From positions 16,140,897 to 16,204,896 of the forward strand of contig NC_049993.1 of the NCBI RefSeq assembly GCF_000003815.2: a DNA stretch of 64,000 bases, written 5' to 3'. Origin of the DNA: Branchiostoma floridae (lineage: Eukaryota; Chordata; Leptocardii; Amphioxiformes; Branchiostomatidae). The notes beneath the pieces were generated by a model. The model was not told where the DNA came from, did no database searches, and worked only from the letters and a program-made list of their open reading frames with translations. The position numbers and the translations under genes are program-made. Shown here one piece after another: positions 1 through 64,000 of the stretch. Within the stretch, counting starts at the first letter, position 1. Every line of letters starts with the position of its first letter.

Positions 1-949
1 TTATATACTGGCCCAATCCTGCTCATACATTAAAGTGACTTTTGGGTCTTGTTACATGGTGACCACGGAGTAAATAGTTCAGTACCTAGGGGTGGTCTCC
101 TGGCCTTGCACTGAGAACTCATTAAAAGTGGGTTTGCTGTGCTGTTGAAGTCTAAGTAAGCGTTCTACCACAGAGTTCTCTGCAGTTGATTGGTAAGGTC
201 TTGGCCTGGCAGTGTCTTTCGTGCCATAAGTGCATTCGCTACTTGCATAGGAATATTTTGATCGATTTGATACGACTTGGTCGTTAAAGAGCCACACAGC
301 GACAGGAAAACCGTCTTATTAGTATTAAATGGTTTATTACATGTATGTATTATACGTTTGCCTAATGGCATGTGATTTTTGAGCAAGGTCCGTAACTCCA
401 CCATCTTTGTAAAGAGTTCACAAATCCTCTGATCACATGCTTCAATTCGCGTTGTATCTGTGGTAATTTTAAGCACTATTCGACGTGGAAGCTTGAAAAG
501 CGATAACAATACCATTCTATATGCTTATTAAGTAGTCTGAAATCATGATAAGTGTCTGAATAGCATCATCATTGCAGTTCTGTAAAAAACATTGCTTCTA
601 TTGTGTTTCGTGAAGAGGGACATTAATCTTTTTAGGTAAAAAGATATTAGTTGGATATCCATGTCATATACTCTCATTTTGCTCCATGGAATGCGTCTGA
701 TTCTGGCGAAAAGCGATCAGTCTTCCCCAGAAAATGTCGTTGGTCTCCTTATTCATTTCCTCGCCACTTCTTCAAAGTCAAGATTGTTGTGTGAAGGATG
801 CAGGAATAACACAGTGTCTCCTACAGCAGGTAGGACGCCGCGTGCTTTGACACCTCTTCACATCGTCGCGAAAGCCTGCTCAGAGCGTGCGGATTTCCGC
901 GCAAGCGGAATAAGCAGTTTTAAACCCACGGTCAATCCCACGGTCAAGC
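1..949. other. Non-coding flank, no gene recognised
   Basis: I see no convincing exon on either strand; the open frames here are short and resemble no family I know. The segment lies downstream of the minus-strand Ig receptor and probably includes its 3' UTR. A minus-strand AATAAA (TTTATT at 333-338) is the only polyadenylation-like signal I noticed, about 610 bp past the stop codon, so its use is uncertain. Confidence 0.4.
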
Positions 950-1371
950 TCAGGTGACGTTGTTATCACAGTGGTGTTCTATGAGTGATGATGGGAATGT
1001 AGTTTTCCTTGACAAGGTGACAGAGTCAACTGCGATCGGTTTCTCCTTCTCTAGGATTGCCCGTTGCTGGTCCGTGAGCGGGGGTAGTGGGGGCACACCG
1101 CCCTTCTCTGCCAGGATGTCATTCCCGATGAAGAACTTTGCTGTGAGTGATAGGCGCTCGTCTTTGCTGACCAAGATGGTGCCTCCGTCCTTGAGGACAG
1201 TCGGATGGTTCAGAGAGAACACTTTCTGCGTCGTCTGACTGTCCTCTATCTTGGCTCGTCTGGAGAAAATGACCACTCCAAGAAGGACAGCCAGTAGCAC
1301 AGTGGCTCCACCAGCCGCCCCTCCCAAGATGGCGGTCACCTCTCTCCAACCTTTGCCTTCGTTTTCACCCT
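950..1371 (-). CDS. Last exon: transmembrane segment and cytoplasmic tail of the Ig receptor
   Basis: The acceptor CAG lies at 1374-1372 and the TGA stop at 952-950. After an acidic stem comes a hydrophobic helix of about 25 residues, AILGGAAGGATVLLAVLLG and onward, ended by SRRAK as the stop-transfer signal. The GGAAGG cluster could support helix packing. The tail contains PPLPPL (possible SH3 or WW ligand), several Ser/Thr, and ends in NNVT. It contains no tyrosine, so ITAM, ITIM and ITSM motifs are absent, unlike CD2/SLAM immune receptors and more like an adhesion molecule. Confidence 0.75.
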
Positions 1372-4300
1372 CTGAAATACAAGATAGAATCTTCAGTGAA
1401 GTAGTACATGCATATGAAGCAATAAAGCACACGGAGCTTGCTTGGGATCTGATTATAATGATAGTTTTGATGATTAAGATCGTAATATCCAGACAATCTT
1501 GGTAATATATACGGCGAAGGGAATGACGGATGTCTGGAAGGGCAATCAGCTCCTGATCCTATTCCAGATCCCTCCAAAAACTTATAACGTCCTTGATCAC
1601 CTCAGGTTCTTTGAATTATCATCTACGCTACGGCAATGCCTGGCACATAATCTCATCTGTGGATACCAATCTTGTGATTATATGCATTAATATGCAGTTT
1701 TATTAGATCTTAGCGCTGTGCTGTCAGCCGACACTGATTACTTTTGGGCAGGTTATCATATATGCGGTCTCTAATCAATATCAACTCGTCTCCCACTGAA
1801 TTGAAATAGGTTAAAGATGCAACAGGTCGCCCAGGAGTGGTGACCGCGTTCAGTGAGAACAAAAAGAGTCATTGGTGCCGTCAGCCTGCATGGTATCCAA
1901 TATTATCGCCACAAACTTGTCGGGAAGTTGATGAACAGCCAATGTCTCCCTCGCGGCGTTCGCTTCCATTCGGAATGACAGTCGCGCTCCGTGATGGATG
2001 CCGGGGTGGAAGGATCCGCCATTTTTCTCCGGGTCCACGCGCGGAGCAGGCGGCAGATTGAGCAAGTCGCCTCCACCTTTGATCCGAGCCGATTTGAATC
2101 CTGCGATGCGGTCAGTGCTGCAGTAAATTTGAGCTGATTGCTGGCCCATGCCGCGTGTGTGTGGAATGAACAATCAGCAGACCTCCCCCGCCAGACAAGC
2201 GGGACGTTTTCGACGAACGTTGAAGTGACAGTTCGTGTGGCCGAGGTGAAAAAGTAACTTAATAACAAAAATCGTTTCCGGACGTGAGTGACAAAGACTG
2301 ATGGTGCAACTACGAATGTGTCAGACTGTTGTGCTCTGAGACGTATCAGGTGGGATCGGCAGGACAAAGATCAAAAGCTTCCCAACCAATTATAATTGGT
2401 TATCAAAGAATATGGCGTCTAAGGATATACCACATCACTTAACAATCTTGCTTCTTGTTGATCGGGCTATACCTAGAAATTAGCTTTTTGTATTGGGTGC
2501 TGGGAGTTGCAAGAAAAATGTTCCTTATGCAGTCGTCAAGGTCAAATTTCAACGATTTATTGACATGGTTGTGTTGATGAGGTGTGTTGCATTTTCATGT
2601 AGACGGCGATGCTTCAATTCGATTTGAACGGAGAATCCGTAAGATCTAGTAGATCTAGATCATAGCGCTAAACGTGCGAGAGACTAAGAAATGTAGCAAA
2701 TTGTATTAACAAAGTGATTGACCGATATGTCCTACACCCTCGATTATGCGTTTCAGACTGCAGAACAGAGGTGGTTACTGTAGTAAATGTTACTAATGAG
2801 GTTAGGATCTCAACCTTCGAAGGCCGTCAGAAAACAAAACGACCAAGCTAAACTAGTTTGCAGAGCGGGTACCGGGTGTGTTGCTTAGATCATGTTGCGA
2901 GGATGCCAAGGACACGCCTCTCTCGGGTTAATTGCACTGAACTGGATCCCGTAAGGAAGAAGAATGAGGTGAGGTCAGCAAGTGGTCTGGAAGGAACCAG
3001 TTATGCAGGATTCAAGGAAATGGTTATGTAGGATTCAAGGAAACAGTTATGTAGGATTCAAGGAAACAGATATGTGGGATTCAAGGAAACAGTTATGTGG
3101 GATTCAAGGAAACAGTTATGCAGGATTCAAGGAAACAGTTATACAGGATTCAAGGAAACAGTTATACAGGATTCAAGGAAACAGCTATGCAGGATTCAAG
3201 GAAACAGTTATACAGGATTCAAGGAAACAGCTATGCAGGATTCAAGGAAACAGTTATACAGGATTCAAGGAAACAGTTATGCAGGATTCAAGGAAACAGT
3301 TATGCAGGATTCAAGGAAACAGTTATACAGGATTCAAGGAAACAGCTATGCAGGATTCAAGGAAACAGTTATACAGGATTCAAGGAAACAGTTATGCAGG
3401 ATTCAAGGAAACAGTTATACAGGATTCATCAATGAAACAGTTATGTAGGATTCAGAGGAGCTCGCGAGAGTGTGACAGGCTGTGGTGGCACACACCAGTA
3501 ACTAATGAACTTTCATTTTGCTTGGGGACGGACAAAGACTTTTTGTCTGTACTTTGTATATGGCATTATTAAAGTAAGTTACTTAAAAAGTACAGGCAGA
3601 ACGTGGAGGTGGTCTTAAACAGAAGTCAGGTACCCATTGTTACGCCTGGGTCGAATGATGAATGTCTTGTGAAGTGCCTGTCACAAGGGCACAACGTCGG
3701 GGACACGGCGGGTATCGAACCCAGGACCTCTAGATTCCGACCCCAACACTCTACCAGTGACGCCAAAAACACGACGGGACTGAACTTTCATCGAAGAAAA
3801 AGAAGACGAATGAAACGTTTTGCCCTGTACATGTTCATCTTGATTGCTCATAGACTGGAAAATGGTTCAACTTACTACGTACCGGCGGCGCTGAAGTAAC
3901 TCTTGTCCACTACCATCACCGGCACGACCTTCCTGTCGGGGTCACCGAGCTTGTTCTTCGCTACGCATGCGTAGTAGCCTGCTTCTGCCACACGCAGACT
4001 GTGCAAGGACAGGGACGAGGTCCTCTTCCCGTGATGCACCCAGCCGCTTTCCAAGTCGACGTCACTTCCGACCTTGCGCCAGCGTACTTCCGGTTTGGGG
4101 TTGCCATCGACGATACACCAGATTGTTGCCTTTGTGCCGCTTGTGATTTGAAGAGGACTCGAGACGTTGACAACCTTTGCTGGATCTGTAAAGAAGATAA
4201 ATGAATCGTCTCATTCTGCGTTATGTCATCTATCTGTTCTTGCTTGCACAACAGAGTTGTTCAAGGGCTCAGTGAAGAAAAATGAAGATGGCCTTCGCCC

Positions 4301-7300
4301 CATACTCCGAAAGATGGGGAAAACTTCTGTAGGTCATTAATCAGCTGCTTGAGAAAGGACAGTTATATCTATAGTGCCCAACTCCTGAAGAGGATCCGTA
4401 TTGTCTACTATAGCTAAAATATGAGTCAAGTGTGACAGCCTTTTCTTAACAACCAGTCTCAAGACGATGGGATTCAATTCATGCAATCTGTCAGATTTAA
4501 ATTTTGTCCGGACACACTGATTGGTCCATTCTGTCTAAACCACAAAGGGAATTCTTGTACAGTTTGCATAGCTCTTCGGCTTATTTTCAATACGAACCAC
4601 CCATCCCAAAAGTGTCAGAAAGAAATGACGAAAGAGTTGGTTATCTATTACTATCTCAACTAGGATGACACTCCGACTATGTTTCATTTCTTGCACTATC
4701 CATATCTACTCACACACGACCACTAGGCTGAGGCTGTCGGCCTGTTCGCTCCTGCCTTGCTGCGCCACGCAAGTGTAGTTCCCGCTGTCCGACCTCGCCA
4801 CCCTCCTCAGCACCAGGGACGACCTGTACTTGTCCGGGGTCTCGATGTCCAGCTTCTCCACGTGCGGGGAGAGCTGCCGCCCGTCCTGCAGCCAGTACAC
4901 CCGCGGGAGCGTGGTGCTGGTCTTCTCCACGGTACAGTTCAGGATGACGCTGGAGCGGAGGGATACACGGAGGGGACTCTGTAGGCCGACTGTCACCAGG
5001 GGCGGTGCTGTAGGTAAAAAGGCAGAAGAAAAATGTCAATCAAAGCTTCGATTTCACTTTTTGTCTGCTAACGTCACTATACACGTATCTCCTCCCCTAT
5101 GATGTAAGAAATTACATAATACTAAATTACTAAATACTCAACCGTAGCTTACAAAAATGTTCCCTGTAGACAGATGTTTTCTATATGCTTGGGTCAATGA
5201 TAAAATAATCTAAGGGACCATCAAAAATTTTCCATAGTGGCCAAGTGGCCCCTATGCAGAAGTGATTACTATTACCATTTGGTATAACGAATGAAGATGA
5301 AGACCTACCCATAACATCCAGGTAAACATAATGCTCCTGCTGCCCCACCGCGTCAACAAGAACAGTCATGACGTACTGCCCCTCGTCCTTGACCGTGACG
5401 TTCCACACTGTCAGGGACCCGTTCGGGTTGAGCTGCGCTCTGTCCTTCAGGGGTCCTGCAGAGCAGGGACAGAGAAAGGCCATACATATAGTGAATACGG
5501 ATGTATATTGTTGAATCTGTAGATATGATTCCACAGACTAAGCAACTATACGCTGTGGCATTAGGGCAATCATAAAGTGTTAGCTGTCAAGTTATGCTAT
5601 GTTACTGTATGTACCTAGTGCTACGGAGCTGGTTAACGAGTGGAGGAACACCGGTGTCCGCGTGCCCTCCAGACGTTCGTCCATCTTGTTCCACGTCAGC
5701 GCAATCACGTGATCATTGGGGTTGTAGGTCGCGGGCAGGTTGGCCGTGTCTCCCGGTGACACCTGCACTTTAGTTGACGCTGGCAGACCCTTGTTGCAAA
5801 ACACTGCAGGGGGAGAAAACGTAAGGTGATTAAGGTGTACTAAGATAGGTAAAGGTAGTCCCTTAAGGTGTATTCTCATTGCATTTGGGGCATCGGTGAG
5901 GCACTGCGGGGTTCGTTCACTTCGGCACTAGTACTGTTGTGTTATTTTTCTTTAATTTAGATATTGCGTAATACGTAACAGCATGACTTACAAGACAATA
6001 AAATACACAAAACGGAAGAAAAATCGTTCTTTATCTCTGAAATTCGTTGAGTCATCTACTAACTCCGCAGTGCCGCACCCATGCCCCAAGTGCAGCGAGA
6101 CTCCACCTTTAGTCTGTTTTGAGGCCGCAGGGGCATGGTTTGTGTGTAAGACTGGGTATCGGCAGGCGAGGCCTTACACCACCTTTTACCTCCCCAACCG
6201 AAGTCAGGTACCCATTTTACACCTGGATGGAGTGAGGATGAAGGAGAATTCTTCTTACACAAACAGTAGGTACTTACATTGCTTACATTGCGAAGGTGTC
6301 TGAGAGACATCGAAACGTAAGCAATGCAAGCACCTACTGGTTGTGCAAGTACCTACTGAATTCTCCTTCATCCTATTTTCTACTAACCTGATGAAACTAT
6401 TTTCGGAAGTCGTGTAAAATGTTTTTCCCAATGGCACAAGATCGGTAGCATGGCAGGATTCTGATGATTCTGAGCCAGATACCCACCCTGCATTTACGTC
6501 ACACGCTCCCACAACGTCACGTACAGATCATACGTCTTTCTCGGTTATAATCTTTAACGGCCCCCTCAAGGCCATGGCTGTTAGTCATGGTGATTTTGTA
6601 GATTACGTCCGACCTAGAGTACCCATTGCAATCAATGACTCTGTATCATCATCTATCCTCCTCTTTTAAGAGATGAAGCAAGTAAAGTTCGTCTTGCAGA
6701 ACTGTCTGTCTTTCATCGCTGTGAGAAGCTCCAGGTCCTGCAGACCAGTTTCTGACTCTACAAATTTCTTCAAAGTTAGCCTTTGGCGATTAACATGTTT
6801 CTTACAGAAAACAGGTGTCCAGAACAAGAGTTTTCCGGCAGGCTCTATACTACGCCACATGGCCGGCAAGGAGTGGTCGGCGTTGTTAAACAACAGATGT
6901 AACATTTGGTAATGACCCATATAGCTGACTATTTCAATGACTCAGCAAAGTTACATAATTACCTCTCGGTACGTTGGTTGTGACGCAATAATCAGTCACG
7001 TAAGGAGACAAGTATTTCTACACATCTTACATCATCAGAAATCACCTCTCCATTAAGACTGATATTTCGGAACAACGTAGTGCGCAAAATGACTACAGAT
7101 GGCGTTTGGACTATCGTTGCCTCCTCTGACTTAAATAAAAAGAAAGTAAGGTCTTATAGGGGCCATAGGGACAGTAGTTTATTTTGTTTCCATTGTGTTT
7201 GGGGCACGGTTGGACAATTTGGAGCCCATTTTTTTACTCACTAAACGAAGTCAGGTCCTCACCTGGTTGGAGTGAGGAATGCCGTGTAAAGTCTCCTCCC

Positions 7301-10300
7301 CAACGACACTACGCTTTGGACCAGGAGTGTCAGGATTCGAACTCGTGACCCCGTGATACCGTGCTATCAACCTAACCACTAGCCTTCCACGCCACGGCAT
7401 TATTTTGCTTTTGGATAGACCAGTGTCACTGCACTCAAGTTATCAACTTATATTGATAGTATCACATAATACACAGTAGAGACAGGTGAAGGTAGTTTTT
7501 ATCTTTAGAAATTGTGAAAACGGAATAGTGAGAATATCAATTTGTATTTCTATTTGACAGATAAAAATGTGCTCTACAAGTCAAACTGTGCTCTTCAAGT
7601 CCAGATCTCAATACAAAGCCATCATTGAGTTCCCTGATGAGGAAATCCTCGGACATTCTGCCTGTATAATCTGCTTCAAGCACAGTTGGCACTTCCGATT
7701 GTTCTTAAGCTAACATTGGTTTTAAGTGTTTTCCTTTCTACTGTAAAGATTGCTGTTCTTCATTGATCTTTTCTTGGTCTGCAATTATCGCTGTCCGCTG
7801 TTTAAGATAAGTACCTAATAATTACCACAAAAGTAGATAAATAAAAAGACATATCACGTTAGCAACCGGGTGAATCGATGCCTACATTAATATCTTTGCT
7901 TTCGGGTGTCACAAGAGAACGGTTTTCCCGATACTCAAATCTGTAATTTTCAACGCCTGAAATACCTCATGCAATTAAGTTATTGTGCGGTGATGACTTA
8001 TATCGAGAATCGAGAAAACTACAATTTAGCCGAGGGGGCAACGAACCAGGTCGATATGGAACAAATCGCCGCAACTCGGCTACGATTATCAATGGATTTA
8101 ATTCTTGTTTGGAAGGCCTGAATATTGGAACTCTTTTTGGGGGGTTGTGGGGCCCTGTGATACTCACCCCTTTGGATACTAGTATCATTGATGGTTTCAT
8201 CCGCTACCTTTCCTTCAACATTCATTATAAATCCTTCCGGCAGGCGTTACATATTTCAGGTCTTGAAATTTGCTGAGCAAGGCTGAAGTTATTTAGAGAG
8301 TCCCTATTTCTTCTACCCAGGAAATGTCATCTCATTGCGATGAATATTTCGTGTACAACTTCAACAACTTGTAAAAAAAAAATATTCAAGGCGTGTTTTG
8401 TCTTCCGCAAATGGACTCAAAGTCAATGGCATTCCACGACTCATCTGTTTCAAATTTCATTTAGTCATTTGTTTTTAATCATAGTAATTGTGTTTAAAAC
8501 GCACGTAAGACACGTCTCTATCTTAATGCAACGTCTTCTAATTTTCTGTCTATCATCAGTATCTCTGGTCGGTTGTATTGATGACGTCAACGATCAATCG
8601 TCATTTGTTCTTAATCATGGTAATTGTATTTGAAAAATGCGCAAGGCACATTTGTACCGTAATGCAATGCCACCTCGTTTCCTGTTTACCGCCAGAGCAG
8701 TTGAAATGGGTTCCTCTTAAGTATCTTTTGTCGGGCAGTGTTGATGACGTCAGCTATCAATCGTCATTTGGTTTTATCTAATAATAGTAATTGTCTTTGT
8801 AACAAATATAAAGCACATTTGTACCTTAATGCAGAGTCTTCTAATTTTCTATCTACCACCAGAAGAGTTGAAATGGGTTCCCTAAAGTATCTCTTGCCGA
8901 GCTGAGGTGATGACTATAGGTATCAAGCGTCATTTTGTTTTTGTTTTGATTATAGTCATTGTATTCCAAACATATGTAAGGCATGGTTTACCGTACAGAA
9001 ACGTCTCTTTAGCTTCATGCCCCTCCACCAGCAGAGTAGCAATAGATTTGTCTCTGGTATCTCAACTCGAGCTGTACTTATGCCTGTATCAGCAGCAGAC
9101 ATTCCATTTTAATCTGCGTGCGGCGAAGATGCGCGTCTCGCCACCTCGTCTTCATTTACATCCCGGGACTTTACACTCCGAGGAATGTTTCATCAGCGAC
9201 TTTCAATTCCCAAAACAATTACGGAGCACGCGTTATAGCGCGGGAAGAATGAAGATCGATACGGCATTACCCACGGCCCCATCAGCGCGTTTTACCGGGG
9301 ATTAATCGTGCGTGTACGCCGCCTGTTACAAGTGGCCGCTCTGCTGCTCGGGGAAGCGCAGAATGGTGAAGAAAACTAGTCTGGTCTTTTTCTTTTACAT
9401 AGTAACATAGTGCTTCCGTTCCAACCAATTGTTCTGTGTCAGACTGAACGATGATGATCATGGAAGCGCAGAATAGTGAAGAAAACTGATCTGATCTTTT
9501 TCATGTGTCACGTAGTGCTTCCGATCCAACCAATTGTTCTCTGTTAGACTGACAGATGATGGTGCTATGCTGCACATGGAAGCGCAGAATAGTGAAGAAA
9601 AAAAGTGGCCGCTCTGCTGCCTGTGGAAGCGCAGATGGGGAAGAAAACTTCTCTGGTCTTTTTCTTTTTGACAGATCGCTCAACGAATTTTGTAACAAAG
9701 AAACGAATCTTTTCACACCTTGTGTTTTGTTTTCTTGTCTTCTCAGTCACACTTTTACGTTCTGTATGATATACCCAGTGTGAAAGTGAAGATTCCACAT
9801 ACCCTATGTAGGTCGCAGTGAGAGCGCAGCGCGATCGCCGTCTAGCTTAACCGGGGGCCTTAGACTTGAAAGATGATGGTGCTACATCTACAGACAGGAA
9901 TGATTCATGTTAGGCTGGTGTAAATAGAGACGGAGTGCCCCCTTAATGACTCTAACGGGAGGTATGATCACACCAGGTGCGCACCGGTGCGATAAGTACC
10001 TACGGGGTAAATTTTAGTGGCGCACACGGGTGCACCGTGATCGCGATGCTTCCCTATCTAGGACACGGCTAATGTCTTCATGTCTACGGGCTTCTTCGGA
10101 GGTCCTGATGTGTGTGATGATGACATACGTATGGAGATATACATATACTTTATCAAAATGATTGCGATGATAAAAATGATCGCGATGCTTCTCTATCTGG
10201 GACACGGCTAATGTCCTCATGTCTACAGGCTTCTGTGGAGGTCCTGATGTGTGTGATGATGACATACATATGGAGATATACATATACTTTATAAAAGAAA

Positions 10301-13300
10301 TGGATGAAACGCCAATGGCCTGGTATCCATACGTGAAGATGAAACGATCCAGCATCGGTTAGGCTTAGGTCACATTTCCAAACCGGGGCTCTGCCGCGAT
10401 GTTTTAAGAAGCGAACATTTAAAATGTATACCTAGAAATATACACAAATCATTCCCGTGAATCTTATTTTGACATTTTATGTATTTTTATGTCTTTTCTG
10501 TCATTCTTTTCCCTTCCGAAATCTGCCCGGCCAGGCCCCGGTTTGGAAATGTGACCTAAACCTAAATAGGCAGAGCAAGTTGTACATGATGAAATATTTC
10601 TCACTACTTCGCCTCAGGATGACATTCCTTCGACCGTTGATGAGAGGGATCACTTCAAAGAACAAATCGGTCTTGTTCAGCACAATTCAGAAGCTGAAAC
10701 ATGTACGGCTTGTCAGACGGGTTTACGATCAATGTTGGAAGATAGTCACAATTAGAGGATGAAACCACCATTGCGCATGCGTTCCCGCGGGGTAAGCTTT
10801 GTTCCCGGGACGAATCGCAGATGTAATGAAACCCCAGGAAAACGATGATCACGCTCGGAAATCCTCATCATTTGGTCAGCACAGCAGTCAGAGAGTAAAT
10901 TGCTTAGACTGTTGCTCCTTCCATTTAGTACTTACAGCTGCAAATTACGCATATCTACGTACAGCATACATGCGCAACTTATCTCTTGTTATTTTTGTCT
11001 GGGGCCAGACTAATGTATCTATTTCTACGTACAAGTGGAGGAACTCTTGCTGTTGATTCTGTTTACATTTCTGCACAACAGTCGCCTTAAAGCTAGTTTA
11101 ACTGTGCGCGATCATGTAAATTTTTCCTCAGAGAGTGGAGTTCTTGCAACTATCGTATGACAGAAGCTAAGAATCACCTTACAACACTTTCTTAGGCAGC
11201 CTGCTACCCTTCAGACTGCCTAAGAAAGTGTTGCACCATCTGGAAGAGTAAGACTATCCCAGGATTATAGTCTAAAATTCTTACTAGGAAAATTGGATTC
11301 CTGTCAGGGTTTCCAGTAAGCATTCGTCAAATTTATACTCAGTATCTCACGAAAATGTAAGCCTTGTTCTTCATTTTTCATTTGCAAGGAAATCCTACAG
11401 TCCTTTCCAGAGAATTCTCAAGAAAGCTAACTCTGCACCAGAGGAGTTGAAGGCTGAAGCTACAAAGTCTATCCCCATACCCATCCGTTGCAATATTTTC
11501 CCTTCATGTGAGTTAAGCCTTTATTCCATCAGACGGCGACCACGCTGTGAACTCGCTGGGACCTACATTGAATTTGTGTACTCTAGCTTCAGTAAACCTT
11601 GACTGAAATACGCCAAATAGCAATTGCTCAATCAACTGGATATGATTTTGGAATCGGTCATGTGTTTCTGCCAAGATCAATTATCTTTCGTCAGTGACAC
11701 TGAAGAGATCTCGTTGGAGAGCAGTTTTTTAAGCAGGATCTCCAACGAGATCTCTTTATACCCCCATCACATTAGGCGCGATTCGATCGGACGACGAGTC
11801 TGCAAGCTCTAATTTACGAGGAGGCATGACCCTGATGCCGACGAAGAAATGGCAGAGTTCCCCCTTCCCGTCAGGGTCATGCCTCCTCGTAATTTAGAGC
11901 TCGCAGACTCGTCGTCCGATCGAATCGCGCCTGCATCACTGACGAAAGATAGCGGATGTTATCTGAAAAGTCTGACCGATTCCAACATCATATCCAATTG
12001 CTTGAGTAACTGTTTTTTGGCGTATCTTATTACCTGGATGTATAACTCTCATCGACGTATCTTGACTCAAATATAATGCAATATGTAAAATATGTCTGAA
12101 AACACAACAGACGAAAAGCAAATGTCTGAAAACACAAGACACAAAATATTCGTTTCTCTATTCATGAAATTCACTCATTGGGCGCTCTGTCGAATAGATC
12201 GGTCGCAATGAGGTTACCGGCCTAGTGGAATGGCGGTGTAAGACAGATGCACGTACATGTATTTCTGTTAGCCTGTGACATGGACACGTCCTTGTTGAAT
12301 TTGACAGTCGTCCAAGAACACAATTTCCTGTATGGGGGCCAGGAGAATCTAGAATTACGCCAGTATGCATAAACGTGAGGTCCCGCTCGTTGGAGGATAA
12401 TGTCATTATCATGGCGGCGTAATTATATCATGTCAAAATGTATCAAATTCATCGTCTTGATATGTACAGGGAGGTCTAGTTTGAATGGATGGTAGGGACC
12501 GGAAGCGCAAATTGCTTTTAGAGACCGAGGTCGTGTTCTCTAGGGGAGACACCAGTTCACATTATTCCTGCGTATAGACAAGTCCTCGATCACAAAACCG
12601 ATCAATTCTCTTGCATTTCAACCATCACAAAGAGGCAAGAAGGAGCGTTATAATCCACATACAATATCATAGTGCTCACAATAAGTTGTATGTAAGTGCT
12701 TGTAACCTCTTCTACATTTATAGCCCGACCCACCTCCGTCAAAACATGGATATTCCAAGGACATTATTTCATGTCCTTGGATATGCAAAATAAGAACACA
12801 AAAAGGCACATTTGTATGGACAATCCGCCAATTAATCTTTCATTGGTCGAACGGCTAATCGCTATGGACTGATAATTGTGATGGATCATGATCGAACACT
12901 GGGGCAAATAAAGTAGACTTGAGGTCTCCATTTATTAACCTATCCACCAGTCCATGAGGGGACATACCCCGCACGCCATACAACATGGAACACACATTCG
13001 GGTATGGCATGCATACTAGTATATCCTTTACAAGTGCAGATTTTGAAGTAACGCTCGGTCACCTTTATCCGCGGGGTAACCTATATCCGTTGCTTTTAGG
13101 ACATTGTATTTTGGGGTATCAAGTCTACAAATGGGGGTTTCAAATTGATAATATTGCAATTTGAAACCACAGTCCGTCAACTTGATATTCCTGAATACCC
13201 TATGTTTTTTAAACAACGGATGTAGGTTACCCCGGATAAAGGTGAACTACCGTAATAAGAATAAAGCATCATGCTGTGGAAAAACCGTCCAACCCAGTGG

Positions 13301-15710
13301 TTTGGAAGTTTCGCATCGGTGGGTATTTGTCAGCATTGTGCGACATCTCTGACCGCAACCACAAAAAGGTTTGATAAAATCACTGTCTATATCAATCATG
13401 CCGCCCGACCAAGGGCGGTTATGAGTTGCCAGATTTCATTATCAAAGCTGGCTCCGTGCCAATAAAAGATGATTCTCATCTCAAGTCTTGAGTACTTCTG
13501 ATTGCTTGCTCACAAAGAGATAGGGGCTCCTCCGTCTGCGTACGTATTCGTTGATTACAGATCTAGGTCAACCGAGAAAAACCCAATTAAACGTCCATTT
13601 TGGCGGTGTGTTATATTTACGTTAGTCCCGAGATTACCTGTACAACATACAGATCGATGTGGTGCTGAGTGGTTGAGTGGCTAGGTTAGGGGACTCCGGA
13701 TCGAGAGGTCGCGGGTTTGATTCCTGGCATTTCTGGCAAGACAGTCCTTGGGGAATGCACTTTGCACGACTTTCCTCAATCCGTCAAAGGTGCAAAATGA
13801 CCTGACTTCGGTTGGGGAGGTAAGGCTTAAGTCACATTTCCAAACCGGGGCCCGGCCGCGCAGCTTTCGGGAGCGAAAAAAATGATATAAGATACATTAA
13901 AAGATACAAAATGTCAAAATAAGATTCATGGCTATCATTTGTGTATATTTCTAGGCATACATTTTAATTTTTATCGTTTCTTCAAACATCCCGGCCGGGC
14001 CCCGTTTTGGAAATGTGACCTAAGCCTAAAGGCTGTGGAAGGAAAGGAATGGGCTCCACCTTCCAATACTGTGCCCTAGATGCAATGGATAACAACCCAC
14101 TGCCCCTGTGGCTTTAAAAAGGTTATGAGACTCCCTTTACCTTTGCCTTTTACCTAAACGTCTGTTGTGGCGGTGTGTTATAACTGCGTCAGCCCAAGTA
14201 TTACCTGCCTCGGTATAACACAGAGATCGATATAATTTGGAAAGCTGCACGGTGAAGCAGGTGTTGACAGCGGCCATCGGTTTTCACACGTCCGAACATG
14301 TCTGGGTCCCATTTCCGAAACGGGGCCCAGCCGGGATGCTTGCGGAAGCGAAAAATAAAAGTGTTTACCAAGGACTATAAACAAATTATGCTCCTGACTA
14401 CTTTTTTCTACGTTCTGTGTGTTTTGTTGCCTTTCTTGTCAACAAGGTACCCGGCCGGGCCCCGGGTTGGGAATTGGGACCTAGGTCTTACACCGGGAAC
14501 CTGACAGTGTGTAGCTGCTGCCGTTGCCGCAGGACAGGTCAGCAACAGAATATTATTTTCTGAACGGTTTCGAAAGAAAACTCCACTCTTCTTATTAAAA
14601 TCATAGAAACCATGTAATCTCAAAGCAGATCCTACTATGGCATAAGATAGTGCTATTATAAACTGGCCAAGGAGTGTAGTTAGCCAAGAGGTGTACATTT
14701 GCCATGTAGATAACCAAACACCCCCCTTATTGGCTGGCTTTACTACTCTGGCAGCTTTTGATACTATCTTTTGCTACCGTAGGATCTTGGATATTAGAAG
14801 CCACGCATTACAGAAAGGAGTGGAATTTCTTCTTCCATGTCCTACAAAAAAACGGTTAAAAAAACGGATTTACAAATTCAGGAAAGTGGAGTTTCCTCAC
14901 GGTCTACATTGTCGGTGTTTGATTCATCGCTATTTTGTTACTCGCAATTAACCTCTGGGCAGGGTTTTGCAATAAATCCATTGTTACGTCTGATTACCAC
15001 TCTTAACAACCTTTTATTGCATCCATACTTGCTGCCATCCACGCGCTGTTGTTGCTTTTTATGACCTGTTGTGAAAGAGTTTTCCGTTGGTTTACAACGC
15101 TGGCGCGAAACCGTAGAGGCAGAGTTGAAGAGGTTACAGCACAAGAGCGATCTACGGCGGTGGTTGTGGAGTGGTATAAGCGGCGGTGGGAGAGCCTTAG
15201 ATGATAATCCCGCAATAGAACATGTTGGTCTTTATCTGTAGGTTTCCGTCTGGGTAATCAACAACCCCAACACCTAACAGGACCGTGAAGGCGTAAGAAG
15301 ACCGGAAATGCAGGACCCAGGTGGAATGCCAAATAGATTCGGCTTCAGCAAATCAGACGAAGCTCGTGTATTATTATAGTGCAGACGAGATACACACATA
15401 CCAGATTGTCACAACCATTACCTTGCGCATCCCTACATCTTGACCCAAGATATCACATCGTTTTTCAGGGCTCGCTTTTTCTGCCTTCGAAGCACATTTT
15501 CAGTTATTCGACGATTCCCAGGCTTGCACGCAGTTCAGTACGATCCCGTGCGTACACAAGCCCTGGCAAATTGAAAAGCTACCATTCGATTTATTCTCAG
15601 TTGTGAAACATAGTGTACATCCACAATGCGAATGGCTAAGGCAAATATTTAGGTGAAGCCTTACCTGTCTGAAAGTACTGCAGTATCACGATCAGAGCCG
15701 ACGTCTTCAT
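950..15710 (-). CDS. HEPACAM/CD2-like immunoglobulin-superfamily membrane receptor (six exons)
   Basis: Predicted type I cell-surface adhesion or recognition receptor. Coding exons in transcript order: 15710-15665, 5803-5615, 5455-5309, 5007-4714, 4185-3883, 1371-950. They total 1401 nt, giving 466 residues plus TGA. All five introns have GT-AG ends and phase 1, the usual phase for shuffled Ig exons, and the frame stays open throughout. Layout: signal peptide (about 1-16), V-like Ig1 (about 17-127), C2-like Ig2 (about 128-225), C2-like Ig3 (about 226-326), TM (about 338-362), cytoplasmic tail of about 104 residues. Ig2 and Ig3 keep both canonical cysteines; Ig1 lacks them, as in HEPACAM and CD2/SLAM first domains. 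N-glycosylation sequons lie in all three domains. The tail has a PPLPPL motif and no tyrosine. The subfamily assignment is inferred from domain pattern and is less certain than the IgSF call. Confidence 0.8.
2991..3454. repeat. 23-bp minisatellite, about 20 copies
   Basis: The unit is GGATTCAAGGAAACAGTTATGCA with a few recurring variants (GTTATACA, GCTATGCA, GTTATGTA). Because 23 is not a multiple of three and the unit contains no stop in any forward frame, all three forward frames stay open across the array and give the same protein repeat in rotation. I take it as non-coding DNA inside the Ig-receptor intron. Copies near the left edge and the last one are more diverged. Confidence 0.9.
3621..3763 (-). 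repeat. tRNA-headed SINE copy (minus)
   Basis: Read on the minus strand, about 3763-3708 looks like a tRNA-derived head: an A-box-like TGGTAGAGTG followed by a B-box-like GGTTCGATACC. A body follows with the shared CTTGTGACAGGCACTTCAC and GTACCTGACTT blocks that recur in the other SINE copies of this window. Boundaries are approximate. Confidence 0.6.
3883..4185 (-). CDS. Exon encoding Ig domain 3 (C2/I-like)
   Basis: A single phase-1 exon. It has the B-strand cysteine in ATIWCIVDGNPKPEVRW, followed by the C-strand tryptophan, and the F-strand cysteine in EAGYYACVAKNKLGD, which is the classical I-set pattern. NVS is a glycosylation sequon. The donor is G|GTACGT; its last base plus AG from the next exon makes Glu, entering the juxtamembrane stretch EGENEGKGWRE. 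Confidence 0.8.
4714..5007 (-). CDS. Exon encoding Ig domain 2 (C2/I-like)
   Basis: A single phase-1 exon for a complete Ig domain. It has the B-strand cysteine in VILNCTVEK, the C-strand tryptophan in VYWLQDG, and the F-strand cysteine in SDSGNYTCVAQQ. NCT and NYT are N-glycosylation sequons. The acceptor is TTACCTACAG and the donor GTGAGT. The joining codon with Ig3 becomes TAT, leading into PAKVVNVSS. Confidence 0.8.
5309..5803 (-). CDS. Two exons encoding V-like Ig domain 1 without the canonical disulfide
   Basis: Exons 5803-5615 and 5455-5309, split inside the domain by a phase-1 intron. The first carries FCNKGLPAST at the amino end and the C-strand tryptophan in ALTWNKMD, but the B-strand cysteine position reads NLPATY. 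The second carries NGSLTVWNVTVKDEGQY (two N-linked sequons and the D-x-G-x-Y signature), with YVM where Y-x-C would be expected. Both disulfide cysteines are therefore missing, which is known for HEPACAM and CD2-family D1 domains. The cysteine in FCNK is near the mature N-terminus and has no obvious partner in this domain. Confidence 0.75.
6073..6500 (-). repeat. SINE copy (minus), split by a fold-back insertion
   Basis: On the minus strand the SINE body reads CCGATCTTGTGCCATTGGG down from about 6450, is interrupted at about 6395, and resumes at about 6234 with the GGTGTAAAATGGGTACCTG and CTTCGGTTGGGGAGG blocks seen in the copies at 13.7, 29.6 and 32.1 kb. The interruption is the fold-back element listed separately. 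No tRNA head is clear at the upstream end. Confidence 0.55.
6234..6395. repeat. Fold-back insertion inside a SINE
   Basis: The outer arms share GATGAAGGAGAATTC and its complement GAATTCTCCTTCATC. The inner arms share AGTAGGTACTT and ATTGCTTAC-type blocks in opposite orientation. The element sits where an intact SINE body would run straight from ACGACTTTCCTCA to the CCAGGTGTAAA block, so it is an insertion younger than the SINE. Confidence 0.5.
7235..7398 (-). repeat. tRNA-headed SINE copy (minus)
   Basis: The minus strand from about 7398 carries an A-box-like TAGTGGTTAGGTTG and a B-box-like GAGTTCGAATCC. Then comes a shortened body with a GTGAGGACCTGACTTCGTT block matching other copies. It lies in the first intron of the Ig receptor. 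A decayed insertion, not a functional tRNA gene. Confidence 0.6.
8464..9000. repeat. Diverged tandem array, four units of about 137-166 bp
   Basis: GTCATTT-TTTTTAATCATAGTAATTG-like unit starts occur at 8464, 8600, 8763 and 8929. Each unit continues with an ATGACGTCA-type block, a TACCTTAATGCA block and a CTAATTTTCTGTCTA block. Units are clearly related but diverged, with indels. It lies inside the 9.9-kb first intron of the Ig receptor. Confidence 0.7.
9352..9660. repeat. Tandem array with GGAAGCGCAGAAT unit starts
   Basis: GGAAGCGCAGA starts recur at 9352, 9462, 9578 and 9624, giving spacings of about 110, 116 and 46 bp. The first two units share GTGAAGAAAACT, CTGATCTTTTTC, AGTGCTTCCG and CCAACCAATTGTTCT blocks; the last two are truncated. 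The array abuts the MITE fragment at 9671-9866. Confidence 0.65.
9671..9866. repeat. MITE fragment, CTAGACGGCGATCGC family
   Basis: Homologous in reverse orientation to the complete element at 45350-45588. It shares the interior TCGCTCAACGAATTTTGTAAC and CAGTCACACTTTTACGTT blocks and the right end GGTCGCAGTGAGAGCGCAGC with GCGATCGCCGTCTAG. The left terminal inverted repeat is missing or replaced by the neighbouring tandem array. Confidence 0.6.
10040..10295. repeat. Two-copy tandem duplication, 140-bp unit
   Basis: ATCGCGATGCTTC starts at 10040 and again at 10179-10180. Both units continue with GACACGGCTAATGTC, GGAGGTCCTGATGTGTGTG and GGAGATATACATATACTTTAT blocks, with only scattered differences, so the duplication is fairly recent. 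The copy ends at about 10295. Confidence 0.75.
10360..10565. repeat. MITE, GGCTTAGGTCACATTTCC terminal inverted repeat family (copy 1)
   Basis: The left end reads GGCTTAGGTCACATTTCC then AAACCGGGGC; the right end carries the complement, GCCCCGGTTTGGAAATGTG then ACCTAAACC. It is about 200 bp long with an AT-rich interior and no coding capacity. Three further copies are listed at 13822, 14303 and 17001. Confidence 0.75.
11182..11233. repeat. Perfect 18-bp inverted repeat (hairpin)
   Basis: CAACACTTTCTTAGGCAG at 11182-11199 is matched exactly by its complement at 11216-11233 with a 16-base loop. No gene end lies close by, so it is not an obvious terminator; it is probably the collapsed remains of a short inverted-repeat element. 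Confidence 0.8.
11600..12065. repeat. Nested palindromic (fold-back) element
   Basis: Three layers of inverted symmetry. The outer arms pair TGACTGAAATACGCCA and GGAATCGGTCA-type blocks (about 11600-11670) with TGACCGATTCC and TGGCGTATCTT-type blocks (about 11975-12030). A middle hairpin pairs AGAGATCTCGTTGGAGA (11704-11720) with 11739-11755. A long hairpin pairs 11774-11835 with 11871-11932, nearly perfectly. The 11757 end, ATCACATTAGGCGCGATTCG, resembles the right end of the element at 35573-36387. Confidence 0.65.
13059..13245. repeat. Fold-back MITE, about 187 bp
   Basis: The left arm TCACCTTTATCCGCGGGGTA (continuing to about 13092) pairs with the right arm ending GGTTACCCCGGATAAAGGTG at 13245, with few mismatches. 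The symmetry continues inward through TTGATAATATTGCAA. No coding capacity. Confidence 0.7.
13660..14130 (+). repeat. tRNA-headed SINE copy (plus), interrupted by a MITE
   Basis: A-box-like GAGTGGCTAGGTTAG and B-box-like GGGTTTGATTCC head, then body blocks CTTGGGGAATGCACTTTGCA, CGACTTTCCTCA and CTTCGGTTGGGGAGG. After the MITE at 13822-14029 the body resumes with GGAAAGGAATGGGCTCCACC and TTCCAATACT, which match the uninterrupted SINE at 29600. Confidence 0.7.
13822..14029. repeat. MITE, GGCTTAGGTCACATTTCC family (copy 2), inserted in a SINE
   Basis: The ends are GGCTTAAGTCACATTTCC and GGAAATGTGACCTAAGCC with CAAACCGGGGCCCGGCCG-type inner blocks. TAA flanks both sides, as expected for the 3-bp TWA target duplication of PIF/Harbinger-type elements. 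Removing the element and one TAA restores a continuous SINE body, so the boundaries are well defined here. Confidence 0.75.
14303..14489. repeat. MITE, GGCTTAGGTCACATTTCC family (copy 3, diverged)
   Basis: The left end is GGGTCCCATTTCCGAAACGG with GGCCCAGCCGGGATGCTTG; the right end is CCCGGCCGGGCCCCGGGTTG with GGAATTGGGACCTAGG. It is clearly the same family but with more substitutions in the terminal repeats than the other copies. Confidence 0.65.
15665..15710 (-). CDS. Signal-peptide exon of the Ig receptor
   Basis: Reading down from the ATG at 15710-15708 gives MKTSALIVILQYFQT, a short basic start followed by a hydrophobic core, then one base before a CAG|GTAAGG donor. That base joins the TG at the start of exon 2 (5803) to make Val, giving an uninterrupted reading into Ig1. 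The exon lies about 9.9 kb upstream of exon 2. The assignment rests on the phase match, the signal-peptide character and the lack of any other start for the Ig exons; a transcript would settle it. Confidence 0.7.
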
Positions 15711-16210
15711 ATTGTCAGCCCCGGTCTATAGGTCCGCATCCGCTGCTGGCGTTCCGCTTCTGCGTGGCCGTTGTCACCCGGCTGCTGTCGTGATCATAAA
15801 ATCCCTCAGATCACCGCGGGATGTGTCCGCAGCGCTTCGTCTATAATGACGATAGGGTTTGTGGCTAATTGAAGCATTAATTTTCCCCACTTCCCGCTCG
15901 GAATCAGGGCAGCGAAGGTCGATATGTTTTGCCTCTCCCCCGCCAGGCCACGCTGTACCACCGAGCGGTGATGACCGTCGCTTGGCAGGCACAGAACGTG
16001 CGTGAGTGCATTACTCCACCCCGATAAGATATTGAATTATCCGGGGGGTACCGCACAAGGGGCAACGTCTTTGTCAGGCCCGAGTTCCACAGAACTCTGA
16101 GCCAGTAATCTCCGACAAAACATCCCCGCGCCAAGTCTGGGAGCGAGGGGGAGTCGATGAAAGCCGCGCGTGGCTGTTACAAATTCTCGGCTGAGCTCTT
16201 CTATAGGCTC
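15711..16210 (-). promoter_or_regulatory. Candidate promoter region of the Ig receptor
   Basis: Upstream of the signal-peptide ATG (minus strand) lies a noticeably GC- and CpG-richer stretch. A weak TATA-like ATTTTATGA lies about 85 bp upstream of the ATG (about 15794-15802). Nothing decisive marks a start site. The position is inferred from the first coding exon; an upstream non-coding exon could exist. Confidence 0.25.
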
Positions 16211-16550
16211 CGCATCGCTCGTGTGACGTCACTGATTGGAACTCTGGGAAATGGGTTTACGGCGGATGTCACTTTTCTCCTCTCGGCAAATGTTCCTGAG
16301 AAGAGACCTAGTATAGATCAAGGTGTCTCGTGGAAAAAGCACAAGGACATAAACGCGACAGAGCAATATTTTCTGCGTTTTCAAGTGTGGGCGACTGTAT
16401 AATCCAGGCTTAGGACTCCAGAGCCCCAGGAATCCCCTTAATATCAAGGACACTGTCATATTAGACAGCGAAGCGTAGATCGAGTTTCTGAAATAGGAGG
16501 AAGAAGACCGTGAAAACGATAGAACATTTTTTTGCCATTTTTCTAGTATC

Positions 16551-16890
16551 CCCAATCCACTAGGATGGCGATCTCCATGCGACCGCACTGCGATCGCCAC
16601 ATAAACTTTTAAAGATCACTTAACGAAATTCATTCGTGTAAAAACGACGGATACTTTTACGCTTTGTGTGTTTCGTCGTCTTGTCAGACATGTACGGTAT
16701 ATGTGATGTGTTGATTGATTTATCAGGACTTGATTAAATCTGTATCTCTGTTACTTACCTCCCTCGTTACCTCAAAAGCGGCACGCAGGTCGATTTGAGC
16801 TTCTCTTTTATAGATTAGGGTTAAAACAAAATATTTCTTACGTTTCTACAGATCCAATTAAGGCGGTCATCTCCGTCTAGTGTAATGGGG
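16551..16890. repeat. MITE, CTAGACGGCGATCGC family (long diverged copy)
   Basis: The left end is CCCAATCCACTAGGATGGCG; the right end is GGCGGTCATCTCCGTCTAGT then GTAATGGGG. The interior keeps CACTTAACGAAATTC and TTTACGCTTTGTGTGTTTCG, recognisable from the 45.4-kb copy. It is about 100 bp longer than that copy. Confidence 0.55.
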
Positions 16891-17000
16891 TCGTGACAAC
16901 TTAAATCATTGAGTGTGGGCGACTGCGTAGTTTCAGGCTTGGGGCGCCGAGACCACATGACACCCTGCCTCATCCTGATGATGAAAATGACGTCATCGTA

Positions 17001-17200
17001 GGCTAACGTCACGTTCCCAAACCGGGGCCCGGCCGTACTGTTTGTGGAAACGAAAAATAGATATGTGTAAGTTAAAATATAAACCACAAATAATGGTCAC
17101 GACTATTTGCGTCTTGTGTAGTTTGGTGTCTTTTATATCACACATTTTGTTCCAGAAAGCTGCCCGGCCGGGCCCCGGTTTGTAAATGTGACGTGGGCCT
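17001..17200. repeat. MITE, GGCTTAGGTCACATTTCC family (copy 4)
   Basis: Starts GGCTAACGTCACGTTCCC then AAACCGGGGCCCGGCCG; ends CCCGGCCGGGCCCCGGTTTG then TAAATGTGACGTGGGCC. Length and GC-rich inner arms agree with copies 1-3. Confidence 0.7.
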
Positions 17201-17339
17201 TAGAGAACGAGGGAATACCGAGATAAATTTGCTCTATACGCAGACGGAGAGGCGTACATACAGCGCACATAAATACTATACGATCGTATTATCAAGATGG
17301 AACCAATTTCTAACACTGAGTAGGTTCGTCACCCTTCCC

Positions 17340-17905
17340 ATTCACATAAAAACATGATACCTTCCGTTATAGTTTTACGCAATGCTCATCTTTCCCACGT
17401 TTGCTAGTTACAGACTTTACGAACACAAGTAACTTTAGCTATGAACATTTTAAATGGTTTAGAATCCTGTATACACTATGAAGTCTGACCAATATAACAA
17501 AATCTACCTTACCCTGCGTCACTGTCATACACTGTCATTCCGTCAAACATTTTACCTTCTTTTACATTTTTGCGCAATGCACGTCTTTACCACATTTGTT
17601 ACCACAGACTTTACGATCATAGTTGACATACATTAAAGCTATGAACGTTTCAAATGGTTGAGAATCGTATGTACACTATAAATTCTGACCAATATGAAAA
17701 ATGTACCTTACATTGTGAATGCCAGTCTCAGAAGCCGTACTTTCGTACTTATTTCGTATCCATTCAAACGTGATACCTCATTTCGTAGCTAATGCCCATC
17801 CTGCCCACATTTGCTAGGCTTTACAAACAAAAGACAACGCTAGCCATAAATGTTTCAAATGGTTGAGAATCGTATATAAACTATAAAGTATGACCAATAT
17901 TTAAA
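17340..17905. repeat. Diverged tandem array, about 200-bp unit, three units
   Basis: Each unit contains ACATTTGCTAG- or ACATTTGTTAC-type, GACTTTACGA, GCTATGAAC- or GCCATAAAT-type, TCAAATGGTTGAGAATC and CTATAAA-TCTGACCAATAT blocks. The CTATGAAC-type block recurs near 17437, 17638 and 17843. Units are diverged at many positions. Confidence 0.65.
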
Positions 17906-20900
17906 AAAAAACTGCATATTATCTCGCCTCAAAAGCTTCCTTTATTTACAATTCAAACAGTTGCACCTTCTGATGTATCTTGCAATCTTCAGTCTCGTCA
18001 TTTACAGCCTCCTCCAATCCCAGGAATTAACGATCGTATCACGGATCCAGTATGTTTGGTACAATATTTCACTTCTATGTGACTTTGCGCTTAACCCCAC
18101 AGGTTGCACTCCTCTGATAAAGATTTAATTAGCTACCTGTGAGTGCACCATGCTCTGATGAATACCGCGTTATCATACCCGTCTCTACCGAGGCTATGGT
18201 TCATCCTTAACAATAATACCGGAGAATCGCGAGACGGAAACTTAATGCTGCACGTCACCACTCTAGCGAGAAATAATTACGCTCCGAGTTAAACCTGCTA
18301 TCGGGCTATCAATCTCTCTTATAATCAAGGTTACGCTTCGGAGTTCTGTTCACCTTGAAAGTTCTTGATGATATAACCATCCCCTGACACGCTTCTATAG
18401 CTGCATTCAGTAGAAATAGATGATGTCAACACAGCCTACTTTATCTAGCTCTAGTCGCTGGCAACTTCAAGCTGAGGGATTTTCCTTTCTTTGGATTGTG
18501 TCTATGTATCTGGGGGAGGGGGATATAGCGTCGCTGGCGTGGACAAATTCTATAAGAAAATGTACATCGGCATAAATATGGGGTCATCAACATGTTATGT
18601 AAAGTGAATGCGTCTATTTTGTCAAGCTTGGTACATTGAGAAAGGGGATTGGTTTTTGCTAGTTGATACATATCTTGCACACGGACAAGGAAATGAAATA
18701 TTGTTTCTGCACCAAGTTAGCTGTGATAATATCTTTATTACTATCTTTGTCTTTGCTTGGAGCGAGGAATGAAAATGTTCTATAACTAGATGCTGTGTAC
18801 ATATCGTACACAACGGCATGAAAATGAGGAATTGAATCGTCAAAATCTAAGCGGTAATGGCAGCTAAATAGAATATGTCTATTTCAATAACATAGCATTT
18901 GCCAAAGCAATTCATCTGACATGTCAGTAGGGAACAATTGTAATTAGAAGTCAACATATATCATTAAAGGATAGATATAGATATCAATGGTAATTAACAA
19001 TGATGAAATGCTCCGATTTTAAAAGGTAATGCATCTGCCTTGTAGACAGTACGACTTTCAATGTGCCGTGTATCCACCGTAGAATATGGCCTTCCAGTAA
19101 AATTTATACGGGTATGGGACAATGAAGGCATCTTGTGATCATGACATTTCATTTTTACCGGTTATATGAAAAGGTAATGACAAGTCATTTATACGGCCAT
19201 ACATCATCCAGAGTGGTTACACATGAACTGACAGCCTCTGTTTGTGGCATGATATAACTGTTCATTACAGGCTATGAAAATGAAAACCTTTACATCGTAA
19301 AATCTCAAAGGTCTTGTAAGGATACATCAAATGAACGGCAAAATCCATAAGACTTTAAGAATGGGCACTGTCCAGCCAGGCTATTGAACTAGTCTCTATA
19401 CCAAATTCCACAGGTCGCTGGGAAAATAAGTTTAGTAGAAATTCGTCAAATAAGGTAGAAAACACACCAGAGGAGTTTTAGATGGCCGAGGAGAACAGTT
19501 TGCCAACACTCCTGGTCCAATTAACTCCTACTAGGCTTTTATTCCTAACGTGGCGAAAATCCCCTATTCGACCAGGCGGGAGTCTGGTAGAGACTATTTG
19601 TTCAGATAGTCTCGAGTTGCTGAGAAAAGATTTCCACGTTATTGACCTGACGAACGGTTAAACGGTAAGTCTCTCCTGTCCTATTGCATGGTAATTTTAT
19701 TACGCCTACTCATATGGATGGAAACCTTGAAGAAGACAAGCACTTGTTGTCAAGCTGTTATGTCTTCTCGTGCAGTCTGTTAGATGGGGCTCCATATCGC
19801 CGTTCACTTCTGGTTGTTATTCACACCTCGTCCTGCCCCAATGTTTCAAATAAAATCATCGGGTACCTGTGACGCTGTACGCAGACGTCTGTGACCTTTG
19901 CGATGAAACAACTCAGCCGACAATTGATTAAGTAGAACTAATGGGGGTCGTATTCCACCGCTCTCGGCAAGAATGACCTTGTCCAGCAGGCCAGAGGTCA
20001 GACAAAAGGTCACGGAAATTATGGGTCCCTTCTCCGACCACTGATCCTTGACTGCTTATCAAAGCGTTGAGTGTATCTGTCTCTCTACGTGCAGAGTGTA
20101 GATTACAGCAGCACGTGAAGGCGATAGTATCTGCTCATATATTTACTATGTTTGTATCCCATTTCTATCATGGCGACCACCATTAGAGGAAATTCAGCGA
20201 TAACAAGACTGGCAATAAAAATGTATTATTGCCATGACGACGATTGAGGGTACAACAATACAGCTCAAATCAGAAATAGACTGGAACTTCCCTGTCGCAC
20301 TATCCCTTGCACAATATACTAGCCCACCTGTAACATAAACCTACAGCCAGCAGAAATGTACTATCCCCGGTACAGCACAATGGTCTGCCAGTGACCTAAA
20401 CCTACAGCTGAGCACTACAGAAGTATTTCCTGTCTGCCTGTGGCGTATGGCCAGTGTGACCTACATTCCACCATTGGATACCAGAGAAACATCTGGAACA
20501 AATTTAGGGGGGGGGAATTGCATACCCAGCATACTGTGGAGTACTAGCATTCTTGGAAAAATGCCTGTGCAATTCCTAGAATTTTTGCAGACTGAATGCA
20601 ATATATACCACTTGACGACTCCCCTGAGGCGTCGTCAAAAAGTCTCATCATCAGTTTAGAATGATATTATCGATACAGAAGTTTCTTTTGTAAATTTTGT
20701 GTGTTTTGTCGATAAAGTTAGACATCCAGATAATAAGATAGCAGTTGCTTAAGCAGTTACTCAAGGTACTGAATAAGATTTTGAAAACGGTCAGATGTTT
20801 CAGGTAACATCCACTACATTTCGTCAGGTCTAGGTTGACCTGAGCTGTATTATTCCTGGTTAAATAAATAAAGTGATAAAGCGATAAAGTGACGCTGAGC

Positions 20901-20999
20901 AGATCTGTTGAAGAGTAGGCTTTATACCCTAACTACGAATGGATATGTGTGTTTTTTTGTCTTTCAAATCATGATTTTACATGATGGATCATGTTCAAT
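17906..20999. other. Gene-free stretch
   Basis: About 3 kb with no recognisable exon on either strand. A short region near 20745-20870 resembles the outer flank of the fold-back element at 11.6-12.1 kb (GTTGCTTAAGCAGTTACTC and TTTTGAAAACGGTCAG). Otherwise AT-rich sequence without structure that I can name. Confidence 0.4.
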
Positions 21000-21059
21000 G
21001 GTACAGGTTGTGCAAATCCAATTCCAGTCCCTGAGCCGTCGCCCAGCAGTCTCCATAAA

Positions 21060-21625
21060 GTGGCAGGGAACCTTACCAAACATTACATCACTGGAATTTT
21101 ACATTAGAATTTGGTGTCTTTCCAAATTCAACATCACAGTACGCTGTGCCATTGCTGTCTCGTTGCATTTAGAAAGCAAGTCCACACTCAAGAGCATATA
21201 TATCAACGTCTTTCTACACCGCAATCCTTGCAACATATGATGTTCAAAAGATCATGTGTGGTGAAAGTATCAGAATCTATTACTTATCCTAAAGTTCATG
21301 TGCGTTGTCAAATGCAAAATAACAGCAATGAAGTGGCAGGGAACCTTACCAAACATTACATCACTGGAATTTTACATTAGAAGTTGGTGTCTTTCCAAAT
21401 TTCACATCACAGTATGCTGTTCCATTGCTATCTCTTTGCAAGTCTACACTCAAGAGCATATATGTCAACGTCTTTCTACACCGCAAACCTTGCAACATAT
21501 GATGTTCAAAAGATAATGTGTGGTGGAAGTATCAGAATCTATTGGTTATCCCTAAAGTTCATGTGCAAAGTTACAGCCATGAAGTGGACGGGAACCTCAC
21601 CAAACATTACATCACCGTTTCCCTT
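21060..21625. repeat. Tandem array, 250-273-bp unit, 2.2 copies
   Basis: GTGGCAGGGAACCTTACC starts at 21060 and 21333, and the related GTGGACGGGAACCTCACC at 21583. Units share ATTACATCACTGGAATTTTA, CAAGAGCATATAT, GTCTTTCTACACCGCAA, TTGCAACATATGATGTTCAA and AGTATCAGAATCTATT blocks. The first two units are very similar and give overlapping, meaningless open frames. Confidence 0.75.
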
Positions 21626-23934
21626 ATCTGCACGCCTATGAGCTAATAAAGGTTCATCATGACGCTACAAACCGTTTTTGCCACCTATTTCCCCATTTAA
21701 TACCTCTCATCGCTCACAGACGAGGGACGGTTTAACGACTGCCGAGGTAATGATGATTGGTTCTCGCCCCACCAAACACATGAGCCATTCCGTATGCAGC
21801 TCACATACACGGGTCCGCCCGGGTCTTGATTGTTTCAAGATAGCGCCCACCTCATGGTGATGCCGTCTAACACGTTTGCTCTTTACGTCCATAAAACCGT
21901 ATTGACACCTGGCCTCTCGCAGACACGCGCGTGCTCGCATTGCCGCGGGTGGATCCCTTCCATACTCATCGTCTTCTGCAACATTCGCATCACCCGTACG
22001 GTTAATAAATCCACTAAAACACCGAACAGGAACCCGCGCGAGGATTACTTACTCATAATTACACGAAGACGAACAATTTACCGTGATGGCCTCTGACATC
22101 TTCGTTGTAAAATGTGTTTTACGACCAACTAAGACGCTAGGTAGGAAATCCTTTGAACTTTACAGCGTGGTAGAAAGTTTTCACGGGCCGTTATGACATT
22201 AAAAACGGCGGTATCGAAGGTGCAACAATAATGAATCAATCGGTCAGGTTCTGAAGCTTAGAGTAAAGGTCTTCATTTAAACAAATAATCCAAACACAAC
22301 AGAAATATACTCTGCAAAGGGGCGGCTTGATCAGGGCCCAAAGTATTCCAACTTCCAGGGTACAAATTTGATATCATAATGATATATTCGTGATTTTAGA
22401 GCACGCAGAGTAAGATGTGAAGTAGTATTACATGTACTTTGTGTATTTTTGTTCTACTTTTCAGATATGTATGCATGATAAACGCTGCGAATTCTTTACA
22501 CTTACCACTATCCTGTATCACGGTAAATATCAAGTATGGCATTATGCTGTTGTTTATGTTGCACTTTACTTGGAGCTTTTTACGATGCCACCTCTCCATC
22601 AGCAACTCAGCGGGGTATGACAACAAAATTGGCTCCCATTAACCCAAACCAAGTCGATAAGAGCACGTCAATCGAGGTCAAGGTTTCGCATGGCCTTTTC
22701 TCTCCTGTAAGTGTTAGCAAACTCCCCCGCGCAGGACCTGCCCTTTGGAGATGCCTGCCAATTTGGGAAAGTGTAAACATGAAAAAAATCCCATTAATTT
22801 CTGATGCCGCTCGTCTGCGTGCCGATCGATGGTTATTTTAGGAGTGGAGGATGTGCTCTCTACCGGTAGGATTTGTTTGATGGATGGGAGGAGCTTTGTG
22901 ATGGCTTGCCACCCCGACATTCCCCCGAGGGAAGAATCACAGGGGAACTCTCGCTTCTCGGACCCCCTAAATCATCTAGAATGAGTATTGATTAACGCTT
23001 ATGTTCAGCGCGCTCCGTGATTTTTCTTAAATGTCAAATCATTACCTTGGGGTTCTGGAAGAAGCAGTCTGCACCACAATATTATCAAGTGTAAAATGCC
23101 CTCTATAATGTATTGCTATGACGTCAAACGGACCTTTTCGTGCTGTATCTTCTTTTTCAAAAACTCAAGAAAGTCGACTGTGATAAGTAAGAAAAACACT
23201 TGTTACTTCAGGTTCAATGGGCATTTTCCCTAAAGGATCTTATAATATATGTATACTTTACATCTTATAATGAATGACGTTTGCAGTTTTCTGCTGTGTA
23301 TCTCTACGTCAGTGCTGACGAACATTTGAACGGAATTGGAGAATGATACTAAGGATAGATAAGGTACCAATAACTACTGGCGTATGAGTACCCTATTCAA
23401 AGGTCTAGACAAAATCAACATTGATTCTCAGACTGACACTTGCATTCTTACATGTCTTTGATATTACACAGTACAAGTAGAACCAGAGCAACCAAACACC
23501 TTAGAGACAACCGTAAGGAGTTCCTTGCAGAAAAAGCATGTGACTAAAGTTATACTTTTTATCTCGTGAATACTTTCCACTCAGCTTGCCACCAGAGATA
23601 TCGATTAAAAAAACGTCATTCTGGGAAATCTGTCATGAGAAAAGCCACAATCTCCGACTGTGTAGAGAAAATCGTCTTTCAAATGCTGATCTTTATTCTT
23701 CCTTGAAGTTTTAGTTTAATCACTGGTATTACATATGACACATGTGACGTTGATAACTGAAAGCACTGAAGGCGGCTTGGCATTCCTAAGACTCTTCACT
23801 AAATTGCGATAATTGTACTTGACAAGACCTTTTATTTTCTACTCGAAATAATCGGCACGCCATGACGCCTGTTTAATCTTCTATGCACCATTTGGTGATG
23901 TGGATCATTAGAAACCTGGTCCCATGCAATAGAC

Positions 23935-24420
23935 TTAAAAGGTTGTTCAAAAGATCACGTTTCCTTGTGTATTGTAGAAATGTCAGAATGTGGCGCCATG
24001 CCAAATTCCAGTGACAGTATCTTCTGCCATTGCCGTCTCCTTTCATTCAGAACATGAGTTCTACACTTCAATGGCTCCTATGGAAGCAACACCTTTCCGT
24101 GTCTTCTTGACTTGAATGTGTACTGAAAATCGCCCCGTAGAGTTTGGTCCAAAGATCATGCCCCATTATGTACTGGACAGATGTTTAGAATCTGGTGTCA
24201 TGCCAAATTTCACGTGACAGTATGTCGTGTCATTGCCATCTCTTTGAATTTAGAAAGCACGCACCCACCAAGAGCACGTAATTCAAAGTCTTCCTGCATC
24301 GCAAATCTTGCAATATATGTTGTTTAAAAGATCAAGTGTGGTGGAAGTATCAGAATTCATTAGCTATTCTAAAGTTTAAGTACATCGCCAAGTGCAAAAT
24401 AGCAGCATACCCTGCATCTG
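23935..24420. repeat. Dispersed diverged units of the 21-kb tandem family
   Basis: The blocks TTTCACGTGACAGTATG, CCATCTCTTTGAATTTAGAA, CATCGCAAATCTTGCAATAT and GTGGTGGAAGTATCAGAATTC repeat the order seen in the 21060-21625 array. A more eroded unit lies just before (about 23935-24110). So the family once extended over at least 3.4 kb. Confidence 0.6.
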
Positions 24421-24573
24421 TCGTCTATCAGTCTAAAGATGTGCTTTGGATGATGATCTCTTTATAGTTAAGAAGTCAATTCAATATCTTTTGGGGCAGC
24501 ATATTTTTGTGTCTGCACTGAACATCTAGAAGATAAACTTAGAATGCTGTGCAAAATATCATGTTCCTTGTAC

Positions 24574-24621
24574 TTGTAGTTGTAGTTGTAGTTGTAGTTG
24601 TAGTTGTAGTTGTAGTTGTAG
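24574..24621. repeat. Hexanucleotide microsatellite (TTGTAG)8
   Basis: Eight uninterrupted TTGTAG copies, lying between diverged units of the 21-24-kb repeat family. No telomeric or regulatory meaning is implied. Confidence 0.95.
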
Positions 24622-25289
24622 AAAATTAAAATGACAGTCTCTTGTCATTTAAGTCTTTGTACGTTTAAAAAGGGATTTCCACACTTATATGGCAATCTAT
24701 AGAAATATGATCTTCATGCGTGTACTAAAAAGCTCTCAATAAAGTTTGAAGGTTATTCAAACGACCATGCTTCCTTGTAGGTTGAAGACATGTCAGAATT
24801 TATAAGGTATTCTTATGTGTGCCTTGCCAAATTTCAGGGCAATCGTATCTCCAGTCTTTGCCGTCTATTAGTACGCCAACATACTTTCGATACGTCTCTT
24901 TAGTTTATGTACCAAACCATGGTGCATATTAGAGGATTTGTGAAATAAATTGCCACATCATGACGCATTCACAGCAACATACGATCTAAGTCTAAGATAC
25001 ATACAAATATATCGCTATCAATATTGCCAACGACACGTTCGTTGCATATCAATAGAGCAAACAAACGTTCACGAAATAGGAAAATCAATATTCGCCACCA
25101 GAATATAAACCTTACGAACCCGCGATACAACAGACACATCACCGCCACACGATCCGGTCGTTTCGCCGCCGGATTCCCGATGAAATATTGACCAACTGTC
25201 TCATCGATCCGACTCTTCTGCCCGTGACGAAAGATAACGCACCTACTCTGCGGGAAATGTCAAATGTCTGTTTTGTCATAGATCATCCG

Positions 25290-25905
25290 GATATAACAGT
25301 TAGTAGACTGTAGAGGGACGCTGTACATGCGGAACAGGAATCATATAGGCTGAATTCATGAAGGGGTCACCAGTCATTGGGAACAACAGGGATGTGGGGA
25401 GGGCGGTGAGCATGTTTTGATCAGATGAATCTTTAATAACAGACCTCCGTAATAGAATAGAGACTCAGAGAGTATATGTAGCGATTAGTACACTATTTAA
25501 GGAGGCTTTACATGGGACGAGAGTCATATTGGCTGGGGGGGGGGGGGTAGGAGTTATAAGAGCAAAGTTGGAAAGGCGGTGAGCACGAGTTGAAAAGAGG
25601 ACTCTTTAATAATAGAATTCCATAATTGAATAGAGACCCAAAGAGTACATGTAGGGATTAGTAGACTGTAGAAGGCCGCTGTACATTTGACGAGAATCAT
25701 ATTAATTGAAGGGTTAATCTATCAGAAGAAACAAGAGGAATGTTCGGAGGACCATCATGAGCATGGCTTGATGCATCTGATGCACCAGTAGAAGTCCATC
25801 ACTGACAAAATACTCAGAGTAAGCATCTAACGACTAATAGACTGTAGATAGAAGGGCGCTGAACATAGGACGGGAATCATATAGACAGGAGCGTCATCAT
25901 TGTAG
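25290..25905. repeat. Diverged tandem array, about 178-bp unit, 3.5 copies
   Basis: The unit start TTAGTAGACTGTAGAGGGAC and its variants recur at about 25302, 25482, 25660 and 25836, a steady spacing of 176-180 bp. Each unit carries GCTGTACAT, GAATCATAT, GGCGGTGAGCA, TCTTTAATAA and ATAGAGACTCAGAGAGTA-type blocks. The second unit carries a G-run of about ten bases. Confidence 0.75.
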
Positions 25906-26789
25906 ACTAGAGGAGCAAGAGCACTCGGCGATAAACACGAGTTGATCAGGAGACTCTGGGCAACTTTAGATTTGTAAGACACCAGATACAACTTTTACGT
26001 GACATGCCGCACCAGCTGACCACACCACATTACATTACATAACATACCGCATTCTCATGGAGAATGGATGGCAAAGTACCGAACCAATTTGGGCACAACC
26101 ACGACTGCCGCTCTGTCAAAGGGCCCAGGACATCGACAACCACATCAGTCGTGCTGTACACTAATGGCAGCTAAAGGCATGGTCTATCAATACGCCATGC
26201 ACAGCACAGGTTCACCTATATGTTGTACTGTGGTACACATCAATATCGGTATATAGGGACCCACTTTTCTTATGTTGACATCGTGTTACTGCTTCTGTCC
26301 GCCTCTCTGATCACTTCCCCGATTGTTTGGCAGGGCAGCGAGGTGGAGTTAGGATAGGCTGGATACCGAGCTACACATTTCTTGGGTCCTGCTGCTTATC
26401 CCAATGCTCTTGCTTTATATTAGGGTACGGGTAAAGATATCTGCTCACAAATTTGATGTGTGTGTGTGTTTACATTTCAACTTTCCGGGCACAAATCAAA
26501 TTATAATCACCTTCAAACGAATGCAAAAAAACCTCTTGTACATGTATATCCAAGATTGCCTGCCCCTTGGTTCAAATCGATCGTTTTATCATCATCTTAC
26601 AAAATGAAAGCGACTATCTAGACAATTTTCTTCGCTCTAAATCACACCCAATAACTTCTGATCGGTGAGAATATCTGCCGGCCTTTCCGTGGCACGTTAT
26701 AGATTGGGTACCGGACGGGCTGGGTGATTGAGACGGCTCCGTGCTGGCAAACGGCAAATCCAGTCGCCACCGACCTTCAAAGGGGGATC

Positions 26790-28200
26790 ATAGGCAATTT
26801 TGACGGCCATAGAGTCAAGATCAACTCCATGAATCTTGCAATATTTGAAGGCCAACTTTTATACTGCCACCCAAGAGGCCACCCAGGCTGCCTCTTCGGA
26901 GAGCAATTGAGGCCCCCGTGTGTTTTCTGTCTGTCTTGTCATATTTCGGCGTCGTATTCAGACTAAAAGGATTATGTTGAAAACTTCAACTTGCTATACT
27001 AACGGGCAACTCTCTACTGCATCTCTGAAGGTCCAGGTTGTATCGTTGGAGAGCATTTGGCGACCCACCTGTGTTTTTAATTCCATCTTAATGTATTTCA
27101 TCCGCTGTTTTAGACCTTAAAGGGCGATGTCCAAATGTGCAAGCTTGTAGTTTTGAACGGCCAACTTTATATTGTAACCCAGGAGGGCCTCCAGACCGCA
27201 TCTTTGGAGATCAATTGTGAGCGATTTTGTCATCTCATCCTTTCATATCATATTTTAGCCTTTTTTTCAGACTGCAAACTTGTATTGATACTACTGCATC
27301 CCAAGCTTAAGAGGACCCCAAATTGCATCTTTGGAGATCAGCTGTCGACCCATTGTTTTCATCTAGTCTTATCATATTTTGTCCTGAAGTGTCATGCACA
27401 GAAGCTCAAATCTTACAATATTTAACGGTCAACTTTGTACTACATCCAGAGGGACACCCTGATCGCATTTTCGGGGATTAGCTGTGACCCTTCTGTGTCT
27501 TCATCTCGTCTTATTATATTTTGTCCTTTCTTTTGGACCCAAAAGGTTATGGCCAAAAATACCAATCTTACGATATTGAACGGGAAAATTGAATCTAAAT
27601 CCCAAGAGGCCCCGGAATCACATCTTTTGAGAGTCCGATATCCTTCTGAGACTTTATCCCTTCTTTGTGTATCGTGTCCTTTATTTCAGACTAAAAGGGT
27701 CATGTCTAAAAGTTCCAATCTTGCAACATTCAACCGTCAACTTTGTACTTTAACCAGAGTAGGCCCCAGATGGCACCGTTGGAGAGCAGTGGTCTGTCGT
27801 TTCACCCGTCGGATTACATTCCTTTCTTTCTTTCAGAACTAAAAAAGTACAAAAGCATCGATATTTCAATATTCAACAGACCAGAAAGGCCCTTGAATCG
27901 GTTCTTCTTTTTTTATTTGACCCCATCTTATCCTAGTTTGTCCTAATCCATTTCTTTCTTTCTATCTTTCTTTCTTTTAGATGTTATGGAAGATTGCTAC
28001 TTTTGGACGACCTTTTTAAAAAACAGGTCGTCCAAAAGTAGCAATCTTCCATAATCCATACGGTAACCAGAGAGGCCATGTGGTAGCTTTTGAGGCAGTT
28101 TTAGACCCTTCTGTCTTTTCGTCCCGTCTTATTATAATTCATCCTTTCTTTCTTTCTTAACATTAAATAGAATAAGTCCAAATCTGACCGTGTTATAATC
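26790..28200. repeat. Diverged tandem array, about 140-155-bp unit, roughly nine units
   Basis: Each unit follows the order AATCTTGCAATATT, GGCCAACTTTGTACT, AGAGGCCCC, ATCTTTGGAGA, CCTTCTGTGTTTTCATCTCG, TCATATTTTGTCC and TTTCAGACTAAAAGG. Unit markers fall near 26849, 27005, 27159, 27427, 27580, 27735, 27860 and 28060, with one weak unit near 27290. The open forward frames across it come from the repeated unit. Confidence 0.7.
27984..28054. repeat. Perfect 30-bp inverted repeat (hairpin)
   Basis: TTATGGAAGATTGCTACTTT and onward, at 27984-28013, is matched exactly by its complement at 28025-28054 around an 11-base loop. It lies inside the 26.8-28.2-kb array and interrupts one of its units, so it arose after that unit. 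A 30-bp stem without mismatch points to a recent origin. Confidence 0.85.
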
Positions 28201-29595
28201 TCGTCACACCACATGACAAACCATACGTGTTAAGTACAAATCCGACTCTGGACATATCGATTACAGCATCACCACATCATGATGTCTGCGCTAATTTAAG
28301 ACAGTCCTGCATCGATTTGACTACTGATCGTGACAGCATGGTTCCCGTGGGGAATTCCTGTATAGGTACGTTATTGATTGACATTTCAACAGTTTGACTT
28401 CTGATATTCTGCTTTTCCCCTTGGCTTTTATATCACGGTGAATATTACATAAGCATATCAGGTCCAATATTGAATAGCCAGCATATAACACCTGGAATAT
28501 AATCGCAAGTTAGATGCATACACGCAAGCATTCTTGTAAGTGGCGATTTCAGTGACTATGTTATTGAATGAAACATCTTGACTTGTTACCAAGTGTATAC
28601 AGTCTCCAACTGTCCCACGCATCATATGTATCGATGAAAATGTACTTGATCAGGCACTGATCAAAAAGGCAGACATTGCCAGACCCTATATTGAGCCAAC
28701 TAAAGACAGTCTTCGGAGATAGTGTACTTGGGCTGTTGCGGTCAAAAAAGAAACCTATGGGAGCTATTAAAGAAAGCACACGAAGAACATGATGCAGTGA
28801 AGGAAATTGAAGAGAGACTGATTGCATCTGCAGAGTATTCAAGATCAATGAGGCAGAAGAGCACAGTGGACTGCTACTGACTACTACCTTCTGCAAGCGC
28901 AGATCCCATGTTGATGTAGTTACACTTAGTAGTCTACCTCTAAGGTTTTAACTATAATTCCTTTATCTCATGTTACGAATGAGCACCCCGTCCTTATCGT
29001 GTCAATTAGCTGATGCTTTAGTCACTTTTAAAGTTCCAAATATTCGTGAAAAGAACTTAATGCTAATTTGACATAGTCACCATCTTAACTCAACAATGCA
29101 TTGCATGTGAAGTTTCATCGAAAATAATCATTCTAACTTTGCGTCACTTTTGGGCTCAGAGCCTTTTTGTGTGTAATCTTCATTATCTACATTTTGATTG
29201 ATGTGCTGATTACGTATTCATGATTAGCCTTCTACCTTGGCAGTGACCTGCCGATGCTTCATTGGCGTCTACCAAAATCTTATTCTTTCATCAATGACTG
29301 ACATGTCACCGAGAACCGTTGTTTGAAATTCATGATGCATGAAAACATGTCCTACTCACTCATGCAGTTTATCCGCCATATTGATTTGACGTTGACCATC
29401 GATTGGAATGGAAGGTTTTGTTTCACGTCACGTGTGCGCCTTTTATTTTCATTGGTCCATGATGGCGAATCCTCCATTCTGCGACCATTCCCCGTAAATC
29501 TCGCATAGCAATGTCCATTCAGTTCACTCAGCGTAATGGCACATCTGCCCTTGAACATTAACTCATACCATTGAGCGGATGGACTTCCCGAGCTT
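28200..29595. other. Gene-free stretch
   Basis: No exon recognised. Short open pieces on both strands at 28561-28900 have helix-like composition but carry stops and frame changes, and I cannot link them to any family. Confidence 0.35.
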
Positions 29596-29599
29596 AGCG

Positions 29600-29835
29600 T
29601 TGATGTGTTAGTGGTTAGGCTAGTGGGCACGCGATTGTGGGGGTCATGGGTTCGATTCCTGGCTGCACTTAGTCAGACTTTGTGTCCTTGGAAAAGGCAC
29701 GACTATCCTCACCTCACGAAGGTGTGTAAATGGGCGCCTGATGTTCTTTTGGGGAGGTAGAAGATAGCTGAAGGAGAGGAGTGAGCTCCGCCACCTTCCA
29801 ATATCCAAGCGGTGCCTGAATATGCAGTTGATAAA
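29600..29835 (+). repeat. tRNA-headed SINE copy (plus), nearly complete
   Basis: A-box-like TTAGTGGTTAGGCTAG and B-box-like GGGTTCGATTCCTGG, then body blocks TGTGTCCTTGGAAAAGGCAC, CACGAAGGTGTGTAAATGGG, TTTTGGGGAGGTAGAAG, GGAGTGAGCTCCGCCACC and TTCCAATATCC. This is the uninterrupted reference used here for the copy at 13660. Confidence 0.75.
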
Positions 29836-31639
29836 TAGTACAAGGAACTACTTTTACTACTTGAATAAAAATACGGAGTAGAAGTGGTAAAACGCCTCGC
29901 ATTTCAAATCAATGAGAAGATATTATGTTGACTACTCCAAAAGTGATTATGTTCAATTGTATTTTTCGCATACTATTCAGAAGGCAAGACCTCTGACCTC
30001 CTCCACCCTTGAAATCTTGAAAAAAAGGCTTTGGCCGAAGATGTATCAAGGTTAAATAAAGGTCGAAAAATAAACAATGAAGAATCAGAAAAGAGCATAC
30101 ATCTCACGGCATAATATAGGACATTCCAGTCACCAACCCTGCTGTGGAGAATATCCATTACACGGGACATAAACAATGCATAGCACGTCTGGGAGCGACC
30201 GTGCAGTTGACTTTTAACAGATCAAGATGAACAGGTCTTTCTGTCACGCCTTGTTCCGCCTCCGTTATCATTAACCGGGGAATCCCCTACTAATTGACTG
30301 TGTGTTAACAGATTGCTGCTTCAGCGTGATACGTTGCGCGGCTCTGCTCCTCCGGAGTGCCTTAATAGAAAAGTACTACTTACGTAATTCATCTCCGTCG
30401 CGAAGTTTACAGTCCCTGTGGGTACAAGTACCGTGAAAGATCGCTGCACCTGACCTTGCAGTCTTCCCGGCCGCCTGTGAGGCATCCGTTATCTCCCACT
30501 GCAGGAGCCCTGCGCTCTGGCGGCAGTTAGAAAGTCGTTATCGGTATGGAGAAGAACAGCTGGTCCATATGTTTCTCTACATTACATGCCTGGCGGTATT
30601 TTGTCAACGCTGCGCGAGGAAGAGAGGCGTTTTCGACAAGTATGACTTAAGCGCTGTTTGTTTGACTAGTTTAGCTGTCAAAATCCTCGACTCGCCAATT
30701 AAAACATGTACGTAGCCTTTCATGGTATCATATTTTCGTGAAAGTGTCTGACCACATGAAATGTCAAGGTATTTTGTGTCCGTTACTAGTACTACTTGTG
30801 TCCGCTACTTTATCCTAACATTATATGTAACTGTTATTGGTAATAGTTGGCCTACAATGGGTAATAGGACTTCTTTGCATTGTGTCGATGTATGACATTA
30901 GAACTACACCGGTGGGACAGTAAGTGTTGTTGGTACTGAAATAAAACTGCATTTTTTGCAAATGAAGACTCCGGATTTCACCGCAACACATCATGATATG
31001 GTAAAAAAAACATCACTTTGAACTGTACCGTATCTTAACGTAAGCTAGGTTAAATATGTAATGTATATTCATTACTTTTTCATTTGAGGGCCAAATGATG
31101 AAATTCCACTGGTCAATTTGCCACATTCACCAAGACAACATCATCCGTACATCCCTATTGACAGATGAGTGCCAAGGACTCTTCATAATCGCCTACGAAG
31201 ATTGGCAGCGTATTGACGGTGGTGATATGATAAGGTTCACTCCAATATAATGGACCGATCCTGTCGAACGCCACATCGAACAAATAGAGCCCCATGTTCT
31301 ATTCCAAACACCTCCGTCAAAAACAGACACAGTGAGATAGACAGACATGGCCAATTAAGGAAAAATGCTATGCAATCTTCAGTTCTGTCCTACAAGCGCT
31401 GTTTTTGACGGAGGTGTTCGAAATAGAACTATGATCGAACAGGAGGCGTGGCTTTGGGGTAGGTCCATTGTCAGCTGCAGACGCCAAGTTTTCCACCGGG
31501 CTAGACGGAAATGATTGTGATCGTCTGTCAACCTGCTCAACACCGTACTGCTAAAACTTGCCTCTTCAGGAGCAATCTTTCTTTTCTCCAAGCAGAGGTC
31601 TTATTGGGGGATGGTACTAGTCGGGATTTAGTACGATTG

Positions 31640-31975
31640 GCTCCAATTGAATAGCTCTACGGCTGTTTCCCCTCAACTGGAGCCAGCCGTAGAGTTATTC
31701 AATTAATCACATGTTCTTCTGCTTCTCGTGGTACCTTCCATTATGCTCACAACATTCCCTGTCCTTGGTGCTGAACACGTGCTTTCCAATGGGAAAAAGG
31801 AATCTGCAGGGGGAATAGACTACACAAGCCGTAGAGCTTTCTTGTATTCAATTAATCACATGAACTTCTTATTCTCGCGGTACCTTCAATTATGTTCACA
31901 ACCTTCCCTGTCCTTGGTGCTGAATACGTACTGTCCAATAGGAAAATAGAAATCAGAAGGAGAAATACACTACGC
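31640..31975. repeat. Inverted repeat followed by a two-copy tandem duplication
   Basis: A 21-bp hairpin (31645-31665 against 31684-31704, one mismatch, stem AATTGAATAGCTCTACGGCT) is followed by two units of about 145 bp. Both units carry ATTCAATTAATCACATG, CTCGTGGTACCTTC, CTTCCCTGTCCTTGGTGCTG and CCAATAGGAAAA-type blocks. A third relic with CCCTGTCCTTGGTGCTGAAT lies at about 33675. Confidence 0.65.
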
Positions 31976-32082
31976 AAAAAATAATCTTTCAGCATTCATG
32001 AATACGTGCGTAAAGATGCATTTTTTCATGATAGTAATACTTAACGTGTGCTTTACGAATATATTATGTGTACCTTTAGATG

Positions 32083-32290
32083 TGGGACCGCGTGGCACGA
32101 TCGGGAGCGCGTTGGTCTCAGGCCCGAGAGGTCCCGGGTTCAAATCCGCTTGCCGTGTCACCGATCTTGTGCCCTTGGGAAAGGCACTTTACACGACTTT
32201 CCTCACCTAACTCAGGTGTAAATGAGTACATAGCTTCGGCTAGTGGCAGTGACAGGCCTTTGTTGTGGTGACAGGCCATAGGGGCATGTT
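32083..32290 (+). repeat. tRNA-headed SINE copy (plus)
   Basis: Head: GGCACGATCGGGAGCGCGTT with B-box-like CCGGGTTCAAATCC. Body: ATCTTGTGCCCTTGGGAAAG, GCACTTTACACGACTTTCCT and CTCAGGTGTAAATGAGTAC. The 3' boundary is unclear. Confidence 0.7.
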
Positions 32291-33194
32291 CGGGCATGAC
32301 GCACCCGCCATGACACACGAGTCAGGGGTAGGAGGAACCCCTTACATCCTTGGTCGGAAGTCCTCCTAGGAGACGGAAACTCCAAATAACAAACCTGCAT
32401 CTGCTGGGGCCGTCTTACACGTTGCAAACAATTGCCCCTGTAGGACTTAGTGCGCCAGTGGACGAGAGGGTGGTGGAGAAGGAAGTGCACACCCCTCCTT
32501 CACCTTAAAAAGTGCAGGCCAGGCAGACGGGTCGCCTTAAACCCATCCTGTCTGCCTACCATTGTCTTCCGAGACAGACGGATGCCAAAACAACCTTTAG
32601 ATCACATTTTGCGTAATGGTAGCAGTGGCCTGAATTCTGTACGACTACCTACCTTCGTAAGAAACCCTGGCCACTACTACTCTCCAAAGTGAAACCTCTG
32701 CTTTGAGAATACAATCCTTCATCTTCATGATTTCTGACAACTTTATTTACCCTGACGCCAAGCTGGTTGATTCTATTTCCCTTGACTGTATCAATCCAGC
32801 ATTGAAAGCCTGCCCTTAACGATCCACCTTTTTGTGTGCACCTTCTTCAATGCTTATTGAAAACCAGGGATGATCAGGGGTAGGCCGTCTGTAGATACGC
32901 CTGAAGAACCCAGGTCATTGATCCGACCGGCCGGTAGACTGCTGACTCAGCTAATGAACACCACTTTTTACCTTCGACAAGAGAGCTGTATTTTCGGAGC
33001 TGCTTGGGGTCCATGTGTTTGTAGACAGCTTAACCCATGAAATTATGAAAAAAATATTGATGATTTTTTGCCCCTTCCCACGAAATTTCTTGGTAATTTA
33101 GATCATCAAATATGTACCACAGGCCTTCTGCTATTCAAAAATGATAAAGAGAATTTACCACCTCAGAGGTGCCGATTTGTCCTCTGGCCCATGG

Positions 33195-33640
33195 TCTTAT
33201 ACTCCCTATTACCACTTATGCATGTGAAACTTGGACTCTGAAAAAGTCTGATGAGATTCTCCTGTAAGCTTTTGAAATGAGATGCCTAAGGGCGATTCTC
33301 AGTGTTACACTCCGTGATTCTATTCCAAATGAGGAAATCAGAGCCAGACTTGGGATAGAACACTCCATTGTCGATGCCATCAGGCTTAGAAGACTAAGGT
33401 GGATTGGAAACGTAGTAAGAAGACCACCGAACACCTTAGTCCACAAAGCATACTATCAGGATTTCCAAAAGCCAAGGCCACGGGGTAGACCCCCGAAGCG
33501 CTAGAGGGACCAAATTGCAAAGGATATTGGACAGAGTATCAAGTTCGCGGAGTCAAGTGCTGACCGTGCAACCTGGAGACTTCTAACAGAGTGGAGCAAG
33601 GGACCACTCCCTGGCCTAGGCACTTAGGCAGGTAGGCAGG
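33195..33640 (+). pseudogene. Non-LTR retrotransposon (LINE) reverse-transcriptase C-terminal remnant
   Basis: The forward reading ITTYACETWTLKKSDEILL, stop, AFEMRCLRAILSVTLRD, then NEEIRARLGI and LRRLRWIGNVVRRP, ending with PRPRGRPPKR, follows the order of conserved blocks at the end of many LINE reverse transcriptases (YxxETW, RxLRxIL, RRLRWxGHVxR, RPRGRP). A TAA interrupts the frame and the frame ends soon after the RGRP block, so this is a dead fragment. The upstream catalytic domain is not visible. Confidence 0.75.
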
Positions 33641-33829
33641 TAGACAGGACATCTACTGTCACTATGTTCAAATTATTCCCTGTCCTTGGTGCTGAATACA
33701 TACTTTCAATTGGAAAAAGGAACGAACGTCACCAACAACTAATCTATGACAGCTATAGCGATTGGTGGAGAGTGCATTCCTTACCTCAGTTAGGTTAGAC
33801 TGGTCTATAAATACTTCCAAATGGGCCGA

Positions 33830-35019
33830 ATTCCCCCCCCCCCCCATATTCTCGGCACGTAAACCGTTTTCTTGTGCGCCGTTCTGATAGAGGACAAGTC
33901 CCTTGACCCTTCATCCCTGAAGAGGACAAGATCCCCTTTTCTTCAGAAGGCAGAGTCATGGGTCGAACCATTACTGCTTCTCCCAGCGGGGGGAGGGGTG
34001 CTTAACAGACAGGCTGGGATTGTGTGGGCACGAATCCTCACCGTTAGGCCATACTGCTTCGATTACATGGTTTATGTCCTATCCCAAAAATGATGCGAAG
34101 CGTACGTGCGACAAAAGAAGACCAAACAATAAATTCGTTAGTAGTTTTACATCTTTTCTTTTGATTTTTTGGAATCCTTCGCTCAATCTTATACATTAAC
34201 CAAAATTTCATTGACAAATGACAGCATATATGTGCATATTTTGCCGTCTCTTATAAGTATGTTTACAGTATAGTCACAAAATCTCTCGGTGGGAAACGGT
34301 AAACTCCGCCATGTCTTCCTACGGAAGTACAGGGGTAGTAGAATTCGGCCCCAACAAACGGCCAGTGGAGTCAGTCCACGCTAAGGTAAATGGTCCCCTC
34401 CGGAGGGCCAGCTCCTCTGGTAGCCAAACTCCTATGGTGAATCATTCTCCCTAAAACAGGCAGCGTAGTCAACCTGGTAGAGACTAGGTAAAACGGGCAA
34501 ACGTTGATGCCACCCATACAATGCAGTCAGCGTGGCCTTACGGGATGCCCTGAAGGATAGGTGGCTTCTGCGGGACGCCACAAGCAGCGCTTTAGGGGAC
34601 ACATCGATCACAGAGTCCCACATCTCCGTGGCCATCGATTAGAGCCGCTTCACTGTCGGCTGTGAGGTGACTTTTATCTGTAAGCTGCGAGTAAAATCAC
34701 GGAAAGGTTGCAGACAGAGTGACGAGCGCGTAACCCTGGCTAGGGACTTATTCTGAAGTCGGCGGACCAGCTTGACAATTTTGTAAGAAATCAATTTCAA
34801 TAAACTGCATCGCTGGTGTATGATAACCTATGTCGGGATAACACAAGTGTACGAGATAGAATCATCTAATAAGTGTCAAGTCGCGTTTCCCTTCATCGAC
34901 GAAAAATTAGTCAACGAAATCCTGAAGTGGGACTGCATCGGGTCACGGCCAAAGGGTCTAGCCAACACTGTCATACAACCAACCTTCCAGAGGAGAGAGA
35001 AAGAAGGATAGGCAACAGA
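33830..35019. other. Gene-free stretch with a short C-run
   Basis: After the LINE remnant there is a run of about 12 C (near 33834) and then 1.1 kb without a recognisable feature. A minus-strand open frame at 34432-34635 has moderately coding-like composition but no family resemblance. Confidence 0.35.
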
Positions 35020-35261
35020 AACCCTTAAACTGCCAAACCCGGATATATCCGGCACACATATAACGTTACATGTCTTGTGTGCCGCACCTGGATATATCCG
35101 GAATAGCGTATTCCCCGAAGTAGCAACTTTGCGCGCACGTAGCGCACGAACCCCGGAAGTTAGGGACTTCAGCCTTGTTCGGGGTTTCTTTTTGGAGGTC
35201 AGCGGCCAACCCTGGCACTGATAGCATTTTATATTGCTGAAACTCTGGCAGTTTAAGGGTT
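35020..35261. repeat. MITE with AACCCTTAAACTGCCA terminal inverted repeats
   Basis: AACCCTTAAACTGCCA at 35020-35035 is matched exactly by its complement at 35246-35261. TTAA occurs inside and next to the termini, which would fit a piggyBac-like element, but no clean TTAA duplication is visible. The interior has palindromic CCGGATATATCCGG-type boxes and no coding capacity. Confidence 0.75.
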
Positions 35262-35572
35262 AAATCTTTATTGTAAAAGTATACAGGTTGGTATATGGTA
35301 AAGTGACCTTTCCCTAGTCCGTGCTTTGCTGTAAAAAAGAAACAGTTTGGTACATGGCAATCACTAGTACTATACAAACATCTACTATTATACATACATA
35401 CATAAATTGAGAACTTACTGTCTTAAAGCATTCCCTTGTCTTTGTGTTACATCGTTGTAAAGAAGAGACAGTATTGGTACATGGTAATCACTTAACAAGC
35501 ATCTATGATATATAAATTAAGAACCTTTAGCTACCTTGAGTTTTTCCTACGTTGTGTTTTACAGCGTTGTAA

Positions 35573-36387
35573 TACCCGCCTCACATTATATACGATCTTC
35601 GGCCGGACTTCGCGATCGCAGGAAGATCGGCTGATTTTAAGATCTTAAGATGGTCTTCCGTATTTTTCGCCCAAAACCTGTTCCCCTCACATATAAGCGA
35701 GCCTCGTGCGATCGACGGTGAATAAATCTATGATAATGAACCTCCCATGACCTCTTGCACGCGGACAAGGGAATACAAAACGTTCCTCAAATCGGCAAGA
35801 GATCAATAAATGTTGCTTATTTTGTTGTCGGAATCTTTTTAACCAATGAATGGAATGCGCGGGCATAATAGAAATGACACAAGAAAGGAAAGTGTGTCAC
35901 AAAGCCAGCCTACATACTGCCTCAGGGGCCACAATGTTAGAATTACCCTCACATTCCCAGAAATTCAATATTTGTAAACAATCGGAAGTCGGGTGAACGT
36001 CGCCCGAACGTCGCCCGTCTAACGGACGTTCGCCATCCGATTTGCGTTCGATGATTAATAACTATGTCTGTGCTCGCCTATCGGTTTTCAATCGTTGGAT
36101 TGACGCAAGACTATTGACCGATACCCTTGCGAGGTACGCACGATTTGCACGCACGATCTGCGACTCGGTAACGAGCTCTGCGATCTCGGAGATCTCCTGC
36201 GACTTGTCGCTTATGTTAAGAACATGTTTCGCTGCACCGCGACCGTCGTAAGACTCCTGAAAATTGCCGGCGATCCCTAAAAATCGCAAGATGATCGTGA
36301 GAACACCGGACGTCTTACTCACGAAAATGTCATTTAGAGCTCGTAAACTAGTCTTCCGATCGAATCGCGCCTAATGTGAGGCGGGTA
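35573..36387. repeat. Inverted-repeat element, TACCCGCCTCACATTA termini, about 815 bp
   Basis: TACCCGCCTCACATTA at 35573-35588 is matched exactly by TAATGTGAGGCGGGTA at 36372-36387, with TA at both outer edges. Just inside the right end, CGATCGAATCGCGCC and CTAGTCTTCCGATCG match sequence in the fold-back element at 11757-11940. No transposase frame is visible, so the element is non-autonomous. Confidence 0.7.
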
Positions 36388-37033
36388 TAAAGATGGATGG
36401 ATGATGATATCAGAAAATGGGCGCTTTGCCAGAACAATTTGACTTGTTCCATCAGTTGCAGACAATTATTGAAAATTACACTAGCTTAATGACTCGCTTG
36501 GGGTTTAGTCCAAGTGATAACACTGTAGAGCCCCATTTTTGAAACATTAACAGATGTCCCTAGTAGGTACAAAACTATTAATGCACTTCTAGTTTGCAAC
36601 CTTTTGATGATGTAGATTACTAGTCGTTCATTTTTGCTGTTCATTTGGCGTTTGAAAATGTCTTTATGGTGCTGGTATGGCGTCTGCAGTTCGTAACGGG
36701 GCATGCCAGCAGCATGTCACCAGAACTTTAACATAAACGCTCTTGTTATCGTATCTAAGAACAATGTCAAGTACATATATATGACTGGTTATTTCATATG
36801 ACTGGTTATTTCAATACACCATAAGATCAAACATTCAATAACATATGCATGCCACTGCAGCCACTACAGGTCTAAATTGAGTTAGGATTTCCATTTATGA
36901 AATGTACACTGTAAAATAAAATAAAACAAACATAGATATACATACTGTAGGAACAACGATTACATATTGCCGTGCCCAAAGATAAGTTATGCGCACCATT
37001 GTTGTTATTCTGACGCAACCTTGATGACACATC

Positions 37034-37389
37034 TAAAGGTGGGTTTACACCTGCGTATATTTTCAAGTGCGCATGAGTTCCGCATGAAATTTTGTCAATA
37101 CGCGGCCGAACGCCCAACATTTGGAATTTTTTTTGAATAAATTAAATTGTACGTCGAGCCCATCTGGCGTTTGAATTACGACTTCAGCGTTTTCATTTCG
37201 CATGAGATGCGTATGATTGCAACTGAAATGCGCAACAAAATTTTCCGTACTGCGAATAGATTCGTATGGGGTACGTATGTTGGGCGTTTTACGGACGCAC
37301 ACAACGTCTACCGACCGCATGCCTGACGCACCTGGTGCTAACTGCATTCCAAACGCATTTCAGGTGTGTCAGAGGAACAGTTTGTGTTA
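37034..37389 (-). repeat. 356-bp inverted arm, left copy
   Basis: Identical to the complement of 39060-39415 wherever I compared, including a 94-codon open frame that translates identically from both. The outer end carries AAGGTGGGTTTACACCTGCG, a terminus also present just before the right arm (39035-39060). The two arms have exactly equal length. I regard them as two head-to-head copies of one non-autonomous element, not as a gene. Confidence 0.85.
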
Positions 37390-37989
37390 CATATACTTTT
37401 GTTTGCGAGCATTGCCAATAGAGTATTTTTGTTAGAGGAACCCTTTGTACTACATATGCCTTTGTTTACAGGCAGTGCAAGTAGAACATTGACAAGTAAA
37501 CAGTGAAGAGCTTTTTTTTATTCATTTGCGAAGCAGTAAAGCAGTGACACTGTGCTTTTACAGAAATGTGGGCCATCATTTACCTTAAGAAATTATGTGC
37601 ACTGTTAAGATTGTGTTTGTTTTCACTTTGTCCTTAATGATTTCCCCTATCATCTTAGTATTTCATCTACTATAAAAATCACACTCATGCACACCACATA
37701 ACGTATTCAAGATCTTTACCAAACACGTAAATTAAACAATTATGAAACCTTACGCCCTCTTTCAAAGTTGTAATATGGCTCTATATCGCACCTTTATATC
37801 ATGTGGTTCTACACACACAAAAAAGTACTATTATCAGCAAATTAAGTCAAATATCTGTTACACAAAACGGCACGTGTGTCACACAAATTGACCCAGTGCT
37901 TGAGCAGGTTCCTCTACATCTTCCTGTCCCTGGAGGCTCTGTTGGGACCAGTGTCCTGCATTCATGGTGTCCTGCAAGTTGTGACCATC

Positions 37990-38346
37990 TCTCCATGCCC
38001 CCGGTACAAATTCGTCAGTCCTGGCCTGGATCTGACATCATAAACCGGAAGATTCCAAAAAATTCCCTATCGACCAGAGGGTTTGTCCATTCTGTCCAGA
38101 GCTAATAGAAGACGAATATCACTTTATGGTTGTATGTCCCAAATATTCCGATATACGCAATTCTCTATACAGAAGGCTGTCATTTTGTACACAAGGATTT
38201 ATCCAAATGGACCTGAAGTGCAAATTCAAATACATAATGACATGTGACAATCCCTGCATGGCAGATATAGGAAAATATATCAAAGAAGGTTTAGACATTA
38301 GAAATTCCCCAAATGATTGTAAAAGCCTCCAATGATTGTAAGACAC
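37990..38346 (+). pseudogene. LINE 3' end remnant with C-terminal zinc-finger-like motif
   Basis: The forward reading RVCPFCPELIEDEYHFMVVC, then PKYSDIRNSLYRRL, is the C-x2-C...H-x4-C cysteine-histidine cluster found at the C-terminus of many LINE reverse transcriptases. It ends at a TGA (38334-38336). The sequence before it is frameshifted. Downstream, ATTGTTGTGCAATAAAG near 38486-38502 could be the old polyadenylation tail. It lies between the two 356-bp arms. Confidence 0.65.
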
Positions 38347-38399
38347 TTATCCCATAATATAACTCCTGTATTAGTTAGATAAGCCTTAACTAAAGTTAA

Positions 38400-38479
38400 G
38401 AGGTACAAAGTATGGCATCTAAATATTAACTACAGTTCTATAAGCACTGTAGTTATGTAGATGCCATACTTTGTACCTC
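38400..38479. repeat. Inverted repeat, 22-bp perfect arms with imperfect inner stem
   Basis: GAGGTACAAAGTATGGCATC plus TA (38400-38421) pairs exactly with 38458-38479; inside, AACTACAGT pairs with ACTGTAGTT. It follows the LINE remnant by about 60 bp. Confidence 0.8.
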
Positions 38480-39059
38480 GTACAATTGTTGTGCAATAAA
38501 GATAATTTATATACATCTTGAGATGATTTTTTTGTCTGGAGTCAGATGCACCTTCGTATTTATTCCAAATCTGGAGTGTGCGTCGATCACGCTATCAGTG
38601 CGCGTAGTATGCGCAAAGCGATCGCAGAACGCACGGTACTAAATCGTGATCTATGTGTGCATTCGTTATACGGTCGCTCATGGTGCGTTGTGTCTGCGCT
38701 GTAAGAACGCTATGTACTCGCATTACCGCGATTTCCGCGTATTACTGCGTGTAAAGTGCAACCATGTAGCGTCTTCATAGCGCAATCGACCGACGTGGGA
38801 CCACTGTATTGCGCATCCATAACGTTTTGGGCACCAAACTGCGTACGAATGATAGTTTTGTGCATGTCCAAAACTATCAGACGAACTGGGCGTATATTTT
38901 CGTTTGCCTGCGTACGTGAAACTTTCTAAAGACGATTCAGATGCGAAAGAGGTGCGACTTGTGCGTGCGGCCGCGTATTGAAGAAATTAGTCAAAATGTC
39001 GAAAAATATCAAAACGGAACTCATGCGGCATGAAAATATACGCAGGTGTAAACCCACCT

Positions 39060-39415
39060 TAACACAAACTGTTCCTCTGACACACCTGAAATGCGTTTGG
39101 AATGCAGTTAGCACCAGGTGCGTCAGGCATGCGGTCGGTAGACGTTGTGTGCGTCCGTAAAACGCCCAACATACGTACCCCATACGAATCTATTCGCAGT
39201 ACGGAAAATTTTGTTGCGCATTTCAGTTGCAATCATACGCATCTCATGCGAAATGAAAACGCTGAAGTCGTAATTCAAACGCCAGATGGGCTCGACGTAC
39301 AATTTAATTTATTCAAAAAAAATTCCAAATGTTGGGCGTTCGGCCGCGTATTGACAAAATTTCATGCGGAACTCATGCGCACTTGAAAATATACGCAGGT
39401 GTAAACCCACCTTTA
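39060..39415 (+). repeat. 356-bp inverted arm, right copy
   Basis: Exact complement of 37034-37389 as far as compared by eye, and bounded on the left by another AAGGTGGGTTTACACCTGCG-type end (complement, 39035-39060). Arm identity stops abruptly on both sides, which fits a transposition or template-switch boundary. Confidence 0.85.
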
Positions 39416-39689
39416 CAGACACCGTTTATGTACATTGCGTTCTTGGTACGTGCTTGGTGAAGTTACAAGGAAGTATGACAAAGTTATGTCTAAAGTTTCC
39501 GTGCGAGTTTCCAATAAACACCGTCTCAATGACTTTATTTCTTTGGGGACACAGCTTTGTCAACACACCGCCCACTTCCTCCGCGTGCAGTAGAGAAGGC
39601 CGGCTGTGGGCGGAGGATCATTTCCTTGCAATATTTGTGATTTCCTCAAGGCCCTCTCCTCGTCAGGGTTGAACCCTCGGCACGGTACG

Positions 39690-40205
39690 CCCTCCTACGG
39701 TGTGTGTCTTTGATTGTTGTGAGGTGTTGATACAGGGGACGAATTGGTAGTAGGCGTCTCGGAACACTCTCCTGTGGTGTTTCTCTTTGATTTTTGTGAG
39801 GTTACAGGAGAAGACCGCGCAAGTCGTACATTAAGCAACTTGATAACAGCGGTTGGACCTGCAGCAACTTCCCGCAGCGATGGATGACAAATATAGGGTG
39901 GAGGAAACTAGTAATGTGGAGATTCCGAGCTCGCTCGCCGGAGTGTGAGTGCACAGGGGCGGGATTGGTAGTGGGCGTGGCGGCACACTCGCCTACGGTT
40001 TCTGTCTGTGGTTTTTGTATGTGATGTTATGGGGGAGAAATTTGCAGTCGGTGTCTCGGCACACCCTCCTACAGTGTGTGTCTGTGATTGTTGTGAGGTT
40101 ACAGGGAGGAATTGGTAGTAGGCGTCTCAGCACACTCTCCTGCGGTGTCTGTCTGTGATAGTTGTGAGGTTATAGGGGACGAATTGGTAGTAGGCGTCTC
40201 TGACA
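39690..40205. repeat. Diverged tandem array, about 76-bp unit
   Basis: The unit contains GAATTGGTAGTAGGCGTCTC, GGCACACTCTCCTACGGTGT and GTCTGTGATTGTTGTGAGGT. At least two units lie at 39690-39810 and four at 39958-40205, separated by about 140 bp of unrelated sequence. No coding capacity. Confidence 0.7.
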
Positions 40206-40749
40206 CGACAGGGGAGTCTCGGCCCTACGGCTACACTGTAGTGTAGTACAGTCTGGGGACGGAGCAGCTTTGTTATCGTACCCTCCAGCTAACTGCCATG
40301 ACGTGCACGGAAACATCACAATTCAAACGCAATGGGAAGCAATCTATTATAAAACCAGCCCTCTCACCTGGAAACGCCTGCGTTTATACGTATCTATGTT
40401 ATTTTCAAATTAAGAATTTAATGTCATTTCTGTGGGCATTGTCGTAGTGACGCATTTTATTCCCCCATTCCCCTATGCAGATGGTTAAATATGCCCTGGC
40501 GATAATTTAGATCTTTCAACTGTTATGTAAAAGATAGTTCACCTAAATGTATTCTTTCACTCTTATCATTTGTATTGTGAGTGCTATGCCATAAATCTTA
40601 TATTTACTTTTGTGCATCTGCATTTGTAGTTGTAAAGACTTTGCATGTAAAAGTCTATGTACTCTTCTTGTGTCAATAAAGTTCTGTTTACGAATTGTCT
40701 GCTGTAGGCTCTAAGTCTGTTAAAGTTAATTTAAATCAAAGTATCACAG

Positions 40750-40960
40750 CTAATTCCATCCAAGTAGTATCTTAGACCTGGTTCCGTCCAAGTAATAATC
40801 AAGGTTTATACATACTAGTAACTCCGTCCAAGTAAACATCAACATTTTACAATTAACTCCGTTCGAGTAAACATCAAGATCGTTTAGCTGATTCCTACCA
40901 AGTGAACATCAACACCTTAAACTTAATTCCGTTCAAGTAAACATCGAGGTCTTACAGCTG
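40750..40960. repeat. Short tandem array, about 40-bp unit, five to six copies
   Basis: TCCGTCCAAGTAAACATCAA-like blocks recur (TTCCATCCAAGTAGTAT, TTCCGTCCAAGTAATAATC, CTCCGTTCGAGTAAACATC, TTCCTACCAAGTGAACATC, TTCCGTTCAAGTAAACATC) at a spacing of about 40 bp. Confidence 0.75.
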
Positions 40961-42019
40961 GCTGTAGAGGTTATAGGATCGATGGGATCCTGATTCACCC
41001 CTGGCTCGCGGACTGATATCAGGTCGGATGTGATCAGTCAGTGTCACAGGCCGTCACAATTCACAGAGCACCAAAGCTAGGAAGGTGCCAATTAAATGAA
41101 AACTTCATTGATTAAATGAACCGAAACTTACAGAGGAGAGCCAAGTTTCCGTCCTTGAAGTTTATGAATAGTTGAAGTAAGTGAGTTTAGACTCCAACTA
41201 TGAAATATTTAGAAGACATTTTCAAGAACAGCTATAGAAAAATGCTTACTTTCTCAAACAGACCATGGTATGATAGACAGAAAATGTATCGTTTTCTTAT
41301 TATCGTTATCTATTACCATATACTATTTTCAGGACTCTATTCAGGACATCTATGTCTTGTTGTAACAATAAGAGTATACAACAAAGTAATTTCTGCAATT
41401 CTTCTTTCGTACGGTATGTTGTCTTCTTTCAGAAGACGGTATACCGTATAGCAAACAACCAGCCCATCAAACAGCTCCTTCCGGCGACAAAGGTTATATT
41501 GCAATGTGAGACACATCTAATATATTGATAATGATAGAAAAAAGAGACCGGACCAGAAAAGTGGAAAATATCAGAATTTTTCGGAATAGCTCGTCAAGGA
41601 ATTTTTTTGATATATTGATTATTATTCATACAAGATTATTTGAGACGTTTTACAAACGAAACAATGACATAAAAGGTCAGAAATTAAAGCTTTCCTTTGC
41701 ATATCAATAATAGCGTTGTCAGCGGCCGAACGTACATTACCTGTAATTTGTCCCGTTCTAAAAGCAATACAGTTTGAAGATATGGAGCTAATGCAACCGT
41801 GTTTGTTTTTCAGTAGATCCAATATTTCTTTCAAAATGCTGCAAGGTGTGTTGGTTACGTAGCGGTGCAATATAACATTGGGCGCCAGGGGGAGTAGGGT
41901 GATGGGCTGAATCCAAAGGGGAGAATCAATAAAACTGTGTCAAACTGTAATTTGCTGTACGGTGTTGTGTTGACTGACTTCGGGGTGGTCAACAACGAAC
42001 GACAACACAGGCAAACGCT
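40961..42019. other. Gene-free stretch before the secreted-peptide genes
   Basis: No exon recognised. A plus-strand AATAAA at about 41927 is unassigned; a 3' end from the left is possible but no gene feeding into it was found. Confidence 0.35.
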
Positions 42020-42044
42020 TTTATTTCAACTTTCATATTTTATT
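42020..42044 (-). terminator. Paired polyadenylation signals of the first ten-cysteine gene
   Basis: TTTATT occurs at 42039-42044 and 42020-42025, giving two AATAAA signals on the minus strand about 265-290 bp after the stop at 42311-42309. They are well placed for the 3' UTR of that gene. Cleavage site unknown. Confidence 0.45.
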
Positions 42045-42308
42045 TCAGTGTGATGACCGTGACTTTCACCTCTTTCTAAGAACCCACGTAGCTCATCTCC
42101 AAGCAGATATTGGCAGGCAACATCGTTACGTTTTCCTGGCTGCCTGTTTTCTACCACAATTTGACTCCTTAACAGTTTGTGACAGAAACGAGCTTCCTGA
42201 AAAACGTTACAATTTTGCCTCCAAATATCTCCTTGACGATTATGACGTAGCATCATCTAGCCGACATCAAAGTCGGTAGGCCCGTGGCAATGTTTGTATC
42301 GACAACGC

Positions 42309-43672
42309 TCATTGGCGGTCTCGTTGGCACGTGTGCTTCACATACGTGAAGAAACCAATCACGACGTCGCTTCCAGGAGTTTCAGGTCGGCAGGTGAGCC
42401 CCTCCGCACAGTTGCAGTAGTCGATGGACATCCCGGTGAAGCATTCCTCGTCCTCCCGACCCAGAGGACCGCACTCTCCCAGTCCGTCCAGAGCTGCGGG
42501 AGAAATGCGAATGTGTGTGTTTGTTTGTTTGTTTGTTTGTTTGTTTGTTTGTTTGTTTGTTTGTTTGAACCTTTGTTTATTCATGAAAGCTCAAATCGGT
42601 CTGCAGGCCGCTTTTCATTGAGATCATGAGGGAAGTGGTAAGGGTCGGAGATGAGAGAAAGTATGTAACAGAGATACAATCTACATCATTTGAAGTCCAT
42701 CATCAATTTTGACTGTGATGACATATTCAGAAAAGGATGTAATACAACATGTAGACAAAACTCTCCCACTCTCACACTTATTAACACTGAATGGAGCATG
42801 CAGGGACAAATCTGTACATGACACAACTTACCCAACCCGGGATACCAGTAGACTGAGAAGGGCTTGTCATCTTTACGGCAGCACTGTGTTTCCCATTCAC
42901 AGCTGTAGGCCCATTCACACGTCCTGGCCTGGACGGACAGATATCAAAGGTACATGCATATTCAAAATATGACTGCAAAGTATTACATATGTATGTATAT
43001 AGTGAACTGTTGTGTACAGACAACCAAGCTATTTTATATATTCAGTACACATACTGGTGTTTGCGCCCATGTCACTATGACGTAAGCGCTGTCCGCCATA
43101 CTGGGCCTTTAAACTTGGCATTTTCTAGACTGTTTTTCTTTTTTATTGTTCCACAATAAGACAGAGTACATAGCATTACAAAGTGATGCCGTGCTCAAAC
43201 TAAAAGCTTATGTTAGCGGTACTACACAAAATTTGTATATGTACATATAGTAATCTAATCATGGCGACGTTATGTGCGTGCAAAATGATAGGCCTGATCG
43301 TCCTGATACTTATGGGTTCTACCAAACAGCGTGGAGACTATGACATCACGTACAAACATCCTACTCAAACACAGTATTTATGTTTTGGGCAACGTGTCTT
43401 TGAATTTGGTTTACGATATCTCAAATAAACATAACTCAGGAACAATAAGAGTCTGGTTTCTTCCACCCCGCCCTAGTGAACCATATGTTGCAGTTGGCTA
43501 ATGTATCTCCTACGTTCCCCATTTCCCCTTTTAAAGCCCGAAAAGGACCCGGTACTGGAAATAACTGGTGGAGAAAAAAGGTCAGAGACTTTGTAAAAAA
43601 AAAAAAGACAGAACTCACCACAGAAGCTGCTAACGTACAAAAAACAGCCCCAACGAACAAGTACTTCTTCAT
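42309..43672 (-). CDS. Secreted ten-cysteine protein, prokineticin/colipase-fold-like (copy A)
   Basis: Predicted secreted signalling-type peptide of 111 residues. Coding exons 43672-43619 (signal peptide MKKYLFVGAVFCTLAASV), 42928-42832 and 42493-42309; introns in phase 0 and phase 1, all with GT-AG ends, TGA stop at 42311-42309. The mature part has ten cysteines: C-x5-C-x5-CC-x21-C-x9-C-x8-C-x-C-x5-C-x20-C. The CC pair, the ECGPLGREDEEC segment (C-x9-C) and the C-x-C pair follow the order seen in prokineticins, colipase and Dickkopf C-terminal domains. The AVIT start needed for vertebrate prokineticin-receptor activation is absent, as in arthropod astakines. It is a paralogue of the gene at 44877-46751, with identical intron phases and an 18-codon first coding exon in both. 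An acceptor 10 bp upstream of the ATG implies a non-coding first exon. Gene structure is strong; the prokineticin link is by cysteine pattern only. Confidence 0.8.
42515..42660 (-). repeat. LINE/SINE tail with (CAAA)n, copy 1
   Basis: About twelve TTTG units, then AACCTTTGTTTATTCATGAA, AGCTCAAATCGG and GATCATGAGGGAAGTGGTAA. The same block order is at 48370-48490. On the minus strand it reads as a retrotransposon 3' end closing with an AATAAA-like box and a (CAAA)n tail. It sits in intron 2 of copy A, directly next to exon 3. Confidence 0.65.
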
Positions 43673-44038
43673 AGTGACGAGTCTGAAAGGACACAGAGTC
43701 GTGCCGATGATAAAAGACGTACTGATAGTTGAGTACCCAATGGCATATAAAACATTAATCTACAGTTATCTAGGAAGTTGTACGAAAGGATAAAGCAATA
43801 CAATGCAGAACAATAAATTATTGACTGTTCCATTTGAAATGCTAGCTCTAAACATTAACTTCGTCGTGTGCGCACCTGGAAATTCCCCACCAATAGAAAT
43901 TATTAAAAGTATGCACATACGGTTAGAAAAGCTCCAATTAAAGGAAGACCACTTCTTTCTTTTTCTGCTTGTTAACAATGACCTCCAGAAGAAAGAATTG
44001 AAATAAAATAAGCACGGATATGGAAGAGAAGAACCTAC

Positions 44039-44096
44039 CTGTGAAGAATAGTCTTCGCACTCAAAGTGCGCACGTATCCGACTTCCGTGTTTGTTC
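44039..44096 (-). other. Predicted non-coding first exon of copy A
   Basis: It runs from a start site expected about 30 bp below the TATA box (44127-44121) to a consensus CAG|GTAGGT donor at 44039. The partner acceptor is TGTCCTTTCAG ending at 43683, only 10 bases before the ATG of copy A. An upstream ATG at 44098-44096 sits at or just before the expected start site and may not be transcribed. Inferred; no transcript evidence. Confidence 0.45.
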
Positions 44097-44120
44097 ATGA
44101 TGGACACAGCAAATACGTCG

Positions 44121-44127
44121 TTATATA
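44121..44127 (-). promoter_or_regulatory. TATA box of copy A
   Basis: TATATAA on the minus strand, flanked by ACT and CGACG, about 455 bp upstream of the ATG and about 82-88 bp upstream of a perfect donor. The pairing of a canonical TATA box, a short leader and a donor is the reason for the call. Copy B shows no comparable box in the sequence that I could connect to it. Confidence 0.5.
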
Positions 44128-44876
44128 AGTGACCTTCGGATGATTACAGTAAAATCTACATCACAAACACTCTGAATATGTCATTTTAGACCATACATGT
44201 AGTTACTAGACCTAAATCAAGACGGCATGTGCTTAGTCCCTCATGGAATATTCCCACGTCCATCCATCCATCCAGTCAGTCATTCAGTCAATGAACCACA
44301 CGAAGGTATTACTTTACATGTAGATGCATAGATGCATCTATTAGGAAACTACGAGTACTTTAAAGGTCTTCAGTTACTCGTCAAAATGGTTCGAAAGGAG
44401 ATCATCTCAGGAAAAACTCACTCAGAAACAATTATTGCTTTTCTCATTTTATTACATTGTCTTATCACCGGTCACATTTCAGATTCATTCTGCTTGGTCA
44501 CTACATACGGAATACCTTCGGTTTGTGAAACTATCCTTTCGTGTACAAGCTAAGCGATGCTGATATTCTTCACTACTCTCCAAGAGGAGGATGGCTAGAA
44601 AGATTGTTTCCTTCTGATCTGTCCCATTTTCTGACTTATCGTCTTTTCATCTGACGACAAATAGTACAAATCTGTCAGGCAGACTGAACAGCGTAAAAGA
44701 CACGTTGAGTTACAATTTTCAACCTACGTAAATAATTTCTACTATTTTTCATAAACAAATGGAGAGTGGTAAAGCTTAAGACAACGAGATCGGGACAAGT
44801 CAGGAGAAAGTACAATCTTCCCATCCAACCTCTACTTGTAGAGCAGCTGTTCAGCTGATCAGTGTTGCTGGGAAGA

Positions 44877-46751
44877 TCACCCCCACAGCGGGTACTCCGG
44901 TGCGGTCTGACAGGTGTGGATGTTGAGTGGGAACTGCCCCGGCTCGGACGTGGGCTGGTCCGGGGCCGGCTGACAGGACAGCCCGTCCGCACACTGACAG
45001 TAGTCGTACGACATCCCTGTCCAGCACACCTCCCCCGCCTGCCCCAACCCACCGCACTGACCCTGCTCTTCGGGCTGGGAAAAGTCTGGGTACACAGGAA
45101 TACAGAAAACGTCCACTTATAATTCCATTCTCAAGAAGTGCCTATCTCGGAAATTACTGTAGGCGTGTCAGATTAGTACATTTGTACTTTAGCTCACTAT
45201 TTGTATTATAATCAAGAGGATGTTTGCTAATTATGCATACATATACAAGTGTCACTTGTATTACAATCAAAGAATAGTTCCTAGGAATACAGATAAATGT
45301 AGGAGTTTTAGACATGTATCTTCGCTCACACATGCAGATGTTTGTAAGGCCCCCTTTCCACTAGACGGCGATCGCGCTGCGCTCTCACTGCGACCTAAAG
45401 AGGATATGTGTGATATTTGCTTTCACATTGGGTATGTCATACAAAACGTAAGAGTGTGACTGAGAAGACAACAAAACACACAAAGTGTAAAAAGATTCGT
45501 TTCTTTTCGATACAATTCGTTGAGCGATATGTCAAATTTTAGGTCGCAGAGAGAGCGCGGCGAGAGCGCCGTCCTAGTGGAAAGGGGGTATAAGGAATGC
45601 ATATATATTTAGGAGTGTTAGGACAGTACATTGACTTACATACATACATACATAATTGACTTAGACTCAGTCAATATGATGGCATTGTGTATTCTTGTAA
45701 TTACTCCCTGTCTCATTCTCCTTGTGAGACTCAAATTTTACTTCATTCTTCTTGTGAGTGGCGAAAATCTAGTCTAACACAAAAGTTCGGCTTCCTTTAG
45801 CTTCTTGGGTAATAGTGAAAATGTAGGATGTATGGCATGACTCCCTACCGTGGTTATACCAGTAGATAGACCAGGTCTGTCCGTCCTTTCGGCAGCACTC
45901 CTGTGCCGGCCAGGAGTAACCACAGTCATACTCCGTGCTACACTTATCACCGATGGCGGCCTGGAAAATTAAGTAAAATTGGTATCACTGATTACATACA
46001 TTTCATACTTAAGCTCAGGCTAGGTTGGGTGTTTTTTTTTTGGTTTTTTTTCATGTTTCTGTATAAAACTATTTCAACCATCGTATTCCCTTCCTGATCT
46101 TGTGACTCGCCGAGTCAATGCTTTTCGACGACTATTTTTAAGGCATGACTTTACTTACATCGTGGTATTGGATATGATACAGTCTGTGGTATATAAATAA
46201 GACAAAAAAAATCAAACAAAGCGTAGTGCTCCACAGACATAACATTAGAATTACTCGTCTTTTAAGAGAATATCTGCTATAAAAGGTGTAGAGTAATAAA
46301 ATTTATTGATAAAACAAAAAATGATTCAACTATAAGTGCACAAAAGTAAACGTAAGATTTAACCACAGTAATAACAAGTTATATGAGTATATCGCTATAT
46401 AAGGTGATCAATTTTCATTTACACTTCAAGTAATTAGATGTAATCATTCTGTAATATATATAAGGGAAGGAAGGTCTCTACAGTGCGTCTGTTTTTCACT
46501 ACAAGTGTCCTTGGGCCATGAGAAATGGGCAGGTGTACAAATATGGCGCTCTACGAGCACACATCGACCATAGTCTGTTTACCCTGTGAATGATGGAAAG
46601 TTACTGAAGGCAACATGTACATAAACATAACGATAAAGCTTACATTCCTATACATAGTGGCTTCCGTGCAAAAATGGTTTCTGTAATTTTGACTTACCAT
46701 AGCCGCCACAAGGAGACCAGCGAATGTTATCAAGAACGCATGCGCACGCAT
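44877..46751 (-). CDS. Secreted ten-cysteine protein, prokineticin/colipase-fold-like (copy B)
   Basis: A 124-residue predicted secreted protein in three coding exons: 46751-46698 (signal peptide MRAHAFLITFAGLLVAAM, ending ATG|GTAAGT), 45960-45849 and 45085-44877 (TGA at 44879-44877). Intron phases are 0 and 1, as in copy A. Cysteines: C-x5-C-x8-CC-x24-C-x9-C-x8-C-x-C-x5-C-x20-C. Residues shared with copy A include CCRKD, a (W/F)S(I/V)YWY motif after the CC pair, TGMS-DYC-CA-GL-C in the second half, and HTCQ at the last cysteine. The C-terminal tail TAPEYPLWG is specific to this copy. An acceptor TTTTTGCAG lies four bases before the ATG, so a non-coding first exon is likely; it was not located. 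Receptor and function unknown. Confidence 0.8.
45350..45588. repeat. MITE, CTAGACGGCGATCGC family (complete copy, 239 bp)
   Basis: Left end CCCCCTTTCCACTAGACGGC with GATCGCGCTGCGCTCTC; right end GAGCGCCGTCCTAGTGG with AAAGGGGG, imperfect complements over about 45 bp. It lies in intron 2 of copy B. Related copies are at 9671-9866 and 16551-16890. Confidence 0.75.
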
Positions 46752-48369
46752 CTTGTCTGCAAAAACACACATTGGATATTGCCAATTTGAATATTGAATT
46801 TTGAATATTTTGAATACTTTCATACAGTCATGGATACACGTTGAATAAAGATGAATTTTTTTCTCAACCTTGAATGTTTTTTCAAGCTTGTCTTCTGCCC
46901 CTTACTCTACACTATACCCGTTACTTAGACATACCGTATTCGTGTATTTGTATCCTTAGACCTATTGCGTTGTGAACTGAGTTGTGAACCTTGCGTTAAT
47001 AAATATAGGTCATTAGATGGGGCTAACAGTAGTGAGTTCTCCAGTACTCAAACCGGCTTCTCTTTGAGTTTAGATCAAGTTGATATAGGTGCTAGACCCA
47101 AAGCAGCCAAATTCCACAGAAGCATTATTTCATTGCTGAACCTGGTTAATGGTTTCGTCCTCGCTCAAAGACGTTTAGGAAAGAAGGTTGGGTAGGCGTG
47201 ATCCGAGCGCAGTCAATAACATTCAAAAGAGACACTCTTCGGCTGACTGAAGTACTGCAACCGGAGCTATGCGCAAACTCTTTTATAACACAGTTACACA
47301 ACCTCAATGTGACAGAAATTTTGAAAAAGCTCACGAAACTCGTCAAGCCCTCTTTTCGGTCAGAAAACGAGTTATCGATTTCAGAAGAGTCTATGGCTTT
47401 TTACTTAGATCGACAGACGATCATACTTTGCTGTATTTGGATAACCAGGGTATACAATGACCTTTTCCAAGCGACCTATGAGATAAGTCAAAGTTTAAAC
47501 TTGTTAGGCCCTGATTACCTAGATATAATTGATACAGCACAGTACATGTATTACCATTTGTCGATCAAAAACGCAATAGAGTTTCCTGTACAGTAGAAGC
47601 CGCTTAATTGCACACCAAATTTTCCCATGCATGTCGTGCAATTATCCAAGTTGCGCAACAAAGCGAAGTTATTAAGCTGGACCGCACCGCCATGGGATTT
47701 TGGGATTTTGAAGTGTGCTATTATCCGTTTTGCAGTTAACTGGCTTCTATTGTACAAGATATCTTCCTTTTGTACCTCAAAGATCGCTTGATTCAGTTTC
47801 CTGGTTTTTTTTTGGGGGGGGGATGTCAGATTCTACACGAAGAAAATTACCAGGAACTCACCAAATGTTAGAACCGTAACCTTAAAGAGGGGGACTCGAT
47901 GCATTGTGTTTGCCTTGTATAATTGCTATCATCACTTTGTGGCCATGAACGGAGATAAATATGCTGGATGAGAGCCGCGGAAAGTCTATTTCAGACCGCG
48001 CCAAAATTGTATGGAAAGTGTTGGTTGAACAAGAGACTGCGCGCGAGCGCCTCCTACCGGAATTGATTCAAGACGTTTCCTTCGTCGTCACCAGCACATT
48101 TGAGCTTTTCAGATTGTGTAACGTGGTTTCCTTCGTCGGATAGACGGCGGTGAGTCGTTACCTGTTTTTCAAGGACAAAGATTTATCAATAACTCAGAGA
48201 ACTTACAGGATATATATTTGAGATGATTCTAACCTATGTGGGTTCACAGTTATTTTCTTGGTGTGAGGGAAGCTTTACATACTAAAGTTGTTTTTATGGA
48301 ATCGGATCGTGGTAGAAGAGCTCCCATTCAGCTTTAGGCCTGTCCTGTCCTGTGTCCTCTCGACCTGTA
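46752..48369. other. Upstream region of copy B, no exon assigned
   Basis: About 1.6 kb containing a pogo-like MITE (47589-47754) and two open plus-strand frames (47198-47596, 132 codons; 47961-48143, 60 codons). Neither matches a family I recognise, so I leave them unannotated. The missing non-coding first exon of copy B may lie here. A G-run is at about 47814. Confidence 0.35.
47589..47754. repeat. MITE with pogo/Tigger-like termini, 166 bp
   Basis: TACAGTAGAAGCCGCTTAA at the left end pairs with TTAACTGGCTTCTATTGTA at the right end. TACAGTAGAA-type ends with a TA target are characteristic of pogo/Tigger-derived MITEs. Inner blocks AATTGCACAC and GTGCAATTATCCAAGTTGCGC add further symmetry. 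Confidence 0.65.
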
Positions 48370-48490
48370 CCCCCGTCTGTTTGTTTGTTTGTTTGTTTGT
48401 TTGTGTAAACCTTTATTTATTCGAAAAAGCTCAACCCTCTTTTTCACTAAGGTCATGAGGGAGGAGGGAAGGGTCGAATAAAATGTCGGA
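48370..48490 (-). repeat. LINE/SINE tail with (CAAA)n, copy 2
   Basis: TTTG repeats, AAACCTTTATTTATTCG, AAAAGCTCAACCC, CACTAAGGTCATGAGGG and AGGAGGGAAGGGTCG, the same order as at 42515-42660. The minus-strand frame over it reads LPSSLMTLVKKRVELFRIN, which may be the decayed C-terminus of the parent element. Confidence 0.6.
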
Positions 48491-48809
48491 TCACTGATTA
48501 GAGATTCAAACCGCCACAAAACATGCGCAAAGCACTGCACCTATTAAAGGTATAGCAAACTGCAATAAAATGCTTACCCAAAAACTGTGAATGAGTTATA
48601 AAGATTTCTGTTTTGCTTCCTTTGTTGCGCAAATTACACCTCAGCATAAAGGAATAAGTGATGATCAACTACTGTACTTCACTCTTTAAGCCGAGGCTCT
48701 ATGCTACGGCGCTTTTGGACGTATATGTTTTGGTTGTGCTTCCTAATTTAGCGCCTAACCTCCACTTCAAGCCCTATTAAACGTTACAGTATTGTTGCCT
48801 ATGTACTAT

Positions 48810-50610
48810 CCCAAATGTGCTCTATCCCAAAAGCGCTTTTAGGATAGAAGCACTTCTGGGATAAGCCTGCATCCTAAATGTGCTTCTATTCTAAAAGCGC
48901 TCTAAACCAGAGCGCATTCAGGATATCCCAGATGCGCTTCTTTGTCGCCGTCAGTCATGGTGATTGACAGGACCGTAAGCGACGATTGTTTCCATATTTG
49001 GTTCGACCTCGCGATCGCCAGACGTCGCGACAGTCTACTTGCGATAATTGCGCTGAATGCTGGCTGATGTGTGAATTCCACCATTTAGAGTCATTTATTC
49101 AAGACATCTTTTTACTGAAATAAAAGCATGGAGGGACTGAATGTGATGATATATATCTGTAACAGTCTTTTTAGTTAGTGATGAAATTTCTCAAAGCCCT
49201 GTCGTACTGTATAGTAGCTTTTATTTCTCCTTCATGGATATGAAAAGATGACACATCTTCTGATGGAAGTTATCTTTATTGCAAGTTAATGCACAGATGT
49301 AATCATACACTGCGATATGTATACAGTGTACACAGATAATGGGACATTTATCAAACTTAATTCCATGCAGATTAAACACTATTTTGTCCTTTTGATTCTC
49401 ACTATATTATTTTCATCAATCTAAATGTGCATGGAAGACACAAAAAGCAATTCTCAATAGTGCATCCCAAGATGTACTACAAAATGTACCATATAAAATG
49501 TATTACAAAATGTACCATAATAAAACATGATGACAGTCAGTGAAAACGTCCAGCTGCACATTGATCAGCCATTCAGTTCCCAGGTTGTATTCTATCGCAA
49601 AAGTGCTTCTGGGATAGAAGCAGATGTTCGTCTAACAAGAAAAGTATCTTGTCGTCTATCCTAAAAAGCGCTTCTGGGATAAAATGTGCTTCTATCCCAA
49701 AAGCGCTTCTGGGATATCCAGAATACGTCGCAAGCGAAGGAGCGCATTCTGGATATCCTAGAAGCGCTTTTGGGATAGAAGCACATTTGGGATAGATCTG
49801 CATCCAAAATCTGCGTCTATCCTAAACGCGCTTCTAGGATATCCAGAACACGTCGAAAGCGAAGAAGCGCATTCTGGATATCCTGAATGCGCTCCTGTCG
49901 TAGGCGGCCGACATCTGTCTTCTCCTGTGCAGGTTGACTTTGTTAATGGTTTGCTGAATTTCAGCTTCTGGTTTTGTTTCGAACTATCAAACCGGAGATA
50001 GCGATACTATCTCGGTGTGTTGGGTCCATGCAGTCAACACGTCACGAGAAAATGGCAGCGGTCACTTCTGGCGATTGTTTACACCAACGTTTCCATATTT
50101 AGTTCGACCTCGCGACACCTGCCGTAATCTACGTGATGGAAATACGCAGTTTATAAAGCAAGCGCTGAACCTAGATTTTACGTGATTATGTGAGGGTTAG
50201 ATCGGGCCACGGAGTCCCCAAAAATGATTTGGTTTATGCAAACTACGTTGATTTGGTGTAAGTATATGCGATCTTCTATCACAATCAAACCCGGAAGTGA
50301 CCTCGTGGGAGAACAAAGATGGCGGCCTCAGGTTGACTACGAAAAATCACATACAAGATAGTCTCCGCCTCCTAAGACACTAAGCTCCTCCCACAAGTGC
50401 ACGTTCTGGATAAACACGTCGGCTTATCCTGAATGCGCTCCGACAGAAGCGCATTCAGGATATCCAGAATGCGCTCCTCGCTTGCGACGTGTTCTGGATA
50501 TCCCATAAGCGCTTTTAGGATAGAAGCACATTTTGGATGCCGATCTATCCTAAAAGCGCTTCTATCCTAAAAGCGCTTTTAGGATAAACGACATTCTAGG
50601 ATGTAACAGC
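48810..50610. repeat. Complex snap-back repeat cluster (AAGCGCTTTTGGGATA modules)
   Basis: Modules such as CCCAAAAGCGCTTTTAGGAT, GGGATAGAAGCACATTT and GCGCATTCTGGATATCC recur in both orientations in three blocks: 48812-48950, 49585-49900 and 50395-50610. A non-palindromic core with GATTGTTTCCATATTTGGTT and TCGACCTCGCGA appears twice (about 48983-49015 and about 50075-50115), so at least two related elements lie here in part. No coding capacity. Confidence 0.65.
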
Positions 50611-50999
50611 CTACCAGCAAGTTACATCCACATCCAAACTGCAACTTCCTTTCGAATTGCAGAATGCAGCAATGTAATTCTCATAGACGAGCGAATGTTG
50701 TTTGTGGACATGTTTGATCGTTGAGAAGTAATGCTTTGTCTAGTTTTGGTTTGAATTTGATTACTTTTGGTTTGAGCTTCCAATTCGCCCCCTATTATTG
50801 CTGACGATTGGTTTGATCCATTACCTCAGCAGCGATCCCATAGTTCCCTGGAATGCCCACTCACTCGCATAGGGCGTAAGATTTATATCAATCCACCAGG
50901 GATAAATTACATTATTTCTCAACATCTTCAAATATATGTCAGTTGTTCATCTCAATGTATAAGTTTATGTCACATATAAACCATCTGTGGACAATTTTG

Positions 51000-51189
51000 A
51001 CGGCTGATTTGTGTTCAGGGGCTTATTTTCCTGCGCACTATTTTCACGGCGAGAGTACATTACATACGCTGTTTATGCGGGTGACGCGGCGGTAGAAATT
51101 GCCCTGCTTTTAGAAGTGTGAATTTGGGAAGGTTCGCCGGAAAATACCGGCAATTTTACACATTTCTGAGGAGGCAACGGCATCAAGAG
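51000..51189 (+). promoter_or_regulatory. Candidate promoter and non-coding first exon of the KDM4 gene
   Basis: A CpG-richer stretch (GCGGGTGACGCGGCGGTAG near 51080) ends in a strong AAGAG|GTGAGT donor at 51189-51190. Downstream, the KDM4 start codon sits 10 bases after a TTTTCTCAG acceptor (54578-54586), so a 5' UTR exon is required somewhere upstream and this is the best candidate I see. That would make intron 1 about 3.4 kb. There is no TATA box, as expected for a housekeeping-type promoter. Inferred. Confidence 0.4.
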
Positions 51190-53638
51190 GTGAGTACTTC
51201 GTTTTTAGATGTCTGTTCCAACTAACAACGTGGTCGTTTGTCACGATTATGTAATTCTTTCAGAGATTTGTCGCTTTTTCTATGCTTGGGTTGTGTCCTT
51301 TTTTCCGGGATTGGGAGACATTTGCCGTCCCTGCGCCAAAGGTTGGGTTCTATCCGCCCACATTTCTCACAACTTTACCTACTTCTAACTGCCGACGGCA
51401 ACAAGAATCAATCTTATTCGCCAAACCAACCGTTATTTCATCTTTTTGTGTAGTTTTGGTGGTCATGTGTTGTTGTTTTGTCGCCGGTTTTGCCGGTTTT
51501 CTGTGCGATGCCAGTACCGGAGTGCCCTCCCCCTTCCAAATGCGGCATTTTTCGTACCGATATTTTACTGTTGTTGTGTTAATGATTTTAACGCGAAATG
51601 TACCAATAAAACCTGACCTAATGTCATTTAATCACTTCACAAGATTCACTGGCTACCAGAATATCAATTAGTGGGTGCAATATATTATAACCTGAGCCTC
51701 GATTTTAATTTTCTGTACAAATGTTTTGTAGCGGGACGTGTCAGATTAAAACTAATCCATGGCGGCGTCTTCTTACCTTTTGTTATCGAGATTTATTTGA
51801 ACCCCACAAAAACATCACAATTTAATCATTATTTGTACCATGTTGTTATTAATATTTCCCGCCTATTATGAGGAAAGATTTGCCTTTAAGTAATCGCTGC
51901 AACTTGCAAGTTTGCAACATGACATCTGATATTCCAGTAAACAACGTGTTTTTCACGTGTCTATATTTTGTGTTTTGCACGAATTCTTGTGTGTTCGTAA
52001 GATATGCAGATACAAAGATTCTACATTGTTCCAACCACATGACTGCCTTAGAATTCATCACTTTACTGTGAAATCTTTTTTTCTGCATGATTTTGGTCCA
52101 TTACAATAATGAGGAGGATTCAGACATCACATGTCATTAGGAAGTGGTAGTACAGGTGTGGGTTATTTTTACTTTCATGGGATCATAATAATAGGGCTTT
52201 CTGTTGAAGTTGGATTTTAACATGTTTTAGTAATATTGCACAAATTAGACAAAATCAGATCAAAAACTTAAAGGAAAAGATGATTTGTTCCTGCAATATA
52301 ATCCACCTTGTGTGAAATTCCATGGCTTGTTGTGAAGTGCAGCATGGGTACCAAACAATAAGTATGTGTCATAAATTATTAAGCTGCTTTTGTTGAGGGC
52401 TTGTTCGGTATCATTACAGCCAACCTGGGTCTGCTTATAAAAGACAGTGATTTTGCAATGTTTTGCATGTTGCCTTTTGTAATGTTTTTGGAGAGTTAAG
52501 CAAGCCATGCCTCATGCAAGACTTGTGATGTATTGCAGCAAAATAAAGGTTGGGGGTGTGTCAAGACTTAGCCTATGTTACATAATATGTAGGGTTTAAC
52601 AAGTTTTCTAAAATTCACTTGTCCTATTGGGCAAGCACATAAAAGATTAACTTGTCCAAATCACCTTTTCACATGCCCAAAATCTAGATAACATTTTTCT
52701 ATGTATTTTTAATTCCAGGAATGGTATTCTTTGATTATTGGCTCTATTATTCTGTGCTAAGCAATGCTTGATGCCATGACTGTAAAAAGTAACAAGTAGA
52801 TCAAAAAGGCACTGATGGAAAAATTTTACTTGCCCGATCGAGTTCGGACATTCGTTTTCCGGATAGGCACTTTCATTTGCCCTGGACAATCGGACTGGTG
52901 TACTACTTGTCCAACCCTGACATAATGATAATCGCACACTGTCAGGGCTTGATATGGCCTCCTTCTAAGGACGTTCTTGGCATGATTTAGCAGGGCTTTG
53001 TTAGACCTCAAGGTTGAAACCTGTTATGTTCACTTCTGGAAATGCAACTTATGTTTGTCAATGTGGTGTGTGTATTTGCATTCATGATTGTTTTGCATGG
53101 GCATAAGGAAAGGAACATGCATTGATATTTGTTACACCAGATTGTGGATTGTTGATAAAATCAATCTTTTTTTTTATACTAATATAGGTAATGCTTATTT
53201 CTTGATTGTTCAGTTCAAGTACCCTCCTGCGTACAATGATTGTTATCAAAATGGACTGGTTTCAGTGTAAGATTAGATATTATCTAAGCAGAGATGCTAG
53301 TGTTACCAAAAATATGTCATAGTGTGTTATTTCAACAAGTATGATGCTTGTCTTAGATGATACAGTTTATATTTTGGTTGTCTTCTGTGTTCATATCATA
53401 GTAAAATGTAAATACTATTACACAATACATGTGCCCTTTAGCCTATGCCAGAAACAGATCTAGAAAAAAATTATATAATTACATATAATACATGTACAAG
53501 CCAAGCCGTTTTTTTTTTCCAAAATTAGAACAACATGACCATTGACCAATCACCCTCAGGGTTTAAGGCTGAACCCTCAAAATACTTATGTGCCAGTTCT
53601 TTCCAATTATTAAGTGACAATGTTAATTTTTTTTAGAT

Positions 53639-54516
53639 GAAGGCAATTTAAACTCTACAACTGGATAAAGACATAACTAGTATTTGAGTGACGTTTGCAT
53701 GTGGTTGCATAAGTAATTGACTTGACATGTTCAACCAGTTTTTTTTATTATATAATAAATAATTGTTGTACCTACCTACCTACCAAGTCCCTTGACCTCC
53801 TTGGGGGGACAATGTAGGCATGAAGATGGAAAGTTGTCTCCAGGCCCGTCTTTTTCTTGTTGTACTTGTATTAAATTGTTCTGCCAATTCAGTCTAGCAA
53901 GGAGGTTGAAAAGAGGCAACGCATCGGATTCTATTACATTGTACTGTAGATCAGGCGTAGGAAAAAAATGTTGTGTTTCCTGTTTCAGTCCTGAAAAAAT
54001 TAGGGTCGGTAGGTAGGGGATATCTTTTTTTTTTGTAATTTTTTTTTTAGGCTAGCCAAAAATCTACTGATACATATTACAATACAGTTGAACAAAGGAA
54101 ACTGAAATGTATGAGGACACTTGTCTTTCAATGTCAAACTTTGATTTTGTGCACAATAGATAAATTAATCCTTCATTAGATTAGACTGTTTTTACTTCAA
54201 TAGGAAGCAGGCTGAATAAAAATTCTAACTGGAAGCTATGTGACTCTACTGCCCACCCAAAAAAAAGTCTAGGGTCGGCAGGTTTTTCTAGGGAAGGTAG
54301 GGAAACAGGAAACACAACATTTTTTTTCCTAGGCCTCACCCGAATGGTCGCCGAACGTACCTCCTTGATTCTAGTAATGCTGAAGAGTGATAGATGTAAC
54401 CCAAAACGCTTGAATGGCTCCATGAGCCTTGTTTTGCTGTGAACTCTAAGTGAATAAAAAAATGTCATTCAAAAAGTAGATTTTTATCCAGTTGTACTAG
54501 AGTTTGAATTGCCTTC
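53639..54516. repeat. Nested fold-back elements in KDM4 intron 1
   Basis: The outer arms GAAGGCAATTTAAACTCTAC with AACTGGATAAA (53639-53669) pair with 54483-54516. Within them lies an independent inverted pair, AGGAAAAAAATGTTGTGTTT with CCTGTTTC (to 53986), against 54302-54336, each followed inward by an AGGGTCGG-AGG block. Total span about 880 bp. Confidence 0.6.
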
Positions 54517-54596
54517 ATATATTGCTAACTTGGATGTTAAATCTTCAATGTTAAACGTAATGTTTTGTTTTGTCCTGTTTTCTCAGGTTGTCCACC

Positions 54597-58852
<4,256 letters not shown>

Positions 58853-61800
58853 GTAAGAACCTGTCATTGTCCTATTATTTCCAGATTAAAACTAAGTTTC
58901 TTACGTTTGAAAGAACTTGCTCCTCTCTCTACTGTGGTGCATCTGGTTAACTTTTCAGTATTATGTGACGGCAAAGTTTTGTAAGAAGTTCCAAATGTAG
59001 AGGCACCAGAGTTTCATATGTACTTGCACTTGCACCACGAACGTTTTGTCCACACAGTGTGAACGCGCGGTAGGTGGGCTAAAACAACAGGAAGGTCTTC
59101 ATCCCTTACTTGACTCCATTGTGTCAAGTTTCAAAGTAAACCTTGGTGTTTTTATCGACATGTTCGCCTGTGGTTGGGGTGGGGCATGGGGATCAGTTGT
59201 TTCAGACCCTCCTTATACTAGTAAGTTACAGTGGAGACCTTTATTGTACACACAAAAATGAGACATTGTGCTCGAGACATGGGAAGTGGCTGAAAACGTG
59301 GCGGAAGAAAGAGAACGGAAGTTTGAACAAAAGAATATAACACCGCAACAACATGGTTTAAGTCAGTACGTGACCATTTTCCTCTGTCATTCCCAACATG
59401 TGAAACTGATATCTAAAAAAGGGCATCGTAGCTGCAAGCACTGATATTTGAAAGGGTCATCATTTCAAGCTATAGAAATCTTACTTTTATTCAGTATACA
59501 CAATACCGGTACTTGGGAGAACATGTATAGAAAATCTTATCTTTACTTATACCATCATGTAAGTCTAGATCTTAAGGATATGAAGTTCAAACTGAAATGA
59601 GAAAGCAACATGTTTTGCCAGGTATTATGTAATACGGCTCTGTTAACGTTGGACTACAGCCAAAGTCATCAAGAAATCTAAAACAAAGCTTTACTGTCCT
59701 TGAACATGTTTTTCTCCCATATTGCTAGCACAGTAGTATGAGCATAGGATCATTGCCAAAGCCTGGAGTAAAGTTCAGTGACCCGGGTCTGTTTCAGTGT
59801 ATGTAGGATACAAGTGTGTTTTTGTTCATAATGTTGGGTCATAAATACGGTGGGCGGTGCGTATGGCGTGTATATTTTTCTCAGGAGTGTTCTGTGCTTG
59901 TCGCACATCCGGAATGAGAAGTAAAACGTGATTCAGTTGTTGATGTTTCCCTCCCCCCATCGGAGTGCTTTCCTGTGTAAGTCTCCACACGTGCTGCGAG
60001 TGTTGTTCACTTTGGAACACTACATTTATTGTGCATACATATATGCTGAGTGAGCACTTCCTCACTAAAAAAACAATGGGCCATTGCGTCCAAAGTTGAA
60101 GTTCAGATCACAGTAGAAAGTATGCATATCTGTACCGGCCTTCTAATTGATGATTTGATCATCAAACATTTTGAGTTATGGTGTAAGCTTCACACATCAC
60201 TTTTCTATCGAGGTAACAGCAGGACATTGTGCATATTTGTAAAAGCTTCACTTAAAACATATACCTAGATCATATGAAACACTGTACAATCAATTCTATT
60301 AGGTGTTATATTGTACTTGATTTCCACAATTTAAAAACTAATGTGTAGTAATGTAGACTGGACCATGCAAATGGACCACTTTTCACTCACCAGTTCTTAT
60401 TTAATGTCTCATTACAACATGAAGTTAACATCTTTTAGCAATTTGCTTCCAAAACATCTGTATATTGTTTCTCTCAGGTGTAGACTTCCTACCATAAACA
60501 CCTCAGAATCCCAGTCACAAAGACAGACAGGACCTAATTGATTTTCTGTGCGTCATACGGAGGGAAACACAGATCACATGTACCACAAATCACTTCTATT
60601 GACGGCAGAATTTGTCGCATTTTCTTCTCATGGCGCCCGAGTGTCGATGGGGGGAAATGATGTCACTGTAGCGAACTTGTCACATCAACAGTTTCAAGCT
60701 GTTTGTTACATTAGACCATTGTGTAAAGTTTGTGTGCTGAAAGCATCGCCTTGTAGAGTTTGAATAACAGGAAAAAAGGAATGCCAAAGAAATGAATTTT
60801 GAAATTTGTAAAATTGATCTTTCAATAACTGTACAGTCTTTTGGCTTGTAAAGATATGACCACAATGACACTAGAAAATTCATGGCATTGGAAGTAAAAA
60901 GGCAGAAGTGCACAGAAGATGGACATAGATGTCAAAACATGCTCGAAAATGATAAGATCTTCCTGGAATGAGTATGGAAAAGTCATATTGTGTGCGATCA
61001 AAGTAGGAAATACCCAATAGGAAAAGGAAAAGTCCCATTGTTTTCTTATTTTCACCAACTCAATGACTTGTACAGGACTGTACCTTTCCCTTCCTTCCTT
61101 CCTTCCTTCCTTCCTTTGTAGTAAAGTACATGTTTGATAGACTTTGTGTTCAATCAGTCTCCATCCTTTCCTTATCAACACTCAATTACCTGTATTATAT
61201 GTGGAGAAATATTGTGATATGCATGTATTAGACAGATGTCTCAACTGTCAAGTGTCTTATCCTGTTTTTCTTGGTAGGGAGTTTTGGACAACTTCCTAGA
61301 TACACAGTATCTTGTTTTTTGCACATGTCTTACGAACAGGTAGCCATTGAGGCCAAGTTGAAGAGGGGTTTGTGTTTGGGACAAGTCTATAACAAACCTG
61401 TGTGTTTAACTGTGGGGTCCTGGAATGTGAAGCTACAAAGAGACTCTTGTTGTAGAGAAAGTTGGAACATGTCGTAACAAATTGCCAGTCATCTATCATC
61501 TAGCTAGTTTTAGGTAACACTGCATATTTACCGCATGTGTTCAGGTCGTTTATTTGTCAATGGTAAAGATCAGTATATACAATGTCATGTATTTTGAAAG
61601 GCTCACAACTTTCTGACACTTAGACCCCAGTCACATTCGAAAAGTGAAGTGAATTAAACATTTAATCGAGTTTTTGGTACGGCACTTTTGTTCAGTTAGA
61701 TTTAGGTTTGATTTTGATGTTGTTTATTTGTTTATGTACAAATTTCAACTCTTTTAATTGACAAATACCTGATTTGTAATATGGATTTAAGGTGTCATGT

Positions 61801-64000
61801 ATTAGTGTTTTCAGACTGTTTCTATTTTTGGGTCTGTATCTTGGATTTGGTGTACTCGAAAGCATTTTAGCATTTTTAAGCACTTGTAATCATGATACCT
61901 TATGGACATGAGGTGTAGCGTGTTATCGTATCTTCCGTCCGTATGAATGAACCACCTGCACACATTGTCCCAGCACTTAGGCCAGAGTCAGGGTGTGAAA
62001 TGGGAGGTCTTTACCCTGTGTTTGCTTTCTGTGGTAATGGGTAAGTGAGAAGTTGTTGGTCAACAGTCATGGGACACATTATCCCGCCTACCTGTTTCTG
62101 AAAGGATGAGCTTTGTTGTCAACTTGCCATGGAAAAAAGACATTCCTGATCAGGGCTGTCTCCAGGACCCGTCTCTCTGTCCCAGGATAGAAATTTGCTA
62201 TTAGGATGGACAAAGATTTCACCCTGTCTATGAAGGAAACTAAACTTCATGATGAAATTGATAAAAATATATTGTCATAAGTTTGAAATGGCAGATTTAA
62301 CCATGAAAATTAACAGATTTAACCATGAAAATTAGCAACATGGTCTCTCAAACAATGAGGGGATGGAAAAAATTTAAAGATGGATACCTGTCCTTGATAT
62401 TCATCTATTCCATACTAATAGGATAAGATAAGAGAAAATTACACTTACATTAATTCCTGGCACTTATCTTAATACCTTGCTTGTTGACAATTTTGTATTT
62501 AACTACCAAAAAAAGTAGAGTAGTCATTTCGAGCATAATGGATTTTTTTCATATCCAATCAGTTGAAGGATCAGCCTTGAGGTTGTATATTTATATCAAA
62601 AGTTGGCTTCAAATTTTTGGTAAAAAATTAACATGTATTTTCAGTTATTGACTTGGCTATAGATTCTTGTTTCATCTATTTGAATAAGTTGAAAGAAAGT
62701 AGTCCCACCATTCAAGGTCCATTGGAAAGAAGTTAGAAAGTTCTTGTTATAATTATATGTGATCAGTAACTGTTGAAAGATTAGTTTGAGTTAGGCCAAC
62801 AAATTTTTTTAAAGTATCTCAAGCCCTTTTGATGTAATATCTGTGGATATTTTAGATAAACTGTCAGTGAATCAATTTCTATAGATTGCAAGAAAGTAGT
62901 CCCTCCTTCAAATTCCATCAGAAAGAAAGTAGTCCCTTAAGGTTATTGTCCTTAATGCCTCTTGTTAAGGCAATTAAGTAACATTATCCTCACCATGTCT
63001 CCCGGGGAGAAACTCCCTCCATTGTCCCACCAACCCTGCCATTACAGTCCTGTATCCAAGTCAGCCAAACAAAACTGGCCGTGACACTGCCGTACAATAA
63101 CAAACAAGCACCAATAGTTTACCCATAAAGGGGAAAATAGGATAGTTTTACCCGCACAAACTGTTCCTTTCTCAACAATCCCATCGACCTTGCCCCCCTG
63201 TGTACCTCACCCCCTTTCTTCCCACCTGGCCACCTGCAGCGTAACTTAAGGTTAATTCCTTGCCTTGCGCCACCCTCCTTAATGTAGTCTTCACACCTTT
63301 GCCCTTAGAAAACAACGTCTTGAATGGGTCTTGTTTGTGTACTTTAGTGGTAGCGTCTAAAGAAACACTTGGCTATTGCACTGCGTTACCGTACGATTGT
63401 TGTCCGTCGACCATGGTGGTCGGCGAGGACAAAGTGTGGTTCTAAAGGGAGCTGTCTGTTATCACTCGAGCTGCTTCTTGTGTAGAAGCCATCTGAGGAA
63501 GTAGATAGTTGTCATAAGATCTGTGATGTGGAGTTAAGAAGTTGGTCTCGATTTTTCTACGATCTAAGGCGATATTTATTCCATGACTCGCTGATTTTAG
63601 GAAATACGAATGAATTAAAACATAAAACTGTAATATCAATGGACAGACTGTATCTAAATTTTGAACAGTCATTTGCAAGGTCCCCCAGCTCTCTCTATAC
63701 AATGTTGTAATATCTGCTTGGAAAAAAAATTGAGGGAGAAGGTTTTACCATGGCATAGATTCTATACAGGTTCTATTATCTAACCTGATATATTTAATGA
63801 CCAAGAAAATTAATAGTCATGTCCTAACTATGAAAGGCCTATCAAGAATTGAATGTATATCTGTGGCATCAATGTAATAACTTGAATATCAAGCAATAAT
63901 ACTTGTATCCTGCCAAGCCTTGTCAGTGGTATCAGTCCTATCATTGACAATTGATTGACTAAAAGACAATATTTTTGCTCCTACCTGTGTATCTTCTTAT
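58853..64000 (+). other. Large KDM4 intron or 3' flank, no exon recognised
   Basis: I scanned the forward frames for the family's next exon (C-x-C zinc ligands, DMVKISM-type motif) and saw none with a usable splice acceptor and frame. The stretch is AT-rich, with a (TTCC)n run at 61086-61117 and A/T runs. The most likely reading is one long intron that continues past the window. Confidence 0.5.
61086..61117. repeat. Tetranucleotide microsatellite (TTCC)n
   Basis: About seven to eight TTCC units in the long downstream KDM4 intron. Confidence 0.9.

Follow-up and report, generated by a model that had tools for sequence, protein, structure and literature searches.

Two neighbouring genes, here called A and B, lie on the minus strand at 42309-43672 and 44877-46751 of the window, the whole 64-kb stretch of lancelet DNA that was analysed. 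Each is predicted to consist of three exons, and putative promoter elements are found upstream of both:

42309..42493, minus strand: gene A exon 3, C-terminal subdomain C5-C10 and stop
42832..42928, minus strand: gene A exon 2, N-terminal subdomain C1-C4, phase-1 donor GTAAGT
43619..43672, minus strand: gene A exon 1, signal peptide, 18 codons, phase-0 donor GTGAGT
44121..44127, minus strand: putative TATA-like box upstream of A
44877..45085, minus strand: gene B exon 3, C-terminal subdomain C5-C10 and stop
45849..45960, minus strand: gene B exon 2, N-terminal subdomain C1-C4, phase-1 donor GTAGGG
46698..46751, minus strand: gene B exon 1, signal peptide, 18 codons, phase-0 donor GTAAGT
47280..47287, minus strand: TATAAAAG, putative TATA-like box, the nearer of two upstream of B

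The second TATA-like box of B is located at 48216. Upstream of A, a possible 5' leader exon, read from the sequence, ends AG/GTAGGT near 44040, and the ATG is preceded at a distance of 10 nt by an acceptor, CTTTCAG. In B the acceptor, TTTGCAG, is only 5 nt from the ATG, and a leader exon is therefore suggested for this gene as well. Searches of the 64-kb window for tRNA and Rfam families gave no match.

The three-exon structure with 18-codon signal exons, intron phases 0 and 1 and an identical cysteine spacing in the second half had been proposed in a sequence-only reading of this DNA, and was confirmed by splice sites and reading frame; all four predicted introns are of the GT...AG type. The predicted products are 111 (A) and 124 (B) amino acids long, and each possesses one ten-cysteine domain between signal and stop, with one additional Cys in the signal of A. 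Cysteine spacings after the signal are 5,5,0,22,9,8,1,5,20 in A and 5,8,0,24,9,8,1,5,20 in B. The x5, CC, x9, x1 and x5 spacings are constants of the superfamily, and almost every prokineticin or Dickkopf row of this genome shows them too; what sets the pair apart is therefore only x8 (C6-C7) and x20 (C9-C10). The signal exon of A ends LAASV and is followed by ARTC, and that of B ends LVAAM and is followed by AAIGDKC; neither ends in AVITG, in agreement with the earlier statement that an AVIT start is lacking.

The proposal that A and B were duplicated and then diverged is also borne out. They share 41% identity over the entire precursor, and nucleotide matches between the two loci with E<1 are confined to exon 3 (7e-9) and exon 2 (0.007). 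When exon 3 of B was compared with the 513 Mb genome, exon 3 of A was the second-best match (E=8.5e-11), with a third copy at 5e-8. The same exon phases are found in three copies, and dN/dS between A and B is 0.59/2.37 (NG86), a ratio in which dS is saturated. No further copy was found within the 64-kb window, where the next best E values are 0.64 (exon 2) and 2.1 (exon 3). A and B group together with gene C on the same chromosome and, more loosely, with genes D-F on another chromosome, and the products of all six are acidic (pI 4.05-4.73). The phylogenetic tree puts A-F outside the prokineticins, and supports, though not firmly, their separateness from prokineticins and Dickkopfs alike.

Profile comparison assigns A, B and C to the superfamily of prokineticins, Dickkopfs and colipases. 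In hhalign, the A+B+C profile reached 87% (score 36.1) with a set of 12 prokineticins and 74% (score 31.0) with three Dickkopf CRD2 rows; among 32 shuffle comparisons in which the cysteines were kept fixed, the highest score was 20.1. The real scores lie so far above the shuffles that chance similarity is ruled out, and the earlier view of A and B as signal-bearing, ten-cysteine relatives of prokineticins, colipase and the Dickkopf C-terminus stands. The profile check suggested at that time succeeded at the superfamily level by hhalign, but the Pfam prokineticin and colipase families were unmatched. No NCBIfam match was found. A sequence search of PDB with A or B singly gave one chance match each, and with the A+B profile the best match was a silk protease inhibitor (E=0.033), with DKK1 at E=0.18, neither significant. 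The predicted fold of exon 3 is of low confidence, its top match being a cystine-knot anemone peptide.

The colipase models PF01114 and PF02740 were not matched by A or B with an E limit of 10, nor by any of A-F. Hydra NDA-1 is described in passages of PMC5614986 as a ten-cysteine, colipase-like, taxon-restricted antibacterial peptide. Compared by description only, it has in common with A and B a taxon-restricted distribution, a signal, ten cysteines and a colipase-like model, and it is likewise unplaced among prokineticin, astakine, Dickkopf and colipase in that account (PMC5614986). This precedent, together with the TATA-like boxes and the small, acidic, secreted products with divergent loops, would suit a digestive or mucosal effector, that is, a colipase-like cofactor, protease inhibitor or antimicrobial produced by gut or epidermis. 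However, NDA-1 is reported in PMC5614986 to be a cationic antibacterial peptide whose C-terminal part is predicted to be cleaved off, whereas A-F are acidic; moreover, the colipase families are unmatched and a better colipase-like candidate is located at C5:9591862. Such a role for A and B is considered rather unlikely.

Prokineticins (AVIT family, PF06607) share with A and B the ten cysteines, the C-x5-C, CC, C-x9-C and C-x-C-x5-C elements, a separate phase-0 signal exon, and the character of small signal-bearing proteins. Nevertheless, PF06607 matched neither A nor B with an E limit of 10, a search in which HMMER filters hide most matches weaker than about 0.1. Across the whole genome, 29 candidates were scored with PF06607 and 23 places had E<=1, neither A nor B among them; about 19 prokineticin-domain places are present in the 513 Mb genome. 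An AVITG-like signal exon, ending ...TG at a phase-0 donor, was identified in 11 of 16 prokineticin upstream regions (12 exons) and in 0 of 16 antisense; the scan covered 16 regions out of 20 above-cut-off loci, and its TG criterion was fixed only after an initial scan with a less strict tail score. Exact AVITG occurs in only one of the 12 exons, five of the 16 regions gave no TG-ending signal exon, and none at a phase-0 donor was found on either strand of the 64-kb window. One AVITG-headed gene is located at C9:9849099.

The loops differ as well. The C4-C5 loop comprises 22-25 residues in A-C versus 11-14 in the prokineticins of this genome, and the C9-C10 loop 20-23 versus 10-13. The C6-C7 loop has 8 residues in A and B, whereas 11 of 12 prokineticin rows have 18-19 and the remaining row, L029, carries an additional Cys in that loop. 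Trp24 of prokineticins, which is exposed and crucial for receptor binding, is located in the C4-C5 loop. A and B carry a W (YWY) in a C4-C5 loop that is much longer than that of prokineticins, at a position not alignable with Trp24. The residue after C5 is G in all six of A-F; all 12 prokineticin rows of this genome, and its two Dickkopf rows, have K at this place. The segment ECGPLGREDEEC is present in A. The PLGRE-like segment once noted in A as close to prokineticins does exist, but it is the superfamily x9 loop. Intron position is weaker as a family marker, since prokineticin genes L026 and L028 also appear split just before C5 and the domain of vertebrate PK1 is described as spread over exons 2 and 3 (PMC8877203).

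On these defining features, the lack of AVITG after the signal peptide and of a PF06607 match, A and B are not classed as prokineticins, and their former interpretation as prokineticin-domain cytokines is not supported, the true prokineticins of this genome differing in loop lengths besides. Astakines possess two signature sequences inside the domain. Arthropod astakines, as outlined in PMC11521371, have a prokineticin-type domain without AVIT, to which A and B are likened by description only. It is improbable that A and B are of prokineticin descent and act, like astakines, as agonists of prokineticin receptors without AVITG. The idea draws on the hhalign value for prokineticins, which exceeds that for Dickkopfs, on the ten cysteines, on the large prokineticin family of this genome and on the 20 prokineticin-receptor-like genes reported from amphioxus, an expansion called surprising in 2008 (PMC2246102); it is opposed by the unmatched Pfam family, the missing AVITG-like exon, the shortened C6-C7 loop, G for K after C5, the position of A-F in the tree, and the statement in PMC8877203 that AVITG is essential for prokineticin activity.

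Dickkopf C-subdomain 2 (PF21479) is the only Pfam family matched by A (E 7.4e-4) and B (8.5e-5), over the C7-C10 part only and at 20 and 23 bits, below the cut-off of 27. Subdomain 1 (PF21481) was not matched in either, whereas the Dickkopf that this genome encodes elsewhere reaches 52.4 and 46.3 on the two families. With Dickkopf1/2/4 CRD2 (PF21481 plus PF21479), A and B have in common the cysteine framework and a long C9-C10 segment ending HTCQ; they differ in lacking CRD1, PF21481 and the LRP6-contact residues, and in possessing an intron within the domain, the CRD2 of the genome's own Dickkopf being in one open frame. Thirteen LRP6-contact residues are listed in PMC9532339, which quotes another study. 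Nine of the 13 were placed by distance from a cysteine, a placement that is nominal where loop lengths differ; of these nine, A keeps 0, B 1, the own Dickkopf 4 and human DKK2 9. A and B are thus ruled out as Dickkopfs by their single domain, sub-threshold Pfam match and contact counts. It is also improbable that they are free CRD2 domains that bind LRP5/6 and modulate Wnt, despite the sole Pfam match, a C-x-CxEGLxC...HTCQ stretch in common with DKK1 (though at E=0.18) and the parallel of Hydra dkk1/2/4, given as without CRD1 in PMC6425005. Against this idea stand also the C6-C7 finger cut to 8, the acidic products and the location of the true Dickkopf1/2/4 of this genome elsewhere, on C3.

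Very improbably, A-C are natural decoys, prokineticin-fold proteins without the head that bind lancelet prokineticin receptors and do not activate them. Having lost, or never had, AVITG, they would tune about 19 prokineticin-type places versus about 20 receptor-like genes; the step is chemically plausible because frog prokineticin Bv8 minus Ala-Val is reported to bind without activating (PMC8877203). That A and B are chance exons or pseudogenes is hardly credible, since, although the exon models are predicted from sequence alone, splice sites are intact, nucleotide similarity is confined to exons, phases are conserved in three copies and dN/dS is below 1.

The preferred reading, held as a whole at about even confidence, makes A and B a tandem pair within the colipase/prokineticin/Dickkopf-CRD2 superfamily, whose products are small, acidic and secreted and have a single domain; with C and, distantly, D-F they would constitute a separate family. 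The family placement is very probable. A-F are best read as orphan ligands or modulators with the colipase fold, acidic and secreted, in a family that would be specific to this lineage; such a role for A and B themselves is put at somewhat under even chances. According to this reading, the proteins would be secreted and fold into two subdomains, encoded by exons 2 and 3 and locked by five disulfides. Two variable fingers, the long C4-C5 loop with its YWY and the C9-C10 loop, would let them act extracellularly as ligands or modulators. Their surface partner would be neither the AVITG pocket of prokineticin receptors nor the LRP5/6 site to which Dickkopfs bind.

No earlier description of A or B was found among the papers on lancelet prokineticins and Dickkopfs listed in one open-access library. 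Wnt antagonists, GPCR ligands, a lipase cofactor and a Hydra antibacterial neuropeptide have all been built on the colipase fold. A further lancelet family fitting none of those roles, beside multiplied AVITG-type prokineticins, would provide a test bed for the re-aiming of one scaffold. More striking, and perhaps of greater importance than A and B, is a by-product, the enlarged set of AVITG-type prokineticins: with varied AVITG-like heads, a broad lancelet repertoire of this kind would provide ligands for the receptors whose expansion is reported in PMC2246102.

Genes A and B are neighbours on the minus strand of the window, and each is predicted to encode a small signal-bearing protein with ten cysteines (cysteines C1-C10). 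They were modelled exon by exon:

Gene A, 43619-43672, minus strand, signal exon
Gene A, 42832-42928, minus strand, exon with C1-C4
Gene A, 42309-42493, minus strand, exon with C5-C10
Gene A, 44127, TATA-like box
Gene B, 46698-46751, minus strand, signal exon
Gene B, 45849-45960, minus strand, exon with C1-C4
Gene B, 44877-45085, minus strand, exon with C5-C10
Gene B, 47287 and 48216, TATA-like boxes

In both genes the signal exon has 18 codons and a phase-0 donor and is followed by the C1-C4 exon, which ends in a phase-1 donor; the modelling reproduced exactly the anatomy proposed in the sequence-only reading. The window corresponds to C15:16140897-16204896 and has a GC content of 42%. As an acceptor lies just before the ATG (10 nt upstream in A, 5 nt in B) and TATA-like boxes are present, both genes probably have a non-coding leader exon.

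The closest relatives were sought in the whole genome (513,431,437 bases, 431 contigs). Exon 3 of B found itself, A (E 8.5e-11), gene C (C15:5228994, 5e-8) and, more weakly, gene D on contig C18 (0.004) plus a two-stop frame (2.8). Exon 3 of A found A, B (2.3e-10), gene C (2.5e-5), D (0.026) as well as four places with weaker matches, and that of gene C found only C, B and A at E<=10. Gene C has three exons with the phases of A and B, a signal exon of 20 codons, the CCxKDxxxxSxYWY stretch of exon 2 in common with them, and two additional cysteines. At the nucleotide level, the A and B loci match each other with E <1 in exons 3 and 2. NG86 dN/dS is 0.25 for A/B, 0.46 for A/C and 0.23 for B/C, at dS of 1.3-2.9, near or past saturation. 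With exon 3 of D as the query, nine matches reached E<=1: on contig C18, D itself, F and two exon-3 copies of gene E; one place on C19; two on C16; and A (0.034) and B (0.064). Gene E (L011, C18:15975781-15978918) contains two near-identical exon-3 copies and a fragment of a third, set in pyrimidine-rich sequence, an arrangement suggestive of recent exon duplication. Exons resembling the D C-terminal subdomain, with a shorter C5-C6 spacing, occur at L054 (C19:15719000-15720050), L055 and L056 (C16). Immediately upstream of the C19 exon is another, unlike open frame rich in cysteine, a hint of possible shuffling of the subdomain exon.

In Pfam, A and B each have a single match, to Dickkopf C-subdomain 2 (E 7.4e-4 and 8.5e-5, respectively); it falls below cut-off and spans profile positions 20-49 of 50. 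Ten cysteine-fixed shuffles matched no Dickkopf, prokineticin or colipase model. At a limit of E 10, no Pfam model matches C, D, F or E (the last taken without exon 1), and G has matches of 0.7 and 2.2 only. As yardsticks, the CRD2 of the genome's Dickkopf1/2/4 (L001) reaches 52.4 and 46.3 bits against the two Dickkopf models and 20.8 bits against Pfam prokineticin (PF06607), and one genome prokineticin scores 37.6 with PF06607. In profile-profile comparison, A+B+C reached 97% against D+E+F, 87% (score 36.1) against 12 prokineticins and 74% (31.0) against three Dickkopf rows; D+E+F reached 91% against the prokineticins and 36% against the Dickkopf rows, and prokineticins against Dickkopfs 96% (51.0). 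Controls with fixed cysteine columns scored at most 20.1 in 32 comparisons, so membership of A-C in the prokineticin/Dickkopf/colipase superfamily is sound at the sequence level, although the comparisons do not single out a nearest family. A tree of 21 rows separates A/B/C (80/86) and D/E/F (96/88) from prokineticins, Dickkopfs and G (87/91), with bootstrap not settled and a tool warning of long branches, which may join falsely.

A Dickkopf identity was rejected for A and B, which have a single domain, keep at most one of the LRP6-contact positions compared and are acidic when mature (pI 4.52 and 4.05, computed for free cysteines and an assumed cleavage site). PMC9532339 lists thirteen Dickkopf1 residues as contacts of the receptor LRP6; for the nine placed by distance from a cysteine, nominally where loop lengths differ, A keeps 0/9, B 1/9, the genome's Dickkopf 4/9 and human DKK2 9/9. 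The genome's top Pfam Colipase_C match (C5:9591862-9591981, 35.6 bits, E 6.5e-6) is possibly an invertebrate colipase-like gene.

A prokineticin identity could be judged against the genome's own set. PF06607 matches 23 places at E<=1, 20 of them over cut-off; as one of these, L034, fits Dickkopf subdomain 1 (28.6 bits) better than prokineticin (23.6), about 19 are of prokineticin type:

L015-L033, contigs C2, C3, C4, C9, C10, C13, C14 and C19, prokineticin-domain loci (PF06607)
C13:21.23-21.25 Mb, C10:16.82-16.85 Mb and C2:12.30-12.56 Mb, clusters of such loci

L016, L030 and L031 each hold one TAG within the matched stretch, which may be a splice acceptor, and L032, with two stops, may be broken. 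Upstream DNA of 16 of the 20 places was scanned for signal-like exons with a terminal TG at a phase-0 donor, the TG criterion being set after a looser first look. Twelve such exons were found, in 11 of the 16 regions on the gene strand and in 0/16 on the opposite strand, ending in AVITG (one exon), LVITG, MVVTG, LVLTG, IIITG, MVITG, MPITG and similar. The AVITG exon, about 3 kb ahead of its domain exon (L043, L021; C9:9849099-9849320), has a phase-0 donor and is followed by VCENDIQC; PMC11521371 describes this head as a chordate mark. Set beside the 20 prokineticin-receptor-like genes that PMC2246102 reported in 2008, the ligand count looks like ligand-receptor co-expansion.

The scan for such signal-like exons found none in the window. 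Neither A nor B has an AVITG-like signal-exon end, as the sequence-only reading had observed. Its assignment of both to the prokineticin domain was rejected for that and for differences in the loops: the C6-C7 loop is 8 residues in A and B but 18-19 in 11 of 12 own-genome prokineticin rows (the twelfth, L029, has an extra cysteine inside the loop), and directly after C5 A-F have G, whereas 12/12 prokineticin rows have K.

A and B are best read as putative extracellular orphan ligands or modulators, in which disulfides would hold the scaffold while the fingers change. Sequence comparison of A and B revealed neither of the receptor-binding surfaces, two in all, that are known for the fold. Hydra NDA-1 (PMC5614986) is a precedent for an orphan protein with ten cysteines and an unrelated function. 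The A-C family would be a variant not described before within a known superfamily, no description having been found in one open-access literature library; with this genome as the only eukaryotic one searched, the A/B family may be lineage-specific.

Other features of the window are as follows:

2991-3459, tandem repeat of a 23-bp unit, 20 copies, all three plus-strand frames open
3878-5035, minus strand, two exons with immunoglobulin domains (best Pfam E 2.4e-13 and 1.1e-12)
5184-5537, weaker immunoglobulin-domain exon (Pfam)
37034-37389 and 39060-39415, perfect 356-nt inverted repeat with arms 1670 nt apart, perhaps a fold-back transposable element
58691-58981, plus strand, JmjC-domain exon (Pfam E 2.5e-11), which looks KDM4-like
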